Part shown: in pieces, positions 1 to 64,000 of the stretch
How the letters are laid out: each line of letters opens with the position of its first letter
Position numbering within the stretch: position 1 is the stretch's first letter
Assembly: GCA_010672825.2 (NCBI GenBank)
Contig: JAAHFU020000002.1
Location: 1,562,001-1,626,000, forward strand
Direction of reading: 5' to 3'
DNA: 64,000 nt
Origin: Leptolyngbya sp. SIO1E4
GTDB lineage: Bacteria; Cyanobacteriota; Cyanobacteriia; Phormidesmidales; Phormidesmidaceae
The notes under the pieces: generated by a model
Seen by the model: the letters and a program-made list of their open reading frames with translations, nothing else
What the model was told of the DNA's origin: nothing
Databases searched by the model: none
Program-made: the position numbers and the translations under genes

Positions 1-1
1 C

Positions 2-310
2 TACTTCACCGAAGTGAATACCTTCCCCGTTATTGACTTGCAGACGCTCGATCAGCTTTGGTTTGTGTATTCCGAAGGCAAATTTGGCTTTTCTAGACAG
101 CGAGAAATTTGGCTGGGAGTCGGTAAAAACTGGGAAAAGCTATGGCCTAAAATTGCCTGGAAAGAGGATAATCTTTGGACCCGTTATCCGAATGGGTTTA
201 TTTGGAATCTTGAAGCTCCTGCTGGCCACTTGCCCCTGACTAACCAGCTACGAGGCGTCAGAGTGATGGATGCATTAATGAATCATCCTGCTTGGGAAAC
301 GTCTCCCTAA
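2..310 (+). CDS. GUN4 domain protein, C-terminal part (5' end outside window)
   Basis: The open frame runs in from the window edge ([20 protein letters not shown]), so the GTG at 14 is probably an internal codon. The sequence follows the GUN4 porphyrin-binding domain: a DLQTLDQLW segment, then [11 protein letters not shown], a [11 protein letters not shown] stretch, and the closing [14 protein letters not shown]4 domains bind protoporphyrin IX and Mg-protoporphyrin and stimulate Mg-chelatase. Many cyanobacterial proteins carry the same domain after kinase, caspase-like or other modules. Only about 100 residues are visible, so the true GUN4 protein and a larger GUN4-tailed protein cannot be told apart. 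Family assignment is firm; the identity of the full protein is unknown. Confidence 0.85.
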
Positions 311-662
311 GGGGTTTAATGCCTCGGGTTTGAAATTTACCGAACAATGAATTACCTGTTTTAACGGAATATCCGAGAAGACACCGGTCTCTTTGGATCT
401 CAGTAGAACTGTTCCGTGTAAATTCTGTTGGCTTATTCTAAGGGGCGGCTTTTTTCGCAGGCCAGAATAATAAGCTACCAGGACTTTTCAGAGGATTTTC
501 CCAGAAACTTTATTAGGTCTTTAAAGAGTCCGTAATAACCGATGATCTCACTGAATAAGCGGCTGTTTTTTTGACACTAAATACTGCAGGTTACGTTTAG
601 AGTTGAATCAATATCGGGAACATTGATTTTATACAAACTCAGACTGAGCCAACATTAAATCA
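311..662. other. Intergenic spacer, no gene seen
   Basis: This is AT-rich DNA between the GUN4 fragment and the GAF protein. I see short T-runs after GGGGCGGC (about 444-456) and after GCGGCTG (about 560-572) but no convincing stem in front of them. No RNA gene or conserved small frame was recognised. Confidence 0.5.
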
Positions 663-2117
663 ATGACGCAAAGCATTCCTGCTGGGATGGGAGGTAGTCC
701 TCACACTCTGACATCTGCATCTCCCGTCCTTTCAACAGCAGTTAGCCAACACTCCGTTGGTGCGGAAGCTGTTCAAATACCACAATTAGCCATAAGCTTA
801 CTCGATGTTGAATTTCCTATATTTGAAGAAGCGACCCAAACGGCCTCTCGCTTTCTCGACATTCCGATTTGTATTGTCGGTATTCCTCATGACAATGCCT
901 TAGTGCTTAAAGCTGCGATCGGGCTTTCTCAATTGGGGCTCATGAACCCCCTTGCGAGGACGCGTCGTTTACCTTTAGAAGATGAACTGGCCCGTCAAGT
1001 CTTGCAAGAAAAACGGCGCTTGGTACTGCCGAAGATTGCTGATCATGAGCTATTTTCTAACGCTTTCTTAGTGCAAGAATATGGCATTCAAGCCTATCTT
1101 GGTGTCCCCTTGCTGACAGCCGAGGGAAACTGTATTGGGGTATTGGCTGCAATGGATATAGCCCCCCACGATTTCCCTATGGAGGCAGTGGCCTTTATGG
1201 AACTTTTGGCGCGCTGGAGTGTTAGCGAGTACGAACGCCATCATCTCTCTCAAAAGTTGACTGAGTCTGCTTCAGGGCCGATCAGTGCCCCTAAAACAAG
1301 GGTGGCCGGTGAGCCCACGTTGCTAGATACGGTACGGCTGACGCTGATGAGCCAACTTACCCAAGGCATGCGGACTCCCCTGACAACAATTACGGGGATG
1401 ACCAGTATGCTTAGCCGCGAGATTTATGGAACTCTGACCACTAAACAGCGGGAATATACAGAGATTGTGCATAGTAGCAGTCAGGTACTGCTAGAAATGG
1501 CCAACGAAGTGCTGGAATTGAGCAGCCTAGGCACCAGCCTGCAACCTCTAAACCCGGCTTCTGTTGATTTCGAGATGCTAGGCCAGCATGTACAAAGAAC
1601 GCTCACGCCTGTTGCTAAGGAAAATAATCAAGAGATTCGGCTGACGGTGGAACCCGGGTCACGTATTTGGACGTTGGATAAGGATATTGTTCGGCAACTG
1701 CTTTATCACCTAACCTTTACCCTGATTAAATTGTCTGGGGAAGGGGGAACTATTCGCATCCACGGCTCAGAACGACATCATCAACTCAACATTGCAGTGT
1801 GGGTTTCTCACCCATGGCTAGGGGAAGGGTTGCCCAACTCAGTACTGGCCTTGCGTCAATTCCTGAAGGATTCAGGCGAAGAAACCAATATCCTATCGGT
1901 GTTGCTAACTCAAGCGATTGGGCAGGCTGCTCCAAAGCCTTTGGAATCCAGTCTTACAGAATCTAAAGATTCCCAAGCACAGGCGATATTGAAATCGAGG
2001 GAGACGCTGTCTTTACTCTTAAGTCGCCACCTGATCGAACGTCATGGTGGCTCGCTTACTCTGCAGGGCAACCCTGAGTCAGGCTATCGCTTTTTGGTGA
2101 TATTGCCGTCCACTTAA
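663..2117 (+). CDS. GAF domain protein with degenerate histidine-kinase core
   Basis: This 484-residue protein has a GAF sensory domain at about residues 50-195, followed by a HisKA/HATPase-like half at about 222-482. The region around residue 234 reads LTQGMRTPLTTITG, where active kinases have a HELRTPL-type box, so the phospho-accepting His is Gln. The N-box (YHLTFTLIK instead of NLLSNAIK) and the D-x-G-x-G box (VSHPWLGEGL) have also lost their key residues, yet the final G-rich strand (GYRFLVILPS) remains. No membrane segment or receiver domain is visible. I infer a non-catalytic scaffold or ligand sensor derived from a kinase. It converges on the next gene, and a 13-bp tandem duplication covers both stop codons. 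Confidence 0.85.
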   Translation: MTQSIPAGMGGSPHTLTSASPVLSTAVSQHSVGAEAVQIPQLAISLLDVEFPIFEEATQTASRFLDIPICIVGIPHDNALVLKAAIGLSQLGLMNPLARTRRLPLEDELARQVLQEKRRLVLPKIADHELFSNAFLVQEYGIQAYLGVPLLTAEGNCIGVLAAMDIAPHDFPMEAVAFMELLARWSVSEYERHHLSQKLTESASGPISAPKTRVAGEPTLLDTVRLTLMSQLTQGMRTPLTTITGMTSMLSREIYGTLTTKQREYTEIVHSSSQVLLEMANEVLELSSLGTSLQPLNPASVDFEMLGQHVQRTLTPVAKENNQEIRLTVEPGSRIWTLDKDIVRQLLYHLTFTLIKLSGEGGTIRIHGSERHHQLNIAVWVSHPWLGEGLPNSVLALRQFLKDSGEETNILSVLLTQAIGQAAPKPLESSLTESKDSQAQAILKSRETLSLLLSRHLIERHGGSLTLQGNPESGYRFLVILPST

Positions 2118-2130
2118 GCCGTCCACTTAA
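2105..2130. repeat. 13-bp tandem duplication over convergent stop codons
   Basis: GCCGTCCACTTAA occurs twice back to back (2105-2117 and 2118-2130). The first copy ends the GAF protein frame; the second contains the stop codon of the convergent gene on the other strand. Confidence 0.9.
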
Positions 2131-2540
2131 ACAGACATCAGCAGGGGGTTTTCTGTCGGTAGAGGCTTTTGCCTATCGCCAGGGTAAAGCTCTGCGATCG
2201 CCTGACGAACCTTAAGGGATAGCAAACTACCATGACTGCGAGTGTTTTCAGAGCAAGGCCACCCATCATGGGGAAAAATTAGCTGGCTAGGAGCCACACT
2301 CCACTCTACAGGCGCCCATCGCTGCAGATAAAACAAGTCCCCTTCGTAAACTAGGGGTGCATATTGAAATCGCACATAGGAATTGTGGTGCCGCCGTGTC
2401 CAGTGCTTCAGCAGCAAGCAACCAGAGTCTAAAAGGGTTGACTTAATGGGCTCTGGAACCAATTCCCACATCATAGGGCTTGGTTTACCGGGGCCTGGCA
2501 GGCAAGCAGGACACTGAATGGTGTAAAAAGCGCTTGTCAT
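2127..2540 (-). CDS. Hypothetical protein, 137 aa
   Basis: I do not recognise this protein. It starts MTSAFYTIQCPAC and has one CxxC pair near the N terminus, a central WTRRHHNSYVRFQYAP segment and a WAPVEWSV segment. There is no signal peptide or membrane helix. The N-terminal CPAC pair could bind metal, but there is no second pair. It lies alone on the minus strand, convergent with the GAF protein and about 190 bp downstream of mutL, so it may be co-transcribed with mutL. The codon usage and tidy start support a real gene; the function is unknown. Confidence 0.6.
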   Translation of the reverse strand: MTSAFYTIQCPACLPGPGKPSPMMWELVPEPIKSTLLDSGCLLLKHWTRRHHNSYVRFQYAPLVYEGDLFYLQRWAPVEWSVAPSQLIFPHDGWPCSENTRSHGSLLSLKVRQAIAELYPGDRQKPLPTENPLLMSV

Positions 2541-2729
2541 TTAGATCGCCTCCGCAAGGCAATATTTTCTGTGTAGCCTTCACCGCGTCTGTATATCTGT
2601 ATTCTGTGACATAAATGCTTTGGGCTTGCTGGCCCCCGGCTTGAGTTGTTACCTGTATTTACATACATCAATAAGAAGTTACTTGATGGTTAAAAAATTA
2701 AATACAGCTACTGGATAACTCGGATCTTC

Positions 2730-4403
2730 TTATGGTTCTAGGCCATGGCTTTTGCCAATCACCCAACTGCGACGAAAGTAGCGAGCCAGGCTAGATTCAT
2801 TCAGCGTCAAGCAGATGGGGCGTCCATGGGGGCAGGTTTGAGGCTTACGGGTTCGCTGCCAGGCATTGAGCAGACGCTGCATAACCTCTAGGCTCAGGAG
2901 GGTTCCATTGCGGATGGCTGTGCGGCAGGCTGTTGCGACAAGTGCGCTGTCTAAATCGCCCCCTAGGCTGAGTTCTTGTAGGGCATCGGCACAGTCTTCG
3001 CGATCTAGCAGCGGTGCGGGTACCGTGCGCACAGCCCACAGATCAGGGCCGAAGGGATCGACTGTGAGGCCAATGCGCTGCAGCTGTTCAACTTGCGCTT
3101 CAGAGAGCTTGGGTAGCACAACGGGGGTTGAGACGGGCATTACTTCCCAACGATCGCAGAGTTCTTCGTATAGCACCCGCTCATGGGCAATGTGTTGTTC
3201 GATCAGACACAGGCCAGCAGGATGTTCCGCCAAAATATAGCGATTGTGCACCTGGGCCAGAGCCTTGAGCATGAGGGGGGAGGCATGGGCATCCTCATCC
3301 CCGTCTGCTGGGTCTGTCAGATAGTGCCCTCCCGGTTCGGCCAGCCGCAATAATTGGGTGAGGTGTTGCTGCTCTACTCCAGATGGGGGTGAGTAGTAGG
3401 ATTCTTTTAAGGTGGTATTGATCGCAGTGTCGATGGCCTCAAACCAGGTATCTAAATGCTGGAGATAGACCCGTGACTTGTCGGGGGAGCGATGCCAGTC
3501 AATATGCTGGGGGGTGGCTTGCAGGTGCACAAACACGACGGGATAGCGATCGCGGGGCAGCGATCGCCGCAGCGTTATTAGTATCCGTTCCGTCAATTCT
3601 GGCAGCGTCACTGGGCGGCCATTGAGGGCGACAAAAATCCCATCTGGGCGACGACGATGACAGCGATCGGGGAGCCCTAGCAGCAGGTAAAGGTGCCCTG
3701 TTGTGTCGGGCAAAGTAACTGTCTGCTGTGTTTCCCGCAAATCAGTGACTTGAATGCGGCGCATGACTTGGGGAAGTAGGTGCAGGGCGGACTGCCCTGG
3801 CCATAGGGTAAACCAGGGGCGATCGTCTAAAATCGCTTGCCAGGTCACATGAGGATGGCACAGCGCCAGGTGATAGATGCCCTGCTGTATTGCCCGCAGT
3901 TGTTGGGGTAAGGAGGGGGCTGCTTGCTGTCGAGCAGGCATTGGGTAAAACAGGTCTTCGACAGTGATACGGGTTCCCGGAGCCATCGCGACTGGGGTAA
4001 CACTACTGGGCCGACCCGTGCGATCGCAGGTTACGCAAAACCCGCTTTCAGTCCCAGGTTGGGGGCGACTGCACAGGGTTAAGTGCGACAATCGACTCAG
4101 GCTATGGAGTGCTTCTCCCCGAAAGCCCAGGCTGTGGATGTTCCATAAGTCTGCTTTGACTGACAGCTTGCTGGTGCTGTGGGAGGTGGCTGCCTGCCGT
4201 AGGTCTTCTAGTGCTAACCCATGACCGTTGTCGGTTACCTGAATGTGCCAGGGCTGCGATCGCACCTCTAATGTAATGCGCGCAGCACCGGCATCCAGTG
4301 CATTTTCCACGAGTTCCCGCACGACTGAAGCCGGAGAGTCAATGACTTCCCCTGCCGCCATTAACTGAACGACTTCTAACGGCAGTGGTTGAATACGGGT
4401 CAT
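2730..4403 (-). CDS. mutL: DNA mismatch repair protein MutL
   Basis: This is a GHKL ATPase that couples mismatch recognition by MutS to strand removal. The N-terminal ATPase motifs are intact: ENALDAGA at residues 33-40, DNGHG at 58-62, the TSHSTSK loop, and GFRGEAL at 93-99. The C-terminal dimerisation domain has EQHIAHE at 402-408, in the place of the DQHA(x)2E endonuclease motif, and CPHGRP at about 524-529. So the MutL-type nicking site is present with a conservative D-to-E change. At 557 residues it is of usual length for a cyanobacterial MutL. No mutS lies in the window. Assignment is secure; whether the altered motif still cuts DNA is open. Confidence 0.96.
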   Translation of the reverse strand: MTRIQPLPLEVVQLMAAGEVIDSPASVVRELVENALDAGAARITLEVRSQPWHIQVTDNGHGLALEDLRQAATSHSTSKLSVKADLWNIHSLGFRGEALHSLSRLSHLTLCSRPQPGTESGFCVTCDRTGRPSSVTPVAMAPGTRITVEDLFYPMPARQQAAPSLPQQLRAIQQGIYHLALCHPHVTWQAILDDRPWFTLWPGQSALHLLPQVMRRIQVTDLRETQQTVTLPDTTGHLYLLLGLPDRCHRRRPDGIFVALNGRPVTLPELTERILITLRRSLPRDRYPVVFVHLQATPQHIDWHRSPDKSRVYLQHLDTWFEAIDTAINTTLKESYYSPPSGVEQQHLTQLLRLAEPGGHYLTDPADGDEDAHASPLMLKALAQVHNRYILAEHPAGLCLIEQHIAHERVLYEELCDRWEVMPVSTPVVLPKLSEAQVEQLQRIGLTVDPFGPDLWAVRTVPAPLLDREDCADALQELSLGGDLDSALVATACRTAIRNGTLLSLEVMQRLLNAWQRTRKPQTCPHGRPICLTLNESSLARYFRRSWVIGKSHGLEP

Positions 4404-4844
4404 TCAGCCTGTGTCTTGGGGTAGAAGCGATGCGATCGCAGTAATTTCCTTAACTTAGAATTCTATGCTAGCGCTGCTATGTACCAGCATCTCAGGTGGG
4501 TCATCAAGATTGCCCAGGATTTTCCTCACACTCTCTCTCGTAAAGCGTGCAACCTATCATGTATTCGGTTGAAATCTCCGTACCTTAGATAAGGCTTGTC
4601 CTAAAAACGAAGGTTTGCGAAACTCTGTTAGGATTACCATTTTTGTTAATTTCTGGGAGATAGGCTTATTGTTCGGAGAGAAAGTGTCATCTAGTATTCC
4701 AGGTCGATTTTTACCAATGTTATTGATAGAAATTATTGCAGGCGAAAATACTGGAACATTGAGCCTTGAATCTGAATCTTTTGACTTAAAAAAGAGACCT
4801 AATAGTGGCCGTTGGACAGTGAGTCTGCCAACTTTAACCATTAA

Positions 4845-5120
4845 GCCCTATCGCTTAATGCCATCCTCGGCGGCGTAATGGTTGGTTGGGCAACGCTCAT
4901 GTATTTTGTTGCTACTGGGCCTATTGCACAGGGAAACACGAAACTTTCCAATCAAATGCTCATATCAATTTTAGTATGGTTTTTCATAGATTCGACTGGT
5001 TCATACCTGTCTCGATTCCCAGGTAATCTTGTCGTGAATATGGTGTTTTTGGTCGTCCTAGCTATTCCGCTATTTGTCTTATCGAAAGAAGCCAAAATTA
5101 ATACAGCATTTCCTTTCTAG
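4845..5120 (+). pseudogene. 5'-truncated small membrane protein
   Basis: The frame is open from 4845, after a TAA at 4842, with the first ATG at 4878. It encodes about 90 residues with two hydrophobic segments (LNAILGGVMVGWATLMYFV and VVNMVFLVVLAIPLFVL) around a central WFFIDSTGS motif. From memory, proteins with an LGGxxxGWG...WFVVDSTGS pattern are usually somewhat longer and have another N-terminal helix. Here that part is missing: the sequence upstream in this frame is closed and the other frames show no matching hydrophobic stretch. The ATG at 4878 would start in the middle of the first helix. I therefore favour a decayed or truncated gene, but a short functional protein from 4878 remains possible. 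Confidence 0.45.
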
Positions 5121-5133
5121 GTGAGGTACAGCT

Positions 5134-5229
5134 TATAGCCCTATTCAGTTCAATCCAGTACATTTTGGTGAAGTCAGGGTCTAGGGTTTGGGGTCTAGGG
5201 TGTACTTGATCCAAATGCATACCGCTATA
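5134..5229 (+). repeat. 96-bp G-rich interspersed repeat, copy 1
   Basis: It begins TATAGCCC and ends CCGCTATA, exactly 96 bp. The core carries four G-runs of three or more (GGGTCTAGGG, then TTTGGGG, then TCTAGGG). It is nearly identical to the copy at 51650-51745. Confidence 0.9.
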
Positions 5230-5340
5230 TTTCCTGAGATCAAGGGTTCTAGGTAGATCTATGTACCTCACTGGATTCAGAAACGCTGTAAACAGGCATT
5301 TAAAGCTGAATGATGCCCAGCTCCTTTCACATTTGGGATG

Positions 5341-5393
5341 CCAAAGCAGAAGCCCATAAATCGATGGCGCTGCAATCTATGGTTCTGCTTTGG
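5341..5393. repeat. 53-bp inverted repeat (hairpin)
   Basis: CCAAAGCAGAA at 5341 is mirrored perfectly by TTCTGCTTTGG ending at 5393, with further partial pairing inside (CCCATAAATCG against CAATCTATGG). It lies about 140 nt beyond the end of the amino-acid transporter ATPase gene. No T-run follows on either strand, so it is not a simple terminator. It may be an mRNA 3' stabiliser or a small palindromic element. Confidence 0.7.
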
Positions 5394-5531
5394 TCACCTC
5401 TCTTGCACGAAACCCTGCTTGCTGAATACCCCTGTTGAGGGGGGGCAAGCCCTGCCTACAATTTCTGCCTGCTACGAATAGAGGGGCTTGAATGCGGATT
5501 TGGCAGAACTTTGTTGACCTGAGACGATGTC

Positions 5532-6311
5532 TTAAAGAATCTGAGACAGGAACTTCTTGGTGCGCTCTTCTTGGGGATTATTAAAGAAGGCCTCTGGCGT
5601 ATTTTCTTCCACCAGCACGCCCTCATCCATTAGCACGACGCGATCGGCAACTTCCCGTGCAAACCCGACTTCGTGGGTCACGCAGACCATCGTCATCCCT
5701 TCCTTCGCTAGGGTGCGCATGACGTCTAACACTTCCCGAACCATCTCAGGGTCAAGGGCTGAGGTGGGTTCATCAAACAGCATCGCCTTAGGCTGCATCG
5801 CCAGTGAGCGGGCGATCGCCACCCGTTGCTGCTGCCCCCCAGACAGCTGCCCTGGAAACTTCTGGGCCTGTTCCAAAATACCAACTCGCTCTAACAGCTG
5901 CATAGCAACTTCTTGGGCTTTGGCCTTTGGCCAGTGGCGCACCCAAATGGGAGCCAGCGTAATGTTTTGCAGCACTGTTAGATGAGGGAACAGGTTGAAT
6001 TGCTGAAACACCATCCCCACTTCTCGACGAATGGCCTCAATGTTTTTCAGGTCGTGGGAGAGCTTGATGCCATCGACCTCAATGCTGCCCTTTTGATAAG
6101 GCTCTAATGCATTAAAGGTGCGAATAAAGGTTGATTTACCTGACCCTGATGGCCCCATAACCACCACCACTTCACCTTTGTAGACCGTTAGACTGACGCC
6201 TTTCAGAACATGAAAGCCGTTGTCGTACCATTTCTCCACATCCTTAGCAATAATGACGGGTTCAGCAGAGTTGCCGTGGATAGGAGCGGTCTCAGTTTGA
6301 AGCTGTGTCAT
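5532..6311 (-). CDS. aapP: Polar amino-acid ABC transporter ATPase
   Basis: This is the ATP-hydrolysing subunit that powers amino-acid uptake through the two permeases encoded just upstream. The Walker A motif GPSGSGKST is near residue 53, the signature is [15 protein letters not shown], the Walker B region is [12 protein letters not shown], and a switch His follows in VTHEVGFA. At 259 residues it matches AapP/GlnQ/BgtA subunits. It is the last gene of the operon and is separated from the permease gene by 165 bp that contain a strong hairpin. Substrate range (general, acidic or neutral amino acids) is inferred from the AapJQMP-like operon layout. Confidence 0.95.
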
Positions 6312-6410
6312 GGGTTATTTCTCTCAAGCGTTAGAACGGAAAAATCAAAGGTAATGGATGCTAAGGGAGCTAACTAAAGAAGACGGAGACTCAGTATTAG
6401 AGGGCAGGTA

Positions 6411-6439
6411 TCCGTCTATTGTGCAACACAATAGACGGA
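6411..6439 (-). other. Intercistronic hairpin in the transporter operon
   Basis: TCCGTCTATTGT and ACAATAGACGGA form a perfect 12-bp stem with a 5-nt loop, between the aapM and aapP genes. No T-run follows on the minus strand, so it is more likely an mRNA stability or processing site than a full terminator. Confidence 0.7.
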
Positions 6440-6476
6440 CTCTGGGATTGAGGCTGTTAACTGTTACACGAAGGCG

Positions 6477-7691
6477 TTAATGCCCTGTGTTTAACTGTTC
6501 CTCTATTTTACGGCTGCCCAAAGACATGGCGTAGCAGAAGAACCAGTAAAGGATGCCGATAAACAGGTAGACCTCGGCATAACGGCCCAGGTAATTGGGG
6601 TTTGCCAAAATCGATTTGCTAATCCCTAACAGCTCGGCGAGTCCAACAATTGATAACAGCGTGGTGTCTTGAAACAAGCTGATAAATTGCCCAACAATGG
6701 CTGGAATTGCCGTTTTTAATGCCTGAGGCAACACAATTAACCCCAGGGTTAGAGGGGTATTGAGCCCTAAAGAAGCGGCGGCTTCTTGCTGACCTCGGGG
6801 TACGGCCTGTAACCCGGCTCGCACGTTCTCCGCCAGATAAGCTGCGCTAAAAATTGTCAATCCGATGATGGCCCGTAGCACCCGATCAGGCCGGGCCCCT
6901 TCCGGTAAAAACAGGGGAATCATCACCTGCCCCATGAACAAAATCGAAATTAAGGGTACCCCTCGAATCAGCTCGATGTAGGCAATGGAGAGCAACTTGA
7001 CGACTGGTAAACTGCTGCGCCGTCCCAAGGCCAGGATGACCCCAAGGGGAAAGCACAGCGCAATACCACTCACGGCCATCAACAGGGTCAACACCAAGCC
7101 GCCCCAGTCATTAGTAGAGACATTGGGTAATCCTAAACCGCCTCCCACCAGCCATATGGCCACCAGGTAGGAAATAAACCACAAGAGAGAAATCCATTTG
7201 CCTATCCCGGGCTGTTTGCGGCCTAAAAGCCGACCGCCCCAGGCCGTTGCGGCCACGATCGCAACCATCAATAATACCTTGGGGCTACTGGGGCGAGTGG
7301 GGGGGAAGAGAACCGTCCCCGCGCACACAACCGCAAACCCAATCAACACGTTGCGGCTAAAGAGTGTGGGTAGGTTGCGGGCTAACACGCCCCAAGATAG
7401 CCCTGCCAACGTGCAGACGATGCCCAACAGCACCCATATGCGCCAATACTGCTCAGCCGGGTATAGCCCGGTCATAAACAGGCCAATGTTCCTGGGAACC
7501 ACCGTCCATTGGGCAATGGTCAGCGCCCAATTGAGCATGCCGTAGCCTGCATAGGCCAGGATGCTAACCACCACAACGGTCAGCAGGCTGTTAAACCAAT
7601 CGCTAAATAGATTCTTTTTAAGCCAAGCGACGATGCCGAGTTTGCGAACTTCTGGAGGCGTTGAAACCGATTCAGGGGTCATAGATGTCAT
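6477..7691 (-). CDS. aapM: Polar amino-acid ABC transporter permease, AapM/NatH type
   Basis: This 404-residue membrane subunit has a long N-terminal half with several hydrophobic helices (about residues 35-190), followed by the conserved BPD_transp_1 permease core. The core contains the EAA-type loop (AASLGLNTPLTLGLIVLPQALK) that docks on the ATPase. The extended N-terminal part is what distinguishes AapM/NatH/YhdY permeases from the short HisM/GlnP types. It starts 3 bp after the stop of the other permease gene, so the two are translationally close. The two permeases form a heterodimeric pore in the plasma membrane. Confidence 0.93.
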   Translation of the reverse strand: MTSMTPESVSTPPEVRKLGIVAWLKKNLFSDWFNSLLTVVVVSILAYAGYGMLNWALTIAQWTVVPRNIGLFMTGLYPAEQYWRIWVLLGIVCTLAGLSWGVLARNLPTLFSRNVLIGFAVVCAGTVLFPPTRPSSPKVLLMVAIVAATAWGGRLLGRKQPGIGKWISLLWFISYLVAIWLVGGGLGLPNVSTNDWGGLVLTLLMAVSGIALCFPLGVILALGRRSSLPVVKLLSIAYIELIRGVPLISILFMGQVMIPLFLPEGARPDRVLRAIIGLTIFSAAYLAENVRAGLQAVPRGQQEAAASLGLNTPLTLGLIVLPQALKTAIPAIVGQFISLFQDTTLLSIVGLAELLGISKSILANPNYLGRYAEVYLFIGILYWFFCYAMSLGSRKIEEQLNTGH

Positions 7692-7694
7692 GGT

Positions 7695-8873
7695 TTAACG
7701 CTCCTTAAACTGCACAGACTGGTTCAGTTGGTTCATGCCCAGGGAAATAAACAAATTGATGATTAGATATGTGGCCATCAATACCAGAAAGACTTCAACC
7801 GGGCGCCCGGTTTGGTTGAAGGTCGTGTTGGCCACTGAATAAAGCTCTGGGTAGGCAACGGCAAAGGCGAGGGAAGAGTTTTTCGCCAGGTTCATAAACT
7901 CACTATTGAGCGGCGGGATAATCACCCGTAATGCCTGTGGAAAAACCACCAGGCGCATGGAGAGCCCTGGTGCCAGCCCCAGTGATCGGGCCGCTTCCCA
8001 CTGCCCCTTCGAGACGGATTGAATGCCCGCCCGCACAATCTCAGCAATAAAAGCTCCGGTGTAAAATACCAGCGCCGTCAGCGAGGCCGCGTATTCTCGC
8101 GAGAGCCTCAACCCGCCGGTAGCGCCGCCCCCTTCTTGGGCAACCGGGGCTTCCCACCCGAGGGCAAAGGCCAGAATCAACAGCCCCACTAGCGCCATCA
8201 CGCCTAAAATAATTAACTGGGTTTGGCCAGAAGCTCCCTGCTCCACCATGAGCTGAATGCGCCACCGCCAAACAAAGACCGCCGCGATCGCCAGAGCGAC
8301 TAACACTGCCAGCCAAGCTGCCGCCGCTGAACTTCCTGGCCAGGGAATATAAACCCCTCGCTTACTGCCGAAAATGAGGTTGCCAATGTTTAACTGTTCC
8401 TGCGGCGTCGGTAAGATTCCATACACCGCGAAGTACCAGAAAAAGAGCTGTAGCAACAGCGGGATGTTGCGAATCAGCCCCACATAGGCCCGGCTAATCT
8501 TGTAAATCAGCCAGTTTTGTAAAAAGCTAGAGACCCCAGCGGTAATGCCCACGAGCGTTGCCAGGAAAATCCCGACAATGACCAGGGTGATCGTGTTGAC
8601 GAGCCCAACCAGCAGCGCTTTACCGTAGGCATCATTCGGCTGATACTCAAGAACACTTTCCCCGATGCTGAACCCTGCCGGACTCGACAAAAAACCAAAG
8701 CCAAATTGGGTACCCTGACGGGCTAAGTTGGCGTTTAAATTTACAAAGAAGTAGCCCAGAATTAGGGCAACGATGAGAAATGTGATGACCTGGAAGGCAA
8801 TCTTCCAGAAGCGCTCATCGCGTAACAGCTGCTTAACACTAAACTGGTCGGACTCGCCAGGGTTACTAACCAT
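7695..8873 (-). CDS. aapQ: Polar amino-acid ABC transporter permease, AapQ/NatG type
   Basis: This 392-residue inner-membrane permease has a first helix at about residues 25-45, a family-typical FGFLSSPAGFSIGESVLEY segment, several helices, and the EAA loop (AARSLGLAPGLSMRLVVFPQALR) near residue 300. The sequence and the 384-400 residue size fit AapQ/NatG/YhdX. It is the second gene in the operon, 230 bp after the binding-protein gene; that gap holds two strong hairpins. It should pair with the AapM-type permease to form the channel. Confidence 0.93.
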   Translation of the reverse strand: MVSNPGESDQFSVKQLLRDERFWKIAFQVITFLIVALILGYFFVNLNANLARQGTQFGFGFLSSPAGFSIGESVLEYQPNDAYGKALLVGLVNTITLVIVGIFLATLVGITAGVSSFLQNWLIYKISRAYVGLIRNIPLLLQLFFWYFAVYGILPTPQEQLNIGNLIFGSKRGVYIPWPGSSAAAAWLAVLVALAIAAVFVWRWRIQLMVEQGASGQTQLIILGVMALVGLLILAFALGWEAPVAQEGGGATGGLRLSREYAASLTALVFYTGAFIAEIVRAGIQSVSKGQWEAARSLGLAPGLSMRLVVFPQALRVIIPPLNSEFMNLAKNSSLAFAVAYPELYSVANTTFNQTGRPVEVFLVLMATYLIINLFISLGMNQLNQSVQFKER

Positions 8874-8942
8874 CGATTTGAGTATTTCCTACAACAGAAC
8901 CGGAGTGACCACTTGCCTCCGTGGGAATTCTTAGAACCTTAG

Positions 8943-9048
8943 GATAAAACTTACTCTTAGAAAAGTTTTATCTGTTACAGGTTGATACAAAAAGCGACGA
9001 CGTCCAGATTAACCCTACGCAGTTGAGGGTGTTTATGAACGTCATCGC
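8943..9048 (-). other. Two hairpins between binding-protein and permease genes
   Basis: On the minus-strand transcript the first stem pairs 9037-9048 with 8994-9005 (GCGATGACGTTC type) and contains an inner ACCCT/AGGGT stem. The second stem pairs GATAAAACTT (8943-8952) with AAGTTTTATC (8963-8972). Such structures after a binding-protein gene commonly protect its mRNA and lower expression of the downstream permeases; that role is inferred here. Confidence 0.65.
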
Positions 9049-9106
9049 CTTAAAGATGTCTCAGCCTGAAAGTCTCTTTTGGAGATGCTGATTCATCCTA
9101 TGTGCT

Positions 9107-10192
9107 CTATCGGAAGGGAGGCGCGTAGAGCAATCCACCATTGGTCCACAGGTCATTTAGCCCGCGCTCTAGCTGGAACTCTGACCCGGCACCGAGGTTG
9201 CGATCGTAGATCTCACCGTAGTTGCCCACATGTCTGACGACCCGATACATAAAGTCATTGGGAATACCCATGTCGGTTCCCAATGTGCCTTCATCGCCCA
9301 TAAAACGAGCAATGTTCGGATCCTCGCTTCCCGTGAATTCCTCAACATTCTCAGAGGTAATGCCAAATTCCTCGGCTTGAATCAGGCCATAGGTGACCCA
9401 CTTGACCACATCAAACCAGGCAGAATCGTTGTTCACGGTCAGAGGGCCTAGCGGCTCTTTTGACATCGTGACTTCCAAGAGAACATGCTCATCAGGGTTC
9501 GGCAGCGTGCTCCGACGAGCCAAAAGCTGAGACTTGTCAGAGGTCATGCCTTCGCAACGACCTTCATCGTAGGCGGCATAGGCCGCATCTGCATCTTGGA
9601 AAACAACGGGCTCAAAATCAACGCCCAGCTTCCGCATTTGGTCAGTCATGTTTAACTCGGTGGTGGTCCCGGTTTCAACACAGACTGCCTTGCCTGCAAA
9701 ATCTTCCAGTGTCTCAATGCCACTGGCTTCTCGCACCATCATGCCCTGGCCGTCATAGAACGTCGTCGGTGCGAATTCCATGCCAACTTGGGTGTCTCGA
9801 CTGATGGTCCAGGTGGTGTTGCGTGACAGCATGTCGACTTCACCACCGGACAGCGCTGTAAATCGCTCGGTTGAGTCCAGACGGCGATATTCAACCGCTT
9901 CTGGATCATCAAACAATGCCGCTGCAACCGCCTGACAAACTTCTACGTCTAGGCCAGAGTAGGTACCACTTTCATCGACAAAGCTAAAGCCAGGAATACC
10001 TCCATCAACTCCACAAACGAGTTGACCTCGCGCCAGCACCGCGTCTAAACGGCTACCGCCAGCGGCGGCAGTAGGTTCGCTACCGCCGTCACCGCCTGTC
10101 GCAGCAGGTTCGGATGTCGTTCCTCCACCGCATGCCGTGACGGTAAGCGCGATCGCCAACCCCAGGAAACCCCACTTTTTCATTAGATTCAC
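9107..10192 (-). CDS. aapJ: Amino-acid ABC transporter substrate-binding lipoprotein
   Basis: This captures amino acids outside the plasma membrane and delivers them to the AapQ/AapM permeases. The N terminus is a lipoprotein signal with lipobox TVTAC, Cys at residue 21. A Gly/Ser/Thr-rich linker follows, and then an SBP_bac_3 domain beginning at LDAVLARGQLVCGVDGG (about residue 48). A WTISRDTQ segment and the C-terminal VVRHVGNYGEIYDRNLG are typical of AapJ/NatF/YhdW. At 361 residues it is of normal size. It is the promoter-proximal gene of the operon; the ~390 bp upstream region should hold the promoter. I looked for an NtcA box (GTA-N8-TAC) there and found none. Confidence 0.95.
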   Translation of the reverse strand: MNLMKKWGFLGLAIALTVTACGGGTTSEPAATGGDGGSEPTAAAGGSRLDAVLARGQLVCGVDGGIPGFSFVDESGTYSGLDVEVCQAVAAALFDDPEAVEYRRLDSTERFTALSGGEVDMLSRNTTWTISRDTQVGMEFAPTTFYDGQGMMVREASGIETLEDFAGKAVCVETGTTTELNMTDQMRKLGVDFEPVVFQDADAAYAAYDEGRCEGMTSDKSQLLARRSTLPNPDEHVLLEVTMSKEPLGPLTVNNDSAWFDVVKWVTYGLIQAEEFGITSENVEEFTGSEDPNIARFMGDEGTLGTDMGIPNDFMYRVVRHVGNYGEIYDRNLGAGSEFQLERGLNDLWTNGGLLYAPPFR

Positions 10193-10584
10193 ACCTCACT
10201 TGATCATTAAGAAGTCACACTTTTTCATTAAGTTACTTTGCTCAAGAAAGCAACCAATCGGCGATGGATATGTGCTAGCCTCGCTTCACATTCCAACGCA
10301 TGAAAAAATATTTTTGCATCATAGAACACAATTTCGCGGCTATGGCTCTATTTAGCAGAGAGTAATCTTCTCGAAGAGAGCGAGCTCAAATGCTAGTCTG
10401 TGAGCAAGATTTTGCCGCAATCTTGACCTAAATGAAGGGTGCAGCTCCACTAAACTGCAGCATCGTTGCTCTGTGATGATGTCGAGCAATTTACTAAACG
10501 CAGTAGGTGGATGCCATCACCAATCGGCTCTAAGCACCATCAGACACTTGAGATGTGTTATGCGAACGTTAACGTCTGTCCGAA
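10193..10584. promoter_or_regulatory. Presumed promoter region of the amino-acid transporter operon
   Basis: This is AT-rich DNA upstream of aapJ. CACTTTTTCATTA occurs twice (about 10172-10184 and 10218-10230), once inside the start of aapJ and once upstream, so part of the 5' end looks duplicated. GAGGTG just before the ATG is the likely ribosome-binding site. No clear NtcA box and no coding frame of note were seen. Confidence 0.4.
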
Positions 10585-10887
10585 CTAATGTTGAGCCAGA
10601 TCTCGGATCAAAGGCAGACGAGTTCGAATGTAGCTGTTGAGGGAATCAGTCTCGACTGGATTAAGCGCCCGCTCCCCAGAGATCTGATCGACTAACCAAT
10701 GGACTAAGCTGTTGTCATCTAGGCTGAGTAACCAGTGGTTTTGGGAGCTTTCAACTAGAGACCATAGCTGACGCAGCAGATAGGGATTCATACGCTCCAC
10801 ACTCTTAAGGTTTACTTTAGATTTGACCTTGACTTTAGAGTAATGCATAGGTTCAGCAAATTGCACGCGACTGATGCGATTGTTCAT
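10585..10887 (-). CDS. Conserved cyanobacterial hypothetical protein, 100 aa
   Basis: It is a small soluble protein with a basic N terminus (VKVKSKVNLKSVERM) followed by a helical segment, LLRQLWSLVES...LLSLDDNSLVHWLVDQI, and ends RTRLPLIRDLAQH. I recall cyanobacterial proteins with the same LLRQLWSLVE...RLPLIRDLA pattern, but no function is known to me. It is a single gene on the minus strand, roughly 400 bp upstream of aapJ. The conserved pattern makes it very likely a real gene. Confidence 0.75.
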   Translation of the reverse strand: MNNRISRVQFAEPMHYSKVKVKSKVNLKSVERMNPYLLRQLWSLVESSQNHWLLSLDDNSLVHWLVDQISGERALNPVETDSLNSYIRTRLPLIRDLAQH

Positions 10888-10920
10888 CTATATACGCAAA
10901 CAGTTGATTGCCATCAGGTA

Positions 10921-11378
10921 GCGTCAACTGCCTGCCCGCCATGCGCCCAGGTCATGGGGCGGTTTAAATCACTCAGAAAACTTGTTAAAAAATCTTCGTA
11001 ATAACCCCATAGGCAGCACAGGGATCTCTACCCCAGTGAACTAGCGCTGACTGAGAGGGTGTGAGTGCTGCCGACCCTGCTGAATATTCAAGTTTTCAGC
11101 AATTCATAGAGGGTTAGCCCTGTGCATGTTGGTCACGGGCATCTCGTTTGCTGGAGGGGAACAGGGAGCAGAGAATAGGGTGCCCTGGATTCCCGGCATG
11201 GTGCTGATTTATCGCGTCATTATGTGGGCTTGAGGCGCTATTCAGGATGGATGCAGGAGGGGAACTCGCTCTAAAAATTCTCGATACCTTCCCGGCCTCT
11301 TCTCGATTGCAGGCTAGCTTTGAGACATTCTTGAGCTGTATGCACGACCTCTAGCCTTTTGGCTGGGGGTCTTTTTTG
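10921..11378 (+). ncRNA. Possible small RNA gene ending in a strong terminator (boundaries unknown)
   Basis: There is no convincing coding frame between 10888 and 11345. However, 11346-11378 is a textbook rho-independent terminator that works only for rightward transcription: an 11-bp stem (GACCTCTAGCC / GGCTGGGGGTC, two or three G-U pairs), a TTTT loop and a TTTTTT tail. No plus-strand protein gene precedes it. I therefore infer a plus-strand non-coding transcript of unknown 5' end. It does not show the tmRNA, RNase P or SRP RNA signatures I know. A terminator left over from a lost gene is the alternative. Confidence 0.35.
11346..11378 (+). terminator. Rho-independent terminator, plus strand
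   Basis: The 11-bp stem GACCTCTAGCC/GGCTGGGGGTC has a TTTT loop and is followed by TTTTTTGT. On the opposite strand no T-run follows and the G-U pairs become mismatches, so it is directional. It lies just beyond the stop codon of the leftward macro-domain gene. Confidence 0.8.
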
Positions 11379-11383
11379 TCGGG

Positions 11384-12553
11384 TTAAGTTTTAATCGCCG
11401 CTAACTCTAGTTTGTGGGTGTTAGACAAAATATTCCGACATGTTTCCAATTCTTCTTGGGTATAGGTCAGGAAATAGATTGTCTCGATAGATGCCTGGGT
11501 TTTAGCTGTCAGATAGGACATGGCAGCATCTAGTAAAAGAGAGGCGTTTGCCTGTAGTTCTCCTTTCCCTCTCCCTGTCCCCATGAGCGGAAATAAAATA
11601 GATCGCAACGCTTCGTCATCTTCTTCCATTTTATGGAGGGCATTGGTGACACATCGATTAATGTTTTGAATGGTCTTATATCCCTGACCGATCGCACCGA
11701 CAACAGAGGCGGCATGAAAAATCTTTTTGACATTGTGTGTTTTGGCCAGTTCTCCTGATGAAGTAACAAGAACATGGCCGGGTGGAACGGACTCTCTCGT
11801 TTTCATTTTCTTGGCCAGTTCTTCCGCGATCGTATCTTCGATGACGTATCCTGCGTCATCTTTCATGGCACCCAGATAACGAATGATGCTCGAAATAGAC
11901 CGATCATAATACCGATCCATTTGCATGTTGGAGTTTTCAGAATTGACCCAGATATCTGCACATCGAACATCTTGAATATCCCCCGTGACTAAACAGAGTT
12001 GTGCATTGGAAGGAGACGGTAGGGGATAAAGATAATAGTGCGTCTTTAAGATGGGTTCAGGCCGAGTTTCGATGCGAACCCGATTAGCCAGAAACTGATG
12101 AATCGGACTATCGGCTAATTTATATCGAAGCCCATTTTGAATGAAGCTAGCAATTTGCAGCTTAGCCTTGTCGACACTGGCGAGATCTAGGGGGTCATAA
12201 TCAATCACTCGCAGCCCTTGAATATTGAAGGGGGCGTGGGTTCCTTTTTTGCGAATCAATACCGTGACTGAGCTGGTTAAGGCATGCCTAACGCCTAGTT
12301 CATAGAAAACGTTGGCATTCAAAGAGGTAATGTCAACGACTGATACATCAGCTTCTAGAATTTGCTCAAACATATCGGCGTGAATCCAGCCGGATTCTTC
12401 AATCTCATCGCATCGAATGCAGCGCATGTCTAGCGATTCAACTGCTTGTTTGATAATGAACTGATAAATTTTGTCGAAGTCAACGACTTGGCCATCGACA
12501 TCCAACTTTTCTCCAAAAGGCATGATGACAAAACAAGTTTTGGGCTGTTCCAT
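11384..12553 (-). CDS. Deoxyribosyltransferase/TIR-like domain fused to a macro domain
   Basis: Residues 5-120 (CFVIMPFGEK, then EADVSVVDITSLNANVFYELGVRHAL) form a Rossmann-like domain of the nucleoside 2-deoxyribosyltransferase/TIR-like class. Glu85 in YELG sits where that class has its catalytic Glu. Residues 185-375 form a macro domain: VTGDIQDVRCADIWVNSEN at 189-207, the FHAASVVGAIGQGY turn, and the PLMGTGRGKGEL phosphate loop. Macro domains bind or hydrolyse ADP-ribose derivatives. The pairing of a predicted NAD- or nucleotide-cleaving domain with an ADP-ribose reader suggests a stress or anti-phage role, but this is inference. No signal peptide or membrane helix is present, and no defence genes adjoin it. 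Confidence 0.8.
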   Translation of the reverse strand: MEQPKTCFVIMPFGEKLDVDGQVVDFDKIYQFIIKQAVESLDMRCIRCDEIEESGWIHADMFEQILEADVSVVDITSLNANVFYELGVRHALTSSVTVLIRKKGTHAPFNIQGLRVIDYDPLDLASVDKAKLQIASFIQNGLRYKLADSPIHQFLANRVRIETRPEPILKTHYYLYPLPSPSNAQLCLVTGDIQDVRCADIWVNSENSNMQMDRYYDRSISSIIRYLGAMKDDAGYVIEDTIAEELAKKMKTRESVPPGHVLVTSSGELAKTHNVKKIFHAASVVGAIGQGYKTIQNINRCVTNALHKMEEDDEALRSILFPLMGTGRGKGELQANASLLLDAAMSYLTAKTQASIETIYFLTYTQEELETCRNILSNTHKLELAAIKT

Positions 12554-12617
12554 AGTAAGGAGTCCGTTGAATTCAAGGATGAAGTGCGGGAAAATCGTTG
12601 AGCTGACCCGCTTATTA

Positions 12618-12631
12618 TGACCTGTCGGTCA
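12618..12631. promoter_or_regulatory. Short palindrome between divergent genes
   Basis: TGACC-TGTC-GGTCA is a perfect 5-bp inverted repeat lying 13 bp before the ybaK start and 65 bp from the macro-domain gene start. It could be an operator for either gene; it is short enough to be chance. Confidence 0.25.
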
Positions 12632-12643
12632 AGCCGGATATCT

Positions 12644-13114
12644 ATGAAAACTAACGCGGCTAGAATCCTTGACCAGCAGAAAATACCTTACGACCTGCTG
12701 ACCTACGAAGTAGATCCGAATGATTTAGCGGCCGATCGCGCCGCCGAAAAATTAGGATTGCCCTATGAGCAAGTCTTTAAGACCCTGGTGGTTAGGGGCG
12801 ATCGCGCGGGTGTTTGTTTGGCAGTGATTCCGGCGAATGCCCGACTGGATCTCAAAGCGTTGGCCAAACTGTCTGGTAATCGTAAGGTGGAAACTGTCCC
12901 CCTGAAAGAGGTGCAGGCGCTGACGGGCTACATTCGTGGTGGGGTAACGGCTCTGGGCTGCAAAAAGCCGTATCCGGTCTATCTTGACAGCTCTGCCAGC
13001 AAGTTTGACCAAATTGCCGTTTCGGCCGGTAAACGGGGACACATGCTGCTGCTATCACCCACCCACTATCACATTGTCGTGCAGGGAACGATTGGGGCGA
13101 TTGCGATCGTCTAG
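12644..13114 (+). CDS. ybaK: Cys-tRNA(Pro)/Cys-tRNA(Cys) deacylase YbaK
   Basis: This trans-editing enzyme hydrolyses Cys mis-attached to tRNA(Pro). The YbaK/EbsC fold is clear: MKTNAARILD start, a VFKTLVVRGD strand with the conserved Lys, ALAKLSGNRKVETVPLKEVQALTGYIRGGVTALG, and the end MLLLSPTHY. I chose the ATG at 12644 (MKTNAARIL, the normal family start) over an upstream ATG at 12617 that would add nine unrelated residues. It is divergent from the macro-domain gene. Length (156 aa) is usual. Two tandem copies of the 96-bp repeat follow the gene. Confidence 0.93.
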   Translation: MKTNAARILDQQKIPYDLLTYEVDPNDLAADRAAEKLGLPYEQVFKTLVVRGDRAGVCLAVIPANARLDLKALAKLSGNRKVETVPLKEVQALTGYIRGGVTALGCKKPYPVYLDSSASKFDQIAVSAGKRGHMLLLSPTHYHIVVQGTIGAIAIV

Positions 13115-13132
13115 GCTATTGCCCATGGCAGT

Positions 13133-13219
13133 TACGGCTTTGTTCAGTTGAATGCAGTACATCTGGGTCGAGACAGGGTCTAGGGATTAGGGACTAGGGG
13201 TTGGGGTCTAGGGTGTGCT
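13133..13219 (+). repeat. 96-bp G-rich repeat, 3'-truncated copy 2
   Basis: It has the body of the repeat (TTGTTCAGTTGAATGCAGTAC and the G-rich core with one extra GGGATTAGGGACTA unit). It stops at GTGTGCT, where the next copy begins. Confidence 0.8.
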
Positions 13220-13315
13220 TATAGCCTTGTTCAGTTGAGTGCAGTACATCTGGGTCAAGACAGGGTCTAGGGTTTGGGGTCTAGGGTGTGCTTGATTAGC
13301 CTGCATACCGCTATA
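13220..13315 (+). repeat. 96-bp G-rich repeat, copy 3
   Basis: It is a complete 96-bp copy from TATAGCC to CCGCTATA, in direct tandem with the truncated copy before it. It closely matches the copy at 21708-21803. Confidence 0.9.
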
Positions 13316-13390
13316 ACCCGAATGCACACTGCTACATTACCCTCGACTTCGAGGGCTGGGGTTATCAGGGGGGAGAGGCAGCGGTCTCGG

Positions 13391-13693
13391 CTATTCCTTA
13401 AGTTGAACCTTGCAATGCGGGCAATAGGGCGAGGTTCGATAAAATTTTCGAAAGCCTTCATCAAGTGAGGCATGACAGGCTGGGCATCGCCAGTTTATGA
13501 AGCGAAAAATGATAAAACCAACACTCACTACCGCTATGACTAGCCGCGATAAACCTGGAAAAACATTGAAGGTGGACCACAATAAGAAGGGTGCTATCAG
13601 AATGAGCATGAGGAGTTCTGCTATTCGTTGATGCCGCTCGATCAGGGCAAATTCTTTCCTGAAGCGCTTTTTCTGTTTCTCTGTGTACTTCAT
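13391..13693 (-). CDS. Small membrane protein with zinc ribbon
   Basis: This 100-residue protein has a basic N terminus, two hydrophobic helices (about residues 26-43 and 50-65), and a C-terminal ribbon with CPAC and CPHC pairs (about residues 70-95) that would bind one zinc ion. The spacing between the pairs is close to 20 residues, as in zinc ribbons. I do not recognise a named family. It lies about 60 bp downstream of coaE on the same strand and may be the last gene of that operon. The paired Cys motifs make it a real gene with good confidence; the function is unknown. Confidence 0.7.
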   Translation of the reverse strand: MKYTEKQKKRFRKEFALIERHQRIAELLMLILIAPFLLWSTFNVFPGLSRLVIAVVSVGFIIFRFINWRCPACHASLDEGFRKFYRTSPYCPHCKVQLKE

Positions 13694-13753
13694 AAAGACG
13701 TCTCCTTGTTAGACCTCTTTTTGCCCACTACAGGAATCTAGGAAATGGCTGAT

Positions 13754-14341
13754 TCAGACGCTCAACGCGTGATCGACCTGTTCGTAAAGTGCTGTTAGGG
13801 TAGCGCTGTTATCTAATATGACATCTGCTCGTTTGGCCTTCTCTGCCAGGGGCCACTGATTGCGGATGCGGGCCTGCGCGGCTTCTATCGAGAGGGCATC
13901 GCGCTGCATCAGTCGGTCGAGTTGCTTTTCTGCGGAACACACCACGACCCAGATCTCCGTTACCTGCTCCGTCAAACCGGCCTCAAATAATAGGGGAATC
14001 GCCTGCACCACGATGGGGGCTGCGGTCAGCGCAGTCATTTTTTGTGCAAATTGCTGGCGCACAAAGGGATGAATTTGCTGCTCAACCCATTGTTTCTCTT
14101 GGGGGGCGTTGAAGATGATTTGGCCCAGTTGGTGGCGGTGGAGGGTGCCATCAGCGTTGAGCACCGCTGGCCCATATCGCTGGGCGATCGCCTCCAAAAT
14201 AGCGCTGCCTGGCTCAACGGCCTGCCGCGCAAACACATCGGCATCTAGAACGGGTAGCCCATGATGGGTTTCGAGATAACGGGAAACCGTGGTTTTACCT
14301 GTGGCGATGCCACCCGTTAGTCCGATAATGCGCTGGCCCAT
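13754..14341 (-). CDS. coaE: Dephospho-CoA kinase
   Basis: This catalyses the last step of coenzyme A synthesis, ATP-dependent 3'-phosphorylation of dephospho-CoA, in the cytoplasm. The N terminus MGQRIIGLTGGIATGKTTV contains the P-loop (residues 10-17). It is followed by the LDADVFARQAVEPG substrate-binding segment, a HPFVRQ motif, VVQAIPLLFE, and QLDRLMQRD. Length (195 aa) is typical. It overlaps the 3' end of hemD by 25 bp, so the two genes are probably co-transcribed and translationally coupled. Confidence 0.96.
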   Translation of the reverse strand: MGQRIIGLTGGIATGKTTVSRYLETHHGLPVLDADVFARQAVEPGSAILEAIAQRYGPAVLNADGTLHRHQLGQIIFNAPQEKQWVEQQIHPFVRQQFAQKMTALTAAPIVVQAIPLLFEAGLTEQVTEIWVVVCSAEKQLDRLMQRDALSIEAAQARIRNQWPLAEKAKRADVILDNSATLTALYEQVDHALSV

Positions 14342-15111
14342 TGTGTGATCGCCTGTGTCAGCCCGTCTAAGGTATATTCTTGCGCTTCAATATCTACCCG
14401 TCCTAACAGTTCGTAGCAGGCGGCAGACGTTTGCGGCCCAATGGAGGCGATCGCAACCTCTTCTAAATAGGTTGCCCAGGCTTCTCCGAGCCCCTGGTGC
14501 AGCAATTGGCAAAAATGGTGCACGGTTTTAGCGCTGGCAAAGGTCACAACGTTGACCGTACGTGCTTTAAGTGCGGCGATCGCGTAGTGGTCAGGGTCTG
14601 CGGGGCACCCCGATTCATAGGCGGGAACCTCTGTGACCGTGGCCCCAGCTGCCGTCATGTCTTTCACGAGCACGGCCCGTCCCCCAGTTTCTACGCGAGG
14701 GAACAAGAGTTTTAACCCGGCAACCGGTTCTGGAAAGTCTGCAATGAGGGAGTCAGCCACAAAGTTGGGGGGCACAAAGTCTGGGGTATGCCCCTGCTGT
14801 TTCAATACCCGGGCGGTTTTTTTACCTACGACTGCCAACTTGACGGCTGCCAAATCCGCGGGGTTGCCTACCTGTTCTAACCGTTCCCAAAAGTAGAGAA
14901 CGGCATTGGCCGAGGTCAAAACTAACCAGTCGTATTCAGCCAACTGCGCGATCGCCTCATCTAACGGCTCCCAACTGGAGGGGGGGCGAATTTCTAGCGC
15001 GGGCATCTCGATAATGAGGAAACCCTTGTCTAACAATAAGTCGGTAAACAGGCTGGATTGTCCGGCGGAGCGGGTCACCAAAACCGTTTTACGAGTCAGC
15101 GATCGCGGCAT
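14317..15111 (-). CDS. hemD: Uroporphyrinogen-III synthase
   Basis: This cyclises hydroxymethylbilane to uroporphyrinogen III, the branch point to heme, chlorophyll, bilins and B12. The sequence has the HemD two-lobed pattern: TVLVTRSAGQSSLFTDLLLDKGF at the N terminus, DWLVLTSANAVLYFWERL, AVVGKKTARVLKQQG, a second-lobe VNVVTFASAKTVHHF, and the end IASIGPQTSAACYELLGRVDIEA. Sequence identity in HemD is always low, so these short motifs carry the assignment. It is the first gene of a hemD-coaE pair. The HIP1 sequence GCGATCGC lies within the start of the gene. Confidence 0.93.
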   Translation of the reverse strand: MPRSLTRKTVLVTRSAGQSSLFTDLLLDKGFLIIEMPALEIRPPSSWEPLDEAIAQLAEYDWLVLTSANAVLYFWERLEQVGNPADLAAVKLAVVGKKTARVLKQQGHTPDFVPPNFVADSLIADFPEPVAGLKLLFPRVETGGRAVLVKDMTAAGATVTEVPAYESGCPADPDHYAIAALKARTVNVVTFASAKTVHHFCQLLHQGLGEAWATYLEEVAIASIGPQTSAACYELLGRVDIEAQEYTLDGLTQAITQWASALSD

Positions 15112-15255
15112 GGGGCAGAGGGTTAGGGGCTACTTTTAGTGTACGCCTGCGATCGGCTTTAATTTTGAAATAGCAGAGGTTGGTGTGCAGGGAGCGCTAT
15201 CATCGCTACTTTTGTCGGCGCTAGCAGCAAAACATAGGGGGCTTCGACGGTTGGC

Positions 15256-16299
15256 TCAAGTTTTTTTCGGCAGTCGAGCCAGTAAATTATTAGGCAAGAC
15301 ACGGTGTAACCGAGCTTCCCAGGCAGCGTAATGCTTCTGGTATTGAACGCCTCCAAAAATAACCAAAACCCCTACGAAAGAAACCGCAATCGGAAACAGC
15401 AGTGAATCGGCGAATACCTGATACGAAAGGTGGCCTAAGTAGCTGAAAACTCCCATCCCACCAAACACAACAAAGACACGCCGCCGCAACAACACCGATA
15501 AAAATATCAAAAATAGGTTGATCAGGAAGTAAAAGAAGCGCTCGCGCTCGCTACCGGCATCCATAAGCGTCATCCCGCTCCAGAAGGCGATGAGCCCAGA
15601 CAGGTACAGCCAAAAGGCAAAGTCTCCTTGACTGCGGCGGATACGGCGATCGACTAAGAAAGCAGCGACAATAACGACAAGCCCAAACCAGAAAGAAAAC
15701 AACAGCCGTTCGTCCCAGGTGTAGTTCTCTTTGCCAAAAATGAGCGGTGTCAAATCCATCGACATGTACCACAGCGTGAACGCAATCGGTGCAGTCAGGA
15801 AAGGAAAGCGGATCCATCGGAGTGCCAGCAACCCGGCTAGAATTGTGCCGACTTCCATGTAAAACCAGCTGGCTTTTACCCAGACGTGGTAGTTGCTGTA
15901 GTTGCCAGGATCTCCTTCAGGCCAAATGCCGAGCATTCGCTGAAAGCCGTAAATTGCCAGTGGAACAATGCAGACAGCTATTGTCGTCAGCAAGCCACCC
16001 GGAATTTTCAGGTCTCTTTCAAACCATAGATGCCACCCAGTCAGGGCAAAAATTGCGATATAGATACAAGCCAGTCCAAAAATACCGCCGCCGCCGAGTT
16101 GTTCCCAAGCCAGGGTTAGAAACAAAGACATTCCGGCAATTACGATGAGTGCCCCAAAGTAGTAAGCAACATTAACAAAATTAAACTGGGGGACGTTTTT
16201 CTTGTGTTCTTGCCACGCTTGCCAAAGCTGTTCGGCTGATTCTGCACTAATTAAATTTTTGCTGACGGCCCAGTCTAAGTCCTCTCGCTCGATTTTCAT
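15256..16299 (-). CDS. DUF2157-like multi-pass membrane protein
   Basis: The start is taken at 16299 (MKIEREDLDWAV), which has AAGGA six bases upstream; the open frame extends 27 codons further but without a better start. The N terminus is a short soluble helical region ending in EQLWQAWQEHKKNV, as in DUF2157 proteins, and about ten hydrophobic helices follow (residues ~50-330). Function is not known; DUF2157 proteins are inner-membrane proteins of unclear role. The two perfect FNR-type palindromes 150-190 bp upstream, next to a Crp/Fnr-family gene, suggest that this gene is their regulated target. Confidence 0.75.
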   Translation of the reverse strand: MKIEREDLDWAVSKNLISAESAEQLWQAWQEHKKNVPQFNFVNVAYYFGALIVIAGMSLFLTLAWEQLGGGGIFGLACIYIAIFALTGWHLWFERDLKIPGGLLTTIAVCIVPLAIYGFQRMLGIWPEGDPGNYSNYHVWVKASWFYMEVGTILAGLLALRWIRFPFLTAPIAFTLWYMSMDLTPLIFGKENYTWDERLLFSFWFGLVVIVAAFLVDRRIRRSQGDFAFWLYLSGLIAFWSGMTLMDAGSERERFFYFLINLFLIFLSVLLRRRVFVVFGGMGVFSYLGHLSYQVFADSLLFPIAVSFVGVLVIFGGVQYQKHYAAWEARLHRVLPNNLLARLPKKT

Positions 16300-16446
16300 A
16301 GATTTTTCCTTGTTTTGCAGATATTTCAGAGGCAGATAGGGAGTAACACCAGCAGCAATTGAGAATTCTGGTGTGGCCACATTCCAAGTCTAAATTGGGA
16401 GTCCTGATCTGATACTACTGTCTCAAAAAGGAAAAATAAATTGACT

Positions 16447-16466
16447 TTTTTGATTTAAATCAAAAA
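16447..16466. promoter_or_regulatory. FNR-type palindrome, site 1
   Basis: This is a perfect 20-bp palindrome centred on TTGATTTAAATCAA, which fits the FNR consensus TTGAT-N4-ATCAA exactly. Its centre is 157 bp upstream of the DUF2157-like start codon and 28 bp from site 2. Confidence 0.7.
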
Positions 16467-16476
16467 GTTGAGGCAG

Positions 16477-16492
16477 TTTGATTTAAATCAAA
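16477..16492. promoter_or_regulatory. FNR-type palindrome, site 2
   Basis: TTTGATTTAAATCAAA is a perfect 16-bp palindrome with the same core as site 1. It overlaps the stop codon of the Crp/Fnr-family gene (16488-16490). Confidence 0.7.
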
Positions 16493-17087
16493 TTGAACCG
16501 AGATTTAAAGCTTTCCGTTTCTTTCTGCGACTGCGAATGCGACTCAAGGTTTCCTGAGTCATCCCTAGATACGAGGCAATGTAGCCCAGGGGAACGTTGT
16601 TTTCAATATTTGGCTGTTCCTGCAGCAGCTTCTCATATCGCTCTACAGTTGACTGCGTTTGAAAAGACATCACGCGTTTCAACAAAGCGGTGTAATAGTA
16701 TTCGAGAAGACGTCTATTGAGATCTACCCAAACAGAATCTTGTTGAGTTAGATATTGCAGGTTTTCATAGCTGATTGAAAGCAGCTTGGCATCGGTAATC
16801 AGTGCGATCGTATCTTCACTGGGTTGACGATAAACAAAGCTAAAATAAGAGGTTGCAAAATGCTCAGAAAAACAGAGCCAGCGGGTGACTTCCTTACCCT
16901 CAAAGTTATAAAAAGAGCGTAATATTCCTTCTACAACAAAATAGAGATGATTGGAAACCTGCCCTGCTTCAATTAGACAGGAATCCTTGGTGAGCTCTAC
17001 CGTTTGTATGACCAGACACAAGTCTTGCTGCTGCTGTGGTGTTAGGGGCACTAGCTGATTGAGTCGTTGCAGCAGAGTCTCGTACAT
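16488..17087 (-). CDS. Crp/Fnr-family transcription regulator with FNR-type recognition helix
   Basis: This 199-residue protein has an N-terminal cyclic-nucleotide-binding-like beta-barrel (LIEAGQVSNHLYFVVEGILRSFY) and a C-terminal winged helix (VPLGYIASYLGMTQETLSRIRSRR). The recognition helix has Glu179, Ser182 and Arg183 in the ExxSR arrangement by which E. coli FNR reads TTGAT half-sites. The iron-sulfur Cys cluster of FNR is absent (scattered Cys only) and the cAMP-contact residues of Crp are not evident, so the ligand is unknown. Two TTGATTTAAATCAA sites lie at its 3' end. I infer that it controls the downstream DUF2157-like gene; the sites are far from its own promoter. Confidence 0.88.
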   Translation of the reverse strand: MYETLLQRLNQLVPLTPQQQQDLCLVIQTVELTKDSCLIEAGQVSNHLYFVVEGILRSFYNFEGKEVTRWLCFSEHFATSYFSFVYRQPSEDTIALITDAKLLSISYENLQYLTQQDSVWVDLNRRLLEYYYTALLKRVMSFQTQSTVERYEKLLQEQPNIENNVPLGYIASYLGMTQETLSRIRSRRKKRKALNLGSI

Positions 17088-17180
17088 GCTGATCCAGTCT
17101 TAATCCAGTTAAAACGATTTCATCATTTAGAGTGTTACCCAGTGTAGCGAATGACTCTCACGCGAGCTCAGGGTTAGGAA

Positions 17181-17276
17181 TATAGCTTTGTTCGGTTGGG
17201 GCCGGTACATCTTGGTCAAGACCGGGTCTAGGGGTTGGGGTCTAGGGTGTACTTTATCCACAGGCAAACTGCTATC
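17181..17276 (+). repeat. 96-bp G-rich repeat, copy 4
   Basis: A complete-length 96-bp copy from TATAGC to GCTATC, with the right end carrying one change. It belongs to the subgroup with ACTTTATCC rather than GCTTGATT after the G-rich core. Confidence 0.85.
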
Positions 17277-17322
17277 AGCGAGCTTCATCCCCTCGTGAGA
17301 CATGTCCGGCTTCGGCTAACCC

Positions 17323-17510
17323 CTATTCGGAGGCTACTGCTTATACATAAGTCCTGGTCTGATCCAGAAGGGTGCTGGAGACCCCCTCTAACTCCCCCTT
17401 ACGAAAGGGGAGAATGGGATCTCCCTCCTTGAGAAGGAGGGATTAAGGGAGGTGATGCAGCATTGAGGTTCATCCATTTGAGATGTGTATAAGCGGCAGC
17501 TATTCGGAGG
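17323..17510. mobile_element. 166-bp MITE with Tn5/IS4-like ends and 11-bp target duplication
   Basis: The element occupies 17334-17499. CTATTCGGAGG is directly repeated on both sides (17323-17333 and 17500-17510). The terminal inverted repeats are imperfect: the left end reads CTACTGCTTATACATAAGTC and the right end, inverted, CTGCCGCTTATACACATCTC. The right end differs from the 19-bp Tn5 mosaic end at only two positions. An 11-bp duplication fits IS4-family elements (9-13 bp). There is no transposase inside; the interior holds two short hairpins, one with perfect TCCCTCCTT/AAGGAGGGA arms. It inserted at the stop codon of the next gene, and the duplication restores that TAG. Confidence 0.8.
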
Positions 17511-18258
17511 GGTGGGATTTTTGATGCTGCGCTTCATGCAGTGCTAGCGCTAACCCGGCCCGCTCACTTAACCCTTGTGGCTTGTACCCCAGAGAGTGCG
17601 CAGCCTGATCGCCAAACAAACAGACTATCGCGGTTGGATAATCCTCAGCTAGAAGGTGTGGAGTCAGGAGTTCACGGGTGTAGGCGACGTCATCAGCGTC
17701 AAGCATTGGCTCTTTACACCCTGCCATTGCCAGGGCATAGCCTTCCTGATGCAGCATCTCTTGCAATGTGCGTGCATTCCCATGCTGTTGAATATAGGCT
17801 GCGCGATACACCGCAGCTAATGTTTCTTCGCGGACTTTTTGAGTCGATGGAACGTCACTTGTCCATAAAATACCAGTCAACCAACCTCGCTTAAGGCTGG
17901 GGCTTACTTCGAAGCGATGACGGAATTCGCTGGTGTAACGATCTGTCCAGCCCCCCATGAGGTCATCAGCTAAAACTAACCCGACTTTGAAGGCGCCGGG
18001 AATGTCCTGTAATGGCTCTGCAGCCTCGGAGATGGCTTGCGCCGCGACAGCCTCGGCCCCCATCGTAAGCAGCGTATCGAGTATTGCGGGGATGTGATCT
18101 TTGCCCATCGGGTTCATGACCACTAATGGCAGCAGGTCAATATCTGAAGCGTCTGCATTGAGCATTGTTTCGAGATAGGCGCGGAAGCGTGCCTGCCCCC
18201 GTGGCAGGGTGTAAAGATCACGCTGAAGCTGCAGTAGGGGGATGAATTCGAGTTTCAC
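17500..18258 (-). CDS. Conserved hypothetical protein, 252 aa
   Basis: I do not recognise a named family. The protein is soluble, with MKLEFIPLLQLQRDLYTLPRGQARFRAY-type N terminus (GTG start at 18258), a VVMNPMGKDHIPAILDTLL segment, GLVLADDLMGGWTDRY, and a C-terminal part rich in Ala and His. There are no metal-binding pairs or signal peptide. Its 3' end carries the MITE insertion described above, whose target duplication contains the TAG stop, so the protein sequence is unchanged. A degenerate 96-bp repeat begins about ten bases upstream of the start codon, and the purine-rich GAGTGAGG that could serve as ribosome-binding site lies inside that repeat. Confidence 0.7.
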   Translation of the reverse strand: MKLEFIPLLQLQRDLYTLPRGQARFRAYLETMLNADASDIDLLPLVVMNPMGKDHIPAILDTLLTMGAEAVAAQAISEAAEPLQDIPGAFKVGLVLADDLMGGWTDRYTSEFRHRFEVSPSLKRGWLTGILWTSDVPSTQKVREETLAAVYRAAYIQQHGNARTLQEMLHQEGYALAMAGCKEPMLDADDVAYTRELLTPHLLAEDYPTAIVCLFGDQAAHSLGYKPQGLSERAGLALALHEAQHQKSHPSE

Positions 18259-18266
18259 GGTGCACC

Positions 18267-18359
18267 GATAGCCTCACTCAGCTAAGTTCAGGATAGCTGG
18301 GTCGAGACAGGGCCTAGGGTATGGGGCTTAGGGTGTGCTTTATCTAAACTTCTTACTAT
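18267..18359 (+). repeat. 96-bp G-rich repeat, degenerate copy 5
   Basis: It matches the family from GATAGCCT through CTGGGTCGAGACAGGGCCTAG to the GTGTGCTTTATC stretch, and ends CTTACTAT. It lies in the 5' leader of the leftward 252-residue gene. Confidence 0.7.
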
Positions 18360-18527
18360 TTCTAGCGAACCAATTCAGAAAGCGTCCTGTGTTGAGATGA
18401 CCTTACAAAAACTTCAACGCAGAATTGGGGAAACCAGGGCGCAAAGATGTAGATCTATTTAGCGGTTCTCGCTCATTGACATCTATGCCCAGGTTTAACG
18501 GGCATGTTTACCTACACGTAATTCACT

Positions 18528-18686
18528 ATGCATACTATTGAGGTTCGCCCCTGGCGCTTGGTGGTTTTGTTCGGTAGCGTTTTGCTGCTGACTGCTTATT
18601 TACCCCATCCCAACCTGGGGAAAACCCTGCCGCAGTCTCTGGGTTCCCTGGTTAAAGTCTGGTTGGCAGAACCTTCTGAATCTTAG
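18528..18686 (+). CDS. Small single-span membrane protein, 52 aa
   Basis: This short frame starts MHTIEVRPWRLVVLFGSVLLL, which gives one hydrophobic helix (about residues 10-25), and has a Pro-rich stretch (YLPHPNLGK) and the end WLAEPSES. It is convergent with the amidase gene and stops 6 bp from that gene's stop. No family is recognised. The clean basic-hydrophobic start suggests a real small protein, but a chance frame cannot be excluded. Confidence 0.45.
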   Translation: MHTIEVRPWRLVVLFGSVLLLTAYLPHPNLGKTLPQSLGSLVKVWLAEPSES

Positions 18687-18692
18687 CTATCG

Positions 18693-19538
18693 CTACAGTC
18701 CAGCCCGACTGGGATAGCGGCGTAATAGCGAGAAAAATCGGTTGAAATCAAAGCTGCGAGGATCTTGGCGACTCCCTGAGCGGTCTACCGCTTTATGAGT
18801 GGTGATGCGCCTATCTGCGATATTGCTTTGGGAAAATAGCCACGCGAGGGACTCGTACTGAGATTGGGTATAGCCGCTGTGGCTAGGGCCGTTGCCTCGG
18901 CCATCGGAGGGGGTCTCTAGAGAGACGTGATAAGCAAAATTGTTGACAGATGATGGAAAAGCCGGATTAGTAACCACGGTCTCTGCCCCATTCGGGCCAT
19001 CGAAAACCGAATTTCCTGCCCCATAGGCCCGTTTCTCTGGAGGGACGATGTAATAGATCGTCCCGTCTCGCCCAATCAGCGTGTGGTAACTCACCTGATC
19101 ATTGTCGTTAGGGTGATAGGTCTGAAAGAGATTAATCGCACTTTGGGCTGACCCCACCGTTTCGTGGAGCACCGCGATAAACTCGTTATTAACGGCACGA
19201 CCATAGGCATCTGTACTGTAGCGATCGCCATAATTAGAAGGATCAGCAAGCTGAATTTCTTGGCGGGGTTGATAGTTAGGGGCCGTTTGTGCCAAGACTG
19301 GCTCTGTAACGGTGAAGTCCAAACGATTGTGGGTCTCTGTCAGCGAGGTGGGCACCAATGCCATGGCTGTGGATTCCGTCAACGTTGGTAAACCCTGGAC
19401 GACCTCGATTGCTTTTAGCTGATTATGATTCGGCCAAAACACGAGTAGTACCAGTGCAATAGCGAGTGCTGATACCAGGCTAAAGCTCCAAAATTTTGCC
19501 CATCGCCGCATTCCCGTTTGCCTCCTTGCCAGTTGCAA
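18693..19538 (-). CDS. N-acetylmuramoyl-L-alanine amidase (Amidase_2 type)
   Basis: This cleaves the amide bond between muramic acid and the stem peptide of peptidoglycan. A membrane anchor or uncleaved signal spans residues 16-35, placing the enzyme in the periplasm. A linker to about residue 115 follows, then the catalytic domain: VLHETVGSA (zinc ligand His125), SYHTLIGRDGTIYYIVP, HVSLETP (His204) and ITTHKAVD...RQDPRSFDF (His248 and Asp259). The layout matches the AmiD/PGRP fold. Length is 281 aa. The gene stands alone between two unrelated genes. Confidence 0.9.
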   Translation of the reverse strand: MQLARRQTGMRRWAKFWSFSLVSALAIALVLLVFWPNHNQLKAIEVVQGLPTLTESTAMALVPTSLTETHNRLDFTVTEPVLAQTAPNYQPRQEIQLADPSNYGDRYSTDAYGRAVNNEFIAVLHETVGSAQSAINLFQTYHPNDNDQVSYHTLIGRDGTIYYIVPPEKRAYGAGNSVFDGPNGAETVVTNPAFPSSVNNFAYHVSLETPSDGRGNGPSHSGYTQSQYESLAWLFSQSNIADRRITTHKAVDRSGSRQDPRSFDFNRFFSLLRRYPSRAGL

Positions 19539-19631
19539 TCAACGGCCTTCACGCCAGCGCTCGAAGCGCTGACGTTCATTTTGCCTGAGTCTTGAGATTG
19601 CGATCGCAGTTGTAAACTTTTCTTGCAAAGC

Positions 19632-20081
19632 TTACCAAGAAGACCACCGATCTAGTGCACGCTTGCCGCCCCACCGCGCTACGATTTCGTCATCATAGTT
19701 ATCAGCAAGTTTGATCACCGTTGTGACTGAATATCTCAGTTCGATTTGGTCACAGGTCGATCCGACCAAGCTGTGCTCGAACACAATGTCATTTTCAGCG
19801 TCTAATGCAAAACGGCCGAAGCGGATGCCATTGTTTTCTCGCAGGAGATAGTAGCCCAGTTCAGGGGTCACTTCGATATCTGTCACAACATAAGAGCGCG
19901 TTGTGATCAAAGCGTCATCCTCTTCCCAAGGCATAACCCGTGTAGAAGCTACCGCTGAGCCAAAGTTGATGACAAACAAAGGTTCATCTGCAAACGTGAG
20001 GACGCTTCCCCCAAATAAGTTGTGCATCCAAGGTTCAATACATTCGTAGCAATTTTTCTGAGCGGCTGATTGAAATTCCAT
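19632..20081 (-). CDS. YbjN / type III-chaperone-fold protein
   Basis: The sequence RENNGIRFGRFALDAENDIVFEHSLVGSTCDQIELRYSV matches the YbjN/CesT-like peptide-binding chaperone fold common in cyanobacteria, with the conserved GSTC and the closing DDEIVARWGG. It is 149 residues, soluble, with no signal peptide. Biochemical role in cyanobacteria is unknown; related proteins bind unfolded segments of partners. It is divergent from the GTPase gene that follows. Confidence 0.75.
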   Translation of the reverse strand: MEFQSAAQKNCYECIEPWMHNLFGGSVLTFADEPLFVINFGSAVASTRVMPWEEDDALITTRSYVVTDIEVTPELGYYLLRENNGIRFGRFALDAENDIVFEHSLVGSTCDQIELRYSVTTVIKLADNYDDEIVARWGGKRALDRWSSW

Positions 20082-20205
20082 TACGCTGCAAACTAAAGCC
20101 TAGTCTTTATATTCTCATCTTGTTGGTGCGCTTACGCGCAACTCGGTTCGTATCTTTCATTACGGCTTCTCAGTATCTTAAAGGAACTTTTTTTACTCTC
20201 TGAAG

Positions 20206-21690
20206 ATGGCAAACCCGGATCCTCCCCCAGAGACAGGTTCCCCTAATGCGGGGGACACCTTAGCCGATGAGTTAGAACAGGTCATTTTAGACTTCGAAGA
20301 TCTGCAGTCAGAATTGGCGTACGATCAGGCTAAAGGCACCCTCCAGTCTTTGCTGGATCGTCTCAATCTCACCCCCCGTGAAGCCTCTGGCCTACAGCCA
20401 GAAGTACAACGCCTGGGCACCCTGCTGGAGAAACTAGATCAGGCAGTGATTCACATTGCGGTGTTTGGCCTAGTCGGACGCGGCAAGTCTTCTGTCTTAA
20501 ATGCACTAATTGGGACAACGGTTTTCGAAACGGGGCCAACCCACGGTGTCACACAACAGGTTCAACGGGCTCAATGGGCTGTCAATCAAGAGACCTTTAC
20601 CGCAGATCACCCCATCTGGCGAGTCTCTTTACAAGGGACGGGGCAGTCTCGAATTGAACTGATAGATACACCGGGCTTAGATGAAGTCGAAGGTCAGGAA
20701 CGGGAGCAGTTGGCGAAGCAAATCGCTGGGACTGCAGACCTTATTCTGTTTGTGATTGCTGGCGATATTACTCGGGTTGAATATGACGCGCTTGTTCAAC
20801 TCCGTCAGGCCAGTAAGCCCATTTTGTTAGTGTTCAATAAGGCAGATCAGTATCCTGAGGCCGATCGCCACGCAATTTACACCACGTTGAAGGATCGACG
20901 CCTACAAGAACTCATCTCCCCGGATGAAATTGTGATGACTGCTGCGGCCCCCCTGGTTGCCGTAGCCACGCCCCAAGCAGACGGTCGCCAGAAACCTATC
21001 ATTCAGCGGGGAAGCCCTCAGGTAGAGGCTTTGAAACTCAAAATTCTAGAGGTTCTCCATCGAGAAGGTCTTTCCCTTGTGGCCCTCAATACGCTGTTAT
21101 ACGCTGATGAGCTGAACGAAACCATCTTGGCGAAGAAACTGCACATCCGTGATCAGGCCGCCAACGAGGTGATTTGGAATAGCGTCATGACGAAGGCGAT
21201 CGCGGTGGCGCTCAACCCAGTGACGGTGATAGACGTGCTGACGGGGGCGATCGTCGATGTGGTGATGATTTTGACCCTCTCGCGACTGTACGGGTTACCC
21301 ATGACCCAGGCAGATGCCGTGAAACTCTTTAAGACGATTGCTATAGAACTGGGAGGATTGTCCGTCAGCGAGCTGCTGGTAACCTTTGGCCTCAGCTCTC
21401 TAAAAGGCCTTTTAGGCGTCAGTGCCCCTGCCACGGCTGGGCTATCGCTGGCCCCTTATGCTTCGGTGGCTGTGACCCAGGCGGCTGTTGTAGGGGTGGC
21501 AACCTACAGCATTGGGCAAGTAACGAAGGACTACCTGGCTAACGGTGCGAAGTGGGGGCCTCAAGGGCCAAAATCTGCCGTCAGCACCCTCCTGGACACC
21601 CTAGATGAAGCCTCGATTCTGAATCGGATTAAGGCTGAACTGGCCGCTAAGTTGGATCGATCAGCTGCCCCGTCTGATTCTCCAGAATAG
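20206..21690 (+). CDS. Era-like GTPase with hydrophobic C-terminal domain (DUF697 type)
   Basis: Residues 80-230 form a TRAFAC GTPase domain: G1 GLVGRGKSS at 88-96, G3 DTPG at 154-157, G4 NKAD at 211-214, and an ATAAAPL-like G5 position near 245. The C-terminal part (about 325-455) contains several hydrophobic stretches (VVMILTLSRLYGLPM, GGLSVSELLVTFGL, APYASVAVTQAAVVGVATY), as in DUF697 GTPases that bind membranes. Family members are thought to act in membrane or cell-envelope homeostasis; the exact role is unknown. Length (494 aa) is usual. The start ATG at 20206 gives an acidic N-terminal helical region. Confidence 0.88.
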   Translation: MANPDPPPETGSPNAGDTLADELEQVILDFEDLQSELAYDQAKGTLQSLLDRLNLTPREASGLQPEVQRLGTLLEKLDQAVIHIAVFGLVGRGKSSVLNALIGTTVFETGPTHGVTQQVQRAQWAVNQETFTADHPIWRVSLQGTGQSRIELIDTPGLDEVEGQEREQLAKQIAGTADLILFVIAGDITRVEYDALVQLRQASKPILLVFNKADQYPEADRHAIYTTLKDRRLQELISPDEIVMTAAAPLVAVATPQADGRQKPIIQRGSPQVEALKLKILEVLHREGLSLVALNTLLYADELNETILAKKLHIRDQAANEVIWNSVMTKAIAVALNPVTVIDVLTGAIVDVVMILTLSRLYGLPMTQADAVKLFKTIAIELGGLSVSELLVTFGLSSLKGLLGVSAPATAGLSLAPYASVAVTQAAVVGVATYSIGQVTKDYLANGAKWGPQGPKSAVSTLLDTLDEASILNRIKAELAAKLDRSAAPSDSPE

Positions 21691-21707
21691 ACGGCTTCTC
21701 TAGCCCA

Positions 21708-21803
21708 TATAGCCTTGTTCAGGTGAGTCCAGTACATCTGGGTCAAGGCAGGGGCTAGGGTTTGGGGTTTGGGGTGTGCTTGATTAGCCTGCATACCGCT
21801 ATA
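21708..21803 (+). repeat. 96-bp G-rich repeat, copy 6
   Basis: It is a complete 96-bp copy from TATAGCC to CCGCTATA, directly downstream of the GTPase gene. Confidence 0.9.
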
Positions 21804-21832
21804 TATCTCTGCCCCCACTTCACCCGAGTCGC

Positions 21833-22012
21833 CTAAGCGTCTTCGGTGGTGACGACGGCTTCTACTTTGGCTTTTTGTGCAGTCTCATCGACTTCGGTAA
21901 TGGCCCAGCGCAGGGGTTCCCCCCGCTTTTGCAGTTCTGCTTCGACTTTTTGGGGCAAATCTTCGGGGTTTTCGCTCAGGTCAATTTCAGCAGTGATGAA
22001 ATGGGTGGTCAT
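21833..22012 (-). CDS. Conserved small cyanobacterial protein, 59 aa
   Basis: The start is placed at 22012 (MTTHFITAEIDLSENPEDLPQ); the longer frame to 22054 adds 14 residues without a better start context. It is a short acidic soluble protein with an alternating beta-strand pattern and ends AVVTTEDA. I think similar small proteins occur in other cyanobacteria but know no function for them. It precedes the ferredoxin gene's 3' end by about 110 bp on the same strand and could be co-transcribed with it. Confidence 0.55.
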   Translation of the reverse strand: MTTHFITAEIDLSENPEDLPQKVEAELQKRGEPLRWAITEVDETAQKAKVEAVVTTEDA

Positions 22013-22121
22013 GTTGAGTTCTGTAATATGAGGTTGGCGTGAGGTTGGTAACATTCATGTTGTGAATCCGTGGTGTGGATCCTCCTCGTTCATCCAGCTT
22101 GGATCGCGACGGCGATCGCCC

Positions 22122-22442
22122 CTAAGAGGGCTGCCCAAACTGCTTTTGATAAACAATGTCCTCCTTCTCTGTTTCTAGTTTGATGTCAGAGCGAGGCAAG
22201 GCTACACAGAGCAAGGCATAGCCTTCTGCCTGGAGGTCAGGCCCCACCCCCATGCCCTCTGCCTGATCTACAGTTCCTTCGGTGATCAGTGCTGCGCAGG
22301 TGGTGCAGACCCCCGCACTGCATGAAAATGGGAGATCTAAACCAGCGTCTTGGGCCGCCGACAAGATAGTTTTATCTTCTGGCACCTGGAGGGTCGTTAG
22401 GGTGCCCTGGTGATTAATTTCAACGGTGAAGGTATTTGCCAT
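22122..22442 (-). CDS. Plant-type [2Fe-2S] ferredoxin
   Basis: It is an electron carrier with Cys41, Cys46, Cys49 and Cys79 in the C-x4-C-x2-C...C pattern (SCSAGVCTTCAAL and LLCVALP) that binds one [2Fe-2S] cluster. The start is set at 22442 (MANTFTVEI), with GAGAAG upstream, rather than at the longer frame. The C-terminal tail (TEKEDIVYQKQFGQ) is longer than in the photosynthetic PetF, so I take it as one of the minor ferredoxin paralogues, partner unknown. Length is 106 aa. Confidence 0.92.
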   Translation of the reverse strand: MANTFTVEINHQGTLTTLQVPEDKTILSAAQDAGLDLPFSCSAGVCTTCAALITEGTVDQAEGMGVGPDLQAEGYALLCVALPRSDIKLETEKEDIVYQKQFGQPS

Positions 22443-22486
22443 TCGCTTCTCTTCTCTCAACCCTATTTGCTCACAAACTCGAACAA

Positions 22487-22666
22487 TTATGCTGCGCTGG
22501 CTGGGAAGGTGTTGTCAAACTCTTCTAACAAGTCATCCATTTCTTCCAACGCTTGATTAACATCGATGCGAAGCGTGCCGAGATCAGGTTGCTCTAACAG
22601 CTTTAGCAACACCTCGCGTTTGCCCCGAATCTTTTCAATGTGATCGCGAATCGCCTGTATATCCAT
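22487..22666 (-). CDS. Small helical cyanobacterial protein, 59 aa
   Basis: The start is taken at 22666 (MDIQAIRDHIEKIRGKREVL). The protein is one long amphipathic helical hairpin with heptad-like Leu spacing (VLLKLLEQPDLGTLRIDVNQALEEMDDLLEEF). There are no membrane segments. It lies 45 bp upstream of the ferredoxin gene on the same strand, which suggests an operon. Function unknown. Confidence 0.6.
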   Translation of the reverse strand: MDIQAIRDHIEKIRGKREVLLKLLEQPDLGTLRIDVNQALEEMDDLLEEFDNTFPASAA

Positions 22667-22806
22667 GCCAGTTTTTGATGACTCTCCAGTTACCCAGCAT
22701 AGGCAACTTTGGAACCAGTTGGAAACTAGCGTCAGTGGGATTAGGGGCATCGGGCCTATTTCCTGACTAGCGATACAATTACAGGGCGAATCAACTAAGA
22801 GAAATC

Positions 22807-23379
22807 ATGCTGCGGAAAACATCCCTGGGAAATGTGTTATTGACAGTTGGTGGTGTGCTAACCGTGATTGGATTTGTGGCCTATTTTCAGGACAATGCCA
22901 CCCTGAACCTGGCGGGCTTTTTCTATGGGATTCCGGTATTGCTGGGGGGGCTGGCGCTGCGAGCAGCGGAACTAGAACCCACTCCCTATTCGCAAGAGAC
23001 TCCGCCAGAAATATTGGCCCTGCGAGAACAGCAGGCTACCCCTACGCAAAATCAGGTACGTAGTGACGTGACTCGGTATCGCTATGGACAATCAGCTCAT
23101 CTGGACGAAGTGCTTGAGCGGCTGGGGTTAGCCCCTTCTGATGAGGCCCGACCTGAGTTGACAGCGGTGCGAGAAACAGACATGGACGGCGCCTATGCCT
23201 TGATCCTGGAGTTTGACTCGCCGCAGGTGCCCTTCGCCAAATGGTTAGAAAAGCGGGAGAAAATTGAGAAATTTTTCGGACCTGATATTCGAGCTGAAAT
23301 TATTGAACCCGGTGAGAAGAAGGTTGATGTGGCGTTGATCGCGATCGCTACCCCCACCCCTGCCGAGCCGGTTTCCTAG
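22807..23379 (+). CDS. DUF2854 family membrane protein
   Basis: The 190-residue protein starts MLRKTSLGNVLLTVGG and has two hydrophobic helices (about residues 9-25 and 32-52), followed by a soluble domain with ALREQQATPTQNQVRSDVTRYRYGQ and LVLEFDSP. This pattern is the DUF2854 family, conserved in cyanobacteria and plant chloroplasts. I do not know a tested function; the restriction to phototrophs points to the thylakoid or photosynthesis. It is divergent from the helical small protein gene. Confidence 0.85.
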   Translation: MLRKTSLGNVLLTVGGVLTVIGFVAYFQDNATLNLAGFFYGIPVLLGGLALRAAELEPTPYSQETPPEILALREQQATPTQNQVRSDVTRYRYGQSAHLDEVLERLGLAPSDEARPELTAVRETDMDGAYALILEFDSPQVPFAKWLEKREKIEKFFGPDIRAEIIEPGEKKVDVALIAIATPTPAEPVS

Positions 23380-23552
23380 GGTAGAATCCAGTGCGTTGAC
23401 CTCCGTTGTTTCACGGTCACGGTTAGACGGTCGTGTAGCAGTGCTGTGGGTCTCATCGCAACAAAGGTATAGGATGTACCACACGCGCCTCAAAATCGCT
23501 GTAGCGTGTTCCTGAATTACGACCCTGACTGTTTCTGGAATGAGGTAAGTGA

Positions 23553-24500
23553 ATGGCAACGGAAGCTTTGGGCTGGTGGGGGGTGCCCTTAGGGATTTTG
23601 GCTGGAACCCTGCGGGGCAGTGCGCCATTTCTGTTCGTTAGCCTGGGGGAATGCCTGACTGAGAAAAGTGGCAAAATTAACCTCGGCCTGGAAGGAACGC
23701 TGCTGATGGGTGCCATGAGCGCTTATGGGGTTTCTTATCTCAGCCAAGATGCGGTCGGGCCTTTTTGGGCACCGTGGCTCGGGGTGTTAGTTGCAGGGTT
23801 CTCAGGGATGGCGCTGGGGGCAATTCACGGCTGGCTCTCTCAACAGCGTCGGGTCAATGACGTGGCCGTGGGTATTGCCATGATCATTTTTGGCAGCGGT
23901 CTGGCGTTTTTTCTGGGTAAGCCCTTCATTCAGCCCCAAGCGCCCCAGCTTTTCACCTTTAACTGGGGAGCCTGGAGCGGCCATCCAGCGGTGCAGGCGG
24001 CGTTGAAAGTGAGTCCGCTATTTTTGATCGGGGTAGCGATCGCGCCCTTTATGCAGTGGTTCTTTCGCGCTACCCGTTGGGGGTTGTATGTACGAGCGGT
24101 AGGAGATAGCCCCGATGCGGCTCGTGCCATGGGCATTTCGATTTTTAAGGTGCGATTTTTAAGCATCCTGGCAGGGAGTTTCTTAGCCGGTATTGGGGGT
24201 GCCTGTCTTTCGCTGTATTACCCCGGTGTCTGGACTGAACGGATTTCTAGCGGCCAGGGGCTGATGGCGGTGGCCCTGGTTATTTTTGCCCGTTGGAACC
24301 CGGTGCAATGCCTTTGGGCATCGCTGCTGTTTGGCGGGGCCCAGGCGATTGGGCCAGGATTCCAGTCTGTGGGCATCAATTCCTACTACTATTTGTTCAA
24401 TGCGGCGCCTTACATCCTGACGCTGCTGATTATGGTGATTACCTGTTCTCCTAAACGGACGTTGATTGGCGCACCGGGTGCTTTAGGGAAAACGGACTAG
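23553..24500 (+). CDS. BMP-type ABC transporter permease (nucleoside/sugar class)
   Basis: This 315-residue inner-membrane protein belongs to the BPD_transp_2 class used with BMP-family lipoproteins: LFVSLGECLTEKSGKINLGLEGTLLMGA, the RRVNDVAVGIAMIIFG segment, TRWGLYVRAVGDSPDAARAMGI (the ATPase contact loop) and ERISSGQGLMAVALVIFARW. Eight or nine helices are visible. The second permease, ATPase and binding protein are not in the window, so this half of the transporter is an orphan here. It is followed 3 bp later by the allophanate-hydrolase-like gene, so the imported molecule may be an amide or ureide; this is inference. Confidence 0.88.
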   Translation: MATEALGWWGVPLGILAGTLRGSAPFLFVSLGECLTEKSGKINLGLEGTLLMGAMSAYGVSYLSQDAVGPFWAPWLGVLVAGFSGMALGAIHGWLSQQRRVNDVAVGIAMIIFGSGLAFFLGKPFIQPQAPQLFTFNWGAWSGHPAVQAALKVSPLFLIGVAIAPFMQWFFRATRWGLYVRAVGDSPDAARAMGISIFKVRFLSILAGSFLAGIGGACLSLYYPGVWTERISSGQGLMAVALVIFARWNPVQCLWASLLFGGAQAIGPGFQSVGINSYYYLFNAAPYILTLLIMVITCSPKRTLIGAPGALGKTD

Positions 24501-24503
24501 CCC

Positions 24504-24914
24504 ATGAGCGATATTTTTAAGCTGGCGGTCAATGGCACGCTTATGCGGGGGCTTGCCTTAAACCCGAATTTACTCAACGTTGGGGCCACTTTCGATCGCG
24601 ATGCCCGCACTGAAGCTGCCTACCGTTTTTGGAGCATCAATGATGAATACCCCGCCATGATTCGGGTGGCAGAGGGCGGTGTTGCGATCGCAGTAGAAAT
24701 CTGGAACGTTCCAGCTGCGGGGCTGGGGGTAATTTTGAGTCAGGAACCGCCAGGCTTGGCCATTGGCAAGGTTAAGTTAGCCGATGGCGAGGTTGTCCTG
24801 GGCGTTATTGGAGAACCGCTCACGGTAAAAGACCAACGGGAAATTACTCAGCTGGGTGACTGGCGCCTGTACCAGGCATCGAGGCGGGAGTACTCAACCA
24901 ACCGCGATACTTAG
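24504..24914 (+). CDS. Protein related to the allophanate hydrolase C-terminal domain
   Basis: The sequence LAVNGTLMRGLALNPNLLNVGATF, TEAAYRFWSINDEYPAMIRVAEGG, AIAVEIWNVPAAGLGVILSQEPPGL and GEVVLGVIGEP follows the C-terminal domain of AtzF-type allophanate hydrolase, a gamma-glutamylcyclotransferase-like fold. Here it stands alone at 136 residues without the amidase half. In AtzF this domain decarboxylates the product of the amidase half. Three bases separate it from the permease gene, so the two are surely co-transcribed. I infer a role in using an imported amide, urea-like or heterocyclic nitrogen compound. Confidence 0.8.
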   Translation: MSDIFKLAVNGTLMRGLALNPNLLNVGATFDRDARTEAAYRFWSINDEYPAMIRVAEGGVAIAVEIWNVPAAGLGVILSQEPPGLAIGKVKLADGEVVLGVIGEPLTVKDQREITQLGDWRLYQASRREYSTNRDT

Positions 24915-26252
24915 GTATCGTGTTTATGGGCACGCCAGTGCTTGCGTGTTTTCACCGTTATACTTTTTTCAGTGCTTGTATTACTTTTATTGATAGTTTA
25001 GTCGGGCACGGCAACGCGAGGTCACCTGTCCTGTTCTGTAGGGCGCAGCAATGACCGCTCTGCAGCATGCCCTACTTGCTGCATCTATCCCTCCTAAGTT
25101 CTCTGCATCTATCGTTTCTTAGGGTGGCACTCTCTGCTAATAGAGAGATTTGTGATGAGTTTCAGAACAAGTAGGCAAACCCTGCCAGGGTATTGAGTCT
25201 GCAAAATCACCGCGGTGAAGGCAAGTTTGTTGACACCCCTTCTTGCAGAGCCAGAAAAGACTGATTTGGTGGGGGCAGATTTGGCCAAAAGCCAACATGA
25301 ATCTGCCCTCTCTGAGGGTATCCCCGTTCTCGTTCGTGTTCTAACACAAATGCGGGTTGCTACATAGAACATGTTCTCGATTGAATGAATTGTCCCTAGG
25401 GGGTGGGAGAGCTGCAGATGGCTGGAAGCGGAGTTCAGGTTTGTTGAATGGATACAGCGCAGAATCTCTAGAATCTCTAGAATTTCTTGAAAATATTAAA
25501 TATGCAACTTTTAGCGTAAATGTTTGACCTTAAGACCCTAGGGTGAGGCACCTGGTTACGCCTATTCGCATCCGATAAATACTGCTGTAGAGATGCAAGG
25601 CTTGTCTCCTTTGATGCCTCCCTCACCCACTCAGAATCGCTATATGGGACTCACTATCTCGGATTTTGCTGTAAGAGAATAAAGTGCTGACAGAGAGTCT
25701 TTCTTCTCGGTAAAGCAGGGATTTTCGGAACGCCTGAATGGGCTTTTGTCACGCGGAACCTTTCTGACCTTTATCAGTCTTTCAATGTAAGCAAGTGCAA
25801 AGTAGGAAAGTTTTTATAATGATTAGTCTCTCTTTTCAAGGATGAATGATTGAGACCTTTGGGGGCTTCTTGACTTTGCAAAATGCCCAATAATTGATAG
25901 TGAAACTATCTGTGATTCTGCGTCACAGGATTCTCGACAGGGTCATCTAATACACAAAGGGTTGACGTTTTCAGTCGTTAGTTATGCTTGCACGTTGAAT
26001 CTTTGGATTTCTAACCTTCCATCTGAGATGATTCAGAACCTTTCACTGTAGATGTTGAGCCTTGCAGAAAACTTCAGAAAATTTATCGACAAAGATTTCT
26101 TAATCATACTGATTTTGAAATCTGACTTTGAATTCTTGTAAGGGAGTGGAATTCAGCTCTGATGCTGAATTCAGGCTGATTCTTTATGAGATTCAAGATA
26201 GGTGCTCGCTCCACTGAAGTCCTCCTGTTGATGTATCGAGACGTCTAAATCG
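24915..26252. other. 1.3-kb spacer, no protein gene seen
   Basis: The longest frame (25109-25372 minus) has an Arg/Thr-rich, unlikely composition and no recognisable family. The DNA is AT-rich toward its right side and should carry the promoter of the lasso-peptide operon. A short tandem repeat of AATCTCTAG occurs at about 25464-25485. A 24-bp palindrome at 26149-26172 is listed separately. Confidence 0.5.
26149..26172. promoter_or_regulatory. Palindrome upstream of the lasso-peptide operon
   Basis: GAATTCAGC-TCTGAT-GCTGAATTC has perfect 9-bp arms and lies 80 bp before the first gene of the cluster. It could be an operator or a leader hairpin. Confidence 0.4.
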
Positions 26253-26570
26253 ATGAGTACATTACTAAAGCTTTCCGAAACCTCTGTTGTTAAAGCAGCA
26301 CCAGACCAAGTCTGTTCTGACCTGAATGGAGAGGCTGTCATCCTGAATCTGAAATCCGGAGTCTATTACGGACTCAATGAAACTGGGGCGTTAATCTGGC
26401 AGTTGATTCAAACCCCTCAAACAGTTGAATCCTTACGGACTGCTCTGCTGGGTGAATATGACGTTGAGCCAGAAGTCTGCGATCGCGATCTTAAGTCACT
26501 GCTGCAAGCATTCGGAGAACAGAACTTGATTGAGGTAACGGATGCAGCGAATACTCAAATTGCTGACTAA
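26253..26570 (+). CDS. Lasso peptide leader-binding protein B1 (PqqD-like RRE)
   Basis: This 105-residue PqqD-like protein would bind the leader of the lasso precursor and present it to the B2 protease. The fold is marked by a three-strand N-terminal sheet (DLNGEAVILNLKSGVYYGLNETGALIWQLIQ) and a helical second half with VCDRDLKSLLQAFGEQNLIEV. Length and pattern match RRE (B1) proteins of split-B lasso clusters. It overlaps the B2 gene by 29 bp, which supports translational coupling. It is the first gene of the cluster. Confidence 0.88.
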   Translation: MSTLLKLSETSVVKAAPDQVCSDLNGEAVILNLKSGVYYGLNETGALIWQLIQTPQTVESLRTALLGEYDVEPEVCDRDLKSLLQAFGEQNLIEVTDAANTQIAD

Positions 26571-27051
26571 GTTCAGGCGCTTACAGAGACGCGATCTCCT
26601 GTTGTTAATAACTGCCTTTCTATTGCTTGGAACAGTTCGGCTAGGGTTGTGGCTAATGCCATTTCACGCCTTATTTAAGCTGCTCATGGGCGTTGACCCC
26701 TCTGTATTTGCAAACAAGGCTTCTAGCAGAACAACAGAGGGGGAAGCTTTAGACGCTTGCCATCAGAGTGTTACCCAATCTCGTAGGGTAGCCAAGATCG
26801 TTTGGTCGGTGAATGTTGCTAGCCGGTACATGCCTGGGAAGGTCAAATGCCTGGCTCGGGCCCTAGCGACTCAAGTGTTGATGAACTGGCATCAATGTGT
26901 GTCTGAATTGCGGATTGGTGTCGATAAAACCCCAGAAGGCGGGGTCAGGGCGCATGCGTGGATTGAGTATCAAGGGCGTGTCATTATTGGCAACCTCAAC
27001 GATCTTTCTCAGTTCAAACCATTGTTTGCCTATCGAGGGATAGAACCATGA
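26542..27051 (+). CDS. Lasso peptide leader protease B2 (transglutaminase-like)
   Basis: This cysteine protease cuts the leader from the precursor before the ring is closed. The catalytic triad is visible: Cys103 in KCLARALA, His138 in AHAWIEY, and Asp154 in GNLNDLSQF. A hydrophobic segment at about residues 18-38 could anchor it in the membrane. At 169 residues it has the usual size for a B2 protein. It overlaps the next gene by 4 bp (ATGA). The partner B1 gene precedes it. Confidence 0.93.
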   Translation: MQRILKLLTKFRRLQRRDLLLLITAFLLLGTVRLGLWLMPFHALFKLLMGVDPSVFANKASSRTTEGEALDACHQSVTQSRRVAKIVWSVNVASRYMPGKVKCLARALATQVLMNWHQCVSELRIGVDKTPEGGVRAHAWIEYQGRVIIGNLNDLSQFKPLFAYRGIEP

Positions 27052-29063
27052 GTGGTCTGGTCGGTATTGTCTCCCTGAATCACCATGCTGCTCGCTCTAC
27101 TGATGTGGCCACCATGCTAGACACCCTGGCCCATAGAGGGCCGAATGGCGTCAATAGTTGGGTTCAAGGCCGCGCAGGGCTGGGTCATCGGATGCTATGG
27201 ACAACGCCCGAATCTTTGCTAGAAGTTCTCCCGTTGGTGGATCACGCTGGCGAGTTAGTGTTGACGGCAGATGCCCGCATTGATAATCGTGAGGCCCTCT
27301 TTGAAGAACTTGAGTTTGGCGATCGCCCGCTTGAGAAAATTCCCGATAGCGACTTCATTTTGGCTGCCTATCAAAAATGGGGAACAGCCTGCCCAGAGCA
27401 TCTTTTAGGTGCCTTTGCCTTTGCTATTTGGGATGCTTCAAAACACTCCCTTTTTTGTGCTAGAGATCATCTCGGCGTTAAGCCTTTTTACTATTATCAC
27501 CAGCCTGATCAAGCGTTTGTATTTGCCTCTGAAATCAAGGCAATCTTAGCCCTGCCCCAGGTGCCACGCCATCTGAATGAGGGCAAACTGGGCGAGTATT
27601 TAGCCCTGATGATGCATGATCGAACCCTCACCAGCTATTGTGATGTTTTACGTTTGCCACCAGCACACAGTCTTTTAGTCGTTCCTTCAGGATTAAAACT
27701 GTGGTCTTATTGGTCTCTGGACCCTGATTATGAGCTGAAATTGGACTCCGACGAAGCCTATGCTGAAGCCTTTCGCGAGCTATTTACCGAAGCCGTGCGG
27801 TGTCGCTTGCGCAGTGCTTTCCCCTTGGGCTCTCACTTGAGCGGGGGGTTAGATTCCTCTTCTGTGACCTGTGTGGCGCGCCAGCTAATGGCGAACATCC
27901 CAGATACCTATCTCCACACCTTTTCCAACATTTTTGATGAGGTTGCTGAGTGTGATGAACGCCCTTATATTAATACCGTTTTAGATCAGGGGGGGCTGAT
28001 TCCCCACTATGTTCACGCCGATCAGTTTGGGCCGTTGTCTGATACTGCCGAGATTTGGCAATACGAAGATGAGGGGTTATTGGGGCCTAGTCATTCATAT
28101 CCCTGGCATCTCAATCGAGCCACGCAACAAGCAGGCGTGCGAATTGTCTTAGATGGTTTAGATGGCGATACTACGGTTTCCCATGGGTTTTTCAGACTCA
28201 CAGAGTTGGCTCGTCAGAGAGATTGGCTGACCTTCTGTAGAGAGGCCGATCGCCTGGCCAAAAATTTTAACTGTCCGCCGCAGCTTGTGCTTAGACGCTA
28301 TGGCTATCCCATTTTGAGAGAATGGGGAAGAACGTTGAAATGGGCTTCATTGGCCCAGGCAATTCGGGTAATTTATCAGCAGTTTGGCATATCCCGTAAA
28401 CGGATGGTGATCGAGTTTGGTCTCAAACCTTTGATATCACCATTAACTCGCCTCTTTCGCCCTAATACTGCTCAAGCGACACTTGGAAAAGTGGCCTATC
28501 CGAGCTTAGTGAAACAGTCATTTGCAAAGAGAATTAATTTAGATTGTCGTGTCCAAACGGGCAACCAAATCGCTTCAGCGTCGTCTACCGTTAGAGAGGA
28601 TCATTGGCAATCTTTAACCCATGGCATTCTTCCATTTGTATTAGAACAACTAGATCGCTGTGCTGCGGCATTCTCCCTTGAAATGCGTCATCCCTTTATG
28701 GATAAGCGCCTAATTGAGTTTTGTTTAGCGCTACCTGCTGAGCAGAAACTCAATCAAGGATGGAGCCGAATGATTCTTCGCCGAGGGTTGGCAGGGATTT
28801 TGCCAGAAGCCGTGCAATGGCGAGGGGGAAAAGCTGATATGACCACTAATTTTTTACACGGTCTATTGGTTCGCGATCGCCAAAAATTGGATGACGTTAT
28901 GCTCCATCATTTAGAACTTCTTGAGCCCTACGTCAATCTGGATATTTTGAAGGCTGCGTATCGCCGGCTGACGTCTGGTCGCAAGGCCAGCAAAGACGAC
29001 AAACTAGTGGTTTGGCGAGCCGTTATTTTGGCACTGTGGCTGCAACGCCACTCAACAAATTAA
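27048..29063 (+). CDS. Lasso cyclase C (asparagine synthetase homologue)
   Basis: This ATP-dependent enzyme activates the side-chain carboxylate of an Asp or Glu in the core peptide as an acyl-adenylate and forms the isopeptide bond with the core N terminus. The N-terminal half looks like a class II glutaminase domain (MSGLVGIVSLNHH, LAHRGPNGVNSW, ARDHLGVKPFYYYH), but the nucleophilic Cys2 is Ser, so ammonia release from Gln is unlikely. The synthetase half has the ATP-binding SGGLDSSSV loop at about residue 265 and FSLEMRHPFMDKRLIEF near residue 545. Length (671 aa) is normal for lasso cyclases. Confidence 0.95.
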   Translation: MSGLVGIVSLNHHAARSTDVATMLDTLAHRGPNGVNSWVQGRAGLGHRMLWTTPESLLEVLPLVDHAGELVLTADARIDNREALFEELEFGDRPLEKIPDSDFILAAYQKWGTACPEHLLGAFAFAIWDASKHSLFCARDHLGVKPFYYYHQPDQAFVFASEIKAILALPQVPRHLNEGKLGEYLALMMHDRTLTSYCDVLRLPPAHSLLVVPSGLKLWSYWSLDPDYELKLDSDEAYAEAFRELFTEAVRCRLRSAFPLGSHLSGGLDSSSVTCVARQLMANIPDTYLHTFSNIFDEVAECDERPYINTVLDQGGLIPHYVHADQFGPLSDTAEIWQYEDEGLLGPSHSYPWHLNRATQQAGVRIVLDGLDGDTTVSHGFFRLTELARQRDWLTFCREADRLAKNFNCPPQLVLRRYGYPILREWGRTLKWASLAQAIRVIYQQFGISRKRMVIEFGLKPLISPLTRLFRPNTAQATLGKVAYPSLVKQSFAKRINLDCRVQTGNQIASASSTVREDHWQSLTHGILPFVLEQLDRCAAAFSLEMRHPFMDKRLIEFCLALPAEQKLNQGWSRMILRRGLAGILPEAVQWRGGKADMTTNFLHGLLVRDRQKLDDVMLHHLELLEPYVNLDILKAAYRRLTSGRKASKDDKLVVWRAVILALWLQRHSTN

Positions 29064-29192
29064 TTATTAAAGCTTGGCGGGTCTTCCCTCTGGCAATACA
29101 TGCAGGTTTGCAGTTGTCAGATAGGGCTGTAAGTCCAAGTTCAGGGGCGGTCTACCCTTGTGGTACCAAATTGTAAAACAGGAGATTAGACC

Positions 29193-29354
29193 ATGAAAAA
29201 AGGTTACACCTCACCTAAACTCACCGTTCACGGCAGCGTTGAGCAAATGACCAAAGTCCTTGGCCCAGATTCTGCTAGCGACGTGTTGATTTTCAATGGT
29301 GAAACCTTGACGACAGATTCACTGTCTGACGACCTCGAAATCAACATTTCCTAA
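29193..29354 (+). CDS. Lasso peptide precursor, 53 aa
   Basis: This frame is short but clear. AGGAG lies 8 nt before the ATG. The leader begins MKKGYTSPKLTVHGSVEQMT, which contains the YxxPxLxxxG motif read by B1 proteins. If Thr20 is the usual penultimate leader residue, the core starts at Val22 (VLGPDSASDVLIFNG...) and Asp30 is core residue 9, the right distance for a 9-residue macrolactam ring. A 7-residue ring from Gly24 to Asp30 is the alternative. The tail ends DLEINIS, with Ser53 as the last residue. The frame lies between the cyclase and an HPr-kinase-like gene, as in kinase-tailored lasso clusters. Confidence 0.9.
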   Translation: MKKGYTSPKLTVHGSVEQMTKVLGPDSASDVLIFNGETLTTDSLSDDLEINIS

Positions 29355-29417
29355 GTTTAGGATTTGATGCAGTTTTGAGGTTAGCTCAGCTGTAAGCTGA
29401 CTGCGATTTGCAGTTTC

Positions 29418-29486
29418 AATAGGGTGTTACCCAGATATTGGTAACCCGTTATCACCTCCCAACTGGTATAACACCCTATTTCTTCC
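29418..29486 (+). terminator. Hairpin after the lasso precursor (attenuator or terminator)
   Basis: AATAGGGTGTTACCCAG (29418-29434) pairs with CTGGTATAACACCCTATT (29463-29480), with one small bulge, and is followed by TCTT. It could lower read-through into the downstream genes so that the precursor is made in excess. Confidence 0.65.
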
Positions 29487-29519
29487 CTAACTCATTATTC
29501 TTACCGCAACCTGCAAATA

Positions 29520-30434
29520 ATGAATGTCTATACTGCTTACAATCTCTGCATTCACTCAGAGATTCCTTTGCTAGAGACAATGGCCTCCTCAGGCGTGGCT
29601 GATGTGACGGTGTGCTTGGGCAAGCTCGATGACATCTCACGAACTTCGCTCGATTGGGGTCATCGTTTTTTAGGCTACATGTCAGAAACTGGCAGTTTGC
29701 TGATCAAAGACGGGAAAGAAATCATCCTTGACCCGGTGCCCGGTGCCACAGATCAAATGTTGCGCTCAACCGTGCTGGGGCCAGCCATGTCAGTTATTTT
29801 GCGTCAGCGGGGGCTGTTAGTTATCCATGCTAGCGCAGCCGTGATCAACAACCAGGCAAGCGCATTCATGGGGGGGTCTGGTTGGGGTAAATCAACCCTG
29901 GCAAAAGCGTTTCACCGTCAGGGTTACGATATTTTGACAGATGATGTGCTGGCCATTGATACCCAGGCAAATCCACCTTTAGCGTATCCGGCCTTTCCCC
30001 AAATGCGGCTGTGGTCTGAAGCCGCTGTCGCCCTAGGGCACCAGGCATCAGAGCTTTCCCCCTTGCATCGCAATACTTCAAAACTGGCCTACGAGTTTAA
30101 TCATGGGTTTCGACAAGTGCCCGCGCCACTGCGTCGGATTTACGTGTTGGCTAAAGGTGCACAACACGACATTGTCAAACTTGATTCTCAGGCCGCCTTT
30201 ACTGAATTAGTGCGACACACTCGCGGAATTTCGAATCTGAAGTCTTCAGAGTTTGTCACCAGCCACTTGCGCCAGTGTGCCCACCTCATAAACACCATAG
30301 AGTTTTACCGCTTCACCCGCAAACCCTCCCTCGAAGACTTGCCTGATCTCATCGCGATGGTTGAAACCCATCTGTCAGAAACGGGTGAGGAAGCGTTCGG
30401 TGGCGAAAAAATGCCTGCCGTAGGGACGTGCTGA
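29520..30434 (+). CDS. HPr-kinase-like protein, putative lasso precursor kinase
   Basis: The 304-residue protein has a P-loop FMGGSGWGKSTLAKAF (about residues 116-131), a DILTDDVLAID acidic segment and a C-terminal LPDLI motif, as in the HprK-related kinases of lasso clusters. Kinases of this type (PadeK of paeninodin, ThcoK) phosphorylate the C-terminal Ser of the lasso precursor. The precursor encoded 166 bp upstream ends in Ser, so the fit is direct. No full HprK N-terminal domain is present. Function by family and context: tailoring of the lasso tail. Confidence 0.85.
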   Translation: MNVYTAYNLCIHSEIPLLETMASSGVADVTVCLGKLDDISRTSLDWGHRFLGYMSETGSLLIKDGKEIILDPVPGATDQMLRSTVLGPAMSVILRQRGLLVIHASAAVINNQASAFMGGSGWGKSTLAKAFHRQGYDILTDDVLAIDTQANPPLAYPAFPQMRLWSEAAVALGHQASELSPLHRNTSKLAYEFNHGFRQVPAPLRRIYVLAKGAQHDIVKLDSQAAFTELVRHTRGISNLKSSEFVTSHLRQCAHLINTIEFYRFTRKPSLEDLPDLIAMVETHLSETGEEAFGGEKMPAVGTC

Positions 30435-30480
30435 TGCACTGTCCGTTTCCCCTGCTGCTCGCTGTTATTCACTGAGACTT

Positions 30481-32367
30481 TTGAACGTGCGTGTAATCTT
30501 TTCAGCCCCGCTGCGTCGTGCAAACACCATTGCCTCGCGTCTGCTCAAAACCTTCCGCCTAGTATGGTCGGCCTCTGGTTACTGGACGCTGGCCTGGATG
30601 CTGCTGTTAGTTGTTCAAGGGCTCCTGCCAGCGGCGAGCGTGGTTTTAACCCGGCAACTCGTCGACAGCCTGGTCATGGTGGGAGGGACAGGCATCGATT
30701 GGGAAACGGTTCAGACAATCTTGTTGCCTACTGCATTGATGGCGGGTATTTTGCTGGCTACCCAAGTTTTAGGCAGCGTAAGCGAATTGATTCGAACCAT
30801 GCAGGCAGAGCTGGTTCAAGATCACATTAGTCACTTAGTTCACGATCAGTCCATCGTGATTGATTTTGGCTGCTATGAGTCTTCGGAATACAACGATCAG
30901 CTAGATCGGGCCCGATCCGGTGCGGGCAGTCGCTCTCTGGCCTTGTTAGAAAGTAGCGGCAGCTTATTACAAAACAGCATTACCCTCCTGGCGGTGGCGA
31001 CCCTCCTGCTGAGTTATGGGGTGTGGTTGCCCTTTGTGCTGTTAGGCAGTGCGCTGCCGACCTTTTACGTGGTTGTGCGGCTCAATCGGCTGCAATATCA
31101 ATGGTCGCAGCGAACCACCATTGATCGCCGCCGATTGCAATACTTCGAGCTGTTGCTGACGCACGCTGTTGTTGCTGCTGAGCTGCGGTTATTTAACTTT
31201 GGCCCTCACTTTCGAGAAAGCTTTCAAACCTTACGCCGCCGTCTGCGCACAGAGCAGTTTAAGCTGATTCGCGATCAAAGTATTAGCCGATTTTGTGCAG
31301 GGTTGATTGCTCTGGTGTTGGCGGGGGGCGTTTTGTCTTGGATGGGGCGCCAGGTACTGGCAGGAACCGTGACCCTGGGGGATTTGGCCTTGTTTTATCA
31401 GGCCTTTACCCGAGGTCAGAATGTGGTCAAATCAGCCTTAAGCAGCCTCGGCCAAATTTATAAAAACAGTCTGTTTATCAGCAACCTCTTTCAGTTTTTA
31501 AGCATCAAGCCGCAAATCGCAGACCCGCCACATCCTTTGCCAATTCCCAAGACGTTGCACCAGGGGATTCGGTTTAATCAGGTTACCTTTCGCTACCCGG
31601 GTAGCTCGGAGGCCGTGCTGAAAGACTTTAACCTCACCATTCCGGCGGGTAACATTGTGGCCATCGTGGGGGATAATGGCGCGGGCAAAAGCACGCTGCT
31701 GAAGCTATTGTGCCGGTTCTACGATCCGGAAACAGGCAGTATTGAGCTAGATGGCACGGATATTCGCCGGTTTCCGTTGCAGCCCCTGCGACGGCTGATT
31801 ACGGTTTTGTTTCAGTCTCCCATGACCTATCAGCTGCCAGCGAATGAAAATATTGCCCTCGGAGACCTGACTGCGATAGATCAGCAGGAGCGGATTCAGG
31901 CGGCGGCAGCGGATGCAGGCATCCACGATAAGCTGACGCGTTTGCCGCAGCAGTATGACACGCTGCTGGGCAAATGGTTTCCTGGGGGCACCGATCTCAG
32001 CGGTGGAGAGTGGCAGCGCATTTCGTTGGCCCGGGCTTTCTTTCGTAAAGCCCCCATCATTGTTCTGGATGAACCCACCAGTGCGATGGACCCCTGGGCT
32101 GAGGCCGATTGGCTCGATCGCTTTCGACGCATGGCCAGTGGGCGGACGGCCATTGTGATTACCCATCGGTTCACGCTGGCGATGCGGGCTGATCAAATTC
32201 ACGTGATGCGGGCAGGCAGCATTGTCGAGTCGGGTACCCATGCCCAACTGTTGGAACAAGACGGGCTCTATGCAGAATCCTGGCGATCGCAAATGCAGGC
32301 ACCTTCAATTTCTGCCGGTGAAAGTGAAGAGGAACGGCCTAAAAAGTTAAGCCACCTTTCGACGTAA
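30481..32367 (+). CDS. ABC exporter of the lasso peptide (half transporter)
   Basis: This 628-residue protein has an N-terminal transmembrane domain (about residues 35-310, six helices) and a C-terminal ATPase: Walker A GDNGAGKST at about residue 400, signature LSGGEWQRISLARAFF, Walker B IIVLDEPTSAMD, and switch His in VITHRF. It would export the mature peptide and confer self-immunity. TTG at 30481 is the start in this frame. It follows the kinase gene after 46 bp. Two tandem copies of the 96-bp repeat lie just after it. Confidence 0.9.
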   Translation: MNVRVIFSAPLRRANTIASRLLKTFRLVWSASGYWTLAWMLLLVVQGLLPAASVVLTRQLVDSLVMVGGTGIDWETVQTILLPTALMAGILLATQVLGSVSELIRTMQAELVQDHISHLVHDQSIVIDFGCYESSEYNDQLDRARSGAGSRSLALLESSGSLLQNSITLLAVATLLLSYGVWLPFVLLGSALPTFYVVVRLNRLQYQWSQRTTIDRRRLQYFELLLTHAVVAAELRLFNFGPHFRESFQTLRRRLRTEQFKLIRDQSISRFCAGLIALVLAGGVLSWMGRQVLAGTVTLGDLALFYQAFTRGQNVVKSALSSLGQIYKNSLFISNLFQFLSIKPQIADPPHPLPIPKTLHQGIRFNQVTFRYPGSSEAVLKDFNLTIPAGNIVAIVGDNGAGKSTLLKLLCRFYDPETGSIELDGTDIRRFPLQPLRRLITVLFQSPMTYQLPANENIALGDLTAIDQQERIQAAAADAGIHDKLTRLPQQYDTLLGKWFPGGTDLSGGEWQRISLARAFFRKAPIIVLDEPTSAMDPWAEADWLDRFRRMASGRTAIVITHRFTLAMRADQIHVMRAGSIVESGTHAQLLEQDGLYAESWRSQMQAPSISAGESEEERPKKLSHLST

Positions 32368-32374
32368 TGGATTC

Positions 32375-32462
32375 TATAGTCTTGTGCAGTTGAGTCCAGG
32401 ATATCTGGGTCAAGATCGGGTCTAGGGTATCGGGTCTAGGGTGTATTTTCTAATGGCTTCTA
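32375..32462 (+). repeat. 96-bp G-rich repeat, copy 7 (3' end overlapped by copy 8)
   Basis: It begins TATAGTCTTGTGCAGTTGAG, carries the G-rich core and GTGTATTTTC, and runs into the next copy at about 32463. Confidence 0.8.
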
Positions 32463-32558
32463 TATCGCTTTGTGCAGTTGAGTCCAGGACATCTGGGTCA
32501 AAACTGGGTCTAGGGGTTGGGGTCTAGGGTGTACTTTATCCCCATGCAAACCGTTATA
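32463..32558 (+). repeat. 96-bp G-rich repeat, copy 8
   Basis: A full 96-bp copy from TATCGCTTTG to CCGTTATA, in tandem with copy 7. Both lie in the lasso cluster between the exporter and the nucleotidyltransferase gene. Confidence 0.85.
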
Positions 32559-32611
32559 CAAAATGGCTGAGTCACTCTGACTCGCCTTATTAATCAAAAC
32601 TCATTCATCCT

Positions 32612-33994
32612 ATGAAAACACTCTCTGACCCGACGCGATTACCTGCCCCCGTTCATCAAGCGTCGGGGGCGGAAGTGGAACTGGTCATAGACTGTGCTCG
32701 AACTCATCTTGAGCCAGAAAGGTGCGATCGCATCCGCCATCTTTTAAGCCTGGATTTAGATTGGAAATTTGTTATTGTTTTAGCCACGCAACATCGGGTA
32801 TTGCCTCTGGTTTTTCATGCTCTCAAACAGATCGACTCCAATCACGTTCCCCCTGAGGTCTTTACCCATCTCCAAACTTTTTTTGGCCGCCACATCTTCC
32901 GAAATTTAAATCAGTTAGCCGAAATTACTAGACTGATTAACTTACTCAAACAACATCAGATTCCAGCAATTCCCTTTAAAGGCCCAACTTTAACGTTAAA
33001 TATCTATGGAGATATTGCGCTGCGACAGTTTGATGATCTCGACATTTTAGTGGCGCCTGCTGATTTTTTAAATGCCAGACAGGTCTTGATGAAACAGGGG
33101 GGATATCAGCGTCCCAAACCTTCCAACTTTTTGTCCCTCGAACAAGAGCATGCTCACTTAAGGTCTGTTTGTGAATGCTCTTTAGTGCATCGCACTCAGA
33201 AAACCGTTGTTGATCTGCATCAGCAGCTCACCGGCGGCACCTTTATTGCCTATCCGTTTGAGTTTTCAGCGCTGTGGCAGCGGCTTACCCCGGTGTCTGC
33301 GCCCCATCAGCTATTCACTCTCTGCCCAGAAGACTTGCTGCTCTATCTCTGCGTTCATGGCACCAAGAGCCTCTGGAAGCGTTTGGTGTGGATTTGTGAT
33401 GTGGCCGCATTAATCCAACAAACCCCTGCCCTTGATTGGGAGAGCCTGCTGCAAAAAGCGCAAACCGCCAAAATTGAGCGCATGTTGCTGCTGGGGCTAC
33501 ACCTGGCAGAACAGGTGTTAGGAAACACGCTGCCTGCCCTGATCACACAAAGAATTGCCGCAGATGCAACCGTGCGCGCCCTCTCTGAGCAGGTCTGTCA
33601 GCGACTTTTAGCAGGCGAATATGGGTTGAGTTCCCACTTCGACCTGGAGATGATGAAATTTCAGTTTCGCGCCATTGCAGACCCCAAGGCACAAGTGCGA
33701 TATTGCTTGAAATGTTTTTACCGACACGGGTTAACGCCAATACGGCGGCTATTTCAACCCACTGAAAAAGAGTGGCTGTTTGTGCAGCTGCCGCGTTCTC
33801 TGCATTTTTTGTACTACCTGATTCGCCCTGTTCGCCTGTTGGGGCGGGAAGTCACGAATCTGTGGCAGCATCTTTTAAGTCGTGAGATTGACACGGCTTC
33901 CGGAACACAAAGCAGAAGGCAGAAGACAAAAGACAAAAGGCAGAAGGCAGAAGGCCAAAGGATGAATGAAACGCTTGATGAGAGAGCGGGTTGA
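32612..33994 (+). CDS. Nucleotidyltransferase family protein of the lasso cluster
   Basis: The 460-residue protein has the NTP_transf_5-type core IPAIPFKGPTLTLNIYGDIALRQFDDLDILV at about residues 117-147 (the DxD pair is DDLD), then a His-rich SLVHRTQKTVVDLHQQLTGG. This family is frequent beside lasso genes, and in the pseudomycoidin cluster such a protein, with a kinase, is reported (from memory) to modify the C-terminal phosphoserine further. The last ~25 residues (RRQKTKDKRQKAEGQR) come from a heptamer repeat that has invaded the coding end. It lies 245 bp beyond the exporter, so membership in the operon is likely but not proved. Confidence 0.8.
   Translation: MKTLSDPTRLPAPVHQASGAEVELVIDCARTHLEPERCDRIRHLLSLDLDWKFVIVLATQHRVLPLVFHALKQIDSNHVPPEVFTHLQTFFGRHIFRNLNQLAEITRLINLLKQHQIPAIPFKGPTLTLNIYGDIALRQFDDLDILVAPADFLNARQVLMKQGGYQRPKPSNFLSLEQEHAHLRSVCECSLVHRTQKTVVDLHQQLTGGTFIAYPFEFSALWQRLTPVSAPHQLFTLCPEDLLLYLCVHGTKSLWKRLVWICDVAALIQQTPALDWESLLQKAQTAKIERMLLLGLHLAEQVLGNTLPALITQRIAADATVRALSEQVCQRLLAGEYGLSSHFDLEMMKFQFRAIADPKAQVRYCLKCFYRHGLTPIRRLFQPTEKEWLFVQLPRSLHFLYYLIRPVRLLGREVTNLWQHLLSREIDTASGTQSRRQKTKDKRQKAEGQRMNETLDERAG
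33911..33959 (+). repeat. Seven-unit heptamer repeat (STRR) within the coding end
   Basis: Seven 7-bp units in a row (AGCAGAA, GGCAGAA, GACAAAA twice, GGCAGAA twice, GGCCAAA). Such heptamers are typical of cyanobacterial genomes. A related short stretch (GGCAGAAGGCAGAATGAAAC) lies at 51477-51496. Confidence 0.9.
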
Positions 33995-34105
33995 ATGATG
34001 CCGATAAAAAGCAGCCTTTGATACAAGGTGCAGCGATCGCCACAGAAATGCCCCTGCCGCCATGGCACATTAAGACCACTTTTGATGCACGCATAGGAAG
34101 AAACG

Positions 34106-35131
34106 ATGAGCGGACTGGGTGGCTTAAATAAAACCCCAAATGGTGTTGTACTGGGCGTGGTGCAACTGCAACTGCCCACAGTCGTCACCCCCGATGACCT
34201 GGCAGCCCAAACCCAACGCATCGTGGAGATGGTCGGCAAAGCCCGCCGCAATCTGCCCACGATGGATTTGGTGATCTTCCCAGAATATTCGCTGCATGGG
34301 CTGTCGATGGAGACTAACCCAGACATCATGTGCCGTCTGGATGGACCAGAGGTTGCCGCCTTTCGCCAAGCCTGCATTGACAACCAAATCTGGGGCTGCT
34401 TCTCCATCATGGAGTTCAACCCTAAGGGCAACCCTTATAACAGCGGCCTGATCATTGATGACAAAGGGGAACTGAAGCTTTATTACCGCAAGCTTCACCC
34501 CTGGGTGCCGGTAGAACCTTGGGAACCCGGCAACATTGGCATTCCGGTTTGCGAAGGCCCCAATGGCAGCACCCTGGCCCTGATCATCTGCCATGATGGC
34601 ATGTTTCCTGAAATGGCCCGCGAATGTGCCTACAAAGGGGCGGAAATTATGATTCGCACGGCAGGCTACACCGCCCCTATCCGCCATTCCTGGCGGGTGA
34701 CTAACCAGGCCAACGCCTTTTGCAATCTGATGGTGACGGCTTCTGTGTGTATGTGTGGCAGCGACGGCACCTTCGACTCGATGGGCGAGGGCATGATTGT
34801 CAACTTTGATGGCGAGCCGCTGGTCATGGGCAGCCACCGTCCGGATGAAATTATTACCGCTGAAGTGCGCCCTGATTTAGTCCGCGAAGCCCGCAAACAC
34901 TGGAGCGTGGAGAACAATATCTATCAGTTTGGCCATCGCGGCTATGTGGCGGTGCAGGGCGGCGCCCAAGATTGCCCCTACACCTACATGAAGGATATGG
35001 TTGCAGGCAACTATCGCCTGCCCTGGGAAGATGACGTGATCCACACTGACGGCACCAGCTGCGGCTTCCCGGCCCCGACGCGGCAGTATGAGGGGGAAGA
35101 GATGCCTGTGGAGCCTGCAGAGGTGGGGTGA
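34106..35131 (+). CDS. amiF: Formamidase
   Basis: This hydrolyses formamide to formate and ammonia. The nitrilase-fold catalytic triad is present: Glu60 in VIFPEYS, Lys129 in YYRKLHPW, Cys162 in IICHDGM. The start MSGLGGLNKTPNGVVLGVVQ and the segments YNSGLIIDD, EPWEPGNIGIPVCEGPNG and ENNIYQFGHRGYVAVQGG match AmiF rather than the related AmiE. Length is 341 aa, slightly longer than H. pylori AmiF because of an acidic C-terminal tail. It stands alone. The product ammonia makes it a nitrogen-scavenging enzyme; regulation is not visible. Confidence 0.93.
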   Translation: MSGLGGLNKTPNGVVLGVVQLQLPTVVTPDDLAAQTQRIVEMVGKARRNLPTMDLVIFPEYSLHGLSMETNPDIMCRLDGPEVAAFRQACIDNQIWGCFSIMEFNPKGNPYNSGLIIDDKGELKLYYRKLHPWVPVEPWEPGNIGIPVCEGPNGSTLALIICHDGMFPEMARECAYKGAEIMIRTAGYTAPIRHSWRVTNQANAFCNLMVTASVCMCGSDGTFDSMGEGMIVNFDGEPLVMGSHRPDEIITAEVRPDLVREARKHWSVENNIYQFGHRGYVAVQGGAQDCPYTYMKDMVAGNYRLPWEDDVIHTDGTSCGFPAPTRQYEGEEMPVEPAEVG

Positions 35132-35410
35132 GCTAGGGTTCTTTTTAGTTGAGTGCGGTAGGTCTTGGTTAAGGTAGGGTCTGGGATTTGGGGTTTGGGG
35201 TTTGGGTTATCTGAATGAGAACCGCCACTCGGCTATAGGGTGATATTGCACCTGAAGTGCTGGTTAGGACAGTCGGATTTCCTGAAATCCTTATGCAGCT
35301 AGGAATTTTAATTCTCCCATCTCAGCCATCATCCACCCAAGACCAACCTCTTCCCCATCTCACTCACTCCCCTACCCCTTTACCCCTTCACTCAACCCCA
35401 CACCTCTCCC
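35132..35410 (+). repeat. Degenerate 96-bp repeat plus C-rich low-complexity tract
   Basis: From about 35145 to 35237 there is a diverged copy of the 96-bp repeat with GGGTTTGGGG units, ending CGGCTATA. It is followed at 35315-35410 by a C-rich, G-poor tract (CTCCCATCTC, CCCCTACCCCTTTACCCC) that runs into the 3' end of the nSTAND gene. Nothing else is seen here. Confidence 0.7.
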
Positions 35411-38336
35411 ACTCCGGCAACGGTTCCTCCTCCTCCAGCCACTGCGCATAGTTTTCTGAAAGCCGCACTGACTGAAACCCATCTGCCACAGTGCCTCGCA
35501 AGGCTTGGTCTGTGTAGCCAGATCTTTCGTAGCGTCCCTCACCTATGCGTTCTCTAAGGGCACTGTCGATTAGCGGATCTTCGCCAGAGGCATAGGTGCC
35601 GTGGAAGTGGGCACGAATAATGACCTCCTCATCGGGTTGAATGACTTCAGAGGTTGACAGTGGTTCTGAAAAAGTAGGTGCGTTTAGGTGAGGCTGATTG
35701 AACACTTGCCGTCCCTTAAGGGCACCGTCTGGAGTGATGACTTCCACCCAGTCGGCATAATGCTCGCAATCTTCATCCGGGCTTTGCACCGTGACCTCAA
35801 AAGTGGGACGGTTAGAATCGTCAATCACGGTCGTACCCTTTTCTCTTGTGGGCAAAATAACCGCGCCCTTAATGAGCCTGAGGTCTCCTGCTTCCGCTTC
35901 TGCGGTGAATATTTGCATTAGCCCTACAATTTTCTCGCTTTCCCGGCATCCCTTCAAGGCCGCCAGCGCCTTCCCCCATTGCTGCTGCTTGGCATAGATG
36001 GTCGCAATGTTTACCATCGGCACCGAGGTTTCTTCAGTGCGAGCTAACCGCAGAGCAGCCCCTAGCAAGTCTTGTCTGAGGGGTTGAGCGGGTACTGTAT
36101 CGATCGTATCGATAATCGATGACAACACCGATGCCTTCTGCCCGTCGGACTCAATGTTTTCAGCGGCAATGAAGGATTTTTCTAACAGAATTTTTGTGGT
36201 TTGTGGGTCGTTTAACTCGATATAGGCGGCGGCAATGGCGCGCAACGCCTCCGATTTAGACCAGTCGTTCTCAAGGGCTTCTGCTAAAGGGCTGAGCTGT
36301 TGGCTTAATGCCGATCGCCCCTCGACATAAGGTAGCCAGCGAGCCGCTGCTTGGATGAACCACAATATATCTTTATCTTGTCTGGCAACATGCTTGCGAA
36401 GGATCGTTCGCGCCTTGGGCCATTCGCCATGCTTGGCATAGGCCAGGGCGCCATGGGCTGCTTTGAAGGTACTGTTGGTTCTCTCGACATGGCTCCAGAG
36501 CTGCGTCCGTACCTGCCGCATCTGCCCAGCGGGGGTATACAGCAACCAGCCGCTAACCCCGACAGCAATGACCAAAACCACCATCACACCCGCTACCGCA
36601 CCATAAATCCGCCGCCGACTCAGCTGCAGCAACTGCTCTTTGTGTCGGCGTTTGGGTCCCCACACCAGGTAGGGTAGCTGCCGCTCAATTTGCCACAGCT
36701 CCCGCACCCCAAACCAATAGCGCGACTGGCGCTGGTTCCCCAACCACTCATTCACCCGCCGATCTAGCAGTTGATTGGCCTTGTCTGCTGCCGACAGTTC
36801 TTTCCCAGCCTGCTGCATCAACGCCGGAATCAGCCGTTCATGGGCCAGTTCATAGCCCACCGCTTGATCTTGGGCCTGGGGCGTAATTAGCCGCACGTCG
36901 CTGCGGGCCAACCAGGTGACGGCTTCTTTCACGTCCTCTGGCTTGACGGTGCCCTTCAGTTTGCTTTCTAAATCAGGTGCCGTCAGCACCCCAGCCCGCA
37001 CCTGCCGGTCTAGATCGGTCAACGCCAGCAACACCTTGACTGCCGACTGGCGCTGGCTTTGGGTCACGCGGGCTTGGAGAGTTCGCTCTAAAAACCGCTG
37101 CAGCAGACCCTCCACGCCCCCAAATTTCTGAAAGGCGGTGCGGTTAAAGGCTCGGGTCTCGGTGCTGGTTTGGCGATCAATCATCCAGGCCAAAATCTGC
37201 AAATCAACCGGGGAGATGAGCCCATCTTCCCGATTTGCCAATTCTTGATCCGCCAGGTCAACCACAAACCTGCGTTCAAAGGCCAGCTTCTCTTCTCTGG
37301 CAATGACACCCAAAATCGAGGCGGCTTCTTCCGGCGTAAACTTTTTGAGCTGCACCACCTCCTGTGGCCCCAAGGCATAGCCCAACGCCTGGTGTAAATC
37401 ATCCAGCTGATACATCAAGTCTGAGCGGATGGAAACCAGAATCTTGACGGGCAGCGGGTCTTCACGGCAATACCACTGGGCCAGTGCCTGCACAAATGGC
37501 TGCCGCTGCTCTTGCCGTTTGTAATGCACAAAAAACTGCTCAAACTGATCGAGCAGTAGTACCAGCGGCTTAGCGGTTGCCTCAGTGGCTTGGGTCAACA
37601 GCTTCTGAAACTGAATCGGTGCCACCTGCTGTGAATAGGAGGGCTGAGCGCCTGCCGCGTGTCCGCCCCCAGCCAGTGTATGGGCCGATTCGCTGGGAAT
37701 CAGCCAGTCCAGAGGCACCTCTAACTGTTCTGCCACTGCTTTAGCAATGGTGCGAATGGGGTCTTGATCGCTAAAGCGGACATAAATGCCTGCATGGGTA
37801 GCCTCCGCTTTCCTAAGCTGGGGCCACACCCCTGCCTGCAGAAAGGAGGTTTTGCCGCAGCCTGACTCTCCCATCAAAATCCCGAAGCGAAAGGTCGCGC
37901 TGGTAATCGATTCCAGGCAGTCTCTCAAACTTTGGGTTCGCTGCAGCTTGGCAAAAATGTCTGCATCCTCTGAGCTAAAGGGGCGTAAGCCTTTGATGGC
38001 TTTCCGCTCGGCTACATCCGCCAGCGTGCCCGCATCCGGTTTGGGCATCGTTCGGATCGCAACCACTAGGGCGCTGACGATCAGCCCTAGCTGTACCAAG
38101 ACAAACCCCGGCAGATACCACCCCGGCAATTCATCTGGGAACAGCCCTAGCAGCAAGCCACTATGCCCCGCCTGCCCAGGCACGATATTGAGCGCATGGA
38201 GGTGGGGTGGAATCAGCAACAAGCAGATGAGGACAATGAGCACCCCCAGCAGCGCAAACCAGTTTTTGGTGACGATGAGTTCTGCAACCCAGCGCAGGAA
38301 CTTGAGCACCTCTTCGACCGCTGTTTGAATGGACAC
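35388..38336 (-). CDS. Membrane-anchored nSTAND1-type NTPase, 982 aa
   Basis: The N terminus has two membrane helices (about residues 26-43 and 76-94). After them comes KGLRPFSSEDADIFAKLQRTQ and a P-loop, Walker A GESGCGKTS at 156-164, with LLLDQFEQFF as Walker B: the nSTAND1 signature. A third helix lies near residue 575 (VMVVLVIAVGVSGWLLY). Helical repeats follow (HGEWPKARTILRKHV, QQQWGKALAALKGC), then a beta-rich domain and a C-terminal FQSVRLSENYAQWLEEEEPLPEW. STAND NTPases switch between states on ligand binding and drive signalling or cell death. The ligand and effector are unknown; no partner gene is seen alongside. Confidence 0.85.
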   Translation of the reverse strand: MSIQTAVEEVLKFLRWVAELIVTKNWFALLGVLIVLICLLLIPPHLHALNIVPGQAGHSGLLLGLFPDELPGWYLPGFVLVQLGLIVSALVVAIRTMPKPDAGTLADVAERKAIKGLRPFSSEDADIFAKLQRTQSLRDCLESITSATFRFGILMGESGCGKTSFLQAGVWPQLRKAEATHAGIYVRFSDQDPIRTIAKAVAEQLEVPLDWLIPSESAHTLAGGGHAAGAQPSYSQQVAPIQFQKLLTQATEATAKPLVLLLDQFEQFFVHYKRQEQRQPFVQALAQWYCREDPLPVKILVSIRSDLMYQLDDLHQALGYALGPQEVVQLKKFTPEEAASILGVIAREEKLAFERRFVVDLADQELANREDGLISPVDLQILAWMIDRQTSTETRAFNRTAFQKFGGVEGLLQRFLERTLQARVTQSQRQSAVKVLLALTDLDRQVRAGVLTAPDLESKLKGTVKPEDVKEAVTWLARSDVRLITPQAQDQAVGYELAHERLIPALMQQAGKELSAADKANQLLDRRVNEWLGNQRQSRYWFGVRELWQIERQLPYLVWGPKRRHKEQLLQLSRRRIYGAVAGVMVVLVIAVGVSGWLLYTPAGQMRQVRTQLWSHVERTNSTFKAAHGALAYAKHGEWPKARTILRKHVARQDKDILWFIQAAARWLPYVEGRSALSQQLSPLAEALENDWSKSEALRAIAAAYIELNDPQTTKILLEKSFIAAENIESDGQKASVLSSIIDTIDTVPAQPLRQDLLGAALRLARTEETSVPMVNIATIYAKQQQWGKALAALKGCRESEKIVGLMQIFTAEAEAGDLRLIKGAVILPTREKGTTVIDDSNRPTFEVTVQSPDEDCEHYADWVEVITPDGALKGRQVFNQPHLNAPTFSEPLSTSEVIQPDEEVIIRAHFHGTYASGEDPLIDSALRERIGEGRYERSGYTDQALRGTVADGFQSVRLSENYAQWLEEEEPLPEWERCGVE

Positions 38337-38682
38337 CGAGGAACCCTCTAGACTTATTGAGGAAATTATGCAAGCGAAGCTTTGATCAGGGAGTAGATAT
38401 AAGCTTCATTTCATTAAAGCGACGTTCTGAGAAAAATGATTCTTGAGTGCTTTTGCCACTTCTCCCCGAGGTGCATTATTGCTCAGCCGACACGCCATCA
38501 GAGAACCTCTGACATCTTGAAGAGTGAGGCAAGGAAGGTTTCTGTTATTCTGATCCACTATCTGTAGGAGATCTGTAGGGGGCTTGCCCAGTCTACGGGT
38601 GTGTCTGAGCTAATTTGGTGGATTTTCTCTAACAGCTAGTCGTTCTGGCCTCCTACAACTGCAGGCCGTGGGTGCTTTCTAT
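38337..38682. other. Intergenic spacer, no gene seen
   Basis: About 350 bp between the nSTAND gene start and the Uma2 gene end. No coding frame, repeat copy or clear terminator was recognised. Confidence 0.5.
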
Positions 38683-39288
38683 TTAGCGGTCTGATGCGGT
38701 TGCTTCTGCAGGCTCAAACTCGACCTTGTTGTAGATTTCCTTAAGGGCGATCGCAAACGGAAGCGAGGCTAGCTCAATCGTTTCTTCTAAGCCATCGTAT
38801 TCCTGAAACACCCATTTCTTCTCTCCAGCTTTGGCATAACACTCTGCGTGATAGCCGTATTGATCCACCAGCAGATATTCCTGAAACGTTGAAAGGGTGC
38901 GATAGGCACCAAATTTGTCCCCTTTGTCATAGTTGCGGGTCGATTGAGACAATACTTCGACCACGAACGTGGGGTTAGTAATCGTGTCCCGCCGCCCGGC
39001 TTGATACGCCAACTCTCCTTTAACCACCATGACATCCGGATAGGTATAGATTTTAGACTGCGGTATCCATAACCGTTGATCAGCTGCAAACACGCGATAA
39101 GGGTGCTGTCTGAGCGCAAAATTGAGAGCCCCAGCCAAGTTCAATAGAATTTGGTTGTGATTGGGTGTCCCACCTGTCATGGGCACAATTTCTCCATCAA
39201 TGTATTCGTGGCGTATCTCTGATGCCACTTCAAGGTCAAGATACTCTTCGGATGAATAGGTGCGAGGGACTTGAGTTTGAGCAATCAT
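38683..39288 (-). CDS. Uma2 family protein (restriction-endonuclease-like fold)
   Basis: This 201-residue protein shows the DUF820/Uma2 pattern: YSSEEYLDLEVASEIRHEYIDGEIVPMTGGTPNHNQILLNLAGAL, YTYPDVMVVKG, NPTFVVEVLSQSTRNYDKGDKF, and YRTLSTFQEYLLVDQ. The residues Glu (HEYIDGE), Asp (PDVMVV) and Glu-Val-Leu-Ser (EVLS) form the PD-(D/E)xK-like site. Dozens of paralogues occur in many cyanobacteria and their function is unsettled. It is a lone gene upstream of the nSTAND gene on the same strand, 346 bp away. Confidence 0.9.
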   Translation of the reverse strand: MIAQTQVPRTYSSEEYLDLEVASEIRHEYIDGEIVPMTGGTPNHNQILLNLAGALNFALRQHPYRVFAADQRLWIPQSKIYTYPDVMVVKGELAYQAGRRDTITNPTFVVEVLSQSTRNYDKGDKFGAYRTLSTFQEYLLVDQYGYHAECYAKAGEKKWVFQEYDGLEETIELASLPFAIALKEIYNKVEFEPAEATASDR

Positions 39289-39396
39289 GGTATACCCTTC
39301 CAGGAACGCTGTAAGAACGGTATCGCTTTGGTCTAACCCTGGCGCTGGAGACAGGTTATTGCTTTAAGGCTATCTCTGATGCTGATGAGTGTTCAA

Positions 39397-39500
39397 TATA
39401 GCCCCTTTGAGTTGAGGGCAGTATATCTTGGTCAAGGCGGGGTTTGGGGTTTGGGGTTTGGGGTCTGGGGTTTGGGGTTTGGGGTCTGGGTGGTGCACCC
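39397..39500 (+). repeat. 96-bp repeat variant with expanded TTTGGGG core
   Basis: It begins TATAGCCCC and has the usual left half, but the core is expanded to six or seven GGGGTTT/GGGGTCT heptamers (39440-39490) and the right end is missing. Confidence 0.8.
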
Positions 39501-39503
39501 CTT

Positions 39504-39567
39504 CACTCATCCACTCATCCACTCATCCACCCCTCCACTCATCCACTCATCCACTCATCCACCCCTC
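39504..39567 (+). repeat. Two 32-bp units built from CACTCATC octamers
   Basis: Each unit is CACTCATC three times followed by CACCCCTC; the unit occurs twice in perfect succession. It lies 60 bp before the exonuclease gene. Confidence 0.9.
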
Positions 39568-39629
39568 CCCCCTTGTCATCCTTCCACCAAAATCCCAATA
39601 CTAAAGAAGTTCCTGACTAACTGCTGGCC

Positions 39630-40622
39630 ATGTCTCTAATTACCGTCCGCGCTGAGGGTCTGTATTGCGAAGCGGGCGACTTTTTCATTGACCCCTGGCG
39701 ATCGGTCAAAACAGCGCTGATTACCCATGCCCATGCCGACCATGCCCGCCCAGGGTCACAGCAATACGTGGCAACGGCCCTGTCAGAGGGCATTTTGCGG
39801 AGGCGTCTGGGAGACGACATGGTGCTGCAGAACGTGCAGTACGGCGAAAAACTCAAGTTCGGTAAAACCTGGGTGTCATTTCACTCAGCGGGCCACGTTC
39901 TGGGGTCAGCACAGATCCGCGTGGAGCATCAGGATGAGGTTTGGGTGGTCTCGGGGGACTACAAGCGATGTGCAGACCCGACCTGTGAGCCCTTTGAGGT
40001 GGTGCCCTGTGATGTGTTTATTACTGAAGCGACCTTTGGGCTGCCCATTTACAAGTGGGATAGCGGTGAGGAGACCAGCCGTCGGATTTATGAGTGGTGG
40101 CAGGCCGATCGCGATCGCCCCTCGATTCTTTTTTGTTATGCTTTTGGCAAGGCGCAGCGGGTGCTTAGTGAGCTGATGAAGTTCACCGATCAAACCGTGT
40201 ACGTGCATGGGGCGATCGCCGCGCTGAATGAGATTTATCGGGCACAGAACGTGTCGCTATTGCCGACGCGCTCCATCTCAGAGATGCCTCGGGACTATAA
40301 ATACACTGGCGATTTGATTCTTGCCCCCCCTTCCGGACATCGTTCGAGCTGGATGAAGCGGTTCAAATCACCCCAAACCGCCTTTGCCTCAGGCTGGATG
40401 GCCGTGCGAGGGGCGCGCCGACGGCGGGGGTATGAGCGAGGGTTTGTGTTATCTGACCATGCCGACTGGTCTAGCTTGATTGATACCATTCAAGCCACCA
40501 AAGCCCGTCAGGTCTATGTGACCCACGGCCAAAACGATGTGCTCTCTCGTTACTTACAGGAAGTCTGTCAGATTCAGGCTGAGCCGCTGGAGACCCTGTT
40601 TGAGGGGGAAGGGGATATTTGA
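39630..40622 (+). CDS. Ligase-associated DNA exonuclease, MBL fold
   Basis: The metallo-beta-lactamase motif HAHADHARPGS lies near residue 33, followed by HSAGHVLGSAQI, VSGDYKRCADPT, ITEATFGLP and SDHADWSSL, the order of the beta-CASP-like nucleases called ligase-associated exonucleases. The family is named for its frequent partner, an ATP-dependent DNA ligase; no such ligase or helicase is in this window. Length (330 aa) is typical. It is convergent with accB. Activity on DNA ends is inferred from the family. Confidence 0.88.
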   Translation: MSLITVRAEGLYCEAGDFFIDPWRSVKTALITHAHADHARPGSQQYVATALSEGILRRRLGDDMVLQNVQYGEKLKFGKTWVSFHSAGHVLGSAQIRVEHQDEVWVVSGDYKRCADPTCEPFEVVPCDVFITEATFGLPIYKWDSGEETSRRIYEWWQADRDRPSILFCYAFGKAQRVLSELMKFTDQTVYVHGAIAALNEIYRAQNVSLLPTRSISEMPRDYKYTGDLILAPPSGHRSSWMKRFKSPQTAFASGWMAVRGARRRRGYERGFVLSDHADWSSLIDTIQATKARQVYVTHGQNDVLSRYLQEVCQIQAEPLETLFEGEGDI

Positions 40623-40666
40623 TGTCGGGTCATGACAGGCCGCATCCCTGGCGAAATCAAGCGGGG

Positions 40667-41164
40667 TTAGACGGGTCTGACCCGCATCAGAGGTTGACCA
40701 AACTCCACCGGTTGGGCGTTATCGACCAGAATTTCAACAATTTCCCCAGAGACCTCAGCCTCCAGTTCGTTCATCAGCTTCATGGCCTCAATGATGCAGA
40801 CGGTCTGCCCCACTTGGATGCGATCGCCAATACCGACAAAGGCAGGCTCCTCCGGGGCCGGCGACCGATAAAACGTGCCCACCATTGGGGATGCAATTTC
40901 AGCCAGATTAGAGTCTACCTTGGGCGGGGGTGCGGGGGTGGGGGTGGGAGTAGCCGTAACTGCTGGAGGCATCTCAACGACAGGAATTGGGGCTGATTCA
41001 AGGCTAGAAATAGCCTCAGCTGAGCTAGCGACAGCAACGGTGCCTTGTTTCCGCAAGGTGAGTTCAAAGTCAGCGCTTTTGAGCGTTAACTCTGCAATAT
41101 CAGTCTGGTTCATCGTTGCCACCAGCTCCCGCAGTTCATTGAAATTGAGTTCCACAAATTGCAC
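40667..41164 (-). CDS. accB: Biotin carboxyl carrier protein of acetyl-CoA carboxylase
   Basis: This carries the biotin that shuttles CO2 from AccC to AccAD in the first step of fatty-acid synthesis. The biotinylation site is the Lys in EAMKLMNE at about residue 127. A Pro/Ala/Thr-rich linker ([16 protein letters not shown], about residues 67-82) separates an N-terminal helical part ([18 protein letters not shown]) from the biotinyl domain. Length (165 aa) is usual. It lies 60 bp downstream of efp on the same strand, the common cyanobacterial efp-accB pair. Confidence 0.97.
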
Positions 41165-41224
41165 TCCCTACCAACAAAGTGGAGTCAGGCTCCACCAGTG
41201 AAAACATTGCTTGAGAACCGCGCT

Positions 41225-41782
41225 CTATTCCCGACCTAAATAAGTATCGTTGCGGGTGTCGATTTTGATTCTTTCCCCAATCGAAATGAAGAGCGGCACC
41301 ATAACCTGGGCACCTGTTTCGACGATCGCAGGCTTCGTTCCCCCCGTGGCGGTATCTCCCTTCACCCCCGGATCTGTTTGGGTGACTTCTAAGACAACCG
41401 AATTCGGTAGCTCCACCTCTAAGATTTGCTCATTCCAGCTAACGACGCTAACGGCCATCTCTTCCTTCAGGTACTTAACGCGATCGCCGACCTGCGTCTC
41501 ACTCATGCGCACTTCTTCATAGGTTTCCATATCCATGAAAACCAGGTCTTCCCCGTCGCGATAGGTGTGCTGCATGACTTTCTTTTCCAGGTTGGCTTGG
41601 GGAACCGTCTCACCTGCCCGGAAAGTTTTTTCGACCACACTGCCTGTCTGCACGTTCTTGAGCTTGGTACGAACAAATGCAGAGCCTTTGCCCGGCTTAA
41701 CGTGAAGAAATTCAACAACCCGCCAAACCGACCCTTCCAGTTCAATGCTGACGCCGGTACGAAAGTCGTTGCTGGAGATCAT
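41225..41782 (-). CDS. efp: Elongation factor P
   Basis: This helps ribosomes stalled at polyproline stretches; the window encodes several Pro-rich proteins (the FecR paralogues and the PEP-CTERM protein) that could need it. The three EF-P domains are present: [21 protein letters not shown], with the modifiable residue position in the PGKG loop; the middle domain with [16 protein letters not shown]; and the C-terminal [16 protein letters not shown] and [14 protein letters not shown]. Length (185 aa) is usual. It is the first gene of the efp-accB pair. Confidence 0.97.
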
Positions 41783-41934
41783 GACGCTGGCTACCCGTGG
41801 ATTTTGGACAATTGAACATTCGGCACCTCATTTTACCGCTCAGGTGCGAACTTTCCCGAACCCTTCTAGAGATGAACCGCCCTATGGCAAGATCGAAGGC
41901 GTTTGCTTGATGTGACTTTTTGATAGCACCACCC

Positions 41935-43071
41935 ATGCAACTACTTAACCGATGGCTAACTTCCATTGCCCTTAGCCTCCTAATCTGGGCTGGAATAACC
42001 GCCAGTGAAGCCTTCGTAGGCCCCTCGTATACGAGTGTGGCAGCGGCCCCACTCCCTTCTGCAATAATGGCTTATCTACCGCCAGGTAACGCCATTACTG
42101 ATGGACGTGCCCTGCTGCGAAATTCTCTCCCCATCGACAATAAGGATATTCGCAAGGTTCAAGCAGATCTAGAAGGCTTGTCTGAGTGGTTGCGGAGTAA
42201 GCGCTGGGGGCCAGTCAAGCGAGATGTGAACAAAGTGGATCGTCTGATCGGGCGGCGGCAACAAGCGATTTTAGCAGATGTTCCGGAAGCGCTGCAGCCA
42301 GAAGCTGCCACCTACCTCAAGGAGATTCGTACCGGGCTGGAACCGATTTTAGAAGCCGTAGAAAACCGCGATGTTGAAACCATCTGGTTACAGCGGGCTG
42401 ACCTTCTGCTAAAGGTTACGGCGATTGAAGAAATGATGGTGGCTGGGTTTCCCTTTGAGGTACCCGAAGAGTACAACACCCTGCCCCAGCTTAAAGGTCG
42501 CGCTGCGATCGAGTTTGAAACCACAAAAGGTAACCTGCTCGCGGTTGTCGATGGCTACAGTGCCCCTGTGACCGCAGGCAACTTTGTGGATTTAGTACAG
42601 CGCGGTTTTTATGACGGCATGCCCTTTATTCGTGCAGAAGATAACTACGTTCTGCAAACAGGCGATCCAGAAGGGCCAGACGACGGTTTTATTGATCCTA
42701 AAACCCAGAATTACCGGGCAATTCCCCTAGAAATCCTGGTTCAAGGGGAGGAAGCGCCAATTTATGGCGCCACGCTGGAAGAACTCGGGCGGTATTTAGA
42801 AGATCCGGTCTTACCGTTTTCAGCGTTTGGGGCTCTGGGCATGGCCCGCCCTGAGAGTGACCCGAATGGCGGGTCTTCTCAGTTTTTCTTTTTCTTGTTT
42901 GAGCCAGAACTCACCCCTGCAGGGCTGAATTTGCTCGATGGTCGGTATTCGGTCTTTGGCTATGTGATTGATGGAAAAGATGTCCTAGACAAATTGGGAC
43001 AGGGCGATCGCATTGAATCAGCCCATGTGGTCGACGGTCTTGATCATTTGATCACGCCCCGAACCGCATAG
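41935..43071 (+). CDS. Lumenal cyclophilin-type peptidyl-prolyl isomerase (TLP40/CYP38-like)
   Basis: The ATG at 41935 (MQLLNRWLTSIALSLLIWAG) gives a good signal peptide with a likely cut near AAP; the frame can also start at TTG 41920. A helical N-terminal region (VQADLEGLSEWLRSKRW, about residues 70-170) precedes a cyclophilin domain (VDGYSAPVTAGNFVDLVQRGFYDGMPFIRA, then GSSQFFFFLFEP). This arrangement matches the cyanobacterial homologue of chloroplast CYP38/TLP40, which helps photosystem II assembly. Whether it is an active isomerase is unclear, since the domain diverges. It lies 22 bp upstream of thiL. Confidence 0.88.
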   Translation: MQLLNRWLTSIALSLLIWAGITASEAFVGPSYTSVAAAPLPSAIMAYLPPGNAITDGRALLRNSLPIDNKDIRKVQADLEGLSEWLRSKRWGPVKRDVNKVDRLIGRRQQAILADVPEALQPEAATYLKEIRTGLEPILEAVENRDVETIWLQRADLLLKVTAIEEMMVAGFPFEVPEEYNTLPQLKGRAAIEFETTKGNLLAVVDGYSAPVTAGNFVDLVQRGFYDGMPFIRAEDNYVLQTGDPEGPDDGFIDPKTQNYRAIPLEILVQGEEAPIYGATLEELGRYLEDPVLPFSAFGALGMARPESDPNGGSSQFFFFLFEPELTPAGLNLLDGRYSVFGYVIDGKDVLDKLGQGDRIESAHVVDGLDHLITPRTA

Positions 43072-43093
43072 GGAGCCAGATAAGGAGCCGTTT

Positions 43094-44098
43094 ATGTCTC
43101 AGCCGACGGTGGCTGATATTGGAGAGCTGGGGTTGCTCGCGCGACTCCAGCCTTTTTGTGCGACTGACCTGATTGGGGATGACGCAGCGGTGTTACCTGC
43201 CATTGAGGAAGGCGTTGCCCCGGTTATTACGACGGATGTGTTAGTGGAGGGGGTGCATTTTAGCGATCGCACTACCTCGGCTGAAGACGTGGGTTGGCGA
43301 GCCATGGCGGCTAACCTGTCGGATTTAGCGGCCATGGGGGCAACGCCCATTGGCGTCACCGTGGGGTTGAGCTTACCCGGTACCGTGGCGGTGGATTGGG
43401 TCGAAGGGGTGTATCGCGGGATGGATACCTGCCTCAAAACCTATGGCGGTGATATTTTAGGGGGCGATGTTTGCCGGTCGTCCCAAACCTCCCTGGCAAT
43501 TACGGCGCTGGGGCAAGTTCACCCCGACCGGGTCATCCATCGCGATCGTGCCCAGCCGGGGCAGGTGATTGTGGCCACAGGCTATCATGGCGCTTCCCGG
43601 GCGGGGCTAGAGTTGCTGCTGCACCCAGAAGCGGGACGGTCGTTGACCGCCCCAGAGCGCACGCCGCTAGTTCAGGCTCATCAACGGCCCACGCCTCGGT
43701 TAGATGTGGTGGAGGTTTTCAATGCCCTAGATGACCCTGACTTTAAAGCATTGGCCGGGATGGACAGTAGCGATGGCTTGGCCAATGCCGTGCTGCATCT
43801 CTGTCAGGCCAGTGGTGTGGGGGCGCAGCTAGTGCGATCGCACCTTCCCATGCCTGCCACGCTGGTGCCTTGGGTAGGGGAAAAAACGGCCTTGGATTGG
43901 TGCCTGTATGGGGGCGAAGACTTTGAGCTAGTGCTTTGCTTGTCGGCTGATGCAGCGCTGAATCTACTGCCGCAGCTAGGCCCCCACGCGGCCATTATCG
44001 GCACTGTTAAAGCTGATCCTGCCGTTTTGCTGGTAGAAACCCCCGATGCCCTTTCCGGGCTCAGACTAACCTGGGAGGGGTGTTTCCAGCATTTTTAA
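43094..44098 (+). CDS. thiL: Thiamine-monophosphate kinase
   Basis: This makes thiamine diphosphate from thiamine monophosphate and ATP in the cytoplasm. The PurM/ThiL family motifs are in order: LIGDDAAVLP near residue 28, TTDVLVEGVHF, WRAMAANLSDLAAMGATPIG, GGDILGGDVCRS, MDSSDGLANAVLHLC and LYGGEDFELVL. Length (334 aa) is usual. It is probably co-transcribed with the cyclophilin gene upstream. A terminator-like stem follows. Confidence 0.95.
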   Translation: MSQPTVADIGELGLLARLQPFCATDLIGDDAAVLPAIEEGVAPVITTDVLVEGVHFSDRTTSAEDVGWRAMAANLSDLAAMGATPIGVTVGLSLPGTVAVDWVEGVYRGMDTCLKTYGGDILGGDVCRSSQTSLAITALGQVHPDRVIHRDRAQPGQVIVATGYHGASRAGLELLLHPEAGRSLTAPERTPLVQAHQRPTPRLDVVEVFNALDDPDFKALAGMDSSDGLANAVLHLCQASGVGAQLVRSHLPMPATLVPWVGEKTALDWCLYGGEDFELVLCLSADAALNLLPQLGPHAAIIGTVKADPAVLLVETPDALSGLRLTWEGCFQHF

Positions 44099-44120
44099 CT
44101 GACAAGCTGACCCTCATCTG

Positions 44121-44172
44121 CCCGCCTGTTGAGGCGATCGCTTGTGAACAAAAGCCGATACGGGCGGGTTTT
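44121..44172 (+). terminator. Terminator-like hairpin after thiL
   Basis: CCCGCCTGT (44121-44129) pairs with ACGGGCGGG (44160-44168) and is followed by TTTT. It serves thiL; the convergent regulator gene ends 48 bp further on. Confidence 0.55.
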
Positions 44173-44219
44173 GCCGATGAGTGTCAGCCGCGCTGAGACT
44201 CGCGGTAACCCTATTCCCT

Positions 44220-44924
44220 TTAGTGGGAATCCATATCGTTCCAACTGCTGTTGCGTAACTGCTCTAGCTGCAGGATGAGATAGCGCTGTTTGGTTTGTAG
44301 CCAGCCTTCTTCCTTAAAGTCTTTGAGCAGGCGGGTGACGGTCACACGAGTGGTGCCAATGGCCGTTGCAAGTTGATGGTGGGTCAGCCGCACAGGAATG
44401 CGAACGCCACAGGGTTCTACCTGACCAAAGTCTTGTGCAATCAGCAAGAGCAACTGCCGTAGGCGGTCTGCCACGAGGCGTCGGCCCGAAATAGACAGCC
44501 AAGCCTCAGATTGCTGAAGTCGAAGCATCAAGTGACGACAGATACCCGCCATCAATAACGGCGAGGACTCAATTTCTGTCATTGATAACGGCAGCACATC
44601 TACATCCGTGAGGGCATTGGCCCAATAGGGGTCAACCACGGTGAGCGGCAAGCCAATGGGCATAGAAGGCCCAGCCAAACCCAAGAGCGTTTCGCTGCCA
44701 TCTTGCTGAATTGTGAAAAGCTGAACAACCCCACGACAGATGATAAGCACTTCATGCAGTCGCAGCGGTATGGTGGATCCGGCACAGTAGGGAGTCAGCG
44801 TACGCTCCCTGTAGAGTTGCTCAAGTACTTCAATAAAGTCATTCCGAGAAGACTGGTGTGAAGTGCTTAAAACCAGGGAGGGTTTTGCAAACACGTTTGA
44901 TTCCCCAGAGATCGTCAAACACAA
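44220..44924 (-). CDS. Crp/Fnr-family regulator with NtcA-like recognition helix
   Basis: This 234-residue regulator has a diverged N-terminal effector barrel (LRLHEVLIICRGVVQLFTIQQDGSETLLGLAG) and a winged helix near the C terminus: LTHHQLATAIGTTRVTVTRLLKDFKEEGWL. The recognition helix is nearly that of NtcA (TRVTVTRLL), the nitrogen regulator that reads GTA-N8-TAC, but the rest differs too much to be NtcA itself. It is probably a paralogue with overlapping DNA specificity. It lies between thiL (convergent) and leuC. The signal it senses is not evident. Confidence 0.87.
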   Translation of the reverse strand: MCLTISGESNVFAKPSLVLSTSHQSSRNDFIEVLEQLYRERTLTPYCAGSTIPLRLHEVLIICRGVVQLFTIQQDGSETLLGLAGPSMPIGLPLTVVDPYWANALTDVDVLPLSMTEIESSPLLMAGICRHLMLRLQQSEAWLSISGRRLVADRLRQLLLLIAQDFGQVEPCGVRIPVRLTHHQLATAIGTTRVTVTRLLKDFKEEGWLQTKQRYLILQLEQLRNSSWNDMDSH

Positions 44925-45101
44925 TATCTTGAGTCAGCTGTCCAACACCCTTGCGATGATCTGAACATGCAGCCACCTTGGCCAACAAACCAGGCGGTTG
45001 AGCCGTCCTTAGATATGCTTACATGCAATCATCAACACCTTATTTTAAGGGAAAACCAAATAAAAGTTAAGAAAAAATTAAACTCTGACTAATTCATGGC
45101 G

Positions 45102-46514
45102 TTAGCCCTTTTCCAAGAGCGATCGCACATCATCTACCTGGCCTGCGATCGCCGCTGTTGCCACCATGGCAGGGCTCATGAGCAGCGTGCGCCCAGACGC
45201 TGAGCCCTGGCGTCCCTTGAAGTTGCGGTTAGAGGAGGAAGCGCTGACTTGATTGCCCTGGAGTTTATCTGGGTTCATGGCAAGGCACATGGAACACCCA
45301 GCCTCTCGCCACTCAAACCCCGCTGCCTCGAATACCCGGTCGAGCCCTTCCGCTTCGGCTTCTTCCTTGACCCGCTCTGACCCTGGTACAACAAATGCTT
45401 TGACGCCTTCAGCGACTTTTCGCCCTTGAGCCACCTTAGCGGCTTCCCGAAGATCACTCATGCGCCCGTTGGTGCAGCTGCCGATGAAACAGACATCAAC
45501 CTTGGTGCCTAAAATCGCTGCCCCCGGCTGCAGATCCATATAGCGATAGGCTTCTTCGGCAAGGGCGCGATCGCCGTTAGGCATACTATCGAGTTCTGGA
45601 ATTTGCTCATCTACCCCAATGCCCTGACCCGGTGTGATTCCCCAAGTTACCGTGGGGGAAATCTCTGCCGCATCAAAGGTCACCACATCGTCATACTCGG
45701 CGTCTGGGTCACTGCGGAGGCTCTCCCACCAGCTCACAGCGTTCTCCCAGTGATCTGCATCAGGGGCAAAGGCCCGCCCCTGCAGATAGTCGTATGTGAT
45801 CTGATCAGGGTTGACATAACCACAGCGAGCCCCACCTTCAATAGACATATTACAGAGGGTCATGCGCTCTTCCATGGACATGGCCTCTACTGTGGTGCCA
45901 GCATATTCATAGGCGTAGCCAACCCCGCCTTTAACGCCCAGCTTGCGAATGATATGAAGGATGACATCCTTGGCATATACGCCAGGGGCTAAGGGGCCGT
46001 TCACCTCGATTCGTCGGACTTTTAGCTTCGAGAGCGCTAAGGTTTGAGAGGCCAAGACATCTCTAACCTGGCTGGTGCCGATGCCAAAGGAGATGGCACC
46101 AAACGCTCCGTGGGTAGAGGTATGGCTATCACCACAGGCGATTGTCATCCCCGGTTGGGTTAAGCCCTGTTCTGGGGCAATCACATGAACAATGCCCTGA
46201 TTCCCAGAGCCGATATTGTGAAATGTGATGTTGTGATCGCGACAATTTTGCTCAAGCGCCTGCATCATCTCTTCGGCCAAGACGTCTCGAAAAGGGCGAG
46301 CCTGATTATCGGTCGGTACGATGTGGTCAACGGTGGCGATCGTACGCTCTGGAAACAGAACCTTTAGCCCCCGTTCCCGCAGCATAGAAAAGGCTTGGGG
46401 GCTCGTAACTTCATGGATTAGATGGAGGCCAATAAACAGCTGTGTTTGTCCTGAAGCCAGTGTTCCAACTGCGTGTGCATCCCAAACTTTGTCAAATAGG
46501 GTACCGCTGCCCAT
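45102..46514 (-). CDS. leuC: 3-isopropylmalate dehydratase, large subunit
   Basis: This isomerises 2- to 3-isopropylmalate in leucine synthesis, as a heterodimer with LeuD. The three Cys ligands of the [4Fe-4S] cluster lie in [17 protein letters not shown] (first) and in [12 protein letters not shown] (second and third). The N terminus has [11 protein letters not shown] and [13 protein letters not shown], and the RNFKGRQG segment matches the family. Length (470 aa) is usual. LeuD is not in this window. The gene is single on its strand. Confidence 0.97.
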
Positions 46515-46947
46515 GACCTACCTAATCCCAACAACACAATTGTGCAGAAAACTATAGTAGCCCATCTCGGTTTGGGCGGGGTGTTGTCAAGCATTCGTGT
46601 CCTCAAAGCCCAAACTGTAGCGGCTTGCATGGGGTATGGAACAGGCCCTAGGGCGCGTCATCAAATTAAGCCAGAATGCTTGCAGTATCAGCATTACCGC
46701 GCCCGCCCCAGAACCTCAGCTAGGGGCTGAAACCCTTTCGCTGTTTACGCTCAACGGATAAATGATGACAGCCCCTAGACCCCATGCCTTAGCCCCTGAT
46801 CTTGCTCCAGATGGACTTGAATTCTTTGAACAAGGCTATCAACGCATTTCTAAGGGCGCAAAGGTGATCGCAGGCGGGCACACGATTGATGGACTGCAAG
46901 GATCATGCTTAAGCCCTCCGGGCAGGCTGCGCCAAGAGCAAGGCGGA
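46515..46947. other. Intergenic spacer, no firm gene
   Basis: A frame at 46762-46998 on the plus strand (MMTAPRPHALAPD) is low-complexity at first, ends inside the transposon remnant, and matches no family I know. I do not call it. The DNA otherwise has no clear element. Confidence 0.45.
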
Positions 46948-47004
46948 ACTAAGGGAGGTCAGGCAGCGCTGGTATTGTTCAAACCGAGATGTGTATAAGC
47001 GGCA
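46948..47004. mobile_element. Right-end remnant of the Tn5/IS4-like MITE
   Basis: AACTAAGGGAGGT, then the last 20 bp GAGATGTGTATAAGCGGCAG, match the right end of the element at 17334-17499. No left end or direct repeat was found, so this is a truncated or highly diverged copy. Confidence 0.65.
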
Positions 47005-47115
47005 GCATCCTGGAGAGGATGCGGCTAATATAGTACAGATGACTGTCGCGGCCAATGCCGGACGACAGGGTGCTTTGAGGATACGCACAGCCATCGCATC
47101 TGTGAGACCGAGGCA

Positions 47116-47514
47116 ATGCGCCGAACCCATCAACGGACGTCTAATACTACTGACCTAGCCGATCGCTTAGCCATTGCGGCCATGATGATCCTCGGAGCGA
47201 TCTTCTTCGTGGCGGTGCTGAAGATTTTGTTGCCCTGGTTGTTGATGTTGGCGGCGATCTCCCTTGCGTTTCATCTCTGGACACGACGGCGTCAGCGAGG
47301 TCGCGCCCTACAAACCTTGTTTTATGACCTAATTCAGCGCAACCAAGGTCGGATTAGCGTCTTAGAGTTTGCCATTGCAGCTCAGATTACCGGAACGGCT
47401 GCTCGCACCTTCTTAGATGCCCGTGCCCGCGAATTTTTTGCCGAATTCGAACCGACTCAACAGGGCGACATTACCTACGTTTTCTCGCTGCCTAAGACCT
47501 TATCGAAGTCATGA
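47116..47514 (+). CDS. Small membrane protein with C-terminal helical domain
   Basis: The 132-residue protein has one or two hydrophobic helices (about residues 18-50: LAIAAMMILGAIFFVAVLKILLPWLLMLAAISLAF). A short soluble domain follows (LFYDLIQRNQGRISVLEFAIAAQITGTAARTFLDARAREF) that looks like a winged-helix fold, and it ends YVFSLPKTLSKS. I recall no name for it. It may be conserved in cyanobacteria, but this is not checked. A GTG/ATG start near 47116 gives the full protein. Confidence 0.65.
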   Translation: MRRTHQRTSNTTDLADRLAIAAMMILGAIFFVAVLKILLPWLLMLAAISLAFHLWTRRRQRGRALQTLFYDLIQRNQGRISVLEFAIAAQITGTAARTFLDARAREFFAEFEPTQQGDITYVFSLPKTLSKS

Positions 47515-47601
47515 GCCAGATCTAGGCGTGCTTGTTGAGCGACCTCTGCAGCAGGTGTGCCAGGTCTGTTTTTATACTTGCAGGTTAATTTCCTGGAAAG
47601 C

Positions 47602-47678
47602 CTCAGAGGAATTACGGAGGTTTTGGGGCAGTACCTTAAGCTCTCATGAAAATCTCAGGAAAATTACAGAGGTTTTAG
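47602..47678 (+). repeat. Direct repeat upstream of the PEP-CTERM gene
   Basis: CTCAGAGGAATTACGGAGG (about 47602-47620) recurs as CTCAGGAAAATTACAGAGG (about 47654-47672), each followed by TTTTGG or TTTTAG, spaced 52 bp apart. It lies about 130-200 bp upstream of the next gene and may be regulatory. Confidence 0.6.
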
Positions 47679-47804
47679 GTATAGTGAAGTAGTTAAAGCG
47701 ACTAATCCTGGTGGTTGAGACCACGGTCTAGCGATCGCTATCTGCTGATTTCTAAAGCCCCCATTTATTCCTGACTCCAGCCACTGGGTAACGGGCAGTT
47801 TAAT

Positions 47805-48887
47805 ATGAAAAGATTTTGTGTATGGTCGCTGGCAGCCACCACGGGGCTTGCTGCTTTTGGCAGCGTTACTTCTCCGGTTGCCGCGGCGACTTTTGTTAGT
47901 ACTGAGCTTGTTCTGTCTGTTGATGTTTCTAACAGCATTAACGACGCCGAGTTTGCGCTCCAGCGCTCCGGTTATGCCAACGTTTTCCGAACCCAAAGCG
48001 TTATCGATTTAATCAAGAGTTTGGATAACGGCATTGCTGTAACCTTTCAATACTGGGCTTCTCAGCCGTCAGGAAACCTCTCGTGGTATCACATTACCGA
48101 TGAGCGAAGTGCCCATATTTTTGCGCGAGATATTGAAAGAGCCTCGCGCCCCTTTGGCGGGCTGACCAACATGGCAGGCGCCCTCCAGTCGGCTCGGCAA
48201 GCAATTTTGAGCAATCCCTTTGTCTCTGATCGGCAAGTGATTGATATCTCAAGTGACGGACGCCAAAATACTCAGACAAATTTCTCGGGCAGCTTCTCTA
48301 TTAATGACCTGTGTGCTCCCCGAGTCACGCGAGTTACTGTCTTCAATGACGATCTGGCCGACAGTTGTCTGAACCAGGTTCGCAATCAGCGTAATGCTGC
48401 TGTAGCCGCTGGTATTACCGTCAACGGCCTGCCGATTCTGACGGAATTCAGCACCCTCAGCAGCTACTTTAGGGACAATGTCATTGGTGGGCCGGGTGCC
48501 TTTGTGCAGCCTACATCCAGCTTCTCAGATTTCCAGCAGGCGATTACGGCGAAGGTGACTCGGGAAATTGCTATTACGGCGGAACAGCAAGCTGCCGCAC
48601 AGCCTCCACCCGCCCCGCCGAGTCCCCCGCCTGCCCCGCCGAGTCCTCCGCCTGTTCCTCCCAGCCCTCCGCCTGCCCCGCCAAGTCCTCCCCCTGCGCC
48701 CCCCAGTTCTCCAGTACCCACGCCAACGGTGACAAATCCCCCCGCACCTCCCCCGCCTGGGGGCGATCGCCCCACTGTAGATCCTATAGGGCCGTCAACG
48801 GATGATCCTGTGCAGGTGCCAGAACCTGGCACGGCGCTGGCCTTAGGCCTAGCGGGTTTGTTTGCTTGGAGCCTGCGAAAACCGTAA
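47805..48887 (+). CDS. DUF1194 (vWA-like) PEP-CTERM protein
   Basis: This secreted protein has a signal peptide (MKRFCVWSLAATTGLAAFG...VAAA). Its DUF1194 vWA-like domain has a metal-binding motif, VLSVDVSNSINDAEFALQRSGY, near residue 42. A Pro/Ser-rich stretch follows (PPAPPSPPP repeated, about residues 267-300), then a C-terminal PEP-CTERM signal: VPEPGTALALGLAGLFAWSLRKP. The PEP-CTERM tail marks it for sorting and cleavage by an exosortase/EpsH system, which is not in this window. The substrate or partner of the vWA domain is unknown. Confidence 0.88.
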   Translation: MKRFCVWSLAATTGLAAFGSVTSPVAAATFVSTELVLSVDVSNSINDAEFALQRSGYANVFRTQSVIDLIKSLDNGIAVTFQYWASQPSGNLSWYHITDERSAHIFARDIERASRPFGGLTNMAGALQSARQAILSNPFVSDRQVIDISSDGRQNTQTNFSGSFSINDLCAPRVTRVTVFNDDLADSCLNQVRNQRNAAVAAGITVNGLPILTEFSTLSSYFRDNVIGGPGAFVQPTSSFSDFQQAITAKVTREIAITAEQQAAAQPPPAPPSPPPAPPSPPPVPPSPPPAPPSPPPAPPSSPVPTPTVTNPPAPPPPGGDRPTVDPIGPSTDDPVQVPEPGTALALGLAGLFAWSLRKP

Positions 48888-48894
48888 GCGTTGA

Positions 48895-48926
48895 TCTGAG
48901 CGAGGATTTTTTAATTCTCGCTCAGA
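48895..48926. terminator. Bidirectional hairpin between convergent genes
   Basis: TCTGAGCGAG (48895-48904) and CTCGCTCAGA (48917-48926) make a perfect 10-bp stem around an AT-rich loop that contains a T-run. It lies between the PEP-CTERM gene and the fkbM-type gene and overlaps the latter's stop. Confidence 0.6.
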
Positions 48927-49845
48927 CGACCCTATCAACCTTCTCTTTTGGAATCGCCAAAGTGTTGGGAGAACGCAATACCTGCAAATTGCTGACGCTT
49001 TCAATTTCACCATTGGCTAAAACGCAAAAGTGTTGATAGCCCATCTCTTGCAGTACGGCATAAATCTGACCATAGAGATCGAAGCCTCTGATTGCTCGGA
49101 AAGGTTCCAGGGTTTCGTAATATATGAATGGCCGATATTGAGTGATTGAAGCTAGCCCTCCTTTAATTACTTCATATTCCATTCCTTCTACATCGATTTT
49201 GATAAAATCCAGTCTCTCTATTCCGCTATTTTTGACGACGTTGTCCAGCGTGTCGACTTTAACGGGCTCTCCGCCATGATGTAGCAAGCCAGCATTGCCA
49301 ACAACGTTGGGATCTTCTTGCCATAAAAGTTCTCCTGCTCGATCAGAAAGCCCTATTTGATAGACATCCACAGTTTTCTGTATGTCAGGATTCAGCTTTA
49401 AATTGTTCCGTAAGCGCGAGCAGATGGGAGGCCCTGGTTCAATGGCAATCACTTTCCCTTGATTCGCCACGGTGGCCATGAGTAAGGTTAAGGCACCAAC
49501 ATTAGCCCCTACGTCTATTACCACATCGTTGACGCTGACAAATCGTCTAATGATTGCAGATGTTTTAGGATCATAAGCCCCTGTTAGCATCTCGACTTCA
49601 ATGGGATAAATCGTGTTGATATTTACCCGTAAATTTCCCAAATAGTGCTCACAAATGAAGGCTTTATCTGGAGGCAATAAGAAACGAAGTCGTCTATCTT
49701 TTTTGGCTAAAAATAGCTTGAATGAAAAGGGCAGCAATGGCAGCTTTCCGATCGCTCTCATGAGCTGTATTAGTGCTGTTTTCATGGTCGTGCCTGTTGC
49801 CTCACTCGTCATGCCAATTACACGCTGCTTGAGTGCCCTCTTCAA
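48922..49845 (-). CDS. FkbM family methyltransferase
   Basis: The 307-residue protein has an N-terminal basic/hydrophobic region. An FkbM SAM-binding core begins at VVIDVGANVGALTLLMAT (about residue 110) with VIAIEPGP and DFIKIDVEGMEYEVIKGG, motifs of the FkbM class. The usual role is O-methylation of sugars, lipids or secondary metabolites; the substrate is unknown. The frame opens with TTG at 49845, overlapping the stop of trmH by 4 bp; an ATG at 49812 (MTSEATGTTMK) is the alternative. The trmH overlap shows that the two genes form an operon. Confidence 0.9.
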   Translation of the reverse strand: MKRALKQRVIGMTSEATGTTMKTALIQLMRAIGKLPLLPFSFKLFLAKKDRRLRFLLPPDKAFICEHYLGNLRVNINTIYPIEVEMLTGAYDPKTSAIIRRFVSVNDVVIDVGANVGALTLLMATVANQGKVIAIEPGPPICSRLRNNLKLNPDIQKTVDVYQIGLSDRAGELLWQEDPNVVGNAGLLHHGGEPVKVDTLDNVVKNSGIERLDFIKIDVEGMEYEVIKGGLASITQYRPFIYYETLEPFRAIRGFDLYGQIYAVLQEMGYQHFCVLANGEIESVSNLQVLRSPNTLAIPKEKVDRVV

Positions 49846-50525
49846 GTTTGCTGGGTGAGAAAGTATTGTTCTAGGCGATCGCTATTGCGTGCAGACAGCC
49901 GAAACCAGTGCAGCCGCAGTTCCTGTTTTTCGCGATCGCTCAGGGGCCAATCCACATCGAGCTGCCGCAGCCGTCGAGTGAGGGTATAGAGGCACAGGGC
50001 AGCACTGACAGATACATTTAGGCTTTCCGTAAAGCCCACCATCGGGATTTTGAGCTGTAGGTCGGCTTGAGCTAAGGCCCGTTCCGATACGCCATATCTT
50101 TCGCTACCAAAGAGAATTGCGAGCTTTTGATCCAGCGGGAGGACTTCTGGCGGGAGTGCTTGCCCATGGGGGTTGGTTGCGACGACCAAATAGCCCTGCG
50201 ATCGCAGTTTGGCCAAACAGACATCGGTGTTGTCTTCTGTCTCACTGTCGTAGTGATGCACCGTCACCCATTTTCGCGATCCAGAGGCGGCTCCCCGGCG
50301 CGCCTTGAAGGTATTGAAATTTTCGACGATGTGAATGTCTTGAATCCCTAACCCTTCACAGGTGCGTAAAATGGCGCTGGCATTGTGGGCGTTATGGAAA
50401 TCTTCTGCCACAACCGTGATGTAGCGAGTCCGGTGCGCTAAGACAGCCTCAATGTTAGCCTGCCGATTTGGGGTGACAAATCCCGCCAGATATTCTGTTA
50501 AGGCCAGCTGCTGGTCAGCATTCAT
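49842..50525 (-). CDS. trmH: tRNA (guanosine-2'-O)-methyltransferase TrmH
   Basis: This methylates the 2'-OH of G18 in tRNA, using SAM, through a SPOUT fold. The three SPOUT motifs are clear: NAHNASAILRTCEGLGI, LAILFGSERYGVSE and IPMVGFTESLNVSVSAAL. The ATG at 50525 gives MNADQQLALTEYLAG; an upstream ATG at 50540 adds five residues. Length is about 227 aa. It overlaps the fkbM-type gene by 4 bp. Confidence 0.93.
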   Translation of the reverse strand: MNADQQLALTEYLAGFVTPNRQANIEAVLAHRTRYITVVAEDFHNAHNASAILRTCEGLGIQDIHIVENFNTFKARRGAASGSRKWVTVHHYDSETEDNTDVCLAKLRSQGYLVVATNPHGQALPPEVLPLDQKLAILFGSERYGVSERALAQADLQLKIPMVGFTESLNVSVSAALCLYTLTRRLRQLDVDWPLSDREKQELRLHWFRLSARNSDRLEQYFLTQQT

Positions 50526-50903
50526 ACGTCCGGCATGCATTGTGACAAATGGCGTGCCCTAAAGCTCAATCAGCATAGCAAGCTCTGCCACCGTTGTAAC
50601 GATTTCTATATTGGTGAGGTCAGTAGACCGCGTGCTTCAATTCTAGAGAGCGTCCTAATTGTGTGCGCTAAACGAGGCGATTTAGCTCAGGAGCCTACGA
50701 AGCTGGCCAGCCTGGCCTCTCATTTGCTTAACAAAAAGGTAAACTTGCAAAATCCACACAAAACCGAGGATTTTGCAGGTCTAGCTGCGCCAGTGCCGGG
50801 TAAACTCGGGGGTCTTTCCCCAGTGAGATGCCGATCAGATAAGGCTTGAGCTATGCTATTGACACTTCTTTGTATCCATTGCTGAATTCTGGAGGATATC
50901 GCT
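50526..50903. other. Spacer and leader of infC
   Basis: No gene was recognised here; the frame at 50535-50849 has no family resemblance. A short GGGG/CCCC hairpin lies at 50808-50822, on the leader side of infC. Confidence 0.4.
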
Positions 50904-51425
50904 ATTACTAGAAGAAGGTTTGACAATCGCCGTGTTCGTCCTGAGCAACCTAACATCAACGATCGCATCAGAGAACCTCAGGTGTTGTTGATTGATCATG
51001 AAAACACCAATCACGGTGTCATCGATACCCGAGATGCGTTGAGACGAGCCGAAGAGGCCGGATTGGATTTGGTCATCGTTTCTGGTGGAAAAGACACGCC
51101 TGTGGCCAAAATTCTGGACTATGGCAAGTATCAATATCAGCAGAAGAAACGCCAAAAACAGAGCGCCAAACCCTCGTTGAAAGAAGTGAAGTTGCGCCCA
51201 AATGTTGATGAATTTGACTATGGCATCCGCATTGAGCGGGCAACTCAGTGGTTAGACAAGGGCAATCACGTGAAATTCCAGATCCGCTTGCGGGGCCGAG
51301 AACACCAACACCGCGATCGCGCCCGTGAACTCCTGGAACGTATTGTGGAAGACCTGAAGCAGGTCGCCAAGGTACAGAGTTTTGATCAAAAGTCCTTGAT
51401 TGTTCAGCTGGTACCTTCTTCGTAG
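50904..51425 (+). CDS. infC: Translation initiation factor IF-3 with ATT start
   Basis: IF-3 binds the 30S subunit and checks start codons. The frame NINDRIREPQVLLIDHENTNHG...DLVIVSGGKDTPVAKILDYGKYQYQQKKRQKQ...LKEVKLRPNVDEFDYGIRIERATQWLDKG is IF-3 from end to end. The first in-frame ATG-like codon (GTG at 50982) would cut off the conserved N-terminal domain. A perfect GGAGG at 50891-50895 lies 8 nt before ATT at 50904, giving MTRRRFDNRRVRPEQPNIND (173 aa). AUU is the known self-limiting start of infC in E. coli. The sequence looks somewhat diverged from usual cyanobacterial IF-3, so it may be a second copy. Confidence 0.88.
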   Translation: MTRRRFDNRRVRPEQPNINDRIREPQVLLIDHENTNHGVIDTRDALRRAEEAGLDLVIVSGGKDTPVAKILDYGKYQYQQKKRQKQSAKPSLKEVKLRPNVDEFDYGIRIERATQWLDKGNHVKFQIRLRGREHQHRDRARELLERIVEDLKQVAKVQSFDQKSLIVQLVPSS

Positions 51426-51605
51426 TTTCTGTCCGTGCCGTTAGAGGCAAGATATCGCTAAAGGCAGACATCAAGCGGCAGAAGGCAGAATGAAACGCCT
51501 TTTGAAGGGCGCTTTCAGATGGCTGAATGTCGCAAGGGTGCTGGCGATGGTTATAGATTGGCACTAAGCATTCTGGGATCTTGGAAGTCCGGTTAGGAAC
51601 GCTTG

Positions 51606-51648
51606 AACCCCTGTGGAGACGCAATCTATGTCTCTACAGGGGTTTAGT
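51606..51648. terminator. Terminator hairpin between infC and cysS
   Basis: AACCCCTGTGGAGAC (51606-51620) pairs with GTCTCTACAGGGGTT (51630-51644), 15 bp with one G-U pair, followed by TAGTCT. It should end infC transcription. Confidence 0.7.
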
Positions 51649-51649
51649 C

Positions 51650-51745
51650 TATAGCCCTATTCAGGTCAATCCAGTACGTTTTGGTGAAGGTAGGGTCTAG
51701 GGTTTGGGGTCTAGGGTGTGCTTGATCCGAATGCACACCGCTATA
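51650..51745 (+). repeat. 96-bp G-rich repeat, copy 11
   Basis: A complete 96-bp copy, TATAGCCC to CCGCTATA, nearly identical to the copy at 5134-5229. It lies directly after the infC terminator. Confidence 0.9.
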
Positions 51746-51812
51746 TATTGCGTTTTGGAATCGCGTTTCAGATCTTGAGGAATGCAGCAGGAGTACAGCA
51801 GGAGTACAGCGG

Positions 51813-53288
51813 CTATCGGTGCCATTCTGTGATGCCACCAGGCTTATCAATGAGCGTAATGCCCTGGGCCTGCAGTTCATCTCGAATGCGATCGCTCTCT
51901 CCATAGTCTTTAGCTTGACGCGCCGCCTGCCGCTCTGCAATCAAGGCCTCAACCTTCTCATCTGACAGACCCCCCTCGACCTCAGCGGCCTGGGCAGGAT
52001 GTGCCTCTAGCCCCAGCACCTGAGCCAAGCAGACCAGCGTCTGCCACTGCTGCCGTAGGGTGTCAGCCTCTGTATCAGCCTGGCCTGTGTGGACGATTAA
52101 GTTACCAGCTCGCTCCAGATCTTTTGCCAAATTAAACAGAACTACGAGCGCTGCCGCAGTATTAAAATCATTGTCCATCGCGGCTTGGAACTGCTGTACC
52201 GAATTGCTGTCGGGGTCAATCCGCATGGCGGTGGGTTGACCAAAGTCTTCATCGGTTACATCTGGCCAACTGAGCTTTGCGCCGTAGTCATATCCAAAGC
52301 GTAAACCTTCCGACAGCGTGTGCCAGCTATTTTTGGCTGCTGCGATCGCCGCTTCCGTAAAATCCACCGGCTTGCGATACTGCCCTTGCAGCAGAAACAG
52401 CCTGACTGCCATGGGGTCAGGGGCCTCAGGTGCATCCAACAGTTGGCGAATGGTCGTGAAGTTGCCTAAAGACTTCGACATCTTCTCGCCACCCACATTC
52501 ACCATGCCGTTATGCATCCAATAATGGGCCAGGGGTTGCCCCGTTGCGGCTTCAGACTGGGCAATCTCATTTTCGTGGTGGGGGAAGACCAGATCGCCGC
52601 CCCCCATGTGGATGTCAATGGTGTTGCCTAAGCGATCGCGGATCATGGCCGAGCATTCAATGTGCCATCCTGGCCGCCCTGGCCCCCAGGGAGACTCCCA
52701 GAAGGGTTCTCCTGCCTTTGCCCCCTTCCACAGGGCAAAATCAAACGGTTCTCGTTTGATTGCCGTTTCTGCAGTAACCCGACCACTGGCCCCAGCCTGC
52801 ATGTCTTCTAACTTGCGCCCCGACAGCTTGCCATATGCCTCAAATCTCCGCACTGCATAGTAGACATCGCCTTGAGCCGGGTAGGCGTAGCCCTTTTGTT
52901 CTAGCTCAGAGATCAGCTGTTGAATGCCATCTAGCGTTTGGGTGGCATAGGTGTAGGCATCGGCTTCCAACACGTTTAGCCGCGCCATGTCCTCAAAATA
53001 AGCAGCAGTATATCGGTCTGCTACCGTCTGCATTGAGGACTTTTCCTGTTTGGCGCGGTTGAGGATTTTGTCGTCAATATCTGTGAAATTTTGCACATAG
53101 TGGACGTCATACCCCCGCCACATCAGATAACGTCGCACCGTATCCCAAGTGATGTAGCAGCGGGCATGGCCTAAATGGCAGTAGTCATAGACCGTAACAC
53201 CACAGCAATACATCTTGACCCTGCCCGGTTCTAGCGTCTCTAACGGTTCTTTCTTGCGAGTCAGGGTGTTGTAAAGAACAAGGCTCAT
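51813..53288 (-). CDS. cysS: Cysteinyl-tRNA synthetase
   Basis: This charges tRNA(Cys). The class I motifs are present: CHLGHARCYITWD (HIGH box, near residue 36) and EKMSKSLGNF (KMSKS, near residue 270). Zinc-binding Cys and His residues lie at YCCGVTVYD and WHIECSAM. The anticodon-binding part follows to the end KPGGITEWHR. Length (491 aa) is usual. The start MSLVLYNTLTRKKEPLE is the family start. A 3' copy of the 96-bp repeat lies in its downstream spacer. Confidence 0.97.
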   Translation of the reverse strand: MSLVLYNTLTRKKEPLETLEPGRVKMYCCGVTVYDYCHLGHARCYITWDTVRRYLMWRGYDVHYVQNFTDIDDKILNRAKQEKSSMQTVADRYTAAYFEDMARLNVLEADAYTYATQTLDGIQQLISELEQKGYAYPAQGDVYYAVRRFEAYGKLSGRKLEDMQAGASGRVTAETAIKREPFDFALWKGAKAGEPFWESPWGPGRPGWHIECSAMIRDRLGNTIDIHMGGGDLVFPHHENEIAQSEAATGQPLAHYWMHNGMVNVGGEKMSKSLGNFTTIRQLLDAPEAPDPMAVRLFLLQGQYRKPVDFTEAAIAAAKNSWHTLSEGLRFGYDYGAKLSWPDVTDEDFGQPTAMRIDPDSNSVQQFQAAMDNDFNTAAALVVLFNLAKDLERAGNLIVHTGQADTEADTLRQQWQTLVCLAQVLGLEAHPAQAAEVEGGLSDEKVEALIAERQAARQAKDYGESDRIRDELQAQGITLIDKPGGITEWHR

Positions 53289-53564
53289 GGGGGAGGTGAG
53301 AAGGTGAAACGAGAAATGGTCAATAATGTAGCAATCAGCAAGCCAGAGATTCAGAACTAATCGCTGTCGGTTGATCGCGGATGACTGGCAACCAGTAACT
53401 CTCTCACCCTATCACCCATTTCCCCTTACAGACTCGCTTTAGAGGCTCGCCGCCTACCCGGGTTGCCCAAGGGCGTTGCTGATTTTTGGGGATGAATTTG
53501 AAAACAGCCTCAGCATCCCGCGCATAGGGAGGTTGAAGGGAATCCTACCGCTGTTAAGCAACAC

Positions 53565-54383
53565 TTAGGAAAGGGCTGACTGTAGCCCCGTCATCAAACA
53601 CAGCAGTAAGGCTTCCGTCCATTCTACAGTGGCTCCATAGGTATCCCCCGTGTGCCCTCCGAGTTGTCGATTCAGCCAAGCCCCAACCCACATGGCGATC
53701 GCCCCTCCGCCTAAAGTCGTGCCCAATGCGAATACCCCCTCAGTCGGTCGGCAGAGGAAGGCAACTCCACACAAACCGAACAATGCGATAAGCCCCAGCA
53801 GCCAATCGGTGGTAGGACGGGCATGAATTTTATGAAAGGCACCTTTTCCTTCAGCTTTGAGGTAAGGATAGCGAGCGATCGCAATCACTTGCCCCCAGCG
53901 CCCCCAACCCGCTGCCGCCATGATGCCAAACCATCGCAACGCCTCTAAATCAATCAGGGCGACTCCTTTCAGGCCCACTAACACCACCGCCACCATGACC
54001 CCAAATGCCCCGGCTCGGCTATCTGCCATCACGGCCAAACGACGAGTTTTGTCGGGGACAGCTAGACCATCTGCGGTGTCCATGGCACCGTCTAAGTGAA
54101 GTCCACCCGTTAGGAGGAGCCATACCGCCACCAAGAGCCCACTACGGGTCACTACCGGCATCCCTAACCAAGCTAAGCTGACATCGCTGATGGCCAATAT
54201 CCCCCCAATTCCTAAGCCCACTAAAGGGGCATATCGGGCAATGCCTGAAAAATTCATGGGCCAGTGTCCGGGGATGGGGATGCGGGTATAGAAAGTAATG
54301 GCAGCAATGAGTTGAGCCCCCCATCGCCAGGGCAGGTGTTGCCAGCGATCGCTCGACGAAGGTCGGGAAGAATTAGGAGCCAT
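53565..54383 (-). CDS. cobS: Adenosylcobinamide-GDP ribazoletransferase
   Basis: This joins adenosylcobinamide-GDP with alpha-ribazole to finish the lower ligand of cobalamin. It is an integral membrane protein of 272 residues with about six helices. Typical motifs are LIAAITFYTRIPIPG near the N terminus, GGLHLDGAMDTADGLA with the conserved Asp pair, MADSRAGAFGVMVAVVLVGLKG, and HTGDTYGATVEWTEALLLC near the C terminus. A second cobalamin gene, cobO, lies 2.4 kb further on, but the two are not in one operon. No cobalamin riboswitch was recognised upstream. Confidence 0.95.
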   Translation of the reverse strand: MAPNSSRPSSSDRWQHLPWRWGAQLIAAITFYTRIPIPGHWPMNFSGIARYAPLVGLGIGGILAISDVSLAWLGMPVVTRSGLLVAVWLLLTGGLHLDGAMDTADGLAVPDKTRRLAVMADSRAGAFGVMVAVVLVGLKGVALIDLEALRWFGIMAAAGWGRWGQVIAIARYPYLKAEGKGAFHKIHARPTTDWLLGLIALFGLCGVAFLCRPTEGVFALGTTLGGGAIAMWVGAWLNRQLGGHTGDTYGATVEWTEALLLCLMTGLQSALS

Positions 54384-54672
54384 TCAGTGAAATCAGTGAA
54401 TCCAATCTTTCCGTATTTTGGCTGATCTCATCCATGGGGACCTGGCTGCCACAATGGGGGAGACGCTTTTCCGATCTGAAAAATTACTGATCAGCAGAGG
54501 CATTCAGGGATTTATGAAAGCTACTAATGCTCAGCGATAGCGTCAGATTTCAGAAAACCGTCCTACTCCCGAGATCGATCCCTGGATGATCGACTATTGT
54601 GAGGATAGGCTCTCATACCACTCGGTCTCTTCTGGGTGCTTGTGAATCCAGTTTTGCGTTTGTGACAATCCT

Positions 54673-56264
<1,592 letters not shown>

Positions 56265-56341
56265 GGGTCACCAGTGAGGGGAGCTACCATGTTACAATCC
56301 ATGGCAATTATGAGAGCTGTGTTGAAGAGGTAACTCTATCT

Positions 56342-56479
56342 ATGGAAGCTGCACTCCTGTTAGCAAAACTGCCTGAAGCTTATTCAATCTTTGACCCCCT
56401 GGTAGACGTACTGCCAGTGATTCCGGTCTTTTTTCTGCTGCTGGCATTTGTTTGGCAAGCAGCCGTTGGATTTAGATAA
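56342..56479 (+). CDS. psbK: Photosystem II reaction center protein K
   Basis: PsbK is a one-helix subunit near CP43 in photosystem II. The start [20 protein letters not shown] and the rest, [25 protein letters not shown], match cyanobacterial PsbK; the short N-terminal extension is normally removed. I placed the start at the ATG at 56342, with GAGG 11 nt upstream; the longer frame from 56261 is not part of the protein. It is 45 residues long. tgt lies just upstream and a terminator downstream. Confidence 0.96.
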
Positions 56480-56494
56480 GCGCTTTTGACCGAC

Positions 56495-56530
56495 TGAGAT
56501 ATCAAAACCCTTTGAGATATCAAAACCCTT
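56495..56530 (+). repeat. Tandem 18-bp duplication after psbK
   Basis: TGAGATATCAAAACCCTT occurs twice in direct succession, 15 bp after the psbK stop. A more degenerate third unit may follow. Confidence 0.85.
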
Positions 56531-56576
56531 TTCTGAGCTATCGATAAAAACGAAGCAGTTCAGATTGATAAAATCC

Positions 56577-56611
56577 AGAGGCGACGTCACTCAGTGATGT
56601 CGCTTCTTTTT
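56577..56611 (+). terminator. Rho-independent terminator after psbK
   Basis: GCGACGTCAC (56581-56590) pairs with GTGATGTCGC, extended on both sides, and is followed by TTCTTTTTG. It ends psbK transcription ahead of the tRNA on the other strand. Confidence 0.8.
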
Positions 56612-56616
56612 GTTAA

Positions 56617-56690
56617 CGAGCACGGAGGGATTCGAACCCCCGACCCTCAGAACCGGAATCTGATGCTCTATCCAACTGAGCTACGTGCCC
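56617..56690 (-). tRNA. trnR: tRNA-Arg (anticodon CCG)
   Basis: Read on the minus strand, the 74-nt gene starts GGGCACGTAGCTCAGTTGG and ends with the T-arm GGGTTCGAATCCC and the acceptor CGTGCTC plus discriminator G. The anticodon loop is TTCCGGT, with CCG at 56654-56656, decoding CGG Arg. All four stems pair (one G-U in the acceptor stem). The CCA end is not encoded. Confidence 0.97.
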
Positions 56691-56767
56691 TGGGTCATTA
56701 CAGATTGTAGCACCCAGCTTTCATCGTCACGTTAGCATGAGTAGAGTTTTCACGATTTTGAGACCCA

Positions 56768-57448
56768 ATGACCGTTCCCCCTTCGACTTCCCCCTCCGAT
56801 CTCGATGACATCGCCACTTCCCTGACCGAGGCCTCTGCGCAGCAAGGGCTCAATGCTGAGCAGTATCGGCGCAAGATGGAGCGACGTAAGGAAGTGCAGC
56901 AGCAGCGATTGTCAGAGCGCACCCATGAGAAGGGGTTAATTATTATTCACACAGGTAATGGCAAAGGCAAGACCACTGCAGCTTTGGGCATGGTGTTGCG
57001 ATCGCTAGGACATGGCTTTAAGGTGGCCATTATTCAGTTCATCAAAGGGGCCTGGGAACCAGCAGAAAAGGCCGTCTTTGAGAAATGGTCGGGGCAACTT
57101 TATTTCCATGCCATGGGTGAGGGGTTTACCTGGGAAACGCAAGATCGCGATCGCGATACCGAAAAAGCACAAGCGGCCTGGCAGCAGACCCTCACTTATT
57201 TGCGCAACCCAGACTATCGCACCATTTTGCTCGATGAAATCAACATTGCTCTAAAGCATGGGTTTCTATCGACTGATGAAGTACTAGCGGGGTTGGCAGA
57301 GAAACCTGAGCACACCCACCTGATTCTGACTGGGCGGGGGGCACCCCAAGCCCTCATAGACCAAGCGGATCTCGTGACCGAAATGAAGCTCATCAAGCAC
57401 CCCTTTCGAGAACAGGGTGTTAAAGCCCAACCTGGCATTGAGTTCTAA
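56768..57448 (+). CDS. cobO: Cob(I)alamin adenosyltransferase
   Basis: This adds the adenosyl group from ATP to cob(I)alamin or its precursors. The P-loop GNGKGKTT lies at residues 63-70, with QFIKGAW, ILLDEINIALKHG (Walker B), LILTGRGAP and IKHPFREQGVKAQPGIEF near the end: the CobA/CobO/BtuR family. A 50-residue N-terminal extension rich in Ser, Asp and charged residues precedes the fold. It lies just beyond the tRNA gene; cobS is in the same region, so cobalamin synthesis genes cluster loosely here. Confidence 0.95.
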   Translation: MTVPPSTSPSDLDDIATSLTEASAQQGLNAEQYRRKMERRKEVQQQRLSERTHEKGLIIIHTGNGKGKTTAALGMVLRSLGHGFKVAIIQFIKGAWEPAEKAVFEKWSGQLYFHAMGEGFTWETQDRDRDTEKAQAAWQQTLTYLRNPDYRTILLDEINIALKHGFLSTDEVLAGLAEKPEHTHLILTGRGAPQALIDQADLVTEMKLIKHPFREQGVKAQPGIEF

Positions 57449-57498
57449 TCCCAAATCCGTAATCCCACATCTGTGTTCAATGAGCCCTGCAGACAGCC

Positions 57499-58434
57499 TC
57501 AAGATTTGCTGTACCAGAGCAGGTCAGCAATGGGGTTATCTGAGACTTCAAGGGTCTCTTGGGGGGGATTAAGCAGCACAACTTGCTGTTGTAGATCGTC
57601 TCCCAAGCGGCGCGCTACGCGATTGGGAATGCCATAGCCATAAACCAAATGACCTTGGCCAGCAATCACAATCATTTGGGTATTGGAATTGGCTCGTCTA
57701 AACTCAGCAATGGCGTGAGCCATGGTTTCATCCCAGATCACCTGGGCGGCAAAAAAATTATCCGCGTTAAACAAGCCGTGACTACCGTGGCTGCCCAGGG
57801 TTGCGATGACAAACTCCCGGTAGGCGGCATTGCTGGTGTCGATATCGGCTCGGTCAGGAAGATAGCGGAAGGCTTCAGAACTGAGGCTTTCGAGGCCTTC
57901 GCTAGCAACCTGGTGGGTTACCTCTGAAGGGGCGTTGAGGGCAATTACCGGGATCTGGTACTGTTTGGCAAACCGCAGGATGGGGGCGTAGTATTCCCAA
58001 GGGAATCTCCAACGCCGTTCGTATTCGCTGCCCTCTATGAGTGCGGCTTCACTAATCTCCCCGGCCAGGTAGCGGTCAATCACGGTTTGAAAAGGACGCT
58101 GAAACATTTCCAGAGCGAATGCTACCGTTCCATTTTCTTGATATAAGGCTTGAATAATGTCTAGCTGGGCTGCATGATCAGCTGCGTTATCGTGCTGCTC
58201 ACCGAGATACACCACATCGGCAGCGGCGAGTCTCAAAAAGATGGGGTAATCTCGCGCCTGAATGACGGGGGTCTCAACTGCGGCCGATAGATCGTCAGCG
58301 TAGGCTGCCGTCGCGATCGTACAGGCTAATAGCAGCGTGCTACTCAGGCTGACCAGCCTGACCCACCCTTGCGAGCGGAGCCAGGTCTTTAGGCATATAA
58401 ATGCGTTCTCAAATACCATAGAGCCAATATTCAC
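57499..58434 (-). CDS. ChaN family lipoprotein
   Basis: The N terminus has a signal with a lipobox-like LLLAC (about residues 34-38), so it is probably a periplasmic lipoprotein; a plain signal cut at AYA-DD is the alternative. The ChaN fold is marked by VVYLGEQHDNAADH, VAFALEMFQRPFQTVIDRYLAG, and IPVIALNAPSEVTHQVA. In Campylobacter and related bacteria ChaN binds heme and is iron regulated; in cyanobacteria the role is untested. It lies 50 bp from the end of cobO, convergent. Confidence 0.83.
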   Translation of the reverse strand: MNIGSMVFENAFICLKTWLRSQGWVRLVSLSSTLLLACTIATAAYADDLSAAVETPVIQARDYPIFLRLAAADVVYLGEQHDNAADHAAQLDIIQALYQENGTVAFALEMFQRPFQTVIDRYLAGEISEAALIEGSEYERRWRFPWEYYAPILRFAKQYQIPVIALNAPSEVTHQVASEGLESLSSEAFRYLPDRADIDTSNAAYREFVIATLGSHGSHGLFNADNFFAAQVIWDETMAHAIAEFRRANSNTQMIVIAGQGHLVYGYGIPNRVARRLGDDLQQQVVLLNPPQETLEVSDNPIADLLWYSKS

Positions 58435-58542
58435 TAACAGAATGCATCAGTTTTGTCCGGCTAACAGACCCGTTGGATAACGGCCATGAACGGCGATCTT
58501 AGAGGCAATACCTCCTTCATCTCATCCTTGGAATTTTATCCA

Positions 58543-59859
58543 TTAGAAAATTTCGATTGTGGCATCCAGGCTAATCCCAAAGAAGCTGTTATCAAAGGAA
58601 ATAGTATCTCTTGAAGATCGTCCGTAGCTGATGCCACCAAATATGCTCATTCTGACCGCAGGCGACAAAGAATAGCGTAGCTGCCCGGTCACGCGCTGGT
58701 AAGTTTCATGGCGAGAAGTTTGGGTAAAATCTGACACCGTAATTTGGTATCCCACCTGGGTCGCCCATTGAGGGTTGAATCGATAATCTAAGGAAATGCC
58801 TAGGGTTTGGACAATGTTGCTGAATTTACTGGGGTTGCTGAAATGAAGTTGTCCTTGATAATAGCTATCTAAGGTTAGCCCTGGCAGCAGCGGGTCGCGA
58901 CGACCTAAAAAAAGCTCAATTCCGTGATTCGTAAAAAATTGATCGTCAAACCCTTCGTCAAACAGAAGTTGGCTACTCCAACTCAACTGACCGTAGACGC
59001 GATTGGAAAAACTGTGCCGGATGCCTGCCCGAAATCTGAGTTCGTCATAGCTTGATTCTGAGAAATCTTGGTAGCGGAGAAAATTACTCTCCACTGAGGC
59101 CAGTAAGTTCGTGTTGGGGCCAATAGAGGGAAAGGCAATCAAAGAGAGCCCAGGTCGAATAAAGGTATCGCCAAGCCGACCCCTTACCGGATCATCCACC
59201 AAAAAAACGTTATCGCTGCTGGAAGCGGTGACATAGCCCGACAAAAATACAGATGGGCGAGGGGGCGGGTCCACTGCCACCGGTCGTAATCGCAAAATCC
59301 CTAACTCAGGATCCTGTAGAGAGTTCCGTAGGCGGATAATGCCCAATTCAGGATCTTGTCGAGGATCCCGTAACCGTACTACCCCGAGTTCTGGATCACC
59401 GGCTTGGGGAGGCTCTTGCGCGATCTCAGGCGGCTCAGGGGGGCGATCGTTTATCTGTCCTAGCCCTAAGGGGGGTGGGGGTGCAGCTGCAAATTCAGGC
59501 TGCTGCGTCATGAATGCATAGATATTGGGATAGGCGTTAGCCAACTGTGATTTGTCTAAATCTGGTTTGAAATCATCCGCGATCGCGAATGACAAGGTTG
59601 GCGACGCTTGATTGTGTGATTCACGCGTTGGTAGCGGATTAGGGGGCTCCAGTAACTGGTTAGTCGTCTCCAACGGTGGGTTGGCTGCAGTCGATAGTTG
59701 CCTAGCAGACTGCTTAGATAATTTGTGGGTGGATGTCACCTGGGTAGATGCGGTTGAGGTCTCAGAGAGAGTGGCATGGGCACCTGACTGATGCACGATA
59801 AGAATAATGGGTACCCACCCCAAGACCCAACCTTTCGATCTAGAATACTGACCTAGCAC
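58543..59859 (-). CDS. Outer-membrane beta-barrel protein with DPELG repeats
   Basis: The protein has an N-terminal export signal (residues ~8-28) and a Thr/Ser/Gln-rich region. It then shows three 14-residue repeats, DPELGVVRLRDPRQ, DPELGIIRLRNSLQ and DPELGILRLRPVAV (about residues 153-194). The C-terminal half is a series of amphipathic strands (YDELRFRAGIRHSF, YGQLSWSSQL, GISLDYRFN, RMSIFGGISYG) and ends in Phe (DATIEIF), as outer-membrane barrels do. I do not recognise a named family. It is divergent from the first FecR gene. Confidence 0.75.
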   Translation of the reverse strand: MLGQYSRSKGWVLGWVPIILIVHQSGAHATLSETSTASTQVTSTHKLSKQSARQLSTAANPPLETTNQLLEPPNPLPTRESHNQASPTLSFAIADDFKPDLDKSQLANAYPNIYAFMTQQPEFAAAPPPPLGLGQINDRPPEPPEIAQEPPQAGDPELGVVRLRDPRQDPELGIIRLRNSLQDPELGILRLRPVAVDPPPRPSVFLSGYVTASSSDNVFLVDDPVRGRLGDTFIRPGLSLIAFPSIGPNTNLLASVESNFLRYQDFSESSYDELRFRAGIRHSFSNRVYGQLSWSSQLLFDEGFDDQFFTNHGIELFLGRRDPLLPGLTLDSYYQGQLHFSNPSKFSNIVQTLGISLDYRFNPQWATQVGYQITVSDFTQTSRHETYQRVTGQLRYSLSPAVRMSIFGGISYGRSSRDTISFDNSFFGISLDATIEIF

Positions 59860-60109
59860 AATTGACTCCGCAGCAGGTTCTGACTCATTTCTCTAGCTCA
59901 GACGTTTTGGGGATTACTCCAGTTCACGAAGTCTTTACAAACGGGAACACTATGGTTCATGAAGTCTAAGACACTTCTGGGCAGTTTAAGCGTCAAAATC
60001 TACAGTGTGACCTTCACACCGCGAAAGAGGAACGACCTCGGTTAATACTGAGGTAAATGCTGACAAAACGAGGGGCACTACCTGTAGTCATCGATTTGAG
60101 TCATTGCCC

Positions 60110-61405
60110 ATGAGTCGATACCACTTCCGATGGGTTGGGTTAGCAAGCCTGCTCTACGCTTGGATGAGTGCGCTCGCACCTACCCCAGCCAATGCCCAAG
60201 TTCCTCTGACCCGAGCCAATGTTGAGTTCCTCCAAAACTATGTCGAGTTGTTACCTGGCGATGGCGGTGCGCGTCCAGCCCGTTTAACAGACTGGCTCAG
60301 CCTAGACGACACGATTCGAACAGCAAGTTCGGCACGGGCTGATTTACGCTTCAATGACGGATCACTAGCACGCATCGGGGAACAGGCAACATTTCGGTTC
60401 ATTCCTAACACACGAACCTTCCGTCTTTCCAATGGCACGGCTTTATTCTTGGTTCCACCTGGGCAAGGAAATAGCATCATTGAAACCCCGAATGCAATCA
60501 CGGATATTCAAGGAACAGCCCTTGTTGTCCGCTACAGTCCAATGGTTGACGATGGGATAGACAATCCCTTCCTCGCTGAGCAAAGGGGGGGGGAAGCGCA
60601 AGGGCGCACGGTTGTTATGGTGTTAACCGATAACGCTGACGACCCTGTCAAGGTCAGTTTGCTGGATGGGAGAGCCGCTGACCTGAGTGCCGGACAGATG
60701 GCTGTTATCGACAGAGACGAGTTTTATGTTTTTGAATTTGACTTGGCTTTGTTTTATGAGACAAGCGCTCTGGTTGACGGGCTGTTTCTAGATGACCCCA
60801 ACTATTTGGGGCCTGGGCAGCCAACCGATCCGATTCGTCAAGGCACCCTAGAAGGGTTGGTGAACCAACGCAATTTTGTGGGTGAATATTTCCTGAACCC
60901 CAATTTTGTGAGTTCGGAGGGGAGCTCAACGGCAACAGATAACAATTGGCTAGTTCCTGTGCCCGCTTCTGGGAACACAACCTCTACGCCAGAATCAAAC
61001 GTTAACCCTGAGCCGAATACTGCTGTGACGCCATCTGGTTCCGCGACTCCAGAGGCAACGTCTGACTTGGTTCCGGCAGAGGCAGAGGCTCTGCCAGCCA
61101 GTGAGGTTGCTGTTCCGGGGGGGGCCAGTACCGTGAACTCTAATATCTTGCCGCCCGGATTGATTCAGCCACCACTGAACCCGCCGACGGTGACCACGAT
61201 AACGCCAGAGGCACCCTCAGTCCCCGTTACTGGAGAGGCACCCGCCCCACCAGTCGATAATCCACCGCCAGCAGAGGCTGAGCCGCCGGTCGATAACGCC
61301 CTACCAGCCGATAATGTGCCACCGGTTGATAATGCACCGCCAGTCGATGGAAATCAGCCGCCGCCTGGGGCTGCTAATCAACCCCCTGGCCCTGAGGCTC
61401 CTTGA
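60110..61405 (+). CDS. FecR domain protein, paralogue 1
   Basis: The ATG at 60110 (MSRYHFRWVG) begins a signal peptide that should be cut after ANA (before QVPLTRANV). A FecR domain follows: TDWLSLDDTIRTASSARADLRFNDGSLARIGEQATFRF and GTALFLVPPGQGNSIIETPNAITDIQGTALVVRY. The second half is low-complexity, rich in Pro, Ala, Asn and Val (PPVDNAPPVDG units). FecR domains usually sense in the periplasm and act on a sigma factor in the cytoplasm; this one has no membrane span beyond the signal and no sigma gene nearby. A tandem paralogue follows. Confidence 0.85.
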   Translation: MSRYHFRWVGLASLLYAWMSALAPTPANAQVPLTRANVEFLQNYVELLPGDGGARPARLTDWLSLDDTIRTASSARADLRFNDGSLARIGEQATFRFIPNTRTFRLSNGTALFLVPPGQGNSIIETPNAITDIQGTALVVRYSPMVDDGIDNPFLAEQRGGEAQGRTVVMVLTDNADDPVKVSLLDGRAADLSAGQMAVIDRDEFYVFEFDLALFYETSALVDGLFLDDPNYLGPGQPTDPIRQGTLEGLVNQRNFVGEYFLNPNFVSSEGSSTATDNNWLVPVPASGNTTSTPESNVNPEPNTAVTPSGSATPEATSDLVPAEAEALPASEVAVPGGASTVNSNILPPGLIQPPLNPPTVTTITPEAPSVPVTGEAPAPPVDNPPPAEAEPPVDNALPADNVPPVDNAPPVDGNQPPPGAANQPPGPEAP

Positions 61406-61410
61406 ATCTA

Positions 61411-61440
61411 AGTCTGCTGAGGGTCAAACCCTTGTCAGCA
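61411..61440 (+). terminator. Possible hairpin after FecR paralogue 1
   Basis: CTGCTGA and TCAGCAG bracket a GGGT/ACCC inner pair, 6 bp after the stop codon of the first FecR gene. No clean T-run follows, so it is a weak candidate. Confidence 0.4.
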
Positions 61441-61689
61441 GGAGGGGTATTTTCGATGGACTGTCAGTGTGACCCGTACGATCAATAAGCTTCATAAAGA
61501 CTTTACGAGAAAGCGCTAAGACTTTATGGAGGTTCTTGAAGGTTGTCCTTAGGATATAGGTGTTAGCCCGGATACCATTTCTCAGTTCGTTGCTGTCTGG
61601 TCTACCTATAACGCTTACCTGTTTGCAGGGAAGGATGATTTGTTAGAGTTTCTACTGTATCGTCCCCATTGAGCTTCAAGCTAACAATT

Positions 61690-63306
61690 ATGAGTCGTCA
61701 CTTATTCATAAATCGCTATCAATGGATTGGCATCGCAGGGTTGCTGTGGAGTCTCATTGGTGCGATCGCACCTGTGTCTGTTCAGGCACAGGTTCCTTTG
61801 ACACGAGCCGATGTAGAGTCGCTGGAAAACCGTGTTGAGGTCATGCTGCGCGGTCAGGCTGCGCGCTCAGCCAGACTGTCGGATTGGTTAGGGGTGGGTG
61901 ATACCCTGCGTACAGCTGCGTCTTCCCGAGCTGAGTTGCGTTTTAACGATGGTTCTCTAGCCAGAGTTGGCGAACGAGCAACCTTTCGGTTTCTCCCTGA
62001 CACTCGAACCTTTCGCCTCTCTAACGGAACGGTTTTGTTCCTGATTCCACCGGGTAGGGGGCCGAGTACGATTCAGACCCCTAGTGCTGTAACCGGTATT
62101 CAAGGAACGGCATTAGTTGTCCGCCACATTCCTTTCCCTGAATCGACAGATTCTACCCAGCCCATCAATTGGGAGCAAGGTCAAAATACTGAAGCGCTCT
62201 CTGAGTGTGACGCCCATGGGCAACCCATAGCGGCTGATAGCGCCGACAATCTGCCTGCTTCTTTGGCTGGGTGTGGCGCTGCTGTTGACCCCGGTGACGG
62301 TGCGATCGCAGAAGCTCCGGGTCGCACCATTGTGATGGTGCTGACGGATAATCCGAATGGCCCGGTTGAGGTGACGACCCCTGACGGGCAAACGGAAGCC
62401 CTTGCAGCAGGGTACATGGCGGTTATCGAAGAAAACGCCATTCAAGTTTTGGAGTTTGATTTAGAGCTTTTCTATCAAACCAGTCCCTTAGTAGACGGGC
62501 TCAATTTAGATGACTCGAATGCTGAGGATATCGGTTCACCGACGGATCCGGTGCGTCAAGAGACCTTAGATGGTCTAGAGTCTCAACGTGATTTTGTGGG
62601 CGGATATCTCCTCGATCCCGCGATCTTAAGTTCTGAAACCCGTCTGTCTCCGACAACAAATTGGCTGGTTCCACCGACTGCGTTAGACCCTCTATTGCCG
62701 ACTGATCCGGTATCTGGTCGCAGACCTTCTGGTGAAACCCCCTCCAGACCCATTGATGGCTCTCCCGTAGTGGTAGAGCCAGGGGGAACCCCCTCCACGG
62801 CTGTCCCCCCTGGGTTGATAAATCCAGGAACGAGTGTACCGCAGCCAAACCAACCGAATCCGCCGGGGCCGCCGAACCCTGGGCCGAATCCGCCAAATCC
62901 TCCTGGGCAGCCAAACCCAGTTAATCCTCCTGGGCAGCCAAATCCAGTTAATCCTCCTGGGCAGCCAAACCCGGTTAATCCCCCTGGGCAGCCAAACCCG
63001 GTTAATCCCCCTGGGCAGCCGAATCCAGTTAACCCACCTAATCCAGCAGGGCCAGCGAATCCAGTTAACCCGCCTAATCCAGCAGGGCCAGCGAATCCAG
63101 CAGGTCAGCCGAACCCAGTTAACCAACCTAATCCAGTAGGTCAGCCGAACCCTCTCCCGGCAACGAATTTTGAGGTTAATCCAGCGGGGCAGGCAAACCC
63201 GATTACACCCGCACCGAACAACACCCCGGCTGATGTGAATACGACCGGCATTGGCGACATCAACCCACCTGGTGTTATTCCGGTGGCCCCAGAAAATAAT
63301 CAATAG
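61690..63306 (+). CDS. FecR domain protein, paralogue 2, with proline-rich tail
   Basis: The ATG at 61690 (MSRHLFINRYQWIGIAGLL) starts a signal peptide cut after VQA. The FecR domain (LGVGDTLRTAASSRAELRFNDGSLARVGERATFRFL) closely matches paralogue 1. There is an insertion with two Cys (ALSECDAHG and LAGCGAAV) that paralogue 1 lacks. The C-terminal ~170 residues are Pro/Asn/Gly-rich, with the nonamer PGQPNPVNP repeated about five times (62900-63030). The tail looks like a wall-spanning spacer. Both paralogues end in low-complexity tails of different sequence. Confidence 0.85.
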   Translation: MSRHLFINRYQWIGIAGLLWSLIGAIAPVSVQAQVPLTRADVESLENRVEVMLRGQAARSARLSDWLGVGDTLRTAASSRAELRFNDGSLARVGERATFRFLPDTRTFRLSNGTVLFLIPPGRGPSTIQTPSAVTGIQGTALVVRHIPFPESTDSTQPINWEQGQNTEALSECDAHGQPIAADSADNLPASLAGCGAAVDPGDGAIAEAPGRTIVMVLTDNPNGPVEVTTPDGQTEALAAGYMAVIEENAIQVLEFDLELFYQTSPLVDGLNLDDSNAEDIGSPTDPVRQETLDGLESQRDFVGGYLLDPAILSSETRLSPTTNWLVPPTALDPLLPTDPVSGRRPSGETPSRPIDGSPVVVEPGGTPSTAVPPGLINPGTSVPQPNQPNPPGPPNPGPNPPNPPGQPNPVNPPGQPNPVNPPGQPNPVNPPGQPNPVNPPGQPNPVNPPNPAGPANPVNPPNPAGPANPAGQPNPVNQPNPVGQPNPLPATNFEVNPAGQANPITPAPNNTPADVNTTGIGDINPPGVIPVAPENNQ

Positions 63307-63380
63307 AGCCTGACTGGGGGACTCGTTGAGTCTACGGCGCTTGGTTGTGGGCTTTACGCTGACGGTATTTGTTGCTGATG

Positions 63381-63414
63381 TTTGTAGAGGTGCTCATTTG
63401 AACATCTCTACAAA
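63381..63414. terminator. Convergent-gene hairpin
   Basis: TTTGTAGAGGTG (63381-63392) pairs with CATCTCTACAAA (63403-63414), one G-U pair. It lies between the second FecR gene and the cyclase gene and can serve both. Confidence 0.65.
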
Positions 63415-63438
63415 AGCCTCTTTACCAAGTTTTGGGGA

Positions 63439-63999
63439 TTAGGGCTTTGCACCAAGGACTCGATGAACGTTGACGGTGGCTTGTCTGCCCTTAAGGGTAA
63501 GGTTGCCCCAAGACTCTACCTGAAAGTGTCCCCGAAGATGGAGTAAGGTCTCTTGACCAATCAGAACACGGCAGGCTGTGGGTTGCCGACTCTTATCAAA
63601 GCTCTCCAGGCGGGAGGCAATGTTGACGCTGTCGCCGATGATGCCATATTCCATACGGTGATGCCCTCCCAGGCTACCGACAACAACTGGCCCAGTGAAA
63701 ATGCCGACTCGCATCTTGAGGAGTGGTAAAGCCTCGGTTTGGCGGTGTTGATTAATAGCGGCTAACCGTGCTTCCATGCGTAAGGCACAACACACGGCAG
63801 CCTGGGCATCTTGGTCAATCTCTTCAACGGTGTTACTCGCGATGGGGACACCAAAGACTGCCAGCAGGCCATCCCCCGTAAATTTATTGACAATGCCGTG
63901 GTGAGCCTGAATCTCCTCTGTCATGGCTTCTAAGTATTCATTGAGCCACTCTAGTAATTGTTCGGGCGGGGTTACTTCTGCGAGGCTACTAAAGCCTTT
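63439..63999 (-). CDS. Class III adenylate/guanylate cyclase, C-terminal part (5' end outside window)
   Basis: The frame runs in from the window edge (FSSLAEVTPPEQLLEWLNEYLEAM), so the ATG at 63924 is internal. The class III cyclase core is present: HGIVNKFTGDGLLAVFG, with the metal-binding Asp, and then MRVGIFTGPVVVGSLGGHHRMEYGIIGDSVNIASRLES. The end, FQVESWGNLTLKGRQATVNVHRVLG, is the usual closing domain segment. Such cyclases in cyanobacteria often carry N-terminal CHASE2 or GAF domains, but that part is outside the window. It is convergent with the second FecR gene. Confidence 0.93.
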   Translation of the reverse strand, partial: KGFSSLAEVTPPEQLLEWLNEYLEAMTEEIQAHHGIVNKFTGDGLLAVFGVPIASNTVEEIDQDAQAAVCCALRMEARLAAINQHRQTEALPLLKMRVGIFTGPVVVGSLGGHHRMEYGIIGDSVNIASRLESFDKSRQPTACRVLIGQETLLHLRGHFQVESWGNLTLKGRQATVNVHRVLGAKP

Positions 64000-64000
64000 G

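Follow-up and report, generated by a model that had tools for sequence, protein, structure and literature searches.

Related systems

A close described counterpart of the locus discussed here is the psm cluster of Bacillus pseudomycoides, a lasso peptide cluster with both a kinase and a nucleotidyltransferase. According to PMC9266682, PsmK phosphorylates the C-terminal Ser of pseudomycoidin, after which a second group is added; PsmN is needed for hexose addition, and that account does not settle whether PsmN is itself the sugar transferase. The C-terminal Ser is also the kinase target in paeninodin, and it is described as extremely conserved in the paeninodin, ThcoA and SyanA precursors, whose kinases share a His-Lys-Asp-Asp motif (PMC9266682). 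Other kinases act near the opposite end, as BsfK phosphorylates Ser3 of BsfA (PMC10368454) and LppK phosphorylates Ser3 of LppA (PMC13381572). The known sites are thus either the C-terminal Ser or Ser3, which indicates that the site of such a kinase can move.

The linear polyphosphorylated peptides (LPP) of Bacillota, also phosphorylated at Ser3, are made by clusters that combine an RRE, an HprK-like kinase, an NTP transferase and an MsbA-like exporter with a signal-peptidase-like enzyme and, as these clusters are presented in PMC13381572, no cyclase. Long tails are a feature of the class IV lasso peptides (pandonodin, LP2006 and felipeptins); pandonodin, at 33 aa overall, is cited as the example with the longest tail, and the total lengths of the record-loop and record-tail lasso peptides are 30 and 33 residues (PMC13352647, a 2026 review). 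For cyanobacteria, one paper calls lasso peptides underexplored, and among the titles and abstract openings listed from an open-access library none reports an isolated cyanobacterial lasso peptide.

Gene content of the locus

The window is a stretch of 64,000 nucleotides from Leptolyngbya sp. SIO1E4. The original prediction, made from the letters of this DNA, placed at 26253-33994 seven genes in one direction with overlaps of 29 bp (B1/B2) and 4 bp (B2/C), and an ORF check found all of them, on the + strand, exactly so. Its reading of the genes as the full route of a kinase-type lasso cluster in a cyanobacterium agrees with the family models and with the conserved catalytic residues described below.

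B1 (26253-26570, +) is a PqqD-like leader-binding protein (RRE; PF05402, 1e-19) that lies slightly below the NCBIfam cut-off of NF033536 (77 versus 80 bits); its Tyr38 has a frequency of 1.00 among 116 aligned B1 sequences. B2 (26542-27051, +) is a transglutaminase-like leader peptidase that matches PF13471 (2.7e-23) and exceeds the cut-off of NF033537 (98.7 versus 33 bits). Loss of the B2 catalytic residues in close relatives had been named as a sign of decay; Cys103 and His138 are instead kept throughout the 111 aligned B2 sequences. Asp154, which may be the third member of the catalytic set, occurs in 80 of the 111, so that the third acid is uncertain. C (27048-29063, +), an asparagine-synthetase-like macrolactam cyclase, scores 979 bits against NF033535 (lass_lactam_cya; cut-off 525 bits), carries at residues 264-271 an LSGGLDSS loop that is invariant in a 12-sequence alignment, and has no Cys at residue 2. 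In the source genome it is the one close cyclase match, the remaining matches being far weaker.

The predicted precursor A (29193-29354, +) is 53 aa long, is preceded by AGGAG at 29180-29184, 8 bases ahead of its ATG, and matches NF033528 (lasso_cyano) with 51.5 bits at a cut-off of 33 bits. The expectation that this gene would be easy to miss holds for the length of its ORF but not for current annotation, in which NF033528 finds it. Its leader, residues 1-21 (MKKGYTSPKLTVHGSVEQMTK), has the YxxPxL motif and a Thr (Y5, P8, L10, T20), and the predicted core of about 32 residues, residues 22-53 (VLGPDSASDVLIFNGETLTTDSLSDDLEINIS), has an acceptor acid within core positions 7-9, namely Asp9. K (29520-30434, +) is an HPr-kinase-like peptide kinase, recognised by a PDB profile, its predicted fold and its conserved residues. 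D (30481-32367, +; TTG start) is an ABC exporter that fuses permease and ATPase; ABC_tran matches with 5.7e-32, ABC_membrane and all matching MsbA-type models stay below their cut-offs, and no peptidase family is found among the Pfam matches of D. Finally, N (32612-33994, +) is a tailoring enzyme of the nucleotidyltransferase fold (PF14907, 1.1e-63).

Because C, A, B2, B1 and N all match their families, the gene set is not a chance assembly, and the sequence supports an intact, complete kinase-type lasso cluster of the cyanobacterial NF033528/NF033535 family. A non-lasso product was considered and rejected, as leader, acceptor Asp and cyclase are all consistent with a lasso. The locus shares with LPP the RRE, the HprK-like kinase, the transferase and the exporter, but it has B2 and C where LPP has a signal-peptidase-like enzyme and no cyclase. 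It differs from psm in its cyanobacterial host and in the 32 aa of its predicted core. That such clusters form a frequent and already modelled cyanobacterial family had escaped the original prediction.

Between A and K lies a strong stem-loop (29418-29480, +) with a 12-bp closing stem; folded as 29380-29500 it has a z of -4.97, and none of 200 shuffles was equally stable. It possibly limits read-through or protects the A message.

Precursors and kinases of related loci

The precursor comparison covered 134 loci including the window, with L090-L136 (the weaker part of the genome scan) and two sets of short loci, L001-L036 and L137-L170, set aside. Of 191 candidate precursors, 14 were dropped by the leader motif and 177 kept; some loci represent the same genome twice, and identical precursors were merged, giving 173 distinct cores. 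Six of these have no kinase within reach, among them the GSxD-like core of L072, which lies close to the end of a contig. Two kinds of precursor stand out. Short cores with a final Ser, matching the known C-terminal-Ser type, make up 26 of the 177, and the long cores have Asp9, usually Gly3, a hydrophobic stretch, and then a [GD]Sx[DN] tail with a variable end. A further 28 of 177 fit neither kind.

Single-sequence family scans with K gave only weak matches, none above cut-off, and a single-sequence PDB search gave none. A profile built from 40 aligned kinases matches the HPr kinase in the PDB (1jb1, 5.9e-8), and the AlphaFold2 model of K (mean pLDDT 90.8) matches PEP carboxykinase (1e-9, query-normalised TM ~0.57) and HPr kinase (4.8e-6, TM ~0.34); the predicted fold is of the PEPCK/HprK type, a related P-loop kinase group. 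The putative catalytic residues are nearly invariant among 129 aligned kinases (His103 and Lys124 in 129, Asp141 in 125, Asp142 in 126), so K keeps a His, Lys, Asp-Asp set that probably corresponds one to one to the motif of the paeninodin-type kinases.

A fast maximum-likelihood tree was built from 111 kinases, those shorter than 240 aa being left out, and precursors were labelled GSxD by the loose spacing [GD]Sx(1-3)[DN]. One branch with SH-aLRT 100 holds 71 kinases, namely the window kinase, 67 labelled GSxD and 3 that bear neither label, and no C-terminal-Ser kinase; 4 of the 71 GSxD-labelled kinases fall outside it (L230, L045, L242 and L241), and long branches elsewhere in the tree drew a warning from the program. 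The residues that separate the GSxD-branch kinases from the C-terminal-Ser kinases were counted in sets of 67 and 18, without these four outlying rows and two C-terminal-Ser rows of L081, an omission of six rows that sharpens the contrast. They are Arg235 in 66/67 versus Tyr in 16/18, Arg95 in 64/67 versus His in 17/18, Asn8 in 62/67 versus Gly in 15/18, and His233 in 64/67 versus 2/18. The window kinase carries Asn8, Arg95, His233 and Arg235, all typical of the GSxD group. Arg95 is not specific, since kinases with the fingerprint G-R-N-Y pair with about 16-17 other cores and occur also in loci without a cyclase; Arg235 is therefore the better mark of the group.

An internal motif in the tail

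Among the 109 cores paired with Arg235 kinases, the strict motif [GD]Sx[DN] occurs in 88, versus 11.3 expected when tails are shuffled, and the loose motif in 102, versus 26.0 expected. A C-terminal Ser is found in 8, versus 10.8 expected from composition. With kinases that lack Arg235, the strict motif is present in 7/58 cores and a C-terminal Ser in 23/58. The pairing has exceptions on both sides: not even the loose motif is present in seven cores of the Arg235 group, and seven cores whose kinase is not counted as having Arg235 possess it, two of these with a kinase that is gapped at that position. The signal persists among cores less than 60% alike, where 53/64 have the strict motif, versus 6.8 expected. 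Past position 15 of these cores, GS.D occurs in 43/64 and the next four-residue pattern in 11/64. That the C-terminal Ser is not conserved in the kinase group of the window, and an internal Ser motif is, had gone unnoticed in the original prediction.

Because motif and kinase share descent, and because the grouping residue and the groups were chosen after the data had been viewed, these counts weigh differently on two claims. The evidence is strong for [GD]Sx[DN] as a conserved internal tail signature of the Arg235-kinase group, and it is suggestive for the GSxD Ser as the internal phosphorylation site of these kinases. Ser is the residue that such kinases modify and their site can move, which favours the kinase-site reading. 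Kinase, cyclase and leader-processing genes descend together, and the pairing of motif and clade may need no direct recognition.

Loci with two precursors bear on which enzyme might read the motif. In L184 and L219, two unlike precursors are each accompanied by a separate C and K but have, within the stretch covered, one B2 and one N in common, making C and K the likeliest readers, of which C acts on the ring; L184 shows in addition a second, partial N match, and L219 has a single D for both precursors. The argument from these mixed loci is weakened by L199, L202 and L216, where kinase and cyclase are duplicated although both precursors are GSxD. The second kinase of L219 has Arg235 though its precursor is without the motif.

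Candidate sites in the window precursor

The tail of the window core, DSLSDDLEINIS, contains DSLSDD, which matches the loose motif and not the strict [GD]Sx[DN], and it ends in Ser. The region of the motif (residues 42-47) lies beyond the reach of NF033528, a model of 35 positions whose match stops at residue 35 of A. Two sites are thus candidates: Ser43-Leu44-Ser45 (29319-29327, +; Ser22 and Ser24 of the core), directly ahead of Asp-Asp, and the terminal Ser53 (29349-29351, +; core Ser32), suggested by its position in the sequence and by the paeninodin precedent. In L037, a relative of the same family with equal core length, the tail reads TDGSQDISLPN, and its motif Ser aligns, by eye and after a one-residue gap, with Ser45 of the window.

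Judged from the sequences, it is somewhat more likely than not that K phosphorylates an internal Ser, either core Ser24 or core Ser22. The strongest competitor, which we regard as possible yet clearly less likely, is that K acts on Ser53 as PadeK and PsmK act on their C-terminal Ser, with the internal motif of the relatives serving export or folding. The final Ser of the window precursor, the absence of the strict motif from the window, the paeninodin-type examples with this very site (PMC9266682) and the share of cores ending in Ser among those whose kinases lack Arg235 all speak for it. However, K belongs to the GSxD branch and has the residues of that group, in which a C-terminal Ser is no more frequent than composition predicts. 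Moreover, in the nearly identical pair L071/L201 the final Asn-Ser is replaced by Lys-Pro while DDSID is unchanged. The internal Ser is preferred, and in this respect the locus would depart from psm, where the kinase acts on the C-terminal Ser.

The predicted start of the core

In characterised systems YxxPxL covers positions -17 to -12 and a Thr usually stands at -2, an exception with Ile at -2 having been reported (PMC10368454). With T20 taken as -2 by this rule, the cut falls after Lys21, and the predicted ring (29256-29282, +) runs from core Val1 to Asp9, which are residues 22-30 of A. Asp at core position 9 is found in 104/109 precursors of the Arg235-kinase group. The usual residue at core position 1 is Gly, Ala, Ser or Cys, and the unusual Val counts against the overall reading of the locus.

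An alternative would start the core at Gly3 (residue 24 of A), cut three residues after Thr20 and close a 7-residue ring between Gly and Asp. Gly at position 3 in 94 of the 109 precursors of the group fits such a start, as does the variation at position 1 (Ala 41, Ile 20, Val 19, Phe 10 and Leu 7 of 109), and 7-residue rings are known from titles cited in PMC13352647. It is nevertheless improbable, given that the distance between the Tyr at -17 and the point of cleavage is reported to be constant (PMC10368454) and that such a start would leave short cyanobacterial precursors, L063 and L068 among them, with rings of 6 residues.

Tail ends, Cys residues and core length

In the Arg235 group the motif Ser is followed by 4 to 28 very variable residues. 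This variability might suggest that whatever comes after the GSxD Ser is a follower peptide removed by cleavage, which would turn that Ser into the C-terminus, as it is in paeninodin, and would reconcile GSxD with the C-terminal-Ser precedents. We consider it still a little less probable than the shifted core start, as family scans recognised no extra peptidase among the seven window genes and the scanned neighbours, and as the end of the tail has the look of a structured part of the product, with both Cys placed after the motif Ser in all 49 of the two-Cys cores.

Counted after position 9, there is no Cys in 59 cores of the group, two in 49 and one in a single core (n=109), where a Poisson spread would give about 40 one-Cys cores; core positions 1-9 have no Cys in any of the 109. 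These numbers suggest disulfide-closed tails in relatives with cores of 29-58 aa. A tail-tail disulfide, likely in these 49 of 109 relatives, recalls class IV, as does the long tail, but the window core contains no Cys and so lacks the two tail Cys of that class. If untrimmed, the cores of 102/109 members of the group exceed 33 aa, the full length of pandonodin.

Read together, the sequences allow a wider and more tentative proposal, to which we give somewhat less than an even chance: in a large cyanobacterial group that includes the window cluster, the target of an HprK-like kinase would have moved away from the C-terminal Ser to the Ser of an internal GSxD, Arg235 (perhaps also Arg95) would read the acid after it, and N would decorate the phosphate in the middle of the tail. 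Many members, with cores of up to 58 aa, would be larger than the listed record examples, and nearly half would have a disulfide loop in the tail past the phosphorylated Ser. The value of the locus lies in its group, an uncharacterised kinase-type variant with a conserved internal tail signature. If the internal site is correct, it would provide a simple, testable rule for where the kinase acts and a natural point at which groups could be attached within the tail of a lasso peptide; it would also add members that surpass in length the record examples of the 2026 review (PMC13352647).

The nucleotidyltransferase and the proposed route

Five residues of N are widely kept in an alignment of 80 sequences, with 3-4 rows gapped: Lys123 (76/80), Gly124, Asp142 and Asp144 (77/80 each) and His203 (75/80). 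The AF2 model (pLDDT 87.4) has weak fold matches, with MenT1 at 4e-4 followed by ANT(2'')-Ia, LnuA and FKRP at ~1e-2, and its predicted fold is that of a nucleotidyltransferase. The gene resembles psmN in its setting and presumed role; the part of PsmN in hexose addition is the sole functional precedent found for N. The suggestion that kinase and nucleotidyltransferase together point to a tail-modified lasso peptide has pseudomycoidin as a precedent, and it is reasonable by analogy only.

The best explanation of the locus as a whole, which on the sequence evidence we hold to be probable, is an intact cluster that follows the route below with an internal Ser favoured. B1 would bind the YxxPxL leader of A, and K would phosphorylate a Ser of the long tail, probably while B1 holds A, the internal core Ser24 or Ser22 being the likelier target and terminal Ser32 the lesser candidate. 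N may then add a sugar or a nucleotidyl group to the phosphate, by analogy with PsmN. B2 would cleave after Lys21, C would join the amino group of Val1 to the side chain of Asp9 around a threaded VLIF stretch, and D would export the product of roughly 32 residues. The gene set, the conserved catalytic residues, the leader motif and the acceptor Asp can be read from the sequence; the order of the steps, the phosphorylated residue, the group added by N, the threading, the export and any biological function are all inferred.

Distribution and genomic setting

NF033528 is found in 19/386 genomes across the phylum (10 above cut-off), in 9/63 genomes of the order (4 above), in 5/39 relatives (2 above) and in none of 14 control genomes. 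In one other, related family 90/217 genomes have it (63 above cut-off), yet such cyanobacterial clusters have been little studied chemically. NF033535 exceeds its cut-off in 17/386 genomes and in 0/14 controls; below the cut-off it often matches ordinary asparagine synthetases. A genome scan yielded at least 80 loci, the first eight among the matches listed being all cyanobacterial, and a plasmid collection searched at 1e-100 contained no cyclase of this type. K is present in all 20 of the first loci from relatives and N in 10 of them. By its sequence, the cluster belongs to a widespread, already catalogued kind and is ordinary as a lasso cluster.

The cluster has a lone allophanate-hydrolase C-terminal domain (24504) on one side and, on the other, a formamidase (34106). 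Both flanking genes recur in the relative L251, where they enclose unrelated DNA that has no match to the seven lasso proteins, and the cluster is therefore an accessory insert relative to L251. Its accessory nature and single copy could fit a decayed or silent cluster, but this is very improbable, the least likely of the alternatives, because all frames are open, a ribosome-binding site precedes A and the catalytic residues are kept.

Related loci without a cyclase match

Some of the compared loci from other genomes combine lasso-type precursors with the leader binder B1, the leader peptidase B2, the HprK-like kinase K, the ABC exporter D and the PF14907 enzyme N, but show no cyclase. Such is the make-up of L056 (3282-12932) and L234 (7199-16635), which is shared by L049, L233, L236 and L247; no match to a cyclase was found in the 20 kb covered at any of these six loci. 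Their precursors follow the pattern YSEPEL...LTQQVGGSGGF..., and nearly all of the cores are devoid of Asp or Glu at positions 7-9, the exception being Asp9 in one core of L233. The Pfam scan, which covered L056 alone, found glycosyltransferases among its genes. The putative products of these loci look like linear phospho- or glycopeptides. The loci resemble those of the linear polyphosphorylated peptides (LPP) of Bacillota, but differ from them in possessing B2.

Loci with several precursors

Two kinds of precursor, each with separate kinases, occur at L184, L219, L223 and L218; at both L184 and L219 the two kinds have one B2 and one N in common, and L184 has an additional, partial match to N. 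Tandem arrays of similar precursors are found at L046 (5767-7840) and L038 (9132-10532), where three to five precursors with varied tails accompany one cyclase.

The N enzyme and nearby repeats

The model of N (window 32612-33994, forward strand) has FKRP (6kal, 6kam) among its weak fold matches, and this likeness hints that N could be a phospho-polyol or sugar transferase instead of a plain nucleotidyltransferase. Between D and N, two imperfect direct copies of about 65 bases each (ttgtgcagttgagtccagga...) were recognized by eye at about 32377-32540. Short repeats of the cagaaggcagaagac type lie within the 3' end of N (about 33911-33965), and roughly the last 30 codons of this gene may have arisen from repeats.

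Flanking genes and archaeal clusters

The window cluster is flanked by a lone allophanate-hydrolase C-terminal domain (24504-24914) and a formamidase (34106-35131). At L251, the same pair encloses unrelated DNA, including a 947-aa ORF. Clusters with relatives of the cyclase C, K and N also appear in two archaeal records, Methanobacteriaceae UBA587 (L074) and Halosimplex salinum (L079).
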